A stretch of 64,000 nt of DNA from Spinacia oleracea (taxonomy: Eukaryota > Streptophyta > Magnoliopsida > Caryophyllales > Amaranthaceae). Below the pieces are notes generated by a model. That model was not told where the DNA came from. It saw only the letters and a list, made by a program, of their open reading frames with translations, and did not search any database. The stretch lies in assembly GCF_020520425.1 (NCBI RefSeq), contig NC_079492.1:67633671-67697670 (forward strand), read 5' to 3'. Positions 1 through 64,000 of the stretch are shown one piece after another (positions within the stretch are counted from its first letter, which is position 1; each line of letters begins with the position of its first letter). The translations under genes were made by a program, and so were the position numbers.

Positions 1-165
1 ATATATATTGCCATCAGATGTTGAAATTATTAACTAAATAAATAATGGAAAATAGGAAAAAACAATGCAAACAAACTGCAAAAGTATTAGACACGGTAGA
101 GTTGTTACAATTGAGGATTGTACACATGTATGTAGGTTAGGTTCGAATCTCCTCTTCCATTTGTA

Positions 166-492
166 CTCCCTCCGTCCCTTAATACTCGCACCGGTTTGAC
201 ATGTGCGGAGTTTAAGACACTTGAATTCACTTATTAATTTAATAGGTGTTAGTTGATAGTGGGGTGTTTTTTTTTTTATATAGTTAGTGAGAAATGTGTC
301 AGGAGTGGGGAGTGGTGAGTTGGGGGTGTGAATTTTTAAATGATGTTTGTAGGGATTAGGGGTGTAGGCGGGTTAGTAGGTAAGTGTGAAAAATAATATA
401 ATATTGCTAAAAATTCCATTTAACGTAGCGGTGCAAGTGTTAAGGGACAACCCGAAAATGAAAGCGGTGCGAGTATTAAGGGACAGAGGAAG
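166..492. mobile_element. MITE-A, Stowaway-like, in U1
   Basis: The ends are imperfect inverted repeats starting CTCCCTCCGTCCCTTAATAC and are flanked by TA on both sides. That matches the Tc1/mariner-related Stowaway MITE pattern. The element occurs at the same place in every unit that includes this segment, so it was inserted before the array amplified. Confidence 0.85.
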
Positions 493-847
493 TATTTTTT
501 TTGTATTGCATTTGTACCTCACTCGTACCAGAAAAACATATTTATAGAGATATAAGAAACATACTTGTTCCTACATATATACCTATCCATTTTCTCCATT
601 TAACAATAATTTTGCTGGAGCCTCCTATAACCATGTAACATGAAAAATGCATTTAAAAAACCAGAGGGAGTATAAGTCTAGTTAAGAGAGGAAATAGCCA
701 AAACAAAAATTAGAGAAAATTTTAAGATGAAGAATTGTCACAATATTTTCTCAAGAAGTCAAGAACAAATTATATACAATATTTGTCAAAAATAGATGAA
801 AATGCAGACTAGTTGATATAAAATATATTGATGAACATCTTGGTATT

Positions 848-1013
848 ATGCATGCAAATGCATAACAGAATAAATGGAATTGGACCTTGTTCTTTTCTGA
901 ATGCATATATAAATTATGCATACACTTGACGAATAAATAAGTGGTGGGCATGACGGACCACCAGAATATGTTCGTGTGTGGTGAGTTGGTGATTCAAATG
1001 TGTGTATATATAT
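848..1013 (+). promoter_or_regulatory. Candidate promoter of lectin copy 1
   Basis: An RY-type motif, CATGCA, lies at 851-856 inside the near-palindrome ATGCATGCAAATGCAT (848-863). A consensus TATA box, TATATAAA, is at 906-913. A second TATA-like run is at 1005-1013, about 110 bases before the start codon. The CA/AAC-rich stretch after it looks like a plant 5' leader. Which TATA is used cannot be told from sequence. RY motifs are known targets of B3 factors of the ABI3/FUS3/LEC2 class; their use here is inference. Confidence 0.5.
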
Positions 1014-1120
1014 GAAGATATCTGGCCTCCTCAATTACAACACACAACAACTTATTTCCTACTTACTTGTACCACATACTAATACAGAAGCATCAATCTC
1101 ACCTTTTCAAACTCAAGAAA

Positions 1121-2060
1121 ATGGCTCAACTTGCCGCTCAGGTAACGTATTCAATCACTTACTAAAGTTTAGAAACTAAAAAAAAATAATATTCTTTGTA
1201 CGACACAACTAGGATTAGGATGAAGATATATGTACACGATGATCCAAAACAGTTAGGTTGATTTTTAAATTTGTTTTATCTATCCCAATATAAAAATGAT
1301 GCACCTTATTCTACAACATAAAATTCAAATAAAATTAGTGGATAGGATTAATAGTCTTTCCCTTTGTAAATACATAGATTTTAATCAATTTCACCCCTCG
1401 TAGTTAAGTATTCTGTATCTAATTGTATGCCATTAAGTTTTACTCAATTTATTTTGATTTACACAGAGTCAGGGTGTTGAGAAATACGGGCCTTATGGGT
1501 GTCAAACTGGACAACCATGGTCTATGATGCTTGAACCATGTGAAAGTTTATGTGAATTAATCATAAAAACTGGTGCTGTTGTTGATTCAATTACGTTTGT
1601 CACCACAAAGTGTCGTCGAAAGTTTGGCGGTAATGGCGGAAATGCTGAACACAAGGTCACATTTTCTCTTCACTTTCATAATTATATTCACTACCTAATT
1701 CATATACTCGTTTTATCTTATTTAACATGTATTCAATAATTTATTGGGACATTTAATTAATCTAGTTATAATTGAGACATTTAATTTATACAGGTTACAC
1801 TCCAATGTGGCGAACATGTAACCAATATAAGTGGGGCTATTGGAGAATGGCACAAAAATGTTGACGTAACCAAGTTAAAGATTCATACTAACTTGTGTAA
1901 GGATGGTTATGGACCTTATGGAGGTGGACCGTACACCAAGTATTTGTATGATTTTAGCTCAGAAGTACCATCAAATGGCCGTGTTGTCGGATTCTTCGGA
2001 ACATTGGAAAACAGCTACGTTCAGTCCATTGGACTCTACGTCAAAAAGGTACATTATTAA
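1121..2060 (+). CDS. Jacalin-related lectin, copy 1 (three exons, intact)
   Basis: The exons are 1121-1141, 1467-1655 and 1794-2060, all phase 0 with GT..AG introns, giving 158 residues. The protein is a single jacalin-like beta-prism domain: GPYG near residue 15, the strand ITF near 49, GGNGG at 61-65, a GEHVTNISG segment at 76-84, GYGPYGGGPYT at 108-118 and VVGFFG at 134-139. There is no signal peptide or membrane segment, so it is probably a nucleocytoplasmic lectin like other stress-related jacalins. The usual sugar-site residues are changed: the first loop reads GPYGC, and the C-terminal GxxxD position reads ENSYV. There are six cysteines (19, 32, 36, 56, 75, 105). An alternative end exists: a donor at 2049 could join an acceptor before 2277 and end in KKEC instead of KKVHY. 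Sugar specificity is unknown. Confidence 0.88.
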
Positions 2061-2276
2061 TACACAAACTATTTTATTTTTTTATTTCCATTCCGAACTT
2101 CTAAGTTAGTTTTCAAATGAAAGTAACAGCCTTGTCCATAACCATAAACAACATCGAGCACGAAATGGAGGATAAAGTATTTCATATTTACTTAAGGGTT
2201 TTTTTTTCCAACAACAATCGCCTCTATTTTGTAGCTAATATATATTTTTTGGTTTTCATGTTCAATATTTGACCAG

Positions 2277-2640
2277 GAGTGCTAATGCTCTAAACTTCTT
2301 GCGGATGTTGCTCAAGTCTTTGGCTACCTTAAAAGCCATATGCTTTCTGCAAAAATACAATAGTCCGCATGTACTACGTACTACCTAATGTACTACTAAT
2401 GATTTATGTACTGCTTTATTAATAAGCTTCCACGATGATCAATATGTATGTTCCGTGGAATTTCTTTGCTTTCAATAAGCCACATATCATGTACACTACA
2501 AAGTGGCCTCTCTCCTCAAGTGTGGTTGTTTCTAATCGCGAACATGAGTGAGTGTGTTGCATCTTGTATCGTTTTCAGTTACAATATAATATTAGCTTTT
2601 CTTTACGTGATGTGGCGATGTCACTATGGAATTTAGAATT
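2277..2640 (+). other. Conserved 3' exon or 3' UTR candidate of lectin copy 1
   Basis: The block follows a good acceptor (TTTGACCAG) and is less AT-rich than its surroundings. It is retained with few changes in all units that keep this region. If spliced from the donor at 2049 it supplies GAG TGC TAA and a 3' UTR. Otherwise it is simply part of the 3' UTR. Confidence 0.45.
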
Positions 2641-2790
2641 AAAATAAGCCAACTTTTACTTATTGTATTATTTTAATAAAAAATTTATTAGATAAATTAA
2701 CCTTATTATTTTCTAGAAATTTTTCAAATGCATACAAATTACGTAGTATATCCTTAAAATTGATATTGCAAATAGCAGCTTAAAAGTATA

Positions 2791-3049
2791 CTCCCTCCGT
2801 TCTTAAATATTAGTCCTATTTTGACTTTTCAACTCGGTTCAACTCAATATTTAAACGTAAATATCTCAAAATATGTATGTAAGAAAAATATAAAATTTTG
2901 ATATTGTTAAACTACACATTAAGACGAACAAAATAAGATATTACATGAATATGTTTCAAATCACGTATTTGAAAGAAATTAGAAGATTCTCTTAAATTGT
3001 GAATAGTGTAAGGATTCCAAAAGGGACTAATATTCGAGAACAGAAGGAG
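2791..3049. mobile_element. MITE-B, Stowaway-like, in U1
   Basis: Inverted ends beginning CTCCCTCCGTTCTTAAATAT and ending ATATTCGAGAACAGAAGGAG, with TA on both sides. Present at the same position in units 1, 2, 3, 4, 5 and 8. Confidence 0.85.
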
Positions 3050-3413
3050 TACTTATTTGTTAAATTTGACATTAACCATTTTAGGTAGGGGAGTGCATGT
3101 GTGAAAATAGATATGATCGGCGTTGTCTCGATTTTTTCTAACCTCAATTACCCATATCTGTTATAAGTATACGACATCAATTAACCAGATCTATTATAAG
3201 TACACGACGTTTCCTTATCAAACAAGGGGGAATTTGCTATTCACATTCCTAATTTTCCTTTACATAAGGCAAATGGAATCATTAAAAGGTCCATAAACGA
3301 AAGATCGCAACCTTAACTACAGGTACAAGAATGGCTCAAACCAACAACAATCCGGAGGTGAAGATATAATACGTACATGTTTAGAGACTTACTAGGCTTG
3401 CAGAAATGGAGCG

Positions 3414-3542
3414 TCAAAAAGTGAAATCGGTAGAAGCATTTAGTGCGACTTTAAACTCCCCCTCTCCGGCAAGCAGTACCCCACGACGGAAGTCAGTGGA
3501 AATAACATCCACATCTTCGTAACTAACTTCGCTTTCACCCAT
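3414..3542 (-). pseudogene. Exon-like relic, unidentified, minus strand, U1
   Basis: On the minus strand this GC-richer island reads as a 42-residue frame from an ATG at 3542 (MGESEVSYEDVDVIS, later LLAGEGEFKVALNAS). It is followed shortly by a good splice donor (CTAGTAAGTC). The other units keep the island but have ACG in place of the ATG and one more C in a C-run, so the reading frame is split there. It looks like a decayed exon of another gene carried in the unit. I do not recognise the family. Counterparts lie near 9115-9250, 15795-15935, 21360-21497, 27165-27300, 53815-53950 and 58577-58676. Confidence 0.35.
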
Positions 3543-4909
3543 AAAGGGAAATACTATAAATAGCGATTAGTGAATTCAAGAAACAAACATCATAATATTT
3601 TCTAATTTAGCATAGGCGCATAGAATATGTTGGAAATTCTTGTTAAGAAAAAAGAGTGAAAAGTTTAAAGTGAAAAACGTCCCACATTGGTAGAATATCA
3701 AATCATTTCTTTATTTATAAAAGTGGGTATGGGTATACTTCTTGTAAAATAAATAAGTAGGAAGGGTTGGTGGACATTCTCAATCGCGCGCGCAGGTGGA
3801 TTTTGTTTGGGCGTAGGCCTTGGATGCCTGGGTGGGATTGTGGGATCCAAATATGTAATTAGAATGAAAAACAATTTTTCCCCCCTAAAAGTGAAGTAAA
3901 AACACATTAAAGTAAATTACATTAAACCAAAAGTAAATAACAAAATGTACAATATCTTATACTTAAAATTATCAACTTTTAAGGAAGAAAACATAAAGTA
4001 TCAGCATGACCAATTTATTTTGCAATCTTTTTCTCATAAAATGTCATTTTGGATAATTTTTCGTTAATTTTATAGTAAAAGTAAATTCAAAACTAGTAAA
4101 AGTTAATAAAATTAGTCAAAAGTTCAATGAAATTTCATTAAAAGTAAAGGAACTGAGAACTAGTTTGAAAAGTTGCATAAATACAAAAATTTCAATATTA
4201 ACGACACGGAAATCTTTTGGACCATCCGATTTTGATGATCTAAGAGTCCATATTGGTTCTTAGTTATCATTTTAGGGCGTGCTTCTAACCAGAACCTATA
4301 TTTATAAGTATTAAGGCCGGAAACGCGTTGCATATAAGCATTTTATGTTTAAAATATTACATATATATATACTCCCTAATTCTTGTGTTCCTTCTGGTTA
4401 AAAACATTATTTCGTAGTTTCAGAACCTGCATGTGTACCGATATACTCCCTCCAATTTTGTAATTCATCGCTTGATCCTTATAGATGTTTATTTCAAATG
4501 CATCAATTCAATATTTGATATACTTTTACCATATTTTATTATGGAGTACTTATTTCTCTTTCTTTAATAATCACTCACCATATTTTGTTGTTTTATTCAG
4601 TTGAAGATCTTTAACTGTTTTACAAAGGGGGCCAGTAGAAGAATTAAACAATATAGTAGGTGATATATACAATTACATTAAAATTATAGGGGGAACTAAA
4701 AACACACTACGGGAATTTTTTTGGGGGGCGAGCCCACCACGACAATCAAGAAGGTTCGTCCCTGTTTTTATTATCTCTCTCTACCTAATTAAATTATTTG
4801 AAAATAACATCTCTCACACATGTTATCTATATTAGAGTCCCCGGCCCGTTTTTGTTTTACTAGAATAAATAAATCACGTAAGCCATTTTTTGAATTTTGG
4901 TAGTGCATA

Positions 4910-5192
4910 CTCCCTCCGTCCCACAATAGTTGTTACACTTTCATGGGCACATAGTTTAATGCGATAAGTAGTAGTGTGGTTATCAATTGTTATTTTATTG
5001 AAAAAGTAGATGTGATAGGAGTTAGTGAGGTATTTTTTTAATTGAATGAGAGAGGGTGTGGGGACAAAAAAAAATTTAGTGGGAAGAGAGACAATATAAT
5101 AATTGTGGGGTCATTCCTAATTTAGAAGTGTAACAACTAATCTGGGACGGACGAAAAAGGAAAGTGTAACAACTAATCTGGGACGGAGGGAG
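4910..5192. mobile_element. MITE-C, Stowaway-like, in U1
   Basis: It begins CTCCCTCCGTCCCACAATAG and ends in the inverted copy ACTAATCTGGGACGGAGGGAG, flanked by TA. Units 2, 3, 5 and 8 show the empty site GTGCATATATTTTG. Unit 4 has a shorter copy at the same base. Near its right end this copy contains a short internal duplication of the terminal segment. Confidence 0.85.
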
Positions 5193-6002
5193 TATATTTT
5201 GTTTTCTATTCATTAATCTTTTGCCAATGAAAAAGATAACAAAACATCTTGTACGCACAAGGTGTATAATAAATTTATTGTACATCACCCTGTCATCAAG
5301 ATAACTTTTACCTAGTTGTTTTGTAACTTTTAATATGTTTTGGTTACCTTTTATATAAAAAATATTGATAAATAAACATTTTCGAATGTTAAATGATTAA
5401 TTTTACAGTTATTTTAATACATTGTTATTGATATTGAAAAAATAATTCTTTTTAAATTGAAATTTTTTATCACTACAAATTAAAATAGATAACTTTTACA
5501 TATATCAGGGTAAATTTTACACATTTTGAATTAACATTTACCTTAGAGAACAATATTCATTGCATACCGCTTGTAAATAAGAATTTGTGAAAAGATAAGG
5601 ACAAACCTCAACAAATATCTCCTTTGAGTAACTTCAATTTTGGTATAAGATATTCTTAGTATGACTAATCATATACTCCTTATAATAAGTAAAGAAAAAG
5701 TAGCATCAAACTTACACTAAGAATCGAAGCTTATTTTTATACCAAAGAATATTTATAAAAATGGAAGGATAATAATAGTGGATGCTTCTTTTTCCAACCA
5801 AAGGAATATTTATAGAAATTGTGTATGTAGAGAATATATCTTGCCATAAGATATTGAAATTATTAACTAAAAAAATAATGGAAAATAGAAAAAAGGATGC
5901 AAACAAATTGCGAAAGTACTAGACACGTTAGAGTTGTTACAACTGAAGATTGTACACATGTATGTAGGTTATCATAGGTTCGAATCTCCTCTTCCATTTG
6001 TA

Positions 6003-6329
6003 CTCCCTCCATCCCTTAATACTCGCACCGGTTTGACCGGTGCGGAGTTTAAGACACTTGAATTGACTTATTAATTTAATAAGTGTTAATTGATAGTGGG
6101 GTATTTTTTATTAATATAGTTAGTGGGAAATGTGTCAGGAGTGGGGAGTGGTGAATTGGGGGTGTGAATTTTTAAATGATTTTTGTAGGGAGTAGGGGTG
6201 TAGGTGGGTTAGTAGGTAAGTGTGAAAAATAGCATAATATTGCTAAAAATTTTCATTTATAGTAGCGGTGCAAGTGTTAAGGGACAACCCGAAAATGAAA
6301 GCGGTGCGAGTATTAAGGGACAGAGAGAG
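6003..6329. mobile_element. MITE-A, Stowaway-like, in U2
   Basis: Same element and position as in U1, with TA flanks. Confidence 0.85.
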
Positions 6330-6959
6330 TATTTTTTTTGTATTGCATTTGTACCTCACTCGACCAGAAAAACAAATTTATAGAGATAAAACAAACATAC
6401 GTGTGCCTACATATACACCTATCCATTTTTCCATTTAACAATAATTTTGCAGGAGCCTCCTATAACCATGTAACATGAAAAATGCATTTAAATAATCAGA
6501 GGGAGTATAAGTCTAGTAAAGAGAGGAAATAGCCAAAACAAAAATTTGAGAAAATTTTAAAATGAAGAATTGTCACAATATTTTATCAAGAAGTCAAGAA
6601 CAAATTATACACAATATTTGTCAAGAATAGATGAAAATGCAGACTAGTTGATATAAAATATATTGATGAGCATCTTGGTATTATGCATGCAAATGCATAA
6701 CAGGATAAATGGAATGGGACCTTGTTCTTATCTGAATGCATATATAAAGTATGCAAACACATGAGGAATAAATAAGTGGTGGGCATGACGGACCACCAGA
6801 ATATATTCGTGTGTGGAGAGTTGGTGATTCAAATTAAATGTGTGTATATATATGAAGATATCTGGCCTCCTCATTACAACACACAACAACTTAGTTCCTA
6901 CTTACTTGTACCACGTACTAATACAGAAGCATCAATCTCACCTTTTCAAGCTCAAGAAA

Positions 6960-7769
6960 ATGGCTCAACTTGCCGCTCAGTTATCGTATTCAATCTTTTA
7001 CTAAAGTTTAAAAAACTAAAAAAAAAAAAAACTTTGTACGACACAACTAGGATTAGGATGAAGGTATATGTACACGACGATCTGAAACAGTTAGGTTGAT
7101 TTTTAAATTTGTTTTATCTATCCCAATATAAAAATGATGCACCTTATTCTACAACATAAAATTCAAATAAAATTAGTGGATAGGATTAATAGTCTTTCCC
7201 TTTGTAAATACTTAGATTTTAATCAATTTCACCCCTCATAATTAAGTATTCTGTATCTAATTGTATGCCATTAAGTTTTACTCAATTTATTTTGATTTAC
7301 ACAGAGTCGGGGTGTTGAGAAATACAGGCCTGATGGGTGTCAGACTGGGCAACCATGGTCTATGATGCTTGAACCATGTGAAAGTTTATGTGAATTAATC
7401 ATAAAAACTGGTGCTATTGTTGATTCAATTACGTTTGTCACCACAAAGTGTCATCGAAAGTTTGGTGGTAATGGCGGAAATTGAGACATTTAATTTATAC
7501 AGGTTACACTCCAATGTGGCGAACATGTAACCAATATAAGTGGGGCTATTGGAGAATGGCACAAAAATGTTGACGTAACCAAGTTAAAGATTCATACTAA
7601 CTTGTGTAAGGATGGTTATGGACCTTATGGAGGTGGACCGTTCACCAAGTATTTGTATGATTTTAGCTCAGAAGTACCATCAAATGGCCGTGTTGTCGGA
7701 TTCTTCGGAACATTGGAAAACAACTACGTTCAGTCCATTGGACTGTACGTCAAAAAGGTACATTATTAA
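6960..7769 (+). pseudogene. Jacalin-related lectin, copy 2 (pseudogene)
   Basis: Exon 1 is 6960-6980, but the donor after it reads TT instead of GT. Exon 2 starts at 7305 and carries changes in the conserved GPYG motif (it reads RPDG). The end of exon 2, its donor and most of intron 2 are missing (about 129 bases compared with copy 1). The reading therefore runs GGA AAT TGA and stops. Exon 3, 7503-7769, is intact and ends KKVHY, with one Y-to-F change in the GPYT loop. The deletion junction has a few bases of microhomology. No normal lectin can be made from this copy. Confidence 0.88.
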
Positions 7770-8499
7770 TACACAAACTATTTTTTTTTTTTTATTTCCA
7801 TTCCGAACTTCTAAGTTAGTTTTCAAATGAAAGTAACAGCCTTGTCCATAACCATAAACAACATCGAGCACGAAATGGAGGATAAAGTATTTCATATTTA
7901 TTTAATGGTTTTTTTTCCAACAACTATCGCCCCTATTTTGTAGCTAATATATATTTTTTGGTTTTCATGTTCAATATTTGACCAGGAGTGCTAATGCTCT
8001 AAACTTCTTGCGGATGTTGCTCAAGTCTTTGGCTACCTTAAAAGCCATATGCTTTCTGCAAAAATACAATAGTCCGCATGTACTACGTACTACCTAATGT
8101 ACTACTAATAATTTATGTACTGCTTTACTAATAAGCTTCCACGATGATAAATATGTATGTTCCGTGGAATTTCTTTGCTTTCAATAAGCCACATATCATG
8201 TACACTACAAAGTGGCCTCTCTCCTCAAGTGTGGTTGTTTCTAATCGCGAACATGAGTGAGTGTGTTGCATCTTGTATCGTTTTCAGTTACAGTATAATA
8301 TTAGCTTTTCTTTACGTGATGTGGCGATGTAGCTATGGAATTTAGAATTAAAATAAGCCAACTTTTACTTATTGTATTATTTTAATTAAAAATTTATTAG
8401 ATAAATTAACCTTATTATTTTCTAGAAATTTTTCAAATGCATACAAATTACGTAGTATATCCTTAAAATTGATATTGCAAATAGCAGCTTAAAAGTATA

Positions 8500-8758
8500 C
8501 TCCCTCCGTTCTTAAATATTAGTCTTATTTTGACTTTTCAACTCGGTTCAACTCAATATTTAAACGTAAATATCTCAAAATATGTATGTTAGAAAAATAT
8601 AAAATTTTGATATTGTTAAACCACACATTAAGACGAACAAAATAAGATATCACATGAATATGTTTCAAAGTACGTATTTAAAAGAAATTAGAAGATTCTC
8701 TTAAATGGTGAATAGTGTAAGGATTCCAAAAGGGACTAATATTCGAGAACAGAAGGAG
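8500..8758. mobile_element. MITE-B, Stowaway-like, in U2
   Basis: Same element, position and TA flanks as the U1 copy. Confidence 0.85.
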
Positions 8759-10263
8759 TACTTATTTGTTAAATTTGACATTAACCATTTTAGGTAGGGG
8801 AGTGCATGTGTGAAAATAGATATAATCGGTGTCGTCTCGATTTTTTCTAACCTCAATTACCCATATCTGTTATAAGTATACGACATCAATTAACCAGATC
8901 TATTATAAGTACACGACGTTTCCTTATCAAACAAGGGGGAATTTGCTATTCACATTCCTAATTTTCCTTTACATAAGGCAAATGGAATCATTAAAAGGTC
9001 CATAAACGAAAGACCGCAGCCCAACTGCAGGTACAAGAATGGGTCAAACCAACAACAATCCGATGGTGAAGATATAATACATACATGTTCAGAGACTTAC
9101 TAGGATTGCAAAAATGGAGCGTCGAAAAGTGAAATCGGTTGAAGCATTTAGTGCGACTTTAAACTCCCCCTCTCCGGCAAGCAGTTCCCCCACGACGGAA
9201 GTCACTGGAAATAACATCCACATCTTCGTAACTAACTTCGCTTTCACCCGTAAAGGGAAATACTATAAATAGCGATTAGTGAATTCAAGAAACAAACATC
9301 ATAATATTTTCTACTTTTTACTAATTAACATAGGCGCATAGAATATGTTGGAAATTCTTGTTGAGAAAAAAGAGTGAAAAGTTTAAAGTGAAAAACGTCC
9401 CACATTGGTAGAATATCAAATCATTTCTTTATTTATAAAAGTGGGTATGGGTATACTTCTTGTAAAATAAATAAGTAGGAAGGGTTGGTGGACATTCTTA
9501 ATCGCGCGCGCAGGTGGATCCGGTTTGGGCGCAGGCCTTGGATGCCTGGGTGGGATTGTGGGATCCAAATATGTAATTAGAATGAAAAACAAATTTCCCC
9601 CCTAAAAGTGAAGTAAAAACAAATTAAAGTAAATTCCATTAAACCAAAAGTAAATAACAAAATGTGCAATTTCTTATACTTAAAATTATCAACTTTTAAG
9701 GAAGAAAACATAAAGTATCAGCATGACCAACTAATTTTTCAATCTTTTTCTAATAAAATGTCATTTTGGATAAGTTTTCGTTAACTTTATAGTAAAAGTA
9801 AATTCAAAACTAGTAAAAGTAAATAAAATTAGTCAAAAGTTCAATGAAATTTCATTAAAAGTAAAGGAACTGAGAACTAGTTTGAAAAGTTGCATAAATA
9901 CAAAAATTTCAATATTAACGACACGGAAATCTTTTGGACCATCCGATTTTGATGATCTAAGAGTCCATATTGGTTCTTAGTTATCATTTTAGGGCGTGCT
10001 TCTAACCAAAACCTAATCCTATATTTATAAGTATTAAGGCCGGAAACACGTTGCATATAAGAATTTTATGTTTAAAATATTACATATTTATATACTCCCT
10101 AATTCTTGTGTTCCTTCTGGTTAAAAACATTATTTCGTAGTTTCAGAACCTGCATGGGTACCGATAAACTCCCTCCATTTTTTTAATTCATCGCTTGATC
10201 CTTATAGATGTTTATTTCAAATGCATCAATTCAATATTTGATATATTTTTACCATATTTTATT

Positions 10264-11373
10264 GGAAAAATTACTTTTAATAATCCAACCTTTAAGCGAT
10301 TTTCCAATATTAATCCAACTTTTTGATTATTATATTTATCTATTAATCCAACCTTTATACCCCTTTAACCTTTATTGCTCTTTACAGGTTACCAAGTAGG
10401 TTAACCCGGTCATAACTGATGACGTGGCATGTAACACTTACAATTTTGTGCGTGGGCCCATATCTCAACTGATTCCTTAAAAATTCCTCCCTTGTTCCTA
10501 TTTTTTTCTTTCTCTGCACTTCTCTGATTCTTTGTTCTTTTACCCCTCATCCCCCTTCATCATCTTCCTTCACATCCATTGAAGACATAGCTTCATTCTC
10601 CAAGAAAATGGGTTGTTGATTTAATTTGTTCGGTTTAGATGAGTTTCAGGAGGGGAATATTTGAAAAACATTTGATAAAAAAAATTGGAATTTTTTTGGA
10701 AAATTTGATAAAAAGTATTTCATCAATACCGTTTCTCTTTTAACAATTTCAAGTTCTTCATATAAATGGGTTGCTGGGAGTATTTGAAGATATTGAAATG
10801 CCAACAAATCTGGGTTCCTTCGTCATAGGCTCAATTCCATTTGAAGTTCTATTAATTATTTGAAGGACACCAAGATCTGTACTCTGAAAACAACCTCTAC
10901 CCAACGAAAACCACCACCCACTTTCTCTCCTAACCCCTTCCGCCTGGCCAGAACCACCCCAAACCAGCCCAATGCGAAAGGAGATTTTTTTTTCGGTTTT
11001 GAATGGAGGTTGAATTGGTTGTAATTTGTAAATAGGGTCTGAATGGGGCGAGGGTGTTGATGGTGGTTGGAGATAAAAATGAAGATGCAGGAGAGAAAAT
11101 GTGGGTAATGGTGTTATCTTGTTGAGTTGTTGATGGTGGTTGACTGTTGAAGATGATGATAAATGATTGAATAAAAATTAAAAGAATAATATAAAAAGTT
11201 ATCTTGAGGAGTAATGAAAAAAACGTAATGAAAAACCGGTTTAGCCGGTTGCAAGTTTTTTGGAGCAATAAAAGTTAAAGGGGTATAAAGGTTAGATTAA
11301 TAGATAATAATCAAAAGGTTGGATTAATTTTGGAAAATCGCTTAAAGGTTGGATTATTAAAAGTAATTATTCC
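10264..11373. mobile_element. Non-autonomous Mutator-like element (MULE) in U2
   Basis: It has long terminal inverted repeats of roughly 100 bases. The left end begins GGAAAAATTACTTTTAATAA and the right end is its near-perfect reverse complement. A 9-base direct repeat, TATTTTATT, flanks it at 10255-10263 and 11374-11382. Units 3, 4 and 8 show the uninterrupted site. Long TIRs with a 9-base target duplication fit the Mutator superfamily. I see no transposase inside; the longest open stretch there is low-complexity and not protein-like. Confidence 0.88.
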
Positions 11374-12560
11374 TATTTTATTATGGAGTACTTATTTCTC
11401 TTTCTTTAATAATCACTCACCATATTTTGTTGTTTTATTCAGTTGAAGATCTTTAACTGTTTTACAAAGGGGGCCAGTAGAAGAATTAAACAATATAGTA
11501 GGTGATATATACAATTACATTAAAATTATAGGGGGGAACTAAAAACACACTACGGGAATTATTGTTGGGGGGCGAGCCCACCACGACAATCAAGAAGGTT
11601 CGTCCCTGTTTTTATTATCTCTCTCTACCTAATTAAATAATTTGAAAATAGAATCTCTCACACATGTTATCTATATTAGAGTCCCCGGCCCGTTTTTTTT
11701 TTACTAGAATAAATAAATCACATAAGCCATTTTTTGAATTTTGGTAGTGCATATATTTTGTTTTCTATTCATTAATCTTTTGCCAATGAAAAATATAACA
11801 AAACATCTTGTACGCACAAGGTGTATAATAAATTTATTGTACATCACCCTGTCATCAAGATAACTTTTACCTAGTTGTTTTGTAACTTTTAATATGTTTT
11901 GATCACCTTTTATATAAAAAATATTGATAAATAAACATTTTCGAATGTTAAATGATTAATTTTACAGTTATTTTAATACATTGTTATTGATATTGAATAA
12001 ATAATTTTTATTAAACTGAAAATTTTTATCACTACAAATTAAAATAGATAACTTTTACATATATCAGGGTAAATTTTACACATTTTGAATTAACATTTAC
12101 CTCAGAGAATAATATTCATTGCATACCGCTTGTAAATAAGAATTTGTGAAAAGATAAGGACAAACCTCAACAAATCTCTCCTTTGAGTAACTTCAATTTT
12201 TGTATAAGATATTCTTAGTATGACTAATCATATACTCCATATAATAAGTAAAGAAAAAGTAGCATCAAACTTACACTAAGAATCGAAGCTTATTTTTATA
12301 CCAAAGAATATTTATAGAAATGGAAGGATAATAATAGTGGATGCTTCTTTTTCCAACCAAAGGAATATTTATAGAAATGGTGTATGTAGAGAATATATCT
12401 TGCCATCAGATATTGAAATTATTAACTAAAAAAATAATGAAAATAGAAAAAAGGATGCAAACAAATTGCGAAAGTACTAGACACGTTAGAGTTGTTACAA
12501 CTGAAGATTGTACACATGTATGTAGGTTATCATAGGTTCGAATCTCCTCTTCCATTTGTA

Positions 12561-12889
12561 CTCCCTCCGTCCCTTAATACTTGCACCGATTTGACCGGCG
12601 TGGAGTTTAAGACACTTGAATTGACTTATTAATTAAATAGGTGTTAGTTGATAGTGGGGTATTTTTTTATTAATATAGTTAGTGGGAAATGTGTCAGGAG
12701 TGGGGAGTGGTGAATTGGGGGTGTGAATTTTTAAATGATTTTTTGTAGGGAGTAGGGGTGTAGGTGGGTTTGTAGGTAAGTGTGAAAAATAATATTATAT
12801 TGCAAAAAATTTCCATTTATAGTAGCGGTGCAAGTGTTAAGGGACAACCCGAAAATGAAAGCGGTGCGAGTATTAAGGGACATATGGAG
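12561..12889. mobile_element. MITE-A, Stowaway-like, in U3
   Basis: Same element and position as in U1, TA flanks, with a slightly altered right end. Confidence 0.82.
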
Positions 12890-13242
12890 TATTTTTTTTG
12901 TATTGCATTTGTACCTCACTCGACCAGAAAAACATATTTATAGAGATATAAGACACATACTTGTGCCTACATATATACCTATCCATTTTTCCATTTAACA
13001 ATAATTTTGCAGGAGCCTCCTATAACCATGTAACATGAAAATTGAATTTAAAAAAGCAGAGGAAGTATAAGTCTAGTTAAGAGAGGAAATAGCCAAAACA
13101 AAAATTAGAGAAAATTTTAAGATGAAGAATTGTCACAATATTTTCTGAAGAAGTCGAGAACAAATTATACACAATATTTGTCAAGAATAGATGAAAATGC
13201 AGACTAATTGATTTAAAATATATTGATGAGCATCTTGGTATT

Positions 13243-13408
13243 ATGCATGCAAATACATAACAGAATAAATGGAATGGGACCTTTTTCTTATCTGAATGCA
13301 TATATAAAGTATGCATACACATGACGAATAAATAAGTGGTGGGCATGACGGACCACCAGAATATGTTCGTGTGTGGTGAGTTGGTGATTCAAATGTGTGT
13401 ATATATAT
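13243..13408 (+). promoter_or_regulatory. Candidate promoter of lectin copy 3
   Basis: RY-type core CATGCA in ATGCATGCAAATACAT (13243-13258), TATATAAA at 13301-13308 and a second TATA-like run at 13400-13408, in the same layout as copy 1. One base of the RY palindrome differs from copies 1 and 8. Confidence 0.5.
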
Positions 13409-13515
13409 GAAGATATCTGACCTCCTCAATTACAACACACAACAACTTAGTTCCTACTTACTTGTACCACGTACTAATACAGAAGCATCAATCTCACCTT
13501 TTCAAGCTCAAGAAA

Positions 13516-14453
13516 ATGGCTCAACTTGCCGCTCAGGTATCGTATTCAATCACTTACTAAAGTTTAGAAACTAAAAAAAAAATATTCTTTGTATTACACA
13601 ACTAGGATTAGGATGAAGATATATGTACACGACGATCCGAAACAGTTAGGTTGATTTTTAAATTTGTTTTATCTATCCCAATATAAAAATGATGCACCTT
13701 ATTGTACAACATAAAATTCAAATAAAATTAGTGGATAGGATTAATAGTCTTTCCCTTTGTAAATACATAGATTTTAATCAATTTCACCCCTCATAGTTAA
13801 GTATTCTGTATCTAATTGTATGCCATTAAGTTTTACTCAATTTATTTTGATTTACACAGAGTCAGGGTGTTGAGAAATACGGGCCTTATGGGTGTCAGAA
13901 TGGGCAACCATGGTCTATGATGCTTGAACCATGTGAAAGTTTATGTGAATTAATCATAAAAACTGGTGCTGTTGTTGATTCAATTACGTTTGTCACCACA
14001 AAGTGTCGTCGAAAGTTTGGCGGTAATGGCGGAAATGCTGAACACAAGGTCACATTTTCTCTTCACTTTCATAATTATATTCACTACCTAATTCATATAC
14101 TCTTTTTATCTTATTTAACATGTATGCAATAATTTATTGGGACATTTAATTAATCTAGTTATAATTGAGACATTTAATTTATACAGGTTACACTCCAATG
14201 TGGCGAACATGTAACCAATATAAGTGGGGCTATTGGAGAATGGCACAAAAATGTTGACGTAACCAAGTTAAAGATTCATACTAACTTGTGTAAGGATGGT
14301 TATGGACCTTATGGAGGTGGACCGTACACCAAGTATTTGTATGATTTTAGCTCAGAAGTACCATCAAATGGCCGTGTTGTCGGATTCTTCGGAACATTGG
14401 AAAACAACTACGTTCAGTCCATTGGACTCTACGTCAAAAAGGTACATTATTAA
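13516..14453 (+). CDS. Jacalin-related lectin, copy 3 (three exons, intact)
   Basis: Exons 13516-13536, 13860-14048 and 14187-14453, with the same phase-0 junctions as copy 1, give 158 residues. It differs from copy 1 at few positions: residue 21 T to N in the first loop (GCQNGQ) and residue 144 S to N (ENNY). All splice sites are GT..AG and I see no stop or frameshift. It is a single jacalin domain without signal peptide. The C-terminal GxxxD sugar-binding signature is not conserved (ENNYV). The alternative donor at the VKK codons and the downstream acceptor are also kept here. Confidence 0.88.
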
Positions 14454-15182
14454 TACACAAACTATTTTATTTTTTTATTTCCATTCCGAACTTCTAAGTT
14501 AGTTTTCAAATGAAAGTAATAGCCTTGTCCATAACCATAAACAACATCGAGCACGAAATGGAGGATAAAGTATTTCATATTTACTTAAGGGTTTTTTTTC
14601 CAACAACTATCGCCCCTATTTTGTAGCTAATACATATTTTTTGGTTTTCATGTTCAATATTTGACCAGGAGTGCTAATGCTCTAAACTTCTTGCGGATGT
14701 TGCTCAAGTCTTTGGCTACCTTAAAAGCCATATGCTTTCTGAAAAACTACAATAGTCCGCATGTACTACGTACTACCTAATGTACTACTAATAATTTATG
14801 TACTGCTTTATTAATAAGTTTCCACGATGATCAATATGTATGTTCCGTGGAATTTCTTTGCTTTCAATAAGCCACATATCATGTACACTACAAAGTGGCC
14901 TCTCTCCTCAAGTGTGGTTGTTTCTAATCGCGAACATGAGTGAGTGTGTTGCATCTTGTATCGTTTTCGGTTATAATATAATATTAGCTTTTCTTTACGT
15001 GATGTGGCGATGTCACTATGGAATTTAGAATTAAAATAAGCCAACTTTTACTTATTGTATTATTTTAATTAAAAATTTATTAGATAAATTAACCTTATTA
15101 TTTTCTAGAAAATTTTCAAATGCATACAAATTACGTAGTATATCCTTAAAATTGATATTGCAAATAGCAGCTTAAAAGTATA

Positions 15183-15441
15183 CTCCCTCCGTTCTTAAAT
15201 ATTAGTCCTATTTTGACTTTTCAACTCGGTTCAACTCAATATTTAAACGTAAATATCTCAAAATATGTATGTTAGGAAAATATAAAATTTTGATATTGTT
15301 AAACTACACATTAAGACGAACAAAATAAGATATTACATGAATATGTTTCAAAGTACGTATTGGAAAGATATTAGAAGATTCTCTTAAATTGTGAATAGTG
15401 TAAGGATTCCAAAAGGGATTAATATTCGAGAACAAAAGGAG
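15183..15441. mobile_element. MITE-B, Stowaway-like, in U3
   Basis: Same element, position and TA flanks as the U1 copy. Confidence 0.85.
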
Positions 15442-18121
15442 TACTTATTTGTTAAATTTGACATTAACAATTTTAGGTAGGGGAGTGCATGTGTGAAAAT
15501 AGATATAATCGGTGTCGTCTCGATTTTTTCTAACCTCAATTACCCATATCTGTTATAAGTATACGGCATCAATTAACCAGATCAATTATAAGTACACGAC
15601 GTTTCCTTATCAAACTAGGGGGCATTTGCTATTCACACTCCTAATTTTCCTTTACATAAGGCAAATGGAATCATTAAAAGGTCCATAAACGAAAGACCGC
15701 AGCCCAACTGCAGGTACAATAATGGCTCAAACCAACAACAATCCGGAGGTGAAGATATAATACATACATGTTTTGAGACTTACTAGGCTTGCAGAAATGG
15801 AGCGTCGAAAAGTGAAATCGGTAGAAGCATTTAGTGCGACTTTAAACTCCCCCTCTCCGGCAAGCAGTTCCCCCACGACGGAAGTCACTTGAAATAACAT
15901 CCACTTCTTCGTAACTAACTTCGCTTTCACCCGTAAAGGGAAATACTATAAATAGCGATTAGTGAATTCAAGAAACAAACATCATAATATTTTCTACTTT
16001 TTACTAATTTAGCATAGGCGCATAGAATATGTTGGAAATTCTTGTTGAGAAAAAAGAGTGAAAAGTTTAAAGTGAAAAACGTCCCACATTGGTAGAATAT
16101 CAAATCATTTCTTTATTTATAAATTGGGGTATGGGTATACTTCTTGTAAAATAAATAAGTAGGAAGGGTTGGTGGACATTCTCAATCGCGCGCGCAGGTG
16201 GATCCGGTTTGGGCGCAGGCCTTGGATGCCTAGGTGGGATTGTGGGATCCAAATATGTAATTAGAATGAAAAACAATTTTTCCCCCTAAAAGTGAATTAA
16301 AAACAAAGAAAGTAAATTCCATTAAACCAAAAGTAAATAACAAAATGTGCAATTTCTTATACTTAAAATTATCAACTTTTAAGGAAGAAAACATAAAGTA
16401 TCAGCATGACCAACTAATTTTTCAATCTTTTTCTCATAAAATGTCATTTTGTATAAGTTTTCGTTAATTTTATAATAAAAGTAAATTCAAAACTAGTAAA
16501 AGTAAATAAAATTAGTCAAAAGTTCAATGAAATTTCATCAAAAGTAAAGGAACTGAGAACTAGTTCGAAAAGTTGCATAAATACAAAAATTTCAATATTA
16601 ACGACACGGAAATCTTATGGACCATCCGATTTTGATGATCTAAGAGTCCATATTGGTTCTTAGTTATCATTTTAGGGCGTGCTTCTAACCAGAACCTATC
16701 CTATATTTATAAGCATTAAGGCCGGAAACGCGTTGCATATAAGCATTTTATGTTTAAAATATTACATATTTATATACTCCCTAATTCTTGTGTTCCTTCT
16801 AGTTAAAAACATTATTTTGTAGTTTCAGAACCTGCATGTGTGCCGATATACTCCCTCAATTTTTTTAATTCATCGCTTGATCCTTATAGATGTTTATTTC
16901 AAATGCATCAATTCAATATTTGATACATTTTTACCATATTTTATTATGGAGTACTTATTTCTCTTTCTTTAATATTCACTCACCATATTTTGTTGTTTTA
17001 TTCAGTTGAAGATCTTTAACTGTTTTACAAAGGGGGCCAGTAGAAGAATTAAACAATATAGTAGGTGATATATACAATTACATTAAAATTATAGGGGGGA
17101 ACTAAAAACACACTACGAGAATTTTTGTTGGGGAGCGAGCCCACCACGACAATCAAGAAGGTTCGTCCCTGTTTTTATTATCTCTCTCTACCGAATTAAA
17201 TAATTTGAAAATAGCGTCTCTCACACATGTTATCTATATTAGTGTCCCCGGCCCGTTTTTGTTTTACTAGAATAAATAAATCACGTAAGCCATTTTTTGA
17301 ATTTTGGTAGTGCATATATTTTGTTTTCTATTCTTTAATCTTTTGCCAATGAAAAAGATAACAAAACATCTTGTACGCACAAGGTGTATAATAAATTTAT
17401 TGTACATCACCCTGTCATTAAGATAGCTTTTACCTAGTTGTTTTGTAACTTTTAATATGTTTTGATTACCTTTTATATAAAAAATATTGATAAATAAACT
17501 TCGAATGTTAAATGATTAATTTTACAGTTATTTTAATACATTGTTATTGATATTGAATAAATAATTTTTATTAAACTGAATTTTTTTATTATTACAAATT
17601 AAAATAGACAACTTTTACATATATCAGGGTAAATTTTACACACTTTGAATTAACATTTACCTCAGAGAACAATATTCATTGCATACCGCTTGTAAATAAG
17701 AATTTGTGAAAAGATAAGGACAAACCTCAACAAATCTCTCCTTTGAGTAACTTCAATTTTGGTATAAGATATTCTTAGTATGACTAATAACATACTCCAT
17801 ATAATAAGTAAAGAAAAAGTAGCATCAAACTTACACTAAGAATCGAAGCTTATTTTTGTACCAAAGAATATTTATAGAAATGGAAGGATAATAATAGTGG
17901 ATGCTTCTTTTTCCAACCAAAGGAATATTCATAGAAATGGTGTATGTAGAGAATATATCTTGCCATCAGATATTGAAATTATTAACTAAAAAAATAATGG
18001 AAAATAGAAAAAAGGATGCAAACAAATTGCGAAAGTACTAGACACGTTAGAGTTGTTACAACTGAAGATTGTACACATGTATGTAGGTTATCATAGGTTC
18101 GAATATCCTCTTCCATTTGTA

Positions 18122-18449
18122 CTCCCTCCGTCCCTTAATACTCGCACCGGTTTGACCGGTGCGGAGTTTAAGACACTTGAATTGACTTATTAATTTAATA
18201 GGTGTTAGTTGATAGTGAGGTATTTTTTATTAATATAGTTAGTGGGAAATGTGTCAGGAGTGGGTAGTGGTGAATTGGGGGTGTGAATTTTTAAATGATT
18301 TTTTGTAGGGAGTAGGGGTGTAGGTGGGTTAGTAGGTAAGTGTGAAAAATAATATAATATTGCTAAAAATTTCCATTTATAGTAGCGGTGCAAGTGTTAA
18401 GGAACAACCCGAAAATGAAAGCGGTGCGAGTATTAAGGGACAGAGGGAG
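18122..18449. mobile_element. MITE-A, Stowaway-like, in U4
   Basis: Same element and position as in U1, with TA flanks. Confidence 0.85.
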
Positions 18450-19075
18450 TATTTTTTTTGTATTGCATTTGTACCTCACTCGACCAGAAAAACATATTTA
18501 TAGAGATATAAGAAACATACTTGTACCTACATATATACCTATCCATTTTTCCATTTAACAAGAATTTTGCAGGAGCCTCCTATAACCATGTAACATGAAA
18601 AATGCATTTAAAAAACCCGAGGGAGTATAAGTCTAGTTAAGAGAGGAAATAGCCAAAACAAAAATTAGAGAAAATTTTAAGATGAAGAATTGTCACAATA
18701 TTTTCTCAAGAAGTCAAGAACAAATTATACACAATATTTGTCAAGAATAGATGAAAATGCAAACTAGTTGATATAAAATATATTGATGAGCATCTTGGTA
18801 TTATGCATGCAAATGCATAACAGAATAAATGGAATGGGACCTTGTTCTTATCTGAATGCATATATAAAGTATGCATACACATGACGAATAAATAAGTGGT
18901 GGGCATGACGGACCACCAGAATATGTTCGTGTGTGGTGAGTTGGTGATTCAAATGTGTGTATATATATGAAGATATCTGACCTCCTCAATTACAACACAC
19001 AACAACTTAGTTCCTACTTACTTGTACCACGTACTAATACAGAAGCATCAATCTCACCTTTTCAAGCTCAAAAAA

Positions 19076-20015
19076 ATGGCTCAACTTGCCGCTCAGGTAT
19101 CGTATTCAATCACTTACTAAAGTTTAGAAACTAAAAAAATAAAAAATTCTTTGTACGACACAACTAGGATTAGGATGAAGATATATGTACACGACGATCC
19201 GAAACAGTTAGGTTGATTTTTAAATTTGTTTTATCTATCCCAATATAAAAATGATGCACCTTATTCTACAACATAAAATTCAAATAAAATTAGTGGATAG
19301 GATTAATAGTCTTTCCCTTTGTAAATACATAGATTTTAATCAATTTCACCCCTCATAGTTAAGTATTCTGTATCTTATTGTATGCCATTAAGTTTTACTC
19401 AATTTATTTTGATTTACACAGAGTCAGGGTGTTGAGAAATACGGGCCTTATGGGTGTCAGACTGGAAAACCATGGTCTATGATGCTTGAACCATGTGAAA
19501 GTTTATGTGAATTAATCATATAAACTGGTGCTGTTGTTGATTCAATTACGTTTGTCACCACAAAGTGTAGTCGAAAGTTTGGTGGTAATGGCGGAAATGC
19601 TGAACACAAGGTCACATTTTCTCTTCACTTTCATAATTATATTCACTACCTAATTCATATACTCTTTTTATCTTATTTAACATGTATGCAATAATTTATT
19701 GGGACATTTAATTAATCTAGTTATAATTGAGACATTTAATTTATACAGGTTACACTCCAATGTGACGAACATGTAACCAATATAAGTGGGGCTATTGGAG
19801 AATGGCACAAAAATGTTGACGTAACCAAGTTAAAGATTCATACTAACTTGTGTAAGGATGGTTATGGACCTTATGGAGGTGGACCGTACACCAAGTATTT
19901 GTATGATTTTAGCTCAGAAGTACCATCAAATGGCCGTGTTGTCGGATTCTTCGGAACATTGGAAAACAACTACGTTCCGTCCATTGGACTCTACGTCAAA
20001 AAGGTACATTATTAA
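19076..20015 (+). pseudogene. Jacalin-related lectin, copy 4 (nonsense codon)
   Basis: Exons 19076-19096, 19422-19610 and 19749-20015 keep all lengths and splice sites, but codon 41 (AAA, Lys, in intact copies) is TAA at 19521-19523. Copies 5 and 6 have the same stop, so it was inherited by duplication or conversion. Additional private changes are R to S in exon 2 (TGT AGT CGA), G to D at the start of exon 3 and Q to P near the C-terminus. Only a 40-residue N-terminal peptide could be made. Confidence 0.9.
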
Positions 20016-20742
20016 TACACAAACTATTTTATTTTTTTATTTGCATTCCGAACTTCTAAGTTAGTTTTCAAATGAAAGTAACAGCCTTGTCCATAACCAT
20101 AAACAACATCGAGCACGAAATGGAGGATAAAGTATTTCATATTTACTTAAGGGTTTTTTTTCCAACAACTATCGCCCCTATTTTGTAGCGAATATATATT
20201 TTTTGTTTTCATGTTCAATATTTGACCAGGAGTGCTAATGCTCTAAAGTTCTTGCGGATGTTGCTCAAGTCTTTGGCTACCTTAAAAGCCATATGCTTTC
20301 TGCAAAATACAATAGTCCGCATGTACTACGTACTACCTAATGTACTACTAATAATTTATGTACTGCTTTATTAATAAGCTTCCACGATGATCAATATGTA
20401 TGTTCCGTGGAATATCTTTGCTTTCAATAAGCCACATATCATGTACACTACAAAGTGGCCTCTCTCCTCAAGTGTGGTTGTTTCTAATCGCGAACATGAG
20501 TGAGTGTGTTGCATCTTGTATCGTTTTCAGTTATAATATAATATTAGCTTTTCTTTACGTGATGTGGCGATGTCGCTATGGAATTTAGAATTAAAATAAG
20601 CCAACTTTTAATTATTGTTTTATTTTAATTAAAAATTTATTAGATAAATTAACCTTATTATTTTCTAGAAATTTTTCAAATGCATACAAATTACGTAGTA
20701 TATCCTTAAAATTGATATTGCAAATAGCAGCTTAAAAGTATA

Positions 20743-21001
20743 CTCCCTCCGTTCTTAAATATTAGTCCTATTTTGACTTTTTAACTCGGTTCAACTCAAT
20801 ATTTAAACGTAAATATCTCAAAATATGTATGTTAGAAAAATATAAAATTTTGATATTGTTAAACTACACATTAAGATGAACAAAATAACATATTACATGA
20901 ATATGTTTCAAAGTACGTATTTGAAAGAAATTAGAAGATTCTCTTAAATTGTGAATAGTGTAAGGATTCCAAAAGGGACTAATATTCGAGAACAGAAGGA
21001 G
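20743..21001. mobile_element. MITE-B, Stowaway-like, in U4
   Basis: Same element, position and TA flanks as the U1 copy. Confidence 0.85.
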
Positions 21002-21778
21002 TACTTATTTGTTAAATCTGACATTAACCATTTTAGGTAGGGGAGTGCATGTGTGAAAATAGATATAATCGGTGTCGTCTCGATTTTTTCTAACCTCAAT
21101 TCCCATATCTGTTATAAGTATACGACATCAATTAACCAGATCTATTATAAGTACACGACGTTTCCTTATCAAACTAAAGGGCATTTGCTATTCACATTCC
21201 TAATTTTCCTTTACATTAGGCAAATGGAATCATTAAAAGGTCCATAAACGAAAGACCGCAGCCCAACTGCAGGTACAAGAATGGCTCAAACCAACAACAA
21301 TCCGGAGGTGAAGATATAATACGTACATGTTTAGAGACTTACTAGGCTTGCAGAAATGGAGCGTCGAAAAGTGAAATCCGTAAAAGCATTTAGTGCGACT
21401 TTAAACTCCCCCTCTCCGGCAAGCAGTACCCCCACGGCGGAAGTCACTGGAAATAACATCCACATCTTCGTAACTAACGTCGCTTTCACCCGTAAAGGGA
21501 AATACTATAAATAGCGTTTAGTGAATTCAAGAAACAAACATCATAATATTTCCTACTTTTTACTAATTTAGCATAGGCGCATAGAATATGTTGGAAATTC
21601 TTGTTCAGATAAAAGAGTGAAAAGTTTAAAGTGAAAAACGTCCCACATTGATAGAATATCAAATCATTTCTTTATTTATAAATTGGGGTATGGGTATACT
21701 TCTTGTAAAATAAATAAGTAGGAAGGGTTGGTGGACATTCTCAATCGCGCGTGCAGGTGGATCCGGTTTGGGCGCAGG

Positions 21779-21872
21779 CCTTGGATGCCTGGGTGGGATT
21801 GTGGGATCCAAATTTCTTTGGATGCCTGGGTGGGATTGGATGCCTTGGATGCCTGGGTGGGATTGTGGGATC
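21779..21872. repeat. Short local triplication in U4
   Basis: The segment TTGGATGCCTGGGTGGGATT occurs three times in about 90 bases, partly with the following GTGGGATCCAAAT. Other units have a single copy, so it arose in U4 alone, probably by replication slippage or unequal exchange. Confidence 0.85.
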
Positions 21873-22933
21873 CAAATTAGAATGAAAAACAATTTTTCCC
21901 CCTAAAAGTGAAGTAAAAACAAATTAAAGTAAATTCCATTAAACCAAAAGTAAATAACAAAATGTGCAATTTCTTATACTTAAAATTATCAACTTTTAAG
22001 GAAGAAAACATAAAGTATCAGCATGACCAACTAATTTTTCAATCTTTTTCTCATAAAATGTCATTTTGGATAAGTTTTCGTTAATTTTATAGTAAAAGTA
22101 AATTCAAAACTAGTAAAAGTAAATAAAATTAGTCAAAAGTTCAATGAAATTTCATTAAAAGTAAAGGAACTGAGAACTAGTTTGAAAAGTTGCATAAATA
22201 CAAAAATTTCAATATTAACGACACGGAAATCTTTTGGACCATCCGATTTTGATGAACTAAGAGTCCATATTGGTTCTTAGTTATCATTTTAGGGCGTGCT
22301 TATAACCAGAACCTAATCCTATATTTATAAGTATTAAGGCCGGAAACGCGTTGCATATAAGCATTTTATGTTTAAAATATTACGTATATATATACTCCCT
22401 AATTCTTGTGTTCCTTCTAGTTAAAAACATTATTTCGTAGTTTCAGAACCTGCATGTGTACCGATATACTCCCTCCATTTTTGTAATTCATCGCTTGATC
22501 CTTATAGATGTTTATTTCAAATGCATCAATTCAATATTTGATATATTTTTACCATATTTTATTATGGAGTACTTATTCTCTTTCTTTAATAATCATTGAC
22601 CATATTTTGTTGTTTTATTCTTTTGAAGATCTTTAACTGTTTTACAAAGGGGGCCAGTAGAAGAATTAAACAATATAGTAGGTGATATATACAATTACAT
22701 TAAAATTATAGGGGGGAACTAAAAACACACTACGGGAATTTTTGTTGGGGGGCGAGCCCACCACGACAATCAAGAAGGTTCGTCCCTGTTTTTATTATCT
22801 CTCTCTACCTAATTAAATAATTTGAAAATAACATCTCTCACATATGTTATCTATATTAGAGTCCCCGGCCCGTTTTTGTTTTACTAGAATAAATAAATCA
22901 CGTAAGCCATTTTTTGAATTTTGGTAGTGCATA

Positions 22934-23113
22934 CTCCCTCCGTCCCAGAATAGTTGTTACATTTTCATGGGCACATAGTTTAATGCGATAAGTAGTAGTG
23001 TGGTTATCAATTGTTATTTTATTGAAAAAGTAGATGTGATAGGAGTTAGTGAGGTATTTTTTTAATTGAATCATTAAAAGGAAAGTGTAACAACTAATCT
23101 GGGACGGAGGGAG
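22934..23113. mobile_element. MITE-C, Stowaway-like, shortened, in U4
   Basis: Same ends, TA flanks and insertion base as MITE-C of U1, but about 100 bases shorter through an internal deletion. It marks U1 and U4 as sharing ancestry at this spot. Confidence 0.85.
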
Positions 23114-23923
23114 TATATTTTGTTTTCTATTCATTAATCTTTTGCCAATGAAAAAGATAACAAAACATCTTGTACGCATAAGGTGTATAATAAATTTATT
23201 GTACATCACCCTGTCATCAAGATAACTTTTACCTAGTTGTTTTGTAACTTTTAATATGTTTTGATCACCTTTTATATAAAAAATATTGATAAATAAACAT
23301 TTTTGAATGTTAAATGATTAATTTTAAAGTTATTTTAATACATTGTTATTGATATTGAATAAATAATTTTTATTAAACTGAAAATTTTTATCACTACAAA
23401 TTAAAATAGATAACTTTTACATATATCAGGGTAAATTTTACACATTTTGAATTAACATTTACCTCAGAGAATAATATTCATTGCATACCGCTTGTAAATA
23501 AGAATTTGTGAAAAGATAAGGACAAACCTCAACAAATCTCTCCTTTGAGTAACTTCAATTTTGGTATAAGATATTCTTAGTATGACTAATCATATACTCC
23601 ATATAATAAGTAAAGAAAAAGTAGCATCAAACTTACACTAAGAATCGAAGCTTACTTTTATACCAAAGAATATTTATAGAAATGGAAGGATAATAATAGT
23701 GGATGCTTCTTTTTCCAACCAAAGGAATATTTATAGAAATGGTGTATGTAGAGAATATATCTTGCCATCAGATATTGAAATTATTAACTAAAAAAATAAT
23801 GGAAAATAGAAAAAAGGATGCAAACAAATTGCGAAAGTACTAGACACATTAGAGTTGTTACAACTGAAGATTGTACACATGTATGTAGGTTATCATAGGT
23901 TCGAATCTCCTCTTCCATTTGTA

Positions 23924-24251
23924 CTCCCTCCGTCCCTTAATACTTGCACCGATTTGACCGGCGTGGAGTTTAAGACACTTGAATTGACTTATTAATTTAA
24001 TAGGTGTTAGTTGATAGTGGGGTATTTTTTATTAATATAGTTAGTGGGAAATGTGTCAGGAGTGGGGAGTGGTGAATTGGGGGTGTGAATTTTTAAATGA
24101 TTTTTTGTAGGGAGTAGGGGTGTAGGTGGGTTAGTAGGTAAGTGTGAAAAATAATATAATATTGCTAAAAATTTCCCTTTATAGTAGCGGCGCAAGTGTT
24201 AAGGGACAACCCGAAAATGAAAGCGGTGCGAGTATTAAGGGAAAGATGGAG
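23924..24251. mobile_element. MITE-A, Stowaway-like, in U5
   Basis: Same element and position as in U1, with the U3-type inner variants. Confidence 0.82.
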
Positions 24252-24874
24252 TATTTTTTTGTATTGCATTTGTACCTCACTCGACCAGAAAAACATATTT
24301 ACAGAGATATAAGAAACATACTTGTGCCTACATATATACCTATCCATTTTTCCATTTAACAATAATTTTGCAGGAGCCTCCTATAACCATGTAACATGAA
24401 AAGTGAATTTAAAAAAGCAGAGGAAGTATAAGTCTAGTTAAGAGAGGAAATAGCCAAAACAAAAATTAGAGAAAATTTTAAGATGAAGAATTGTCACAAT
24501 ATTTTCTCAAGAAGTCGAGAACAAATTATACACAATATTTGTCAAGAATAGATGAAAATGCAGACTAATTGATTTAAAATATATTGATGAGCATCTTGGT
24601 ATTATGCATGCAAATACATAACAGAATAAATGGAATGGGACCTTTTTCTTATCTGAATGCATATATAAAGTATGCATACACATGACGAATAAATAAGTGG
24701 TGGGCATGACGGACCACCAGAATATGTTCGTGTGTGGTGAGTTAGTGATTCAAATGTGTATATATATGAAGATATCTGACCTCCTCAATTACAACACACA
24801 ACAACTTAGTTCCTACTTACTTGTACCACGTACTAATACAGAAGCATCAATCTCACCTTTTCAAGCTCAAAAAA

Positions 24875-25814
24875 ATGGCTCAACTTGCCGCTCAGGTATC
24901 GTATTCAATCACTTACTAAAGTTTAGAAACTAAAAAAATAAAAAATTCTTTGTACGACACAACTAGGATTAGGATGAAGATATATGTACACGACGATCCG
25001 AAACAGTTAGGTTGATTTTTAAATTTGTTTTATCTATCCCAATATAAAAATGATGCACCTTATTCTACAACATAAAATTCAAATAAAATTAGTGGATAGG
25101 ATTAATAGTCTTTCCCTTTGTAAATACATAGATTTTAATCAATTTCACCCCTCATAGTTAAGTATTCTGTATCTAATTGTATGCCATTAAGTTTTACTCA
25201 ATTTATTTTGATTTACACAGAGTCAGGGTGTTGAGAAATACGGGCCTTATGGGTGTCAGACTGGGCAACCATGGTCTATGATGCTTGAACCATGTGAAAG
25301 TTTATATGAATTAATCATATAAACTGGTGCTGTTGTTGATTTAATTACGTTTGTCACCACAAAGTGTCGTTCAAAGATTGGCGGTAATGGCGGAAATGCT
25401 GAACACAAGGTCACATTTTCTCTTCACTTTCATAATTATATTCACTACCTAATTCATATACTCTTTTTATCTTATTTAACATGTATGCAATAATTTATTG
25501 GGACATTTAATTAATCTAGTTATAATTGAGACATTTAATTTATACAGGTTACACTCCAATGTGGCGAACATGTAACCAATATAAGTGGGGCTATTGGAGA
25601 ATGGCACAAAAATGTTGACGTAACCAAGTTAAAGATTCATACTAACTTGTGTAAGGATGGTTATGGACCTTATGGAGGTGGACCGTACACCAAGTATTTG
25701 TATGATTTTAGCTCAGAAGTACCATCAAATGGCCGTGTTGTCGGATTCTTCGGAACATTGGAAAACAACTACGTTCAGTCCATTGGACTCTACGTCAAAA
25801 AGGTACATTATTAA
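24875..25814 (+). pseudogene. Jacalin-related lectin, copy 5 (nonsense codon)
   Basis: Exons 24875-24895, 25221-25409 and 25548-25814 have normal lengths and splice sites. Codon 41 is TAA at 25320-25322, the same change as in copies 4 and 6. Exon 2 also has C36 to Y (TGT to TAT) and an altered CRRKF stretch (reads CRSKI). Exon 3 matches the intact copies. Translation would end after 40 residues. Confidence 0.9.
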
Positions 25815-26543
25815 TACACAAACTATTTTATTTTTTTATTTCCATTCCGAACTTCTAAGTTAGTTTTCAAATGAAAGTAACAGCCTTGTCCATAACCATA
25901 AACAACATCGAGCACGAAATGGAGGATAAAGTATTTCATATTTACTTAAGGGTTTTTTTTCCAACAACTATCGCCCCTATTTTGTACCTAATATATATTT
26001 TTTGGTTTTCATGTTCAATATTTGACCAGGAGTGCTAATGCTCTAAACTTCTTGCGGATGTTGCTCAAGTCTTTGGCTACCTTAAAAGCCATATGCTTTC
26101 TGAAAAAATACAATAGTCCGCATGTACTACGTACTACCTAATATACTACTAATAATTTATGTACTGCTTTATTAATAAGTTTCCACGATGATCAATATGT
26201 ATGTTCCGTGGAATTTCTTTGCTTTCAAAAAGCCACATATCATGTACACTACAAAGTGGCCTCTCTCCTCAAGTGTGGTTGTTTCTAATCGCGAACATGA
26301 GTGAGTGTGTTGCATCTTGTATCGTTTTCGGTTACAATATAATATTAGCTTTTCTTTACGTGATGTGGCGATGTCACTATGGAATTTAGAATTAAAATAA
26401 GCCAACTTTTACTTATTGTATTATTTTAATTAAAAATTTATTAGATAAATTAACCTTATTATTTTCTAGAAATTTTTCAAATGCATACAAATTACGTAGT
26501 ATATCCTTAAAATTGATATTGCAAATAGCAGCTTAAAAGTATA

Positions 26544-26802
26544 CTCCCTCCGTTCTTATATATTAGTCATATTTTGACTTTTCAACTCAGTTAAACTCAA
26601 TATTTAAACGTAAATATCTCAAAATATGTATGTTAGAAAAATATAAAATTTTGATATTGTTAAACCACACATTAAGACGAACAAAATAAGATATTACATG
26701 AATATGTTTCAAAGTACGTATTTAAAAGAAATTAGAAGATTCTCTTAAATTGTGAATAGTGTAAGGATTCCAAAAGGGACTAATATTCGAGAACAGAAGG
26801 AG
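26544..26802. mobile_element. MITE-B, Stowaway-like, in U5
   Basis: Same element, position and TA flanks as the U1 copy. Confidence 0.85.
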
Positions 26803-28306
26803 TACTTATTTGTTAAATTTGACATTAACCATTTTAGGTAGGGGAGTGCATGTGTGAAAATAGATATAATCGGTGTCGTCTCGATTTTTTCTAACCTCAA
26901 TTACCCATATCTGTTATAAGTATACGACATCAATTAACCAGATCTATTATAAGTACACGACGTTTCCTTATCAAACAAGGGGGAATTTGCTATTCACATT
27001 CCTAATTTTCCTTTACATAAGGCAAATGGAATCGTTAAAAGGTCCATAAACGAAAGACCGTAGCCCAACTGCAGGTACAAGAATGGCTCAAACCAACAAC
27101 AATTCGGAGGTGAAGATATAATACATACATGTTTAGAGACTTACTAGGCTTGCAGAAATGGAGCGTCGAAAAGTGAAATCGGTAGAAGCATTTAGTGCGA
27201 CTTTAAACTCCCCCTCTCCGGCAAGCAGTTCCCCCACGACGGAAGTCACTGGAAATAACATCCACATCTTCGTAACTAACTTCGCTTTCACCCGTAAAGG
27301 GAAATACTATAAATAGCGATTAGTGAATTCAAGAAACAAACATCATAATATTTTCTACTTTTTACTAATTTAGCATAGGCGCATAGAATATGTTGGAAAT
27401 TCTTGTTGAGAAAAAAGAGTGAAAAGTTTAAAGTGAAAAACGTCCCACATTGGTAGAATATAAAATCATTTCTTTATTTATAAATTGGGGTATGGGTATA
27501 CTTCTTGTAAAATAAATAAGTAGGAAGGGTTGGTGGACATTCTCAATCGCGCGCGTAGGTGGATCCGGTTTGGGAGCAGGCCTTGGATGCCTGGGTGGGA
27601 TTGTGGGATCCAAATATGTAATTAGAATGAAAAACAATTTTCCCCCTAAAAGTGAATTAAAAACAAATAAAGTAAATTCCATTAAACCAAAAGTAAATAA
27701 CAAAATGTGCAATTTCTTATACTTAAAATTATCAACTTTTAAGGAAGAAAACATAAAGTATCAGCATGACCAACTAATTTTTCAATCTTTTTCTCATAAA
27801 ATGTCATTTTGGATAAGTTTTCGTTAATTTTATAGTAAAAGTAAATTCAAAACTAGTAAAAGTAAATAAAATTAGTCAAAAGTTCAATGAAATTTCATCC
27901 AAAGTAAAGGAACTGAGAATTAGTTCGAAAAGTTGCATAAATACAAAAATTTCAATATTAACGACACGGAAATCTTATGGACCATCCGATTTTGATGATC
28001 TAAGAGTCCATATTGGTTCTTAGTTATCATTTTAGGGCGTGCTTCTAACCAGAACCTAATCCTATATTTAAAAGTATTAAGGCCGGAAACGCGTTGCATA
28101 TAAGCATTTTATGTTTAAAATATTACGTATATATATACTCCCTAATTCTTGTGTTCCTTCTGGTTAAAAACATTATTTCGTAGTTTCAGAACCTGCATGT
28201 GTACCGATAAACTCCCTCCATTTTTTTATTTCATCGCTTGATCCTTATAGATGTTTATTTCAAATGCAACAATTCAATATTTGATATATTTTTACCATAT
28301 TTTATT

Positions 28307-29415
28307 GGAAAAATTACTTTTAATAATCCAACCTTTAAGCGATTTTCCAATATTAATCCAACTTTTTGATTATTATATTTATCTATTAATCCAACCTTTA
28401 TACCCCTTTAACCTTTATTGCTCCTTACAGGTTACCAAGTAGGTTAACCCGGTCATAACTGATGACGTGGCATGTAACACTTACAATTTTGTGCGTGGGC
28501 CCATTTCTCAACTGATTCCTTAAAAATTCCTCCCTTGTTCCTATTTTTTTCTTTCTCTGCACTTCTCTGATTCTTTGTTCTTTTACCCTTCATCCCCCTT
28601 CATCATCTTCCTTCACCTCCATTGAAGACATAGCTTCATTCTCCAAGAAAATGGGTTGTTGATTTAATTTGTTCGGTTTAGATGAGTTTCAGGAGGGGAA
28701 TATTTGAAAAACATTTGATAAAAAAATTGGAATTTTTTCGGAAAATTTGATAAAAAGTATTTCATCAATACCGTTTCTCTTTTAACAATTTCAAGTTCTT
28801 CATATAAATGGGTTGCTGGGAGTATTTGAAGATATTGAAATGCCAAAAAATCTGGGTTCCTTCGTCATAGGCTCAATTCCATTTGAAGTTCTATGAATTA
28901 TTTGAAGTACACCAAGATCTGTACTCTGAAAACAACCTCTACCCAACGAAAATCACCACCCACTCTCTCTCCTAACCCCTTCCGCCTGGCCAGAACCACC
29001 CCAAACCAGCCCAATGCGAAAGGAGATTTTTTTTTCGGTTTTGATGGGAGGTTGAATTGGTTGTAATTTGTAAATAGGGTGTGAATGGGGCGAGGGTGTT
29101 GATGGTGGTTGGAGATAAAAATGAAGATGCAGGAGAGAAAATGTGGGTAATGGTGTTATCTTGTTGAGTTGTTGATGGTGGTTGACTGTTGAAGATGATG
29201 ATAAATGATTGAATAAAAATTAAAAGAATAATATAAAAAGTTATCTTGAGGAGTAATGAAAAAAACGTAATGAAAAACCGGTTTAGCCGGTTGCAAGTTT
29301 TTTGGAGCAATAAAAGTTAAAGGGGTATAAAGGTAAGATTAATAGATAATAATCAAAAGGTTGGATTAATTTTGGAAAATCGCTTAAAGGTTGGATTATT
29401 AAAAGTAATTATTCC
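28307..29415. mobile_element. Non-autonomous Mutator-like element (MULE) in U5
   Basis: It is nearly identical to the element in U2, with the same long terminal inverted repeats and the same 9-base duplication TATTTTATT at 28298-28306 and 29416-29424. Identical placement means one insertion event, later copied between units, rather than two insertions. Confidence 0.88.
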
Positions 29416-29484
29416 TATTTTATTATGGAGTACTTATTTCTCTTTCTTTAATAATCACTCACCATATTTTGTTGTTTTATTCAG

Positions 29485-29637
29485 TTGAAGATCTTTAACT
29501 GTTTTACAAAGGGGCCAGTAGAAGAATTAAACAATACAGTAGGTGATATATACAATTACATTAAAATTATAGGGGGAACTAAAAACACACTACGAGAATT
29601 TTTGTTGGGGAGCGAGCCCACCACGACAATCAAGAAG
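29485..29637 (+). pseudogene. Exon-like segment, unidentified, best preserved in U5
   Basis: After an acceptor-like TTTTATTCAG the frame stays open for 51 codons (LKIFNCFTKGPVEELNN, then YIKIIGGTKNTLREF) up to AAG followed by GTTCGT. In most other units a G-run is one base longer, so the frame is split. The same block lies in all full units about 3.7 kb after the lectin gene. It may be an exon relic of another gene. I do not recognise the product. Confidence 0.3.
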
Positions 29638-30598
29638 GTTCGTCCCTGTTTTTATTATCTCTCTCTACCGAATTAAATAATTTGAAAATAGCGTCTCTCA
29701 CACATGTTATCTATATTAGTGTCCCCGGCCTGTTTTTGTTTTACTAGAATAAATAAATCACGTAAGCCATTTTTTGAATTTTGGTAATGCATATATTTTG
29801 TTTTCTATTCTTTAATCTTTTGCCAATGAAAAAGATAACAAAACATCTTGTACGCACAAGGTGTATAATAAATTTATTGTACATCACCCTGTCATTAAGA
29901 TAGCTTTTACCTAGTTGTTTTGTAACTTTTAATATGTTTTGATTACCTTTTATATAAAAAATATAGATAAATGAACTTCGAATGTTAAATGATTAAATTT
30001 ACAGTTATTTTAATACATTGTTATTGATATTGAATAAATAATTTTTATTAAACTGAAATTTTTTATTATTACAAATTAAATTAGATAACTTTTACATATA
30101 TCAGGGTAAATTTTACACACTTTGAATTAACATTTACCTCAGAGAACAATATTCATTGCATACCGCTTGTAAATAAGAATTTGTGAAAAGATAAGGACAA
30201 ACCTCAACAAATCTCTCCTTTTAGTAACTTCAATTTTGGTATACGATATTCTTAGTATGACTAATAATATACTCCATATAATAAGTAAAGAAAAAGTAGC
30301 ATCAAACTTACACTAAGAATCGAAGCTTATTTTTATACCAAAGAATATTTATAGAAATGGAAGGATAATAATAGTGGATGCTTCTTTTTCCAACCAAAGG
30401 AATATTTATAGAAATGGTGTATGTAGAGAATATATCTTGCCATCAGATATTGAAATTATTAACTAAAAAAATAATGGAAAATAGAAAAAAGGATGCAAAC
30501 AAATTGCGAAAGTACTAGACACGTTAGAGTTGTTACAACTGAAGATTGTACACATGTATGTAGGTTATCATAGGTTCGAATCTCCTCTTCCATTTGTA

Positions 30599-30926
30599 CT
30601 CCCTCCGTCCCTTAATACTCGCACCGGTTTGACCGGTGCGGAGTTTAAGACACTTGAATTGACTTATTAATTTAATAGGTGTTAGTTGATAGTGAGGTAT
30701 TTTTTATTAATATAGTTAGTGGGAAATGTGTCAGGAGTGGGGAGTGGTGAATTGGTGGTGTGAATTTTTAAATGATTTTTTGTAGGGAGTAGGGGTGTAG
30801 GTGGGTTAGTAGGTAAGTGTGAAAAATAATATAATATTGCTAAAAATTTCCATTTATAGTAGCGGTGCAAGTGTTAAGGAACAACCCGAAAATGAAAGTG
30901 GTGCGAGTATTAAGGGAAAGATGGAT
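30599..30926. mobile_element. MITE-A, Stowaway-like, in U6
   Basis: Same element and position as in U1, with a slightly changed right end next to TA. Confidence 0.8.
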
Positions 30927-31552
30927 TATTTTTTTTGTATTGCATTTGTACCTCACTCGACCAGAAAAACATATTTATAGAGATATAAGAAACATACTTG
31001 TGCCTACATATATACCTATCCATTTTTCCATTTAACAATAATTTTGCAGGAGCCTCCTATAACCATGTAACATGAAAAATGCATTTAAAAAACCAGAGGG
31101 AGTATAAGTCTAGTTAAGAGAGGAAATAGCCAAAACAAAAATTAGAAAAAATTTTAAGATGAAGAATTGTCACAATATTTTCTCAAGAAGTCAAGAACAA
31201 ATTATACACAATATTTGTCAAGAATAGATGAAAATGCAAACTAGTTGATATAAAATATATTGATGAGCATCTTGGTATTATGCATGCAAATGCATAACAG
31301 AATAAATGGAATGGGACCTTGTTCTTATCTGAATGCATATATAAAGTATGCATACACATGACGAATAAATAAGTGGTGGGCATGACGGACCACCAGAATA
31401 TGTTCGTGTGTGGTGAGTTGGTGATTCAAATGTGTGTATATATATGAAGATATCTGACCTCCTCAATTACTACACACAACAACTTAGTTCCTACTTACTT
31501 GTACCACGTACTAATACAGAAGCATCAATCTCACCTTTTCAAGCTCAAGAAA

Positions 31553-32177
31553 ATGGCTCAACTTGCCGCTCAGGTATCGTATTCAATCACTTACTAAAGT
31601 TTAGAAACTAAAAAAATAAAAAATTCTTTGTACGACACAACTAGGATTAGGATGAAGATATATGTACACGACGATCCGAAACAGTTAGGTTGATTTTTAA
31701 ATTTGTTTTATCTATCCCAATATAAAAATGATGCACCTTATTCTACAACATAAAATTCAAATAAAATTAGTGGACAGGATTAATAGTCTTTCCCTTTGTA
31801 AATACATAGATTTTAATCAATTTCACCCCTCATAGTTAAGTATTCTGTATCTAATTGTATGCCATTAAGTTTTACTCAATTTATTTTGATTTACACAGAG
31901 TCAGGGTGTTGAGAAATACGGGCCTTATGGGTGTCAGACTGGGCAACCATGGTCTATGATGCTTGAACCATGTGAAAGTTTATGTGAATTAATCATATAA
32001 ACTGGTGCTGTTGTTGATTCAATTACGTTTGTCACCACAAAGTGTCGTCGAAAGTTTGGCGGTAATGGCGGAAATGCTGAACACAAGGTCACATTTTCTC
32101 TTCACTTTCATAATTATATTCACTACCTAATTCATAAACTCGTTTTATCTTATTTAACATGTATACAATAATTTATT
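31553..32177 (+). pseudogene. Jacalin-related lectin, copy 6 (nonsense codon, truncated by LINE)
   Basis: Exon 1 is 31553-31573 and exon 2 is 31899-32087. Codon 41 is TAA at 31998-32000, shared with copies 4 and 5. Exon 3 is absent because the LINE begins 90 bases into intron 2. The gene was already dead by the shared stop, independent of the LINE. Confidence 0.9.
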
Positions 32178-33284
32178 CGTACCCATTTTTCTTCGAATGT
32201 TAAAAATGGCGGGGAAGGGGGTAGTGGGCCTAATTTGAATTCTACTACTCTCAATGAACCTGTAAGAATGCATATGGATGAAAATGTGTTGTTGAATTCT
32301 CCTATTTCTCCTGCTAATACTTCGATTCATTCGTCCCCTGTTTTGTCCCCTGTTATAATTAAAATCGAAGATATTGAAGATGAAATCAGTTTCTGGCAAT
32401 CTGCGATTGTATGTTATGTGTTGGGAGCTAACCCTCCTCAACATGTAATGGAAGGGTTTGTACACAGGATTTGGGGGAAATTGGGGGTGGACAAGGTTGC
32501 TTTGATTGGGAAAGGTATTTTCATTGTTCGATTCCTCAACATGGAAAACTGCCAAAAGGTCTTAAATGGGAATGCTCAATTTTTTGATAAGAAACCCCTC
32601 ATTATCAAACCTTGGTCAGCTGAGGTGAATTATGCTAAGGATCCAGTGAAACAGGTTCCAATCTGGATTAAGTTCCCTGATTTAGATGTGAAATACTGGG
32701 GGGTAAAGAGTATGTTTAAGATAGTTGGTCAAGTGGGGAAAGCAATTAGAGTTGATCAGGCTACAAAAAATAGGGACAAATTGATGTTTGCAAAGGTGTT
32801 GGTTGAGGTGAACCTTGGTCAAACCTGCCCCAAATTAATTCAGTTTGTCAATGAGAAAGGAGATCTTGTGGACCAACCTGTGGAGTATGATTGGTTACCT
32901 ACCATTTGCTCCCACTGCAAGGGGTTGGGTCATGAGAGTAGGGTATGCTCTAAACTACAGAAACCACCACAGAGGAAGGAATGGAGACCTAAAACTGTCC
33001 AACAAGTGAAGGAACCTTCTCTAATTCCAACTGGTGGCGTGCAGCCAACTGTTGGAGAGGTTCTGGTTCCTGCAGTGGGACACATGGTGGGGAGTGGGAG
33101 GAATAAAGATGGTTTTGTCCAAGCTACCTCCTTCAGTAGACAACATGGACAACAACTCAGACCTGTAATTACAAAGAACAATTTCCATGCTCTCAACTTG
33201 GAAGATACTGATGGATTTGATCCTGTAGGGGATGTAGCTGGTCTGTTGGATCGGGGGTTGATGACCCCTAGATCCAATGGATAG
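32178..33284 (+). CDS. LINE ORF1, nucleic-acid-binding protein (N-terminus missing)
   Basis: The frame is open from the LINE boundary to TAG at 33284 and has no ATG at its true start. It contains the DUF4283 region typical of plant L1 ORF1 (around FWQSAIVCYVLGANPP, then IIKPWSAEVNYAKDPVKQVP, WIKFPDL). A CCHC zinc knuckle, CSHCKGLGHESRVC, lies near its middle. The protein would bind the LINE RNA in a ribonucleoprotein. The final ATGGATAG overlaps the ORF2 start by eight bases, suggesting ORF2 was translated by termination-reinitiation. No stop interrupts the remaining part. Confidence 0.9.
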   Translation, partial: RTHFSSNVKNGGEGGSGPNLNSTTLNEPVRMHMDENVLLNSPISPANTSIHSSPVLSPVIIKIEDIEDEISFWQSAIVCYVLGANPPQHVMEGFVHRIWGKLGVDKVALIGKGIFIVRFLNMENCQKVLNGNAQFFDKKPLIIKPWSAEVNYAKDPVKQVPIWIKFPDLDVKYWGVKSMFKIVGQVGKAIRVDQATKNRDKLMFAKVLVEVNLGQTCPKLIQFVNEKGDLVDQPVEYDWLPTICSHCKGLGHESRVCSKLQKPPQRKEWRPKTVQQVKEPSLIPTGGVQPTVGEVLVPAVGHMVGSGRNKDGFVQATSFSRQHGQQLRPVITKNNFHALNLEDTDGFDPVGDVAGLLDRGLMTPRSNG

Positions 33285-36200
33285 TGTTCTTAGCTGGAAT
33301 GTAAGAGGGCTAAACAGGAGAGCAAAACAGATGGAGGTGAAGAGATTCATTCACACCCACAATATTAAACTGGTTAGCCTTCTTGAAACCAAGGTTAAGG
33401 CATCCAAATTGGGTGACTTATATCTTGGGGTGTGCCCTGGGTGGAACTTCACAACTAATATCAGTTGTTCCACTTCAAGTAGGATTGTGTTAGCTTGGGA
33501 TCCTAACTCCTTTACACTGAATATTTTGTCAATGAGCAGTCAACTTATTCACTGCTTCATCACTCCAAGAAGCACAGGTGTGGGATTTCTTGGTACCTTC
33601 ATTTATGGCATGAATACTAAGGAGGATAGAGTGACTTTATGGAACTCTCTCACTCAAATTTCAGACAACTGTACTCAACCATGGATCATCATGGGGGATT
33701 TTAATGCTCTAATGGATGTTGAAGATAGAGTGGGTGCCACTGTCAGAATTAGGGAAATTCAAGCTATGAGAGCTTGTATGAATCACTGCAACCTATCCAC
33801 CATCAAAACAGTGGGGAGACAATTCACTTGGAATAACAAGCAAGTGGGGGAGGACAGAGTGCTGTCTAGAATTGATAGAGTGTTGGCTAACGCTAGTTGG
33901 ACTGACATGTATCCTGATGTAGAGGCTAACTTCTTACCAGAAGGCCTTTTTGATCATAGCCCTATGATTCTCAAGGGATATAGAAGAACCAACTCCAAGA
34001 AACCTTTCAGGTTTTACAATATGTGGACCTGTGCAGACAGTTTCATGGGTTTGGTCCAAAGAGTTTGGAATAAACAGGTTCATGGTTGCCACATGTACAG
34101 ATTACAACAAAGGCTGAAATGGCTCAAAGTTGAACTGAAAACTTTGAATAAAGCTGGTTTTAGCAATGTGGAAGCTGAAGATGTGAAAAATTATGCAGTT
34201 CTATTAGAAAAACAAGCTATTCTCCACCAACTCCCTGGTGACTTCATAGCTGCAACTGAAGAGAAACAAGCTGCAGAAGAGTATAGGATTGCACACCAAG
34301 TGTACCTATCTTTTTTGCAGCAGACTGCTAAACTTCAATGGCTGGAAAAGGGAGATGAGAACACCAAACTCTTTCATCAAAGTATTAAGCACAGGAGACA
34401 ACAGAACTCAATTCATTCAATCCATGATATGAATGGGAACTGGACAGATACTCCTGATGGAGTTAAAAGGGCTTTTACTCAATTCTATGCATCTTTGTTT
34501 TGCAACAAGATGCACCAGAGAACTCCTGTGAACTCTTTGATTATGGATAGGGGTCCAAGGCTAACTGATGCTCATAGAAGTCTGTTGGTATGAAACTTCA
34601 CCCTAGAGGAGATCAAAAATGCCTTATGGTCAATTCCTGATCACAAAGCACCTGGTATGGATGGCTACAACAGCCATTTCTTCAAATCTGCTTGGCACAT
34701 CATTAAGAATGACCTACATAGTGCTATCAATGATTTCTTCACCACTGGAAAAATTCTCAAAGAAATCAATGTAACTTCTATCACTTTGATCCCAAAGATT
34801 TCTATTCCTGCTTCAGTGAGTGACTTTAGACCCATTGCTTGTTGCAATGTTATTTATAAATGCATCACTAAACTCATCTGCAGCAGGCTTAGCAAGGTAC
34901 TCCCTGCAATTGTCTCTCCCAATCAAGGAGCCTTTGTTACTGGAAGATCCATCCTCCATAATGTCCTCATTTGCCAGGATTTGATCAAAATGTACAATTA
35001 TTCTCAAACATGTCCCTGCTGCTTGTTGAAAGTAGATATCAGGAAAGCTTATGACACAGTTGAATGGGGCTTTATTGAAGAAGTTATGGTGGAGTTAGGG
35101 TTTCCCCCCTTTTTTGTTCAGCTCATCATGACTTGTTTGCCAACCACAAGGTACTCAATTCTCATCAATGGTGAGCCTACTGAGCTAATCCAGCCCCATA
35201 GAGGTTTGAGACAGGGTGACCCTTTGTCCCCTTTACTTTTCACTTTGTGTATGGACTATTTCTCTAGGTCCATGAAAGCAGTGGGTGAATGTCCCCAGTT
35301 CAGATTTCACACCAGATGCAGAACACTTCAGTTGAATCATCTGTGCTTTGCTGATGATTTACTAATGTTCTGCAAGGGTGAGCTTCACTCAGTTGCATTG
35401 CTGCTTGAGGGGTTCAAAGTTTTCTCAGATACCACTGGCCTTCAGGCAAACCACAGTAAATCCTCAGTTTATTGTTGTGGAATTGTGGAGCACACTAAAC
35501 TGAACATTGGCACAATCAGTGGTTTCACCTTTGGTACTCTTCCTTTTAGGTACCTTGGTGTTCCAATTAGCACCAGGAAGCTCCAAGCTGGTGAATGTGA
35601 TCTCCTAGTGGACAAAATGGTGGCTAGAATTAAAATATGGAGCTCTAGACATTTATCCTTTGCAGGAAGAACCCAGTTACTCAATTCAGTTCTCATGAGC
35701 ATCTGTGTGTACTGGGGGAAAATTTTCCTCCTTCCTAAGTCTGTAATTAAAAAAATCAATGCAGTCTGCAGAGCTTTTTTGTGGTTTGGCACTTATGATG
35801 ATAGCAGGCCTGGTCCTGTCTCTTGGAACAATCTTTTTGGTTATAAAACTCAAGGTGGGCTAGGTTTCAGGAATCTAGCTTGGTGGAACCAAGCTGCAGT
35901 TGGAAAACTGGCTTGGGCTATTGCTCAAAAACAGGATAACCTATAGGTTAAGTGGGTGCATGCTGTTTATGTAAAGCAAAAAGATTGGCTGGTGTATAGA
36001 CCCTCTGTAGCTGCAAGTTGGGCTATAAAGTACATTTGCAAGGTAAAGCAAGACTGCTCAAATAGACTTTATTCCACTAGCTGGTTAACTGATCAGAAGT
36101 ATTCTATTGGGGTCATGTATCAATAGCTGTGTGATATGACTCCAAAGGTCCATTGGCATTCTTATGTGTGGAATAGATTTACCCTCCCTAAACACAGAAT

Positions 36201-36648
36201 AACTTTATGGCTTGCACTTCAAGACAGACTCAAGACCAGGGATAGACTTCATACCTATGGTGTCATCAATGATGATCAATGTGCTCTTTGTGGCTTAAGT
36301 ACATAAACTTGTACACATTTGTTTTTCACTTGTCACTACAGTAAAGAGTGTTGCTCTTTGGTTTTACAGTGGTTGGGGTTTCATAACTCTAGGACTCAAC
36401 TGTCTGTTTTGCTGAAATGGCTCCACAAGTACTGTAAGAACCCTTTCAAAAGGAGAGTTGCTTATGCTGCAGTGGCCAACATTGTGTATCAGATATGGAG
36501 AGCAAGAAACCTGGCTATTTGGGAACAGACAGTTCCTTCTATTGCCAACAATGTGAAATGCATTCAGTATACTATTAAGCACAGGATCTTAAGTATTCTT
36601 AGTCAGAAAGTTAGAACTAGAGATAGGGAGTGGCTTCATTCTCTGTAA
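33277..36648 (+). pseudogene. LINE ORF2, endonuclease-reverse transcriptase (four nonsense codons)
   Basis: ORF2 starts at ATG 33277 and stays in one frame to the terminal TAA at 36646-36648, about 1,123 codons, but in-frame stops lie at 34591 (TGA), 35944 (TAG), 36124 (TAG) and 36304 (TAA). The endonuclease domain shows WNVRGLNRRAK, LLETKV, IMGDFNALMD and FDHSPMI. The reverse transcriptase shows KVDIRKAYDTVEW, GLRQGDPLSPLLF and the catalytic CFADDLLMF. The C-terminus has the zinc-binding RT region (RFTLPKHRITLWLALQ, CALCG). At least one stop (34591) fits a C-to-T change in a CGA codon. No frameshift is seen, so the copy is dead but fairly young. Confidence 0.92.
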
Positions 36649-36769
36649 TAGTTGGTCAGTTGCTCTTGTGAGCTCCTGTTTCCTCTCTAGGGCTCCCCTT
36701 TTGAGTGGTTGTAATTGTTGTTGAGATTAATATATATCAAACTCCTCTTGCTTGCCAAAAAAAAAAAAA

Positions 36770-38055
36770 CAAACATACTTGTGCCTACATATATACCTAT
36801 CCATTTTTCCATTTAACAATAATTTTGCAGGAGCCTCCTATAACCATGTAACATGAAAAATGCATTTAAAAAATCAGAGGGAGTATAAGTCTAGTTAAGA
36901 GAGGAAATAGCCAAAACAAAAATTAGAGAAAATTTTAAAATGAAGAATTGTCACAATATTTTATCAAGAAGTCAAGAACAAATTATACACAATATTTGTC
37001 AAGAATAGATGAAAATGCAGACTAGTTGATATAAAATAGATTGATGAGCATCTTGGTATTATGCATGCAAATGCATAACAGAATGAATGGAATGTGACCT
37101 TGTTCTTATCTGAATGCATATATAAAGTATGCATACACATGACGAATAAATAAGTGGTGGGCATGACGGACCACCAGAATATGTTCGTGTGTGGAGAGTT
37201 GGTGATTCAAATGTGTGTATATATATGAAGATATCTGGCCTCCTCAATTACAACACACAAGAACTTAGTTCCTACTTACTTGTACCACGTACTAATACAA
37301 AAGCATCAATCTCACCTTTTTAAGCTCAAGAAAATGGCTCAACTTGCCGCTCAATTATCGTATTCAATCAATTACTAAAGTTTAGAAACTAAAAAAAAAT
37401 AAAAATTCTTTGTACGACACAACTAGGATTAGGATGAAGATATATGTACACGACGGTCCGAAACAGTTAGGTTGATTTTTAAATTTGTTTTATCTATCCC
37501 AATATAAAAATGATGCACCTTATTCAACAACATAAAATTCAAATAAAATTAGTGGATAGGATTAATAGTCTTTCCCTTTGTAAATACATAGATTTTAATC
37601 AATTTCACCCCTCATAGTTAAGTATTCTGTATCTAATTGTATGCCATTAAGTTTTACTCAATTTATTATGATTTACACAGAGTCAGGGTGTTGAGAAATA
37701 TAGACCTTATGGGTGTCAGACTGGGCAACCCATGGTCTATGATGCTTGAACCATGCGAAAGTTTATGTGAATTAATCATAAAAACTGGTGATGTTGTTGA
37801 TTCAATTACGTTTGTCACCACAAAGTGTCGTCAAAAGTTTGGCGGTAATGGCGGAAATGCTGAACACAAGGTCACATTTTCTCTTCACTTTCATAATTAT
37901 ATTCACTACCTAATTCATATACTCGTTTTATCTTATTTAACATGTATGCAATAATTTATTGGGACATTTAATTAATCTAGTTATAATTGAGACATTTAAT
38001 TTATACAGGTTACACTCCAATGTGGCGAACATGTAACCAATATAAGTGGGGCTAT
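36770..38055 (+). repeat. Array unit U7, left part
   Basis: The unit resumes after the LINE at the region upstream of the lectin promoter and continues to exon 3, where the first CACTA element is inserted. Variants such as ATTTTATCAAGAAGTC and the mutated exon 1 donor match U2 rather than U6. Confidence 0.9.
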
Positions 38056-38075
38056 CACTAGTAGAAAAAACCCTT

Positions 38076-38400
38076 ATTGCAGCGGGCTTTTAGACCCCTG
38101 TTGCAGCGTACATCGTATGCTGCAACTGGGGGGCCTGCAACAAGTCTGAACTTGTTGCAGCGTACAATGTTCGCTGCGAAAAGTGCTTTTTTGCAGCGTA
38201 CATGCATATGTACGCTGCAAAAAGTGCCAAAAATTTGGCGAAATTCTGGACTTGTTGCAGCGTACAAATTGTTGTACGCTGCAAAAGACCCAACCTGTTG
38301 CAGGGTACATCTATTTGTACGCTGCAACAAGTCAAGAATTTTGCCAAATTTTTGGCACTTGTTGCAGCGTACACATATATATGTACGCTGCAACAAAGCA
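38076..38400. repeat. Left subterminal repeats of CACTA 1
   Basis: The motif TTGCAGCGTACA and its reverse complement recur about every 30-50 bases, often paired around a short spacer so that they can form hairpins (for example CAGCGTACATGCATATGTAC near 38200). These are probable transposase-binding sites. The long open frames here on both strands come from the repeat and are not genes. Confidence 0.85.
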
Positions 38401-38917
38401 CTTTTGGCGGGAAAATTTTTGTTTTGTTTAGGGATACCTAGAGTGCCTTGCACCAAATATAGATCGAAACCTGTCACAACATTAATTGAATATCGCAACC
38501 TGTATAACAAATATAAAAACAATAACAGGTGTTTTGTATATATCTCAAAACCAAAGTGCACATACCATATACATTTAAATAAATATATGTACGTTCCAAT
38601 TTCAACGTACGCATACATTTTAACATAAAATATTGTTCTATAACATCTAAACCAACTCGATCAAGCGCGCTCAGGTCAATAATAAATACTTGCTGGTAAA
38701 AAACTTCGCCCATTGCTCACGAACCACGTCAATTTCCTCACTAGCATAAGGCGCAGTCCTCGGAGTATAAACCTTTACAAAAACAAAAATTTGATGGGAG
38801 CATTAGATCGATTAAATGCAAATAAAATGTCACATTTTAACATTCAAGAAACTAATTAAAATGTACTAATAGTCTAGAATACGAATCAATTAAGAGTAAG
38901 AAAAATTAATAAATTAC

Positions 38918-39905
38918 CTATAACGACCCAAATTTGGGAGCGGAAATGTCATTTTAGTTCTAAATATGACCTATAACGACCCAACGAGCCTTAAATGTGC
39001 ATAAATAGGTTCGAATGACTTTTCGAAAGTTAAAACTATGCATATTAGTCATGTAATAAGAATCAAATGTATCCTTAGGTTCTTTAGTTCAAAGTTGGGA
39101 GCGGAAATGTAATTTTAGCTCTAAATATAACCTATAACGACCCAAAGAGCCTTAAATGTGCATAAATAGGTTCGAATGAGTTATAGAATGTTAAAACTAT
39201 GCATATTCGTCATGTATAAGAATCAAATGAGTCCTTAGGTCCTTTAGTTCATAGTTGGGAGCGGAAATGTCATTTTAGCCTAAATATGACCTATAACGAC
39301 CCAATAAGCCTTGAATGTGCATAAATAGATTCGAATGAGTTTTAGAAAGTTAAAACTATGAATATTAGTCATGTAATAAGAATCAAACGTATCCTTAGGT
39401 TCTTTAGTTCAAAGTTGGGAGCGAAAATGTCATTTTAGCTCTAAATATGACCTATAACGATCCAGTGAGCCTTAAATGTGCATAAATAGATTGGAATGAG
39501 TTGTAGAGAGTTAAAACTATACATATTAGTCATGTAATAAGAATCATTCGAGTCCTTGGGTTCTTTAGTTCAAAATTGGGAGTGGAAATGTCATTTTAGC
39601 TCTAACTATGACCTATAACGACCCAGTGAGCCTTAAATTTGCATAAATAGATTCGAATGAGTTTAAGAAAGTTAAAACTATGCATATGAATAATGTAATA
39701 AGAATCAAATGAGTCCTAAGGTTCTTTAGTTCAAAGTTGGGAGCGAAAATGTCATTTTAGTCTAAATATGACCTATAACGACCAAACAAGTCTCAAATGT
39801 GCATAAATAGATTGTATTGAGTCTTGGAAACTTAAAATTAATAATATTAATCATTTAATTAGTTTGAAATGAATTCTTAGGTATATTAGTTCAAAGTTGG
39901 AGAGG
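38918..39905. repeat. Tandem repeat of about 160 bases inside CACTA 1
   Basis: About six degenerate copies, each containing CCTATAACGACCCA, GTGCATAAATAG, AGTTAAAACTATGCATATTA and GGGAGCGGAAATGTCATTTTA. Starts of the first motif lie near 38970, 39130, 39290, 39450, 39611 and 39771, so the period is about 160. No coding content. Confidence 0.9.
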
Positions 39906-40931
39906 GAGGGGGACCACGGCCTTTAATGGTCTTTGTAATCGTACTAATACCTTGTGATTCGTCACCCGTTGTGGGAGTAATGCCACCTTCTGATTCATGC
40001 CCAACAACAATTTGGTAATTAATCATCGTACATAGGGTGTTCCTGCATCAAGTAAAATATACAGAAGGGTGGTGAGTGAAGTATAGAATCAAATTTGCAG
40101 TCATATAAACTCGACCCCCAGTTAAGAAATTAACATCAGCAGATTGTCTTCGTGTTTGCAACTCTAGTTCAGTTAAGACTTAACTCTGGGGCATAGCAAA
40201 TTCTAATCTAACAGTTAAATCTCAGTGTCTAATCCATAACTTCCTTCTAGTTACCGCGGAAAACATATATGTATGGATGTGGTATCAGCTCCATTTCAAT
40301 AATGCTTTACACGAAGTAGTTTCTATGCTTACTTCCACCAAAAAGATTTCCAATGGTTCCTAATGAAACCAAGGGGCAAAGAGGAACAAGGATTTATGTT
40401 TGCAAAAGTTATGATGTTCCAGTACAGGACTAACTATCTAGTTCCAAATGCAAGATTAACAAGTAATATGAACTCGAGTCAAAACCATCTCTTAAACATT
40501 TAGATTTCCCTTACTATTACACTTCAGTTTTCAGTAGAACCGAAGATAATATAAAAGTGGTACCCTTAGTAACAGTTACTTTCCCAGAGACATGGAGAAA
40601 TAGGTTTATAAAACATGATATTCATAATGAATCTTTTCATTCTTCATGCTACAAAGTATGAACACTATATCAAAACACATTTATAAAAGTGAAGGCTCAT
40701 TCTGATGGAAAACTTTCCTGCAGTTTTTACATCAAGATGAAACCACTTTAGTAGAATTATTTTAGGGGTTTGGAACTATAGAATATAATCCCTTGGTGCT
40801 GTTTGGTATAAAATTGACTTCGGAAAAAAGATCTGATGAACATGAAAGTGAGATGAAAACAGAATATAATCCCTATGTTAAGGACTGTATAACAGATGAC
40901 CACAGACCATTGCACCCCTTCAGATCATATT

Positions 40932-41317
40932 CTACGAGCCTGATGGAGATTCAATGAAGTCTGATGTGGGGGCAGGAATTGGATTCTGGCCAGCAAGAGA
41001 ACCAGTGGGGGTGCTCATCTTAAATATCTCAACTCCATTCAGAAATGAGTTATAGTAATTAGGTTTGGGAGTACCACTGGTATCTGGATGCAGTGCAAGC
41101 CATAGATTCTGCTGAGGTTCTTTACTATCGGGAAGAAGCACCACAAAGTCCTGAACATTAGGTATCCCATTGCTTGTTGCCAAGGCAATGATATGATATC
41201 CAGAGGATGCAGTTTGATTGTTGAGGTAGATATTAAACAAAAACTGGTTTACCTTTGTTATATTAGCAAAGATCTCACAGAAATGCAGTCTAACCAAGTA
41301 ACTTAACCCAGTATCGG
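40932..41317 (-). pseudogene. Captured malectin-like fragment of a FERONIA-type receptor kinase
   Basis: The minus strand reads YLVRLHFCEIFANITKVNQ, FNIYLNNQTA, LWLALHPDTSG, NYYNSFLNGVEIFKMS and GSLAGQNPIP. This is the end of the second malectin-like domain and the start of the following linker of CrRLK1L receptor kinases such as FERONIA. These receptors sit in the plasma membrane and bind RALF peptides and pectin. The transmembrane and kinase parts are absent. The frame is open for about 128 codons, up to a TAG after ESPSGS. It is a piece of a host gene carried inside the transposon, not a receptor gene. Identification rests on remembered family sequence. Confidence 0.85.
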
Positions 41318-42863
41318 AAAACCATTACCATTCTCCATACACAAGTAGAAGTATGAAGCAATGTTATTAAGTCTTAGGCATATAGAAACATTTAGAATCA
41401 ACCGAATTCGATTACTTCGTATATAAATTGAATAAATCCCAAATAAACTCGCCAGCCAGTAGAGTATTCAACAATTTTCAAAATCAAAGAATGACTGACC
41501 TTTACCTCCTGAAATAAGCTACCTTCTGATCTGTGAATTTCAAGCCTGCTCGAAGTCATCAGGGAAGAGAGCCCTGGTAAATGTCATCATTATGCTTGCC
41601 AGCTATGTTCTGGATAAATAATTCCTCATCTATTGGAACACCACCGTTGAATCCTATCTGTTTAAACAAGAATACTAATCAATTCATGACATACATCTTG
41701 CGATTCTCTCTCATTATTTATACTATCTAGAGTTGATACAAGTTGTGCATTTAGACATCAGAAATATGTACATGATTTCCACGGGAGATCTCATATTTAG
41801 AATTGCTAGTCAAGTTGATTGCCCTGAATGGAGAAGAAATACAACATGCAATATGCAAGATCAATGAGCTAAAAACCAAGAGCCATGTAACATATACAGA
41901 TCTTTTCATGAATATATCTCATCATGTTCATGTGTATGTCCCATGGACTCACTAAAAGAGTGGTATGACTCTTGTTCTTATTTACAAGGACAATCATTAA
42001 ATTAAGCAGAATGTTTTATTGATTTTCTTTGACAGAAGCTTATATAGCATAACAGTAAGACTGGATTCTGCAGTAAACACTAGCAGAGAACAAGAAGAAC
42101 CAATAGATCATTACGTATTACTTATAAACTTCAAATATTGCTGCTACAAGTTATTTCTATTGAAGCCTTATAAGTTAATTGAGGATACGATTGCGAAATC
42201 ACTACAAGTTATTGAGGAAACCTGCTTATTAAAAAAATTAATTGTCTTGAACTTTTAATTTCATACATCAGGCTTTCAGGGCAGTTTCCCAAAACTCCAA
42301 ATTTATGATTTTAGTAGCAAAATCTGCATATACTCCTGCAGTTTCTAGATTACTAGCAAAAGAAGGAAAACAACATACACACAAACTGATTGGAACATAC
42401 CATATTTTACTGGAAAATCAAAACTAATCGAACTGAAAAATCAAAACTGATCAGAAAGCCTCAGTGTTACGATTACAAATTGATCAGAACAACCTCAATG
42501 TTGTACTGAAATATCAAAACTTATTTTTTTTTGGGAAATAACTTATAAAAACCAGAATCGGAACCAAAATTTGTACAAGATCAACCAACTTAACACCTAG
42601 GCTTTGCAACAAAAGCAAGCCAAAAACAAAAAAATCTAAGACTACTGAGAAGGTTTGAGAAAAGGTAAATGCTAGAAAAGAAACCACGCGGATGCAAGTT
42701 GCGTATTTACCAGTTCATATGTTTCTAAAAATGCAAAAGATGTTCACATAGATCCCAATCCAACTAATAAAAATAATCGTCCAACGGTTTCACAAAAATT
42801 CACAAGAATAGCAGGAAATAAAAGACAGAACAACAGGCAGCACATAACTTAAGCACCAACTTA

Positions 42864-42941
42864 CTAAGCATACTCAGTGAGCTTCCTAAGGTTTTGATTG
42901 TCCAATATAGCTAGGATCAACTTTTTGTTCTCATAAAGATA
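42864..42941 (-). pseudogene. Captured exon of a GRF-interacting factor (AN3/GIF, SSXT domain)
   Basis: After an acceptor (TTCTATTGCAG on the minus strand) the sequence reads YLYENKKLILAILDNQNLRK then LTEYA. This matches the SNH/SSXT core of ANGUSTIFOLIA3/GIF1 (YLDENKKLILAILDNQNLGK, LTECAQ). GIF proteins are transcriptional co-activators that pair with GRF factors and SWI/SNF complexes to drive leaf cell proliferation. The last Gln codon is TAG and the donor next to it is damaged. Neighbouring GIF exons were not found nearby. It is a single captured, decayed exon in the same orientation as the malectin fragment. Confidence 0.85.
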
Positions 42942-43984
42942 CTGCAATAGAATGTAAACATAAGATCAAGCTCGGGGAAGAAAAATGCACGTGTCTTGTA
43001 GAGAATATATCACATTACACAGAAGATTGCAAATGATACTTATACCCAAATAAAATAAAAAATTCTTAAACAGTCACCAGTAAGAGCAAAACAGAATATG
43101 AAAAATAAAAAATGACTCCCAATAAGAGCAAAACAGAATTGAACAAACCAGGAGCAGCAGCAAAACCAAAAACACTCCAATGCAAACCAGTATAACCCAA
43201 CATGAGCTCCTATAACGGAATCTAAATCAGAAAAATAAATTCTCTTCTGCAAGACGGGAAGTACCCATCACACCAAACTTTAATAAGTAACTTAGTACTA
43301 CAACTACAATCATAAAGTAAATTGTTAATTTCTATTTTCAAAATATTTACCCTTAACTTGAAACCTATGACCAAATTATCATTATTTACTTCCCCTATTT
43401 GGCTCTGGCTCTACCTAATTTTCATAAGCCCTTCCTAGATGCATTAGAGAATACAACGAGACATTTGCATTTGGCTCAAGCTGAGTACAAATCCAACATT
43501 TGTAGAACTAGTAGCAATATGGAATTAATAGACTTCACATCAAACAAAGAAACTAACAAAATCAAGTATGACTAATCACATTACAACAATAGTTCTTGCA
43601 TTCATACCGTACTAATTTCACAGAAGAAACACACAAACTAACCAAATTCAATGTATTCCAATTAGTTCCTCGATTACTTGTATACCCTGACACATTTAAA
43701 CCAATCTGAACTCCTAACTCTGCTCAAATCCTCCCAAAGATTTGATCCCTCAAAACCCTAATCTCACAACATATAACCTTACAAATAAAAAAAATAAAAA
43801 TAAAAACTAAATTCCGTGAAATCCATAACAAACAAGAAAAAAAATCAACACAATCGCAGCAAAATCAACATGAAGTTCAAACGAAATCGACAAAACAATC
43901 AACAAATCAGAAATTGATGCTAAAAAGTTACAAATCTGGAAAAGGGCAAGAGCGATGAACTTTTCGAGGTTGAGTATAAGCAGA

Positions 43985-44215
43985 TGCGCGCACTAAAAAC
44001 CAATTGAACAAACAAATTGAACAAACCCTAAAAACGAATTGAACAAACGAATGAAACCCTAAAAACGAATTGAAAAAACGAATTGAAAAAACGAATTGAA
44101 AAAATGAATTGAACAAACCCTAAAAAAGAATTGAACAAACGTACAGAACCCTAAAAACGAATTGAACAAACCCTAATTCTTAAAACGAAAATCAGGTAAA
44201 CGAATTGAGCAAACC
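43985..44215. repeat. Short degenerate repeats AAACGAATTGAACAAACCCT in CACTA 1
   Basis: Blocks of AAAACGAATTGAACAAACC and ACCCTAAAAACGAATTGAA recur about ten times. They include ACCCTAA but are not a telomere array. On the minus strand they lie just after a leader-like region (44220-44500) that is rich in CT and has a CCCCTCAG/GTTTGC junction. Confidence 0.75.
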
Positions 44216-44219
44216 TGAG

Positions 44220-44500
44220 GGGACAGGGAAGATTACTAGCCGCGACGAAGAGGTTGACGGAAAATAGGACGCGAGCAACTTTCTTTCTTGAAACCACCGG
44301 CGCGAGCAAGCTAAGTGTTTCCTTGGAACCAACGGCCGAGCAAGCTAATAGGTGGCCTCTGGCGAGGAGGCCAGAACCACCGACGAAGAAGCTAGATTGA
44401 CGATGAAGGGAAAGGTTTTTTTTTATGAGGGGACGACGCAGGGAAAGTTAAGGGAGAAGAAGGGAGTTGAGCGCGAGAGATGCTTAATTTGTTTTGAATT
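44220..44500 (-). promoter_or_regulatory. Leader-like region of a captured gene in CACTA 1
   Basis: The minus strand is GC- and CT-rich (CTTCTTCTCCCTTAACTTTC, GCTTCTTCGTCGGTGG) and ends in a donor-like CCCCTCAG/GTTTGC. This resembles a plant 5' UTR with an intron. It lies upstream of the GIF and malectin pieces on the same strand and could drive a chimeric transcript. No protein is recognised in it. Confidence 0.35.
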
Positions 44501-44519
44501 AGTTTCAACGAATATTGCA

Positions 44520-44750
44520 GCGATTTTTTTTTTACCCGGGTTATTGCAGGGGGCTTTAACAAGTACGCTGCAATAAAAACGAGCTATTGCAGGGGGCTTT
44601 TAAAATGTACGCTGCAACAAACTTTTTTGCAGGGAACAATTAAATTGTACGCTGCAATAACCCTTTAAAGGGTTTGACCCGCGTTGACCGACTGGTTGTT
44701 GAAGCGTATTAACACATGTACGCTGCAACAAGGGGGCTGCAACAGGGGTT
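44520..44750. repeat. Right subterminal repeats of CACTA 1
   Basis: TTGCAGGGGGCTTT and TGTACGCTGCAA motifs repeat up to the inverted terminus, mirroring the left subterminal region. Confidence 0.82.
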
Positions 44751-44762
44751 TTTTCTACTGTG

Positions 44763-45485
44763 TATTGGAGAATGGCACAAAAATGTTGACGTAACCAAGT
44801 TAAAGATTCATACTAACTTGTGTAAGGATGGTTATGGACCTTATGGAGGTGGACCGTACACCAAGTATTTGTATGATTTTAGCTCAGAAGTACCATCAAA
44901 TGGTCGTGTTGTCGGATTCTTCGGAACATTGGAAAACAACTACGTTCAGTCAAGATAGCTTTTACCTAGTTGTTTTGTAACTTTTAATATGTTTTGATTA
45001 CCTTTTATATAAAAAATATATAAATAAATATTTTCGAATGTTAAATGATTAATTTTACAGTTATTTTAATACATTGTTATTGATATTGAATAAATAATTT
45101 TTATTAAACTGAAATTTTTTATCACTACAAATTAAAATAGATAACTTTTACATATATCAGGGTAAATTTTACACATTTCGAATTAACATTTACCTCAGAG
45201 AACAATATTCATTGCATACCGCTTGTAAATAAGAATTTGTGAAAAGATAAGGACAAACCTCAACAAATCTCTCCTTTGAGTAAATTCAATTTTGGTATAA
45301 GATATTCTTATAATGACTAATAATATACTCCATATAATAAGTAAAGAAAAAGTAGCATCAAACTTACACTAAGAATCGAAGCTTATTTTTATACCAAAGA
45401 ATATTTATAGAAATGGAAGGATAATAATAGTGGATGCTTCTTTTTCCAACCAAAGGAATATTTATAGAAATGGTGTATGTAGAGA
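44763..45485 (+). repeat. Array unit U7, right part
   Basis: Exon 3 of lectin copy 7 continues from the TAT duplication to about 44951, then joins directly to the AT-rich unit tail. About 3 kb of the unit (3' exon block, MITE-B, both exon-like relics) is missing. Confidence 0.9.
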
Positions 45486-45654
45486 ATATATCTTGCCATC
45501 AGATATTGAAATTATTAACTAAAAAAATAATGGAAAATAGAAAAAAGGATGCAAACAAATTGCGAAAGTACTAGACACGTTAGAGTTGTTACAACTGAAG
45601 ATTGTACACATGTATGTAGGTTATCATAGGTTCGAATCTCCTCTTCCATTTGTA

Positions 45655-45982
45655 CTCCCTCCGTCCCTTAATACTCGCACCGATTTGACCGGTGCGGAGT
45701 TTAAGACACTTGAATTGACTTATTAATTTAATAGGTGTTAGTTGATAGTGGTGTATTTTTTATTAATATAGTTAGTGGGAAATGTGTCAGGAGTGGGGAG
45801 TGGTGAATTGGGGGTGTGAATTTTTAAATGATTTTTTGTAGGGAATAAGGGTGTAGGTGGGTTAGTAGGTAAGTGTGAAAAATAATATAATATTGCTAAA
45901 AATATCCATTTATAGTAGCGGTGCAAGTGTTAAGGGACAACCCGAAAATGAAAGCGGTGCGAGTATTAAGGGACAGAGGGAG
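45655..45982. mobile_element. MITE-A, Stowaway-like, in U8
   Basis: Same element and position as in U1, with TA flanks. Confidence 0.85.
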
Positions 45983-46335
45983 TATTTTTTTTGTATTGCA
46001 TTTGTACCTCACTCGACCAGAAAAACATATTTATAGATATATAAGAAACATACTTGTGCCTACATATATACCTATCCATTTTTCCATTTAACAATAATTT
46101 TGCAGGAGCCTCCTATAACCATGTAACATGAAAAATGAATTTAAAAAAGCAGAGGGAGTATAAGTCTAGTTAAGAGAGGAAATAGCCAAAACAAAAATTA
46201 GGGAAAATTTTAAGATGAAGAATTGTCACAATATTTTCTCAAGAAGTCAAGAACAAATTATACACAATATTTGTCAAGAATAGATGAAAATGCAAACTAG
46301 TTGATATAAAATATATTGATGAGCATCTTGGTATT

Positions 46336-46401
46336 ATGCATGCAAATGCATAACAGAATAAATGGAATGGGACCTTGTTCTTATCTGAATGCATATATAA
46401 A
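46336..46401 (+). promoter_or_regulatory. Distal promoter elements of lectin copy 8, displaced
   Basis: The RY palindrome ATGCATGCAAATGCAT (46336-46351) and TATATAAA (46394-46401) are intact. The CACTA 2 insertion now puts them about 5.1 kb from the start codon instead of about 200 bases. Confidence 0.5.
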
Positions 46402-46494
46402 GTATGCATACACATGACTAATAAATAAGTGGTGGGCATGACGGACCACCAGAATATGTTCGTGTGTGGTGAGTTGGTGACACTACTACAAAAA

Positions 46495-46850
46495 TGGGCA
46501 AAGAGACCCTTTAGAAAAGACCCGTTGGTCGACGTAACGGGTCTCTTTAATTTAAGAGATCTAATATTATAGATAACGGCTCTCTTATGAGTTAAATGGC
46601 CCATTAAAATTAGAGGGGTGAAAAATAAAAGACCTGTTATCTGATTTAACGGGTCTCTAGCGTATAAAAGGGGCCATTTAAATGCCGTGCAAAATAAAAT
46701 AAAAGAAGCAATAAACCCTTTATTTACTTAACGGGTCTCTTATGTATCAAGGGACCCACCACTTCTCGTAAAAAATAATTGGAAAATAGCAAAAGAGCCG
46801 TCATTTAACATAACGGGTCTCTATTTTCATTCATTTCCTGGCGCCAAGAC
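46495..46850. repeat. Left subterminal repeats of CACTA 2
   Basis: Repeated AAGAGACCC and AACGGGTCTCT motifs spaced about 30-70 bases apart. The matching right cluster is at about 50925-51385. Probable transposase-binding arrays. Confidence 0.82.
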
Positions 46851-47660
46851 TTTCGCAAAACCCAATTTCACCCTAGGTTTTTCTTTTCCCTCTTTCTTCT
46901 TCCCTGGACATACAACCCCTAGGTTTTTTCTTTGCCTCTTTCTTCTTCCCTGGACATACAACCTAAGGCAACCATCGACGAATTCATTGACGAACTCACC
47001 ACTACCAACGGCTAATCGGAGAACTAAGTTACGATTGGCGACTTCACTCCCACTGGCGACCTCGACACAATCGCTAGCAAACTACAAATTTAGGTTTTTG
47101 TTCTCATCACTCTCTTCTTCTCTTTAATTATTTGTTTCAAATTTCTGAATTTCGTGTGGTTTTCGGTTTTGGAATTCGATTTGTAATTTCTGCTACAATT
47201 TAGGGTTTTTTTTTCCTGAAATTGTTTTCCCCTCTGAATTTCTGAAATTTCAATTGATGCGATTTTGTGTTTAGATGTTCATGTAATAGCTTGTTTCAAA
47301 TTTCTGAATTTCGTGTGGTTTTCGGTTTCAATTTGTAATTTCTGCTACAAGTTAGGTTTTTTTCCTGAAATTGTTTTTCCCCAAAAATTTGATATTTCAA
47401 TTGTTGCGATTTGTAATTTTAATTTTGGGGTTAGGTTTTCCAGTTTCATGGGAAAGTGTTTCGCCATGGTTTGTTGGAATACTGTCTTTCTAGAGTTTCT
47501 TGGCATGAGTGAGACACTGAATATGTTTGATCTTTCAAAACCTCCACAACATATTTATGGTATCCAGATTTGGGTGTTTATGGGATGCGCCCAAGTATCA
47601 GACTCATCTTTTATTAAAATTTTCTTATTTTGTAGTTTGAAGTGTCAAGTATCAAGGCAC
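46850..47660 (+). other. Gene-like leader and short frame in CACTA 2, unidentified
   Basis: The sequence starts with CT-rich stretches and two copies of TCTTCTTCCCTGGACATACA, then GATTTAGGTTTT-like leader sequence. That resembles a plant 5' UTR with an intron. A frame to 47672 includes MGKCFAMVCWNTVFLEFLG. I do not recognise it. It may be captured host DNA. Confidence 0.3.
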
Positions 47661-49493
47661 ACCTATGTTTGAGTATCATGTATCGAACAAGGGAACCCAC
47701 TATTTTGCATCTAGATGGATACAAATCTGAATAAATATATGATGTAGACACTGGAAATGTCGAGTCCAATAGTCTAGTAACATAACAGAAGATGGGCTTT
47801 GACTCCCCCTTTCCAAAATAGAACCCTCGTAGATTCGCACATCTTCTTGTCATCAAATTGTTTCAAAGTGATGCATACATAGCCACCCTCGACTCAACTG
47901 GATTTAATTGAATAATATTTAAGTGTAAAGGGTAAAGCTAATTTATTCTTGTCCATCCCCTTTCGTCATATTTTACTTAATGTTCGCTCTAGTAACTCGT
48001 TGTTTCTGACTGAAAGTAGTTTTAGAGATGATAATGTTGTTGAAGTCCAGACCCCAGAGTGGTACTTTTGTTCCTGCTCACTATTAAGTAGATATTTTAT
48101 TTTATTTTGCCTAGATATAAGTTATATCTTATTTTTGCTCACTTTGGTAAGTTCATAATTTGAAACATGTCCTATTTGCCTCTTCACAGGTGTTTAATAG
48201 ATACAATGGTGTGATTGATGGAGTCCAGTTCTCATCACATGACCCTGTAGGTGGCCTACTAGCTAGATCTACCCATTGATCCATCTGCTGGTATTCGTTG
48301 TGCAGAGGTATTGCTTGAAATTTTCCTATGCTTCTATGAGATGATTGGATCTTTATCACATCAATATCTTTCATTTGTATGAAGTGTTAAAACAATTCAA
48401 AAATTGTTTTATTTGTTCTTTTCTTGCTGATATATAATGGTATGTGCACAAGCTCCGCTACATCTGCTTGATATGTAGCTATACTTTCATATGTGGTTGT
48501 GTGTGTATAGTAAGCTGCTAAATTGCTTCTGTCAAGTTCTGAATCCGTGCTTCATTACTTTGAATGAATATTTTCAATCTTTCTCCATTTGACCAGTTAG
48601 TGAAAGGTTCTGAGATGTCCATTTATTTCTCCATTTAACCAGTTTAGTGAAAGGTTAATTGTGAGATTTATAGAATCATATCATTGAGAATACTAATCCA
48701 AAGATACTGCAGCTGTACCACTAGTAATGGGCATATAAATAACCAGTTATTTAAAAAAGTAGTAGTAACTGACACAAATAATGCCTGTTACAATTCCAAA
48801 TAGATTAATTTTCTCAGTTTCAGTTTTAAGCTTTTAGCAATTACAGTTCTGAATGAGTTTCAAGATATGTTAGGCATTCAGATACTCTCCCGATTTTCCT
48901 GATTGTTCTAATTGTTGGTTCAAATCCTTCATTTCTACAATTTTTTGTTGGTATTCGCTTTTAATATTTCGATGTTCATAGATAATTTTGATCATTTAGA
49001 AATTTAATTTGAACAATCGTGTCTGATCCTAAATTTCTTTCATGGTTAATTCTGTTATTGTTTGCCATAATTCTTGGAAATATGATATATGGAAGTAATC
49101 AAATTGGAGTATACTTTCTTTGTATTACAGTGGCAGTCTCGTAGTGGTACTATATTGTGTAGGTGTGCTATTAATATGAGGGAATGTGGGTGAGTGTGGG
49201 TGTATCAAGGTGTTTGAATGTGTTTGGGGATGATGAGGATCTTTTTGGCTGGATTACTATTGGCAGGGGGCTGAATTATGTTGTGCAGGTGAGTGTTCAT
49301 TTAAGGGAGGGAGTGTGCAGGTAGTTCTTAGGTTGTCGGGCTTGTTGGTTTGGTTGTGTGTGTGTGGTAGGGTCGGATTATAGTTTAGTTTTTGAGCTAC
49401 TAGTCTTATATAGGGTATATCTGGTTCAAGTCACAACTTTAGTTAAGTGTCAAGATTTTCAGCTGACATATAAACCATTTTCTTAGTTGAGCT

Positions 49494-49859
49494 TTGCCTA
49501 AACCAGTTGGTACGAGTAGGATTTCTTCTAGATCCAAGAATCGTGTTTTAAGCACCAAGCCAAATCCTTTGCTTGCTGAAAATTTATATCATTCATCCCC
49601 TCAAGTGCCGAACACGTATGAAAAGCTTGTACGAACTGAAATTTTGTCTGGGCCTATCATCCTAAGCTCAAAGTCAATATTGAAAGAAAGCACTAATAAC
49701 ATACTGCCCCCACCTTTAACTGAGAGTATTTTAGCGCAGCAGCTTAAGCCTGAGATCGCATCAAGTAGCAAAAAACTCAATTTACTATTCTTTTCTGGTC
49801 CTTTGACTAGCAAGCCCTTGTCAAAAGCCTTCAATATCAACTTGAGTTCCAGTATGTGA
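49494..49859 (+). other. Open frame in CACTA 2, unidentified
   Basis: A 121-codon frame that includes RISSRSKNRVLSTKPNPLLA, LSSKSILKESTNNILPPPL and NLLFFSGPLTSKP. Its serine/proline-rich composition is more protein-like than the surrounding AT-rich sequence, so it may be part of a captured gene. No known domain is recognised, and it may be non-coding. Confidence 0.25.
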
Positions 49860-50924
49860 GGAGTTTTGTTCAATAGAAAATACCAGAGCCAATGTTAAGT
49901 GAACAATATTATTGTGCTACGAAGACCCAAGCAACTTAATTATAGAGGTTATACGGTCAGTGAACAATGTTAAGTGAACAATATTATTGATTTCAAGATA
50001 TGAAGCTTATAAACTCAGTTTGCTACCATCTCCTAATTTACAATGCCACACTAGAAATAGCAGTTAACTGCTACATAAAATCATTACTTGCAACTGGCAT
50101 GACCTCAGTACATTAATTATAGAACAGTTATTAACATTATTAATTTATTATATTTACTTGTACAGAAGGAATAACGGGGCTTTTGTGATAGAGGGGATTG
50201 GATGGACTTTGTTGCCAATAGGTTGAGCAAAGGAGCCGAAGCTTTTGAAATGTGTATTGGTGGCAACATGAGCTCTCTATCAAACTTCCTTTTTTTTTTG
50301 TGTTCTTTTATCAGAAGGCATGTTTAAACGTGTCATAGATTAACTACAACATTTTTTCCGTATAAGCTCAGATTTTCTCCGTCAAAGTTCCTGATGGTAA
50401 CACCTTTAGTTTGCTGCACCTTCTAGAAAGGTAGACATATATTGTGAATAGATGTATGCTTTGAGTGTATTGCACTAACTTGCCAGAAAACTGCTTTGAT
50501 GGTTTCTTACTTTCTTTTAACTAATAATGTGTAATTCTGCTTCGAGACATCCAACTGATATTACTTGTTTTCTAAATTTAATTTCGTTGTTAATGCAGGT
50601 TTGTTTCTTGTTGAAGGTAAGGTGTAAGGGAAGTTCACATTTGGAAACCAGCCAAACAGTGTTGGAGGAGAACATATGCTTGTGCCCGCATTGGCTAATA
50701 ATTAGTATTGTCAATTTGTTGATGCTTGTCACAATTATGTAAACTTTTGAGCCTTATTTTATTTTGTTATTTTTATATTTTTGAAGATTACAATTGATGT
50801 AAAGTGGGAAATAATTTATTGGGTGATTGTAAGAATTAGTTTGAAATTAAAAATTTGGTTAAATGCTGATTTTTTATGCCGAAAAATGGTCGTTTATGCT
50901 ATTTTTTTTTTAATAAAAGTTAAT

Positions 50925-51385
50925 GAAAAGAGACCCGTTAGGTATAAAAAGGGCTCTCTCGAGTATAATAATAAAAAATAGTAAAATATTCTAAGAGACC
51001 CTCTATCTAACATATGGGGTCTGAATTTGTTAATTATAATAATATTAAAAAATTCAAAGAGACCCTTTATCTTACATATGGGGTCTGAGTTTGATGGAAA
51101 AAATATTATTTAAAAATTCAAAGAGACCCCCTAGGTTAAATATTAGGTCTGAATATTTTTGCAAACATACCCCATATCTCTAATAAGGGGTCTCTTCTTC
51201 TTCTACATTATTTTTTACATGGTTAACGTAACATACCCCTTTTCTTAAATAACGGGTCTCTTGTTTTTAACAAACAGACCCCCTCTAGATGAGAGGTCTC
51301 TTTTATAAAGAGACCCCCCTATCTAGAGACCCCCTTAAATGGGGTCTCTTATGCCATTTTGAACGGGTCTCTTTGCCTATTTTTG
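50925..51385. repeat. Right subterminal repeats of CACTA 2
   Basis: AAAGAGACCC, GGGGTCTCTT and AACGGGTCTCT repeats run up to the terminus, mirroring the left side. Confidence 0.82.
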
Positions 51386-51408
51386 TAGTAGTGTGATTCA
51401 AATGTGTG

Positions 51409-51417
51409 TATATATAT
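51409..51417 (+). promoter_or_regulatory. Proximal TATA-like run of lectin copy 8
   Basis: TATATATAT lies about 110 bases before the start codon and about 15 bases from the CACTA 2 terminus. If this TATA is the one used, the transposon now provides all upstream regulatory DNA. Confidence 0.4.
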
Positions 51418-51524
51418 GAAGATATCTGGCCTCCTCAATTACAACACACAACAACTTAGTTCCTACTTACTTGTACCACGTACTAATACAGAAGCATCAA
51501 TCTCACCTTTTCAAGCTCAAGAAA

Positions 51525-52464
51525 ATGGCTCAACTTGCCGCTCAGGTATCGTATTCAATCACTTACTAAAGTTTAGAAACAAAAAAAAAAAAATTATTCT
51601 TTGTACGACACAACTAGTATTAGGATGAAGATATATGTACACGACGATCCGAAACAGTTAGGTTGATTTTTAAATTTGTTTTATCTATCCCAATATAAAA
51701 ATGATGCACCTTATTCTACAACATAAAATTCAAATAAAATTAGTGGATAGGATTAATAGTCTTTCCCTTTGTAAATACATAGATTTTAATCAATTTCACC
51801 CCTCATAGTTAAGTATTCTGTATCTAATTGTATGCCATTAAGTTTTACTCAATTTATTTTGATTTACACAGAGTCAGGGTGTTGAGAAATACGGGCCTTA
51901 TGGGTGTCAGACTGGGCAACCATGGTCTATGATGCTTGAACCATGTGAAAGTTTATGTGAATTAATCATAAAAACTGGTGCTGTTGTTGATTCAATTACG
52001 TTTGTCACCACAAAGTGTCGTCGAAAGTTTGGCGGTAATGGCGGAAATGCTGAACACAAGGTCACATTTTCTCTTCACTTTCATAATCATATTCACTACC
52101 TAATTCATATACTCGTTTTATCTTATTTAACATGTATGCAATAATTTATTGGGACATTTAATTAATCTAGTATAATTGAGACATTTAATTTATACAGGTT
52201 ACACTCCAATGTGGCGAATATGTAACCAATATAAGTGGGGCTATTGGAGAATGGCACAAAAATGTTGACATAACAAAGTTAAAGATTCATACTAACTTGT
52301 GTAAGGATGGTTATGGACCTTATGGAGGTGGACCGTACACCAAGTATTTGTATGATTTTAGCTCAGAAGTACCATCAAATGGCCGTGTTGTCGGATTCTT
52401 CGGAACATTGGAAAACAACTACGTTCAGTCCATTGGACTCTACGTCAAAAAGGTACATTATTAA
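51525..52464 (+). CDS. Jacalin-related lectin, copy 8 (three exons, intact)
   Basis: Exons 51525-51545, 51872-52060 and 52198-52464 give 158 residues with no stop, frameshift or splice-site loss. It differs from copy 3 at T21, at residue 78 (H to Y, giving GEYVTNISG, the form usual in the family) and at residue 95 (V to I). It is a single jacalin domain with no signal peptide, six cysteines and a non-canonical ENNYV at the GxxxD position. The coding part is complete, but CACTA 2 has separated it from its distal promoter, so its expression may differ from copies 1 and 3. Confidence 0.88.
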
Positions 52465-53198
52465 TACACAAACTATTTTATTTTTTTATTTCCATTCCGA
52501 ACTTCTAAGTTAGTTTTCAAATGAAAGTAAGAGCCTTGTCCATAACCATAAACAACATCGAGCACGAAATGGAAGATAAAGTATTTCATATTTACTAAGG
52601 GTTTTTTTTTTCCAACAACTATCGCCCCTATTTTGTAGCTAATATATATTTTTTGGTTTTCATGTTCAATATTTGACCAGGAGTGCTAATGCTCTAAACT
52701 TCTTGCGGATGTTGCTCAAGTCTTTGGCTACCTTAAAAACCATATGCTTTCTGCAAAAATACAATAGTCCGCATGTACTACGTACTACCTAATGTACTAC
52801 TAATAATTTATTTACTGCTTTATTAATAAGCTTCCACGATGATCAATATGTATGTATGTTCCGTGGAATTTCTTTGCTTTCAATAAGCCACATATCATGT
52901 ACACTACAAAGTGGCCTCTCTCCTCAAGTTTGGTTGTTTCTAATCGCGAACATGAGTGAGTGTGTTGCATCTTGTATCGTTTTCGGTTACAGTATAATAT
53001 TAGCTTTTCTTTACGTGATGTGGCGATGTCGCTATGGAATTTAGAATTAAAATAAGCCAACTTTTACTTATTGTATTATTTTAATTAAAAATTTATTAGA
53101 TAAATTAAACTTATTATTTTCTAGAAATTTTTCAAATGCATACAAATTACGTAGTATATCCTTAAAATTGATATTGCAAATAGCAGCTTAAAAGTATA

Positions 53199-53454
53199 CT
53201 CCCTCCGTTCTTAAATATTAGTCCTATTTTGACTTTTTAACTCGGTTCAACTCAATATTTAAACGTAAATATCTCAAAATATGGATGTTAGAAAAATATA
53301 AAATTTTGATATTGTTAAACTACACATTAAGACGAACAAAATAACATACATGAATATGTTTCATAGTACGTATTTGAAAGAAATTAGAAGATTCTCTTAA
53401 TTTGTGAATAGTGTAAGGATTCCAAAAGGGACTAATATTCGAGAACAGAAGGAG
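53199..53454. mobile_element. MITE-B, Stowaway-like, in U8
   Basis: Same element, position and TA flanks as the U1 copy. Confidence 0.85.
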
Positions 53455-56138
53455 TACTTATTTGTTAAATTTGACATAAACCATTTTAGGTAGGGGAGTG
53501 CATGTGTGAAAATAGATATAATCGGTGTCGTCTCGATTTTTTCTAACCTCAATTACCCATATCTGTTATAAGTATACAACATCAATTAACCAGATCTATT
53601 ATAAGTACACGACGTTTCCTTATCAAACAAGGGGGCATTTTCTATTCACATTCCTAATTTTCCTTTACATAAGGCAAATGGAATCATTAAAAGGTCCATA
53701 AACGAAAGACCGCAGCCCAACTGCAGGTACAAGAATGGCTCAAACCAACAACAATCCGGAGGTGAAGATTAATACATACATGTTTAGAGACTTACTAGGA
53801 TTGCAAAAATGGAGCGTCGAAAAGTGAAATCGGTTGAAGCATTTAGTGCGACTTTAAACTCCCCCTCTCCGGCAAGCAGTTCCCCCACGACGGAAGTCAC
53901 TGGAAATAACATCCACATCTTCGTAACTAACTTCGCTTTCACCCGTAAAGGGAAATACTATAAATAGGGATTAGTGAATTCAAGAAACAAACATCATAAT
54001 ATTTTCTACTTTTTATTAATTTAGCATAGGCGCATAGAATATTTTGGAAATTCTTGTTGAGAAAAAAGAGTGAAAAGTTTAAAGTGAAAAACGTCCCCCA
54101 TTGGTAGAATATCAAATCATTTATTTATTTATAAATTGGGGTATGGGTATACTTCTTGTAAAATAAATAAGTAGGAAGGGTTGGTGGACATTCTCAATCG
54201 CGCGCGCAGGTGAATCCGATTTGGGCGCAGGCCTTGGATGCCTGGGTGGGATTGTGGGATCCAAATATGTAATTAGAATGAAAAACAATTTTTCCCCCTA
54301 AAAGTGAAGTAAAAACAAATTAAAGTAAATTCCATTAAACCAAAAGTAAATAACAAAATGTGCAATTTCTTATACTTAAAATTATCAACTTTTAAGGAAG
54401 AAAACATAAAGTATCAGCATGACCAACTAATTTTTCAATCTTTTTCTCATAAAATGTCATTTTGGATAAGTTTTTGTTAACTTTATAGTAAAAGTAAATT
54501 CAAAACTAATAAAAGTAAATAAAATTAGTCAAAAGTTCAATGAAATTTCATTAAAAGTAAAGGAACTGAGAACTAGTTTGAAAAGTTGCATAAATACAAA
54601 AATTTCAATATTAACGACACGGAAATCTTTTGGACCATCCGATTTTGATGATCTAAGAGTCCATATTGGTTCTTAGTTATCATTTTAGGGCGTGCTTCTA
54701 ACCAGAACCTAATCCTATATTTATAAGTATTAAGGCCGGAAACACGTTGCATATAAGCATTTTATGTTTAAAATATTACATATTTATATACTCCCTAATT
54801 CTTGTGTTCCTTCTGGTTAAAAAAATTATTTCGTAGTTTCAGAACCTGCATGTGTACCGATATACTCCCTAAATTTTTTTAATTCATCGCTTGATCCTTA
54901 TAGATGTTTATTTCAAATGCATCAATTCAATATTTGATATATTTTTACCATATTTTATTATGGAGTACTTATTTCTCTTTCTTTAATAATCACTCACCAT
55001 ATTTTGTTGTTTTATTCAGTTGAAGATCTTTAACTGTTTTACAAAGAGGGCAAGTAGAAGAATTAAACAATATAGTAGGTGATATATACAATTACATTAA
55101 AATTATAGGGGGGAACTAAAAACACACTACGGGAATTTTTGTTGGGGGGCGAGCCCACCACGACAATCAAGAAGGTTCGTCCTTGTTTTTATTATCTCTC
55201 TCTACCGAATTAAATAATTTGAAAATAGCTTCTCTCACACATGTTATCTATATTATTGTCCCCGGCCCGTTTTTGTTTTACTAGAATAAATAAATCACGT
55301 AAGCCATTTTTTGAATTTTGGTAGTGCATATATTTTGTTTTCTACTCATTAATCTTTTGCCAATGAAAAAGATAACAAAACATCTTGTACGCACAAGGTG
55401 TATAATAAATTTATTGTACATCACCCTGTCATCAAGATAGCTTTTACCTAGTTGTTTTGTAACTTTTAATATGTTTTGATTACCTTTTATATAAAAAATA
55501 TTGATAAATCAATATTTTCGAATGTTATATGATTAATTTTACAGTTATTTTAATACATTGTTATTGATATTGAATAAATAATTTTTATTAAACTGAAAAT
55601 TTTTATCACTACAAATTAAAATAGATAACTTTTACATATATCAGGGTAAAATTTACACATTTTGAATTAACATTTACCTCAGAGAAAAATATTCATTGCA
55701 TACCGCTTGTAAATAAGAATTTGTGAAAAGATAAGGACAAACCTCAACAAATCTCTCCTTTGAGTAACTTCAATTTTGGTATAAGATATTCTTAGTATTA
55801 CTAATAATATACTCCATATAATAAGTAAAGAAAAAGTAGCATCAAACTTACACTAAGAATCGAAGCTTATTTTTATACCAAAGAATATTTATAGAAATGG
55901 AAGGATAATAATAGTGGATACTTCTTTTTCCAACCAAAGGAATATTTATAGAAATGGTGTATGTATAGAATATATCTTGCCATCAGATATTGAAATTATT
56001 AACTAAAAAAATAATGGAAAATAGAAAAAAGGATGCAAACAAATTGCGAAAGTACTAGACACGTTAGAGTTGTTACAACTGAAGATTGTACACATGTATG
56101 TAGGTTATCATAGGTTCGAATCTCCTCTTCCATTTGTA

Positions 56139-56450
56139 CTCCCTCCGTCCCTTAATACTCGCACCGGTTTAACCGGTGCGGAGTTTAAGACACTTGAATT
56201 GACTTATTAATTTAATAGGTGTTAGTTGATAGTGAGGTATTTTTTATTAATATAGTTAGTGGGAAATGTGTCAGGAGTGGGGAATGGTGAATTGGGGGTG
56301 TGAATTTTTAAATGATTTTTTGCAGGGAGTAGGGGTGTAGGTGGGTTAGTAGGTAAGTGTGAAAAATAATATAATATTGCTAAAAATTTCCATTTATAGT
56401 AGCGGTTCAAGTGTTAAGGGACAACCCGAAAATGAAAGCGGTGCGAGTAT
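56139..56450. mobile_element. MITE-A in U9, right end deleted
   Basis: The left terminus and TA are present. The right terminus is lost in a short deletion joining GCGAGTATT to GGATTTGTACC. Confidence 0.8.
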
Positions 56451-57062
56451 TGGATTTGTACCTCACTCGACCAGAAAAACATATTTATAGAGATATAAGA
56501 AACATACTTGTGCCTACATATATACCTATCCATTTTTCCATTTAACAATAATTTTGCAGGAGCCTCCTATAACCATGTAACATGAGAAATGCATTTAAAA
56601 AACCAGAGGGAGTATAAGTCTAGTTAATAGAGGAAATAGCCAAAACAAAAATTAGAGAAAATTTAAAGATGAAGAATTGTCACAATATTTTCTCAAGAAG
56701 TCAAGAACAAATTATACACAATATTTGTCAAGGATTGATGAAAATGCAAACTAGTTGATATAAAATATATTGATGAGCATCTTGGTATTATGCATGCAAA
56801 TGCATAACAGAATAAATGGAATGGGACCTTGTTCTTATCTGAATGCATATATAAAGTATGCATACACATGACGAATAAATAAGTGGTGGGCATGACGGAC
56901 CACCAGAATATGTTCGTGTGTGGTGAGTTGGTGATTCAAATGTGTGTATATATATGAAGATATCTGGCCTCCTCAATTACAACACACAACAACTTAGTTC
57001 CTACTTACTTGTACCACGTACTAATACAGAAGCATCAATCTCACCTTTTCAAACTCAAGAAA

Positions 57063-57994
57063 ATGGCTCAACTTGCCGCTCAGGTATCGTATTCAATCAC
57101 TTACTAGAGTTTAGAAACTAAAAAAATATTCTTTGTACGACAAAACTAGGATTAGGATAAAGAAATATGTACACGACGATCCGAAACAGTTAGGTTGATT
57201 TTTAAATTTTTTTTATCTATCCCAATATAAAAATGATGCACCTTATTCTACAACATAAAATTCAAATAAAATTAGTGGATAGTATTAATAAACTTTCCCT
57301 TGTAAATACATAGATTTTAATCAATTTCACCCCTCATAGTTAAGTATTCTGTATCTAATTGTATGCCATTAAGTTTTACTCAATTTGTTTTGATTTACAC
57401 GGAGTTAGGGTGTTGAGAAATACGGGCCTTATGGGTGTCAGACTGGGCAACCATGGTCTATGATGCTTGAACCATGTGAAAGTTTATGTGAATTAATCAT
57501 AAAACTGGTGCTGTTGTTGATTCAATTACGTTTTTCACCACAAAGTGTCGTCAAAAGTTTGGCGGTAATGGCGGAAATGCTGAACACAAGGTCACATTTT
57601 CTCTTCACTTTCATTATTATATTCACTACCTAATTCATATACTCGTTTTATCTTATTTAACATGTATGCAATAATTTATTGGGACATTTAATTAATCTAG
57701 TTATAATTGAGACATTTAATTTATACAGGTTACACTCCAATGTGGCGAACATGTAACCAATATAAGTGGGGCTATTGGGGAATGGCACAAAATGTTGACG
57801 TAACCAAGTTAAAGATTCATACTAACTTGTGTAAGGATGGTTATGGACCTTATGGAGGTGGACCATACACCAAGTATTTGTATGATTTTAGCTCAGAAGT
57901 ACCATCAAATGGACGTGTTGTCGGATTCTTCGGAACATTGGAAAACAACTACGTTCAGTCCATTGGACTCTACGTCAAAAATGTACATTATTGA
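57063..57994 (+). pseudogene. Jacalin-related lectin, copy 9 (several lesions)
   Basis: Exon 1 (57063-57083) is normal. The intron 1 acceptor is GG instead of AG at 57401-57402. The second codon of exon 2 is TAG (57406-57408). One A is missing in exon 2 (CATAAAACTGG) and another in exon 3 (CACAAAATG), both frameshifts. Exon 3 is 57729-57994 and ends KNVHY with TGA. The accumulation of independent lesions suggests this edge copy has escaped homogenisation longest. Confidence 0.9.
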
Positions 57995-59281
57995 TACACA
58001 AACTATTTTATTTTTTATTTCCATTCCGAATAAGTTAGTTTTCAAATGAAAGTAACTGCCTTGTCCATAACCATAAACAGTATCGACCACGAAATGGAGG
58101 ATAAAGTATTTCATATTTACTTAAGGGTTTTTTTTCCAACAACTATCGCCCCTATTTTGTAGCTAATATATATTTTTTGGTTTTCATGTTCAATATTTGA
58201 CCAGGAGTGCTAATGCTCTAAACTTCTTGCGGATGTTGCTCAAGTCTTTGGCTACCTTAAAAGCCATATGCTTTCTGCAAAAATACAATAGTCCGCATGT
58301 ACTACGTACTACCTAATGTACTACTAATAATTTATGTACTGCTTTATTAATTAGCTTCTACGATGATCAATATGTATGTTCCGTGGAATTTCTTTGCTTT
58401 CAATAAGCCACATATCATGTACACTACAAAGTGGCATCTCTCCTCAAGTGTGGTTGTTTCTAATCGCGAACATGAGTGAGTGTGTTGCATCTGTATCGTT
58501 TCAGTTATAATATAATATTAGCTTTTCTTTACGTGATGTGGCGATGTCGCTATGGAATTTAGAATTAAAATAAGCCAACTTTAAACTCCCCCTCTCCGGC
58601 AAGCAGTTTCCCCACGACGGAAGTTACAGGAAATAACATTCACATCTTCGTAACTAACTTCGCTTTCACCCGTAAAGGGAAATACTATAAATAGCTATTA
58701 GTGAATTCAAGAAACAAACCTCATAATATTTTCTACTTTTTACTAATTTAGCATAGGCGCATAGAATATGTTGGAAATTTCGTGTTGAGAAAAATGAGTG
58801 AAAAGTTTTAAGTGAAAAACGTCCCACATTGGTAGAATATAAAATCATTTCTTTATTTAAATTGGGGTATGGGTATACATCTTGTAAAATAAATAAGTAG
58901 GAAGGGTTGGTGGACATTCTCAAACGCGCGCGCAGGTTGATCCGGTTTGGGCGCAGGGCTTGGATGCCTGGGTGGGATTGTGGGATCCAAATATGTAATT
59001 AGAATGAAAAATAATTTTGCCCCCTAAAGTAAAGTAAAAACACATTAAAGTAAATTCCATTGAACTAAAAGTAAATAACAAAATGTGCAATTTCTTATAC
59101 TTAAAATTATCAACTTTTAAGGAAGAAAACATAAAGTATCAGCATGACCAACTAATTTTTCAATCTTTTTCTCATAAAATGTCATTTTGGATAAGTTTTC
59201 GTTAATTTTATAGTAAAAGTAAATTCAAAACTACTAAAAGTAAATAAAATTAGTCAAAAGTCAATGAAATTTCATTAAAAG

Positions 59282-60336
59282 TTCCTCATTGTTATTAATT
59301 TCCATTTATAACCGAACTTCCTTGTGTTTGGCCGAACTACCCCAAAAAGTTGCTCATTGTATGCTTGGGATTCTCCCTAATCTTGGATTTCTGATTTTAT
59401 TGTCATTAATTTCTGATTTTTCTTACTTTTGTCTCTTATTTTCTCATTAATAAAAAACCCCCAAAAATAGGCACTTTTATATTTTTCCTTCCTACTTGTT
59501 TGATTATTTAGCTTTTCCTAATCCTTTATGATTAGAATTATTAGCTTCTTTGCTATTCTTTTAAGATTTGGTGATTTTGATTGTATTGTTGATGATGGTT
59601 TTGCTTATAGATTTTATTGCCATGATGAAATTAGGTTAAACTATTTGGTTAGAGACTTTTGCCTTGATTATTCAGAAATGCAAACTCCTATTGAATATAT
59701 CATGTTGAAATTTATGGTCAATTCCATGAGTGAGTAATCTTCATCTAGGTGTTTGGGTGTAGCCTAGGGTTTCCATGTATGGGGATTTAAGGTAGGATTT
59801 ATTAGTTTTTGCAATTAAATGCATAACTTGGGGTGTTCCTTGTTGCTTGCTTGGTTAGACGTAACTTCGCTTGATCAATGGAATACGATGCATTGATTTG
59901 GCAAGGGATTGTGAGTCATTGCGTTGTATGATTTCGATCGGATTTATTTTGATTGATTCTTAGCCCTTGGGTTGATGCGGAAGCACGATTCATTGTTTTA
60001 GAGTATTAAAGATCGATTCCCCTTTTCAATTTGTCTTTGCAAGTCTAGTTAATCCCCAAATCCTTAATCCCCTATTGCATGTACCACTTGGTGAACCCCA
60101 ATTCCCTAGTGTTTTTAATCCTTGTTTATCATTCTAATCGTTTAGTTTGAATTTTCTTTATCAACAACCAAACCCATTTCGAACTAGCTTATATTAGCAT
60201 TTCTATCGACGAAACTTGAAATTCTCTGTGGATATCGACCCTTTGCTTGCCACTCTACTTGGTTCTAGTGGTTAGTTTAGGTATTCGGATTGATTTAGGT
60301 GTAAGACTAGCAACGACCTAGTTTTTCCCTTTATCA
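59282..60336 (+). repeat. 5' LTR of the Athila-like element (left edge approximate)
   Basis: Sequence unrelated to the array begins at about 59282; a TG that could start an LTR is at 59290. It ends in CA at 60335-60336, three bases before the primer site. The length of about 1.05 kb assumes the left edge is the true LTR start; it could be truncated. Confidence 0.7.
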
Positions 60337-60339
60337 AAT

Positions 60340-60357
60340 TGGCGCTGTTGCCGGGGA
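60340..60357 (+). other. Primer-binding site, tRNA-Asp type
   Basis: TGGCGCTGTTGCCGGGGA, next to the LTR end, is complementary (one mismatch by memory) to the 3' end of plant tRNA-Asp, the primer typical of Athila elements. Confidence 0.85.
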
Positions 60358-60458
60358 GGTGCGGCTAAGTTTAGTAGCTTTTAGTGTATGAGTCTAGTTC
60401 TTTTAATTTCTTTTCTTTTCTTTATTTTTTTTTATTGTCAATGCTAATGTTTGCTTGA

Positions 60459-62110
60459 GTGTGCATGCCAAGAATTCCTAGAGCCTCTCCCCTCATTCCT
60501 CAAGATCCAGAAATTGAGCGGACATTTCGTGTTAGGCGACGAAGCATGCAACGAGCATCTAACAACATTGATCATCAAGAGGAACACGATTTTCCTTTTG
60601 TGCACGAAGAACTAGAAGATTTGGACGGAGAAACGGAAAGTCTCCGATCTTTCAAAAGTAGTTCAAGTGATATATTTCTAATGGCGCATGATTTGAGGAG
60701 TTATGGTGCCCCCGGGGCCTATGAGGCAAAAAGTTCCATCTCACTTCCGGCCTTAGAGGCTACCGACTTTGAGTTACGGTCGGCACTTATTGGGATGGTT
60801 CAAATGAGCCAATTTACCGGGTCGAGACTTGAGATTCCTAGGGAGCATCTAAAGACTTTTGTCGATTATTGCTCCACGGTGAAACACAATGGGGTAACCC
60901 AAGAATACATACGCATGGCACTCTTCAAGTTCTCCTTGATCGGTAATGCAAGAAAATGGCTCGATGTCCTCAAGGAAAACTCCTTAACCTCTTGGAATGA
61001 GGTGACGGAGGCATTCATCAACAAATACAGTATCCCCGCGCAAACCGCAAACTACCTCTCCAAGATGATGACATTCAAGGAAAGGACTGATGAAACCCTT
61101 CAAGAGTCGTGGGAAAGATTCAATGAGCTTCTTCGCCAATGCCCACATCAGTGCATAGAGATGGGGGTGCTTCTCCATTGCTCCTACCATGGGATTTCTA
61201 AGGCCTCTAGGATGGCCCTAGATGCGGGAGCCGGGGGGCCAATCATGAAGAAGAGCTTGGAAGAGGTTTTTGACATCATTGATGATGTGGTCTGAAATTG
61301 TGAAGATTGGAACGATGATAGAAGAGAATGTGACAAGAAAGGAGGAAGGTACGACCTTGAGCCTTGAGCTCCAAGTTTGATGCTCTCATCACACAACTTC
61401 AAAGGTCCAATTGTATCCCTCCTTGTCCTTCTACTCCCCAATCCCCTTCTAGTGTCATGTCTTGTGCTTTGTCTTGTGATTATTGTGGTTTATTTGAGCA
61501 TCCCTCTTCATATTGCTATCCTTTCGACCAACCCATGGAAAAAGTTAATGCTTTCAATAATGCAAGCAACCAACGGTTTGATCCCTATTCTAACACCTAT
61601 AACCCCGGTTGGAGGCACAACCCAAGGTTTAGTTGGAAGGATGATCAAACCCAAGGTCAAAACCAATATCAAAACCATGGGAATGGTCGAAATCAAGGCA
61701 ACTATGAGGGAGGAAGTTCAAACTATTATGGGGGTCCAAGGAATCAAAACTATGCCCAAAATTTTCAAAATCTAGGCCAATCCTCAAACTTCCAAAGACC
61801 ACCACCACCACAAAGCTATCAAAGTCAAGGGAGTTACCAAGGTCAATCTTCCTCTTCTTCTCAATTTCAAAAACCGCCTCCACCACAAAGCTTTCAAAAT
61901 CCCCATCCCGGTTTTCAAAGACCACTCCTCAATGCTCCACCTCCTCAAGAGTCCAATATTGAAACAATGTTGAAAAAATTCATGACTCAAGTCAACCAAA
62001 AGTTTGATTCCATGGCCACCCATAATAAAATACTTGAAACACAAATTGTGCAATTGTCATCCTCTAATGCTTCAAGAGTCCCCGGTTCTTACATCCTCAA
62101 GGGGTAAGTC
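60459..62110 (+). pseudogene. gag region of the Athila-like element (fossil)
   Basis: Family-typical gag features include ARKWLDVLKENSLTSWNEV and YLSKMMTFKERTDETLQESW, then a glutamine/asparagine/proline-rich tail. It corresponds to the nucleocapsid-forming polyprotein of a long-dead element. Broken. Confidence 0.85.
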
Positions 62111-64000
62111 CCAGTGAGACCCATCAAGCTAATGCTATTGTGACAAGAAGTGGGAAAAACCTTGTGAATCCAACTACTAAGAGTCCAACTCAAGGAGAGA
62201 GTGAGCCCGTTGATGAGAGTGAGCCCGTTGATGAGAGTGAGCCTATTGTTGATACCACCATAGATGAGGAAGAGGTTGTGGTGAGTGAGCCAATGGTTGT
62301 TGAAGTTCAAAAGAGAGTGGTCCCTCCTTACAAGCCCAAATTTCCTTTCCTATCTCGTTTTTCCGGAGCTAACCTTGATGACCAATTTGCAAAATTTCAA
62401 GAAGTACTCAAGAACCTCTATGTGAACATTCCTTTTGCCGAAGCCCTTAGGATAATGCCTACATATGCTAAGTTTTTGAAGGAGATCCTAACCAAGAAGA
62501 GGGTTGTGGATGTGGTTGAGACCATTAGCCTACCCGAAAGTTGTAGTGCCATTATCCAAAACAAGTTGTCCACCAAATTGAAAGATCTCGGGAGTTTTTC
62601 CATCCCTTGTGAAACTGGGAAACTTGTCATAGATAAATCCCTATGTGACTTGGGAGCAAGTGTGAGTGTAATTCCATTCTCTATTTTTCAAAGGTTGAAT
62701 GTGGGAGAGTTGAAGCCTACCCAAGTGTCCCTCCAATTAGCCGACCGTTCGGTGAAGCTTCCATTGGGAAAGGTAGAGGGTGTGCCTATGAGGATCAGGA
62801 AGTTCTTTATTCCCGTAGATTTTGTGGTCTTAGAAATGGAGGAGGACCCTAATGTCCCAATCATCTTAGGAAGACCTTTTCTTGCCACCGCGGGAGCAAT
62901 CATAGATGTGAGAGGTGATAGACTATCCCTTAGTGTGGGGGATGAGAAAATTGAGTTTTAACTTAACCAAATCATGAGATGCCCCTCCCATATGGAGGAT
63001 TGTAAAAGGATTGATATCCTTGATGAGATTGTCAATGTGTCTATAAGCATGCATATGCATTCTACTAACGATGTTCTTGAGTATGTTCTTGTGCATGATC
63101 CCAATGAATGCAATGCCACCATGGAGACTCAAGAGATGCTTTTAGCTATGGATTGTGAAGAATCCTTGGTGTCCGTTGAGACCACCAAGGAAGTAAGCAA
63201 GCTTGAACTCAAACCCCTCCCCTCTACTCTCAAATATGCTTACCTTGATGATGCGAGTCCGGTAATTGTCAATGCTAAACTCAACGATGAAGAGCTTTCC
63301 AAACTCTTGAATGTTTTAAAAAAACATAAAAAGTCCATTGGGTATAGCATTGGTGATTTGGAAGGGATTAGCCCGGAATTTTGCATGCATCGAGTTGTTC
63401 TTGAAGAAGGTCATAAACCTTCTATTGAGCCTCAAAGGAGATTGAATCCCAATATGAGGGAAGTGGTATGGAAGGAAGTGGTAAAATTATTGGATTAAGG
63501 AATTATTTATCCGATTTCGGATAGGAAGTGGGTTTCCCCCGTCCAAGTAGTACCCAAAAGGGGGGAATAACCATCATTAAGACCAATAATGATGAGTTGA
63601 TCCCCACTAGGGTTGTGACCGGTTGGCGCATGTGCATAGATTATCGCAAACTAAACACCGCCACCCGAAAAGAACACTTCCCTCTACCCTTCATAGATCA
63701 AAGGTTGGAAAGGCTTGCCAAGCACAAATACTTTTGTTTCTTGGATGGATATTCGGGATTCTTCCAAATTCCCATCCATCCAAGTGATCAAGAAAAGACA
63801 ACATTCACATGCCCAATTGACACCTTTGCATATCGAAGGATGACGTTTGGGTTGTGCAGTGCTCCGACAACCTTCCAACGATGCATGATGGCAATATTTT
63901 CGGAATTTCATGAGAAAATCATGGAAGTATTCATGGAAGACTATAGTGTCTATGGAGAAGACTATGATTCATGCCTAGTCAATCTAGGAAATGTATTGAA
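62110..64000 (+). pseudogene. Protease and reverse-transcriptase regions of the Athila-like element (fossil)
   Basis: The aspartic protease region shows a DLGAS active-site motif and the later IILGRPFLATAGA. It is followed by the start of a Ty3/gypsy reverse transcriptase with CIDYRKLNTATRKEHFPLPF and FGLCSAPTTFQRCM blocks. The region continues beyond the window. Broken. Confidence 0.85.

Follow-up and report, generated by a model that had tools for sequence, protein, structure and literature searches.

How did DNA of a GIF gene and of a FERONIA gene come to lie within one CACTA element of Spinacia oleracea, and does the combination produce anything there? The stretch of DNA analysed as a whole, here called the window, has 64,000 nucleotides and lies on contig C6, and the genome searched comprised 894,210,420 bases in 242 contigs. 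The surroundings are an array of jacalin-type gene copies, at least 94% alike in flank matches, at 1446-2026, 7284-7735, 13839-14419, 19401-19981, 25200-25780, 31878-32177 (left part only), 37660-44960, 51851-52430 and 57382-57960. The element breaks the copy at 37660-44960, and the ORF beside it matched Pfam Jacalin at 2.7e-5. The same array contains, at 46481-51393, another CACTA element, whose ends differ (CACTACTACAAAAATGGGC) and which TGA flanks on either side.

The left end of the element, at 38056, reads CACTAGTAGAAAAAACCC, a CACTA-type terminal inverted repeat. The target-site duplication TAT flanks it on both sides (38053-38055 and 44763-44765), as seen in the sequence itself and in the unoccupied site of jacalin-type copies. 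In alignments, six jacalin-type copies run across the whole unoccupied join and one more across part of it; because these alignments hold a single gap, the right limit is fixed at 44762, and the element measures 6707 bp (38056-44762). Sister copies have the same ends, except that the right end of the window copy has lost one A, which is present, for example, in L009, L011 and L013. The first-pass annotation had described well-defined CACTA ends with a TAT duplication; ends, duplication and empty site are confirmed, and the limits had to be corrected to those given here. Subterminal repeats of the TTGCAGCGTACA type occur in both orientations near both ends. The left arm carries a 161-bp tandem array of 6.1 units (38929-39900), which is also found in sister copies and at locus L040. 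The right arm with the right end (43993-44762) was recognized by comparison with L009 and L010, which have about 590 bp that the window copy is without, the break lying at 43992-43993 with 2-bp homology. A 42-bp string of the left end, allowing up to three mismatches, had 1121 matches in the genome, and the reversed control had 0.

Inverted repeats starting with CACTA, a 3-bp target-site duplication and subterminal repeats in both orientations place the element among the CACTA (En/Spm) transposons, whereas a Helitron would have neither inverted ends nor a target duplication. All 29 of its ORFs of at least 60 aa, taken from stop to stop, were scanned with Pfam, and none matched a transposase. 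The matches over the cut-off were a malectin domain, described below, and Jacalin, the latter in an ORF that runs beyond the element; in other ORFs Autoind_bind (0.0093) and three more matches (0.08-0.09) stayed below it. The genome is rich in Transposase_21 (of 1375 candidates, 150 were scored), and inspection of contig C1 by eye, among 100 of the 1121 end matches listed, found no Transposase_21 together with the left end. With no transposase, with host coding DNA within, and having moved as a unit to several sites, the element is a non-autonomous Pack-CACTA, a known kind. That CACTA elements capture genes, as the earlier annotation had stated, is in print (PMC8903248, PMC8978399 and PMC1947982).

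The FERONIA fragment, the end of the malectin-like ectodomain, lies on the minus strand at 40934-41315 (382 bp) and is 96% identical to the gene L018 on contig C5, which has an uninterrupted frame of 888 codons, 878 of them from the first ATG, and FERONIA as its best PDB relatives. The minus-strand ORF over this fragment (40932-41324, 130 aa) matched Pfam Malectin_like over the cut-off (4.2e-7); its best solved relative was FERONIA (1.2e-39), ahead of ANXUR1 (3.8e-22). The identification as a FERONIA-type malectin fragment therefore stands. This ORF contains a single Met, 28 codons from its end, and has its stop at the junction. Compared with the gene, the window fragment has 12 nonsynonymous changes at 296 sites and three synonymous changes at 85 sites. 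In 12 other copies pN was 0.019-0.047 and pS 0-0.057, the counts being small and the copies related. The fragment thus shows no sign of protein-level selection, its pattern being as expected under neutral change, in a test on a short sequence with shared ancestry that bears on the protein and leaves a function of the RNA possible.

The GIF fragment, also on the minus strand (42643-43082), is 85.5% identical to locus L025 on contig C2 and consists of the end of intron 1, exon 2 and the start of intron 2. Its exon, 77 bp at 42865-42941 (YLYENKKLILAILDNQNLRKLTEYA plus two bases), retains both acceptor and donor. Since the 440 bp matched at L025 span intron on either side of exon 2, genomic DNA was captured and not mRNA. 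The exon alone was weak at the protein level (SSXT 0.045, below the Pfam cut-off); L025 itself exceeds that cut-off in two SSXT stretches. Three exons were located at L025 with a GIF peptide, and we take this parent gene to be GIF2/3-like rather than AN3/GIF1-like. The earlier reading of a GIF/AN3 exon is therefore borne out by the DNA match to L025 as far as GIF is concerned, and its AN3 label is probably less apt. The parent loci are L018 for FERONIA and L025 for GIF, with the splice sites of exon 2 kept, and the two pieces do share the minus-strand direction. Locus L015 was rejected as the GIF parent gene, because 22 bp of the exon are absent from it and its resemblance to L025 does not extend beyond the same stretch.

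Between the two pieces lies further captured DNA. A fragment of a HAD-hydrolase gene (41464-41697, minus strand), with an exon at 41506-41657 and its splice sites, is 87% identical to locus L024 and bears two frameshifts. The captured exon itself had no Pfam match; another exon of L024 matched HAD_2 at 5.1e-15, and we take the gene at L024 to be SGPP-like. Next to it on the minus strand, 41722-41965 is related to the upstream intron of L024 and also occurs at L023, its part 41798-41965 being present at L015 as well. It is followed by a minus-strand piece at 41977-42136 that is 80% similar to an intron region of L026, presumably an EF-Ts-like gene. Two further pieces belong to the interior. The first, 40272-40944, comes from the locus L039 at C4:12.26 Mb (79-86% identity), whose sequence L040 continues and whose ORFs gave no gene name; the second, 43025-43987, matches L035 and its relatives; at L035 the end of another CACTA family, the second one, is present (87%). 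Those gene-derived pieces whose direction could be read, namely FERONIA, HAD, L026 and GIF, all lie on the minus strand, which by itself is weak evidence. Best BLASTN scores to the parent loci were 622 bits for FERONIA, 490 for GIF, 277 for HAD and 146 for 41977-42136, against highest scores among 50 dinucleotide shuffles of 29.2, 32.8, 31.9 and 32.8. Chance matches are therefore rejected as the source of these four pieces, including the FERONIA and GIF segments, for which the first-pass annotation had set a match no better than chance as the refutation. Its statement that the element carries pieces of two unrelated genes was right in both identities and incomplete, as the DNA between them also contains, equally oriented, a HAD exon and an intron-like piece.

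In a copy search in which all 34 candidates were scored and the counts are lower bounds, FERONIA and GIF occurred together in at least five copies: that of the window, L009, L010, L011/L012 and L013/L014. The copy at L011/L012 has a 3.8-kb CACTA element of the second family inside it, with the target-site duplication TGT, and that at L013/L014 is interrupted by about 10 kb. Target-site duplications match in four of the five copies, L010 having mismatched ones. A pairing confined to the window is thus rejected, as at least five copies at separate sites carry it. These five differ by 1.2-1.5% over the 2.9-5.9 kb compared; with rates of 7e-9 to 1.3e-8 per site per year, their spread would be very roughly 0.5-1 million years old. 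At least eight further copies (L016, L017, L019, L020, L021, L022, L027 and L028) share the arms and have FERONIA, with no GIF match within the 10 kb retrieved, which brings to 13 the element copies with some or all of the FERONIA piece. Both ends are in view in five of these GIF-less copies, with matching target-site duplications in L019, L022, L027 and L028 and an ambiguous one in L020; a single end was seen in L016, L017 and L021. The FERONIA piece is split in L020, L021 and L022, where gene positions 1035-1108 are absent and other DNA stands between the halves.

The copies also record the order of acquisition. At the 3' join of the FERONIA piece the two donors read ATCAGGCTCGT and ATCAGGGCCGT, alike at nine of 11 positions, and the element switches donor there. 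Of the 12 copies examined, 10 contain the join string, with one base changed in L016; the exact string was not found in L021 and L028 among these 12, a set that leaves out L010, which lost that part. FERONIA starts at gene position 876 in all five GIF-less copies measured (L016, L017, L020, L021 and L022), and in the GIF-type copies it starts at 934 in four and at 959 in L014. The later start in the GIF-type copies (934 compared with 876) indicates descent from an element with a longer FERONIA piece, of which 58 bp were lost. Most simply, this loss coincided with the arrival of the new segment. The earlier note's pairing of GIF with FERONIA is thus real, in at least five copies, and arose by two separate acquisitions. 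L040 may take us one step further back. It has 38934-40944, tandem array included, in common with the window element and carries the L039 sequence on for about 0.9 kb beyond the join; within its 7.5 kb neither a FERONIA match nor either end was found, and 38056-38933 is unmatched. It probably represents the earlier, FERONIA-less state; without a match to 38056-38933 and without the ends, it may instead be truncated or belong to a separate lineage.

The HAD/GIF segment is older than its stay in the window element: its divergence is about 14% both from GIF and from L015, and GIF and L015 differ from each other by about 14% too. L015 and the window share both GIF joins. L035 has a CACTA end of the second family (CACTACTACAAAAATGGGC) and retains about 55 bp of intron from GIF along with an identical GIF 5' join, which suggests that the GIF piece entered the second CACTA family first. 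No element was found that carries the full HAD/GIF segment between ends of the second family. Further contents of L015, at its positions 4290-5019 and 7780-8574, are DNA from C5:0.736 Mb (L038, 86%) and a DUF6598 ORF. It is conceivable, if rather unlikely, that a Helitron-like or other element, seen at L015, collected the HAD/GIF segment and passed it to both CACTA families. L015 holds 41798-43987 at 86%, lacking the HAD exon, and no matching pair of CACTA ends was found in its 10 kb; the DNA adjoining there comes from C5:0.736 Mb with its ORF in the same direction. Against such an origin, L035 has an end of the second family close to its GIF join.

We favour a stepwise Pack-CACTA history, according to which the element gained host DNA in steps, its copies moved as a unit and its fragments are passengers without protein-level function; we give this reading a probability of about 85%. 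Host DNA would have been gained at the inner edge of the left arm, and a transposase from elsewhere would have moved the element as a unit, as none was found within it. FERONIA joined first, at short imperfect homology, to the piece of the C4:12.26 Mb locus, and the copies that bear FERONIA have this one join in common. A ready-made HAD/GIF segment, whose assembly probably took place in the second CACTA family, then took the place of the interior, and FERONIA became 58 bp shorter. In one subset of copies, now at no fewer than five separate sites, the new interior comprises the HAD exon, the intron-like pieces, GIF exon 2 and DNA of the second CACTA family. Template switching while gaps were repaired may have made the joins, or neighbouring elements may have fused, and the joins alone do not separate the two.

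Pack-CACTA elements with DNA from several loci, the newer DNA nearer the centre, are on record (PMC8903248). The spinach element resembles the Pack-CACTA and other Pack-TYPE elements described there in being non-autonomous, in having terminal inverted repeats with a target-site duplication, in carrying coding DNA of several loci with the newer DNA central, and in showing signs of joined elements. It differs in that the later cargo probably came from a CACTA family with different ends, whereas theirs came from neighbours whose ends are compatible. The soybean element Tgm-Express1 (PMC1947982) is likewise a CACTA element of similar size (5.7 kb) with fragments of several unrelated genes including introns; it is transcribed and spliced, whereas the spinach element is known from DNA and its frames are broken. 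The Jozin CACTA-like elements of Chenopodium (PMC8978399) come from spinach's own plant family, have captured AP2 and Neprosin fragments and contain satDNA arrays. Their captures are described by distance from the element's own coding-sequence domain, whereas no transposase was found in the spinach element, and the captured genes differ. A literature query on FERONIA or GIF/AN3 with transposons, each gene singly, returned no title or abstract opening on such a capture.

Turning to what the element might do, it may be a source of small RNAs that lower the expression of FERONIA, perhaps also of GIF or HAD, which would make the FERONIA fragment regulatory. We consider this doubtful. It would be favoured by the 171 exact 21-mers that the element has in common with the FERONIA locus, by the 13 copies with part of the piece, and by the siRNA reservoirs that a review describes in maize for Helitrons, Pack-MULEs and Sirevirus elements (PMC13317346). 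However, the exact 21-mers shared with the parent loci number only 13 for GIF, 27 for HAD and five for L026, and purifying selection may remove the silencing of essential donor genes, as the same review states. Should small RNAs arise from the element, FERONIA would offer a sensitive test of donor-gene silencing. The combined proposal, that cargo of another family passed into the FERONIA-bearing CACTA and that the resulting mobile copies now serve as a spreading source of small RNAs against FERONIA, is quite improbable in our view.

A chimeric gene, which would encode a new protein through minus-strand splicing of GIF exon 2 to the HAD exon and on to the FERONIA piece, is extremely unlikely. 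The four co-oriented pieces, the GIF splice sites retained in all five copies and the soybean element Tgm-Express1, which is spliced in such a way (PMC1947982), would agree with it. However, the GIF exon ends in GCTTA|G in each of the five copies, which gives TAG if the exon is retained and TAA if splicing joins it to the HAD exon. In all five, that HAD exon shows a one-base insertion and the loss of one base, and its acceptor, retained in four copies, is lost in L010. The FERONIA ORF is unbroken across its full 130 aa in two of the five, has no Met before its last 28 codons and shows no sign of purifying selection. Because of the stop in the GIF frame, the HAD frameshifts, the placement of the FERONIA Met and the absence of a sign of selection, a GIF-FERONIA fusion protein from the joined transcript that the first-pass annotation had imagined is unlikely. 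A chimeric RNA may be made, since splice sites remain and the soybean CACTA element is processed in this way.

The element thus clearly exemplifies a process already known, not a newly functional gene, and its best feature is the stepwise record across copies. The ladder from copies with no FERONIA, through those with FERONIA only, to those with shortened FERONIA plus GIF and HAD suggests stepwise gain within one genome, and such gain of gene pieces is often deduced from just one end point. The same ladder suggests that cargo may move from one CACTA family into another whose ends differ, the part that specialists might find less expected. For annotation, the FERONIA fragments of at least 13 sites, and those of GIF and HAD at no fewer than five, should be treated as transposon passengers and not as genes. 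Sister copies have further contents of their own. The GIF-less copy L020 carries other coding-like pieces on its minus strand (8270-8521 and 5324-5665), one of which we take to be PYM-like. The PYM-like and other ORFs of the sister copies had Pfam matches below the cut-off only, and the PYM-like piece overlaps sequence found at 32 or more other places.
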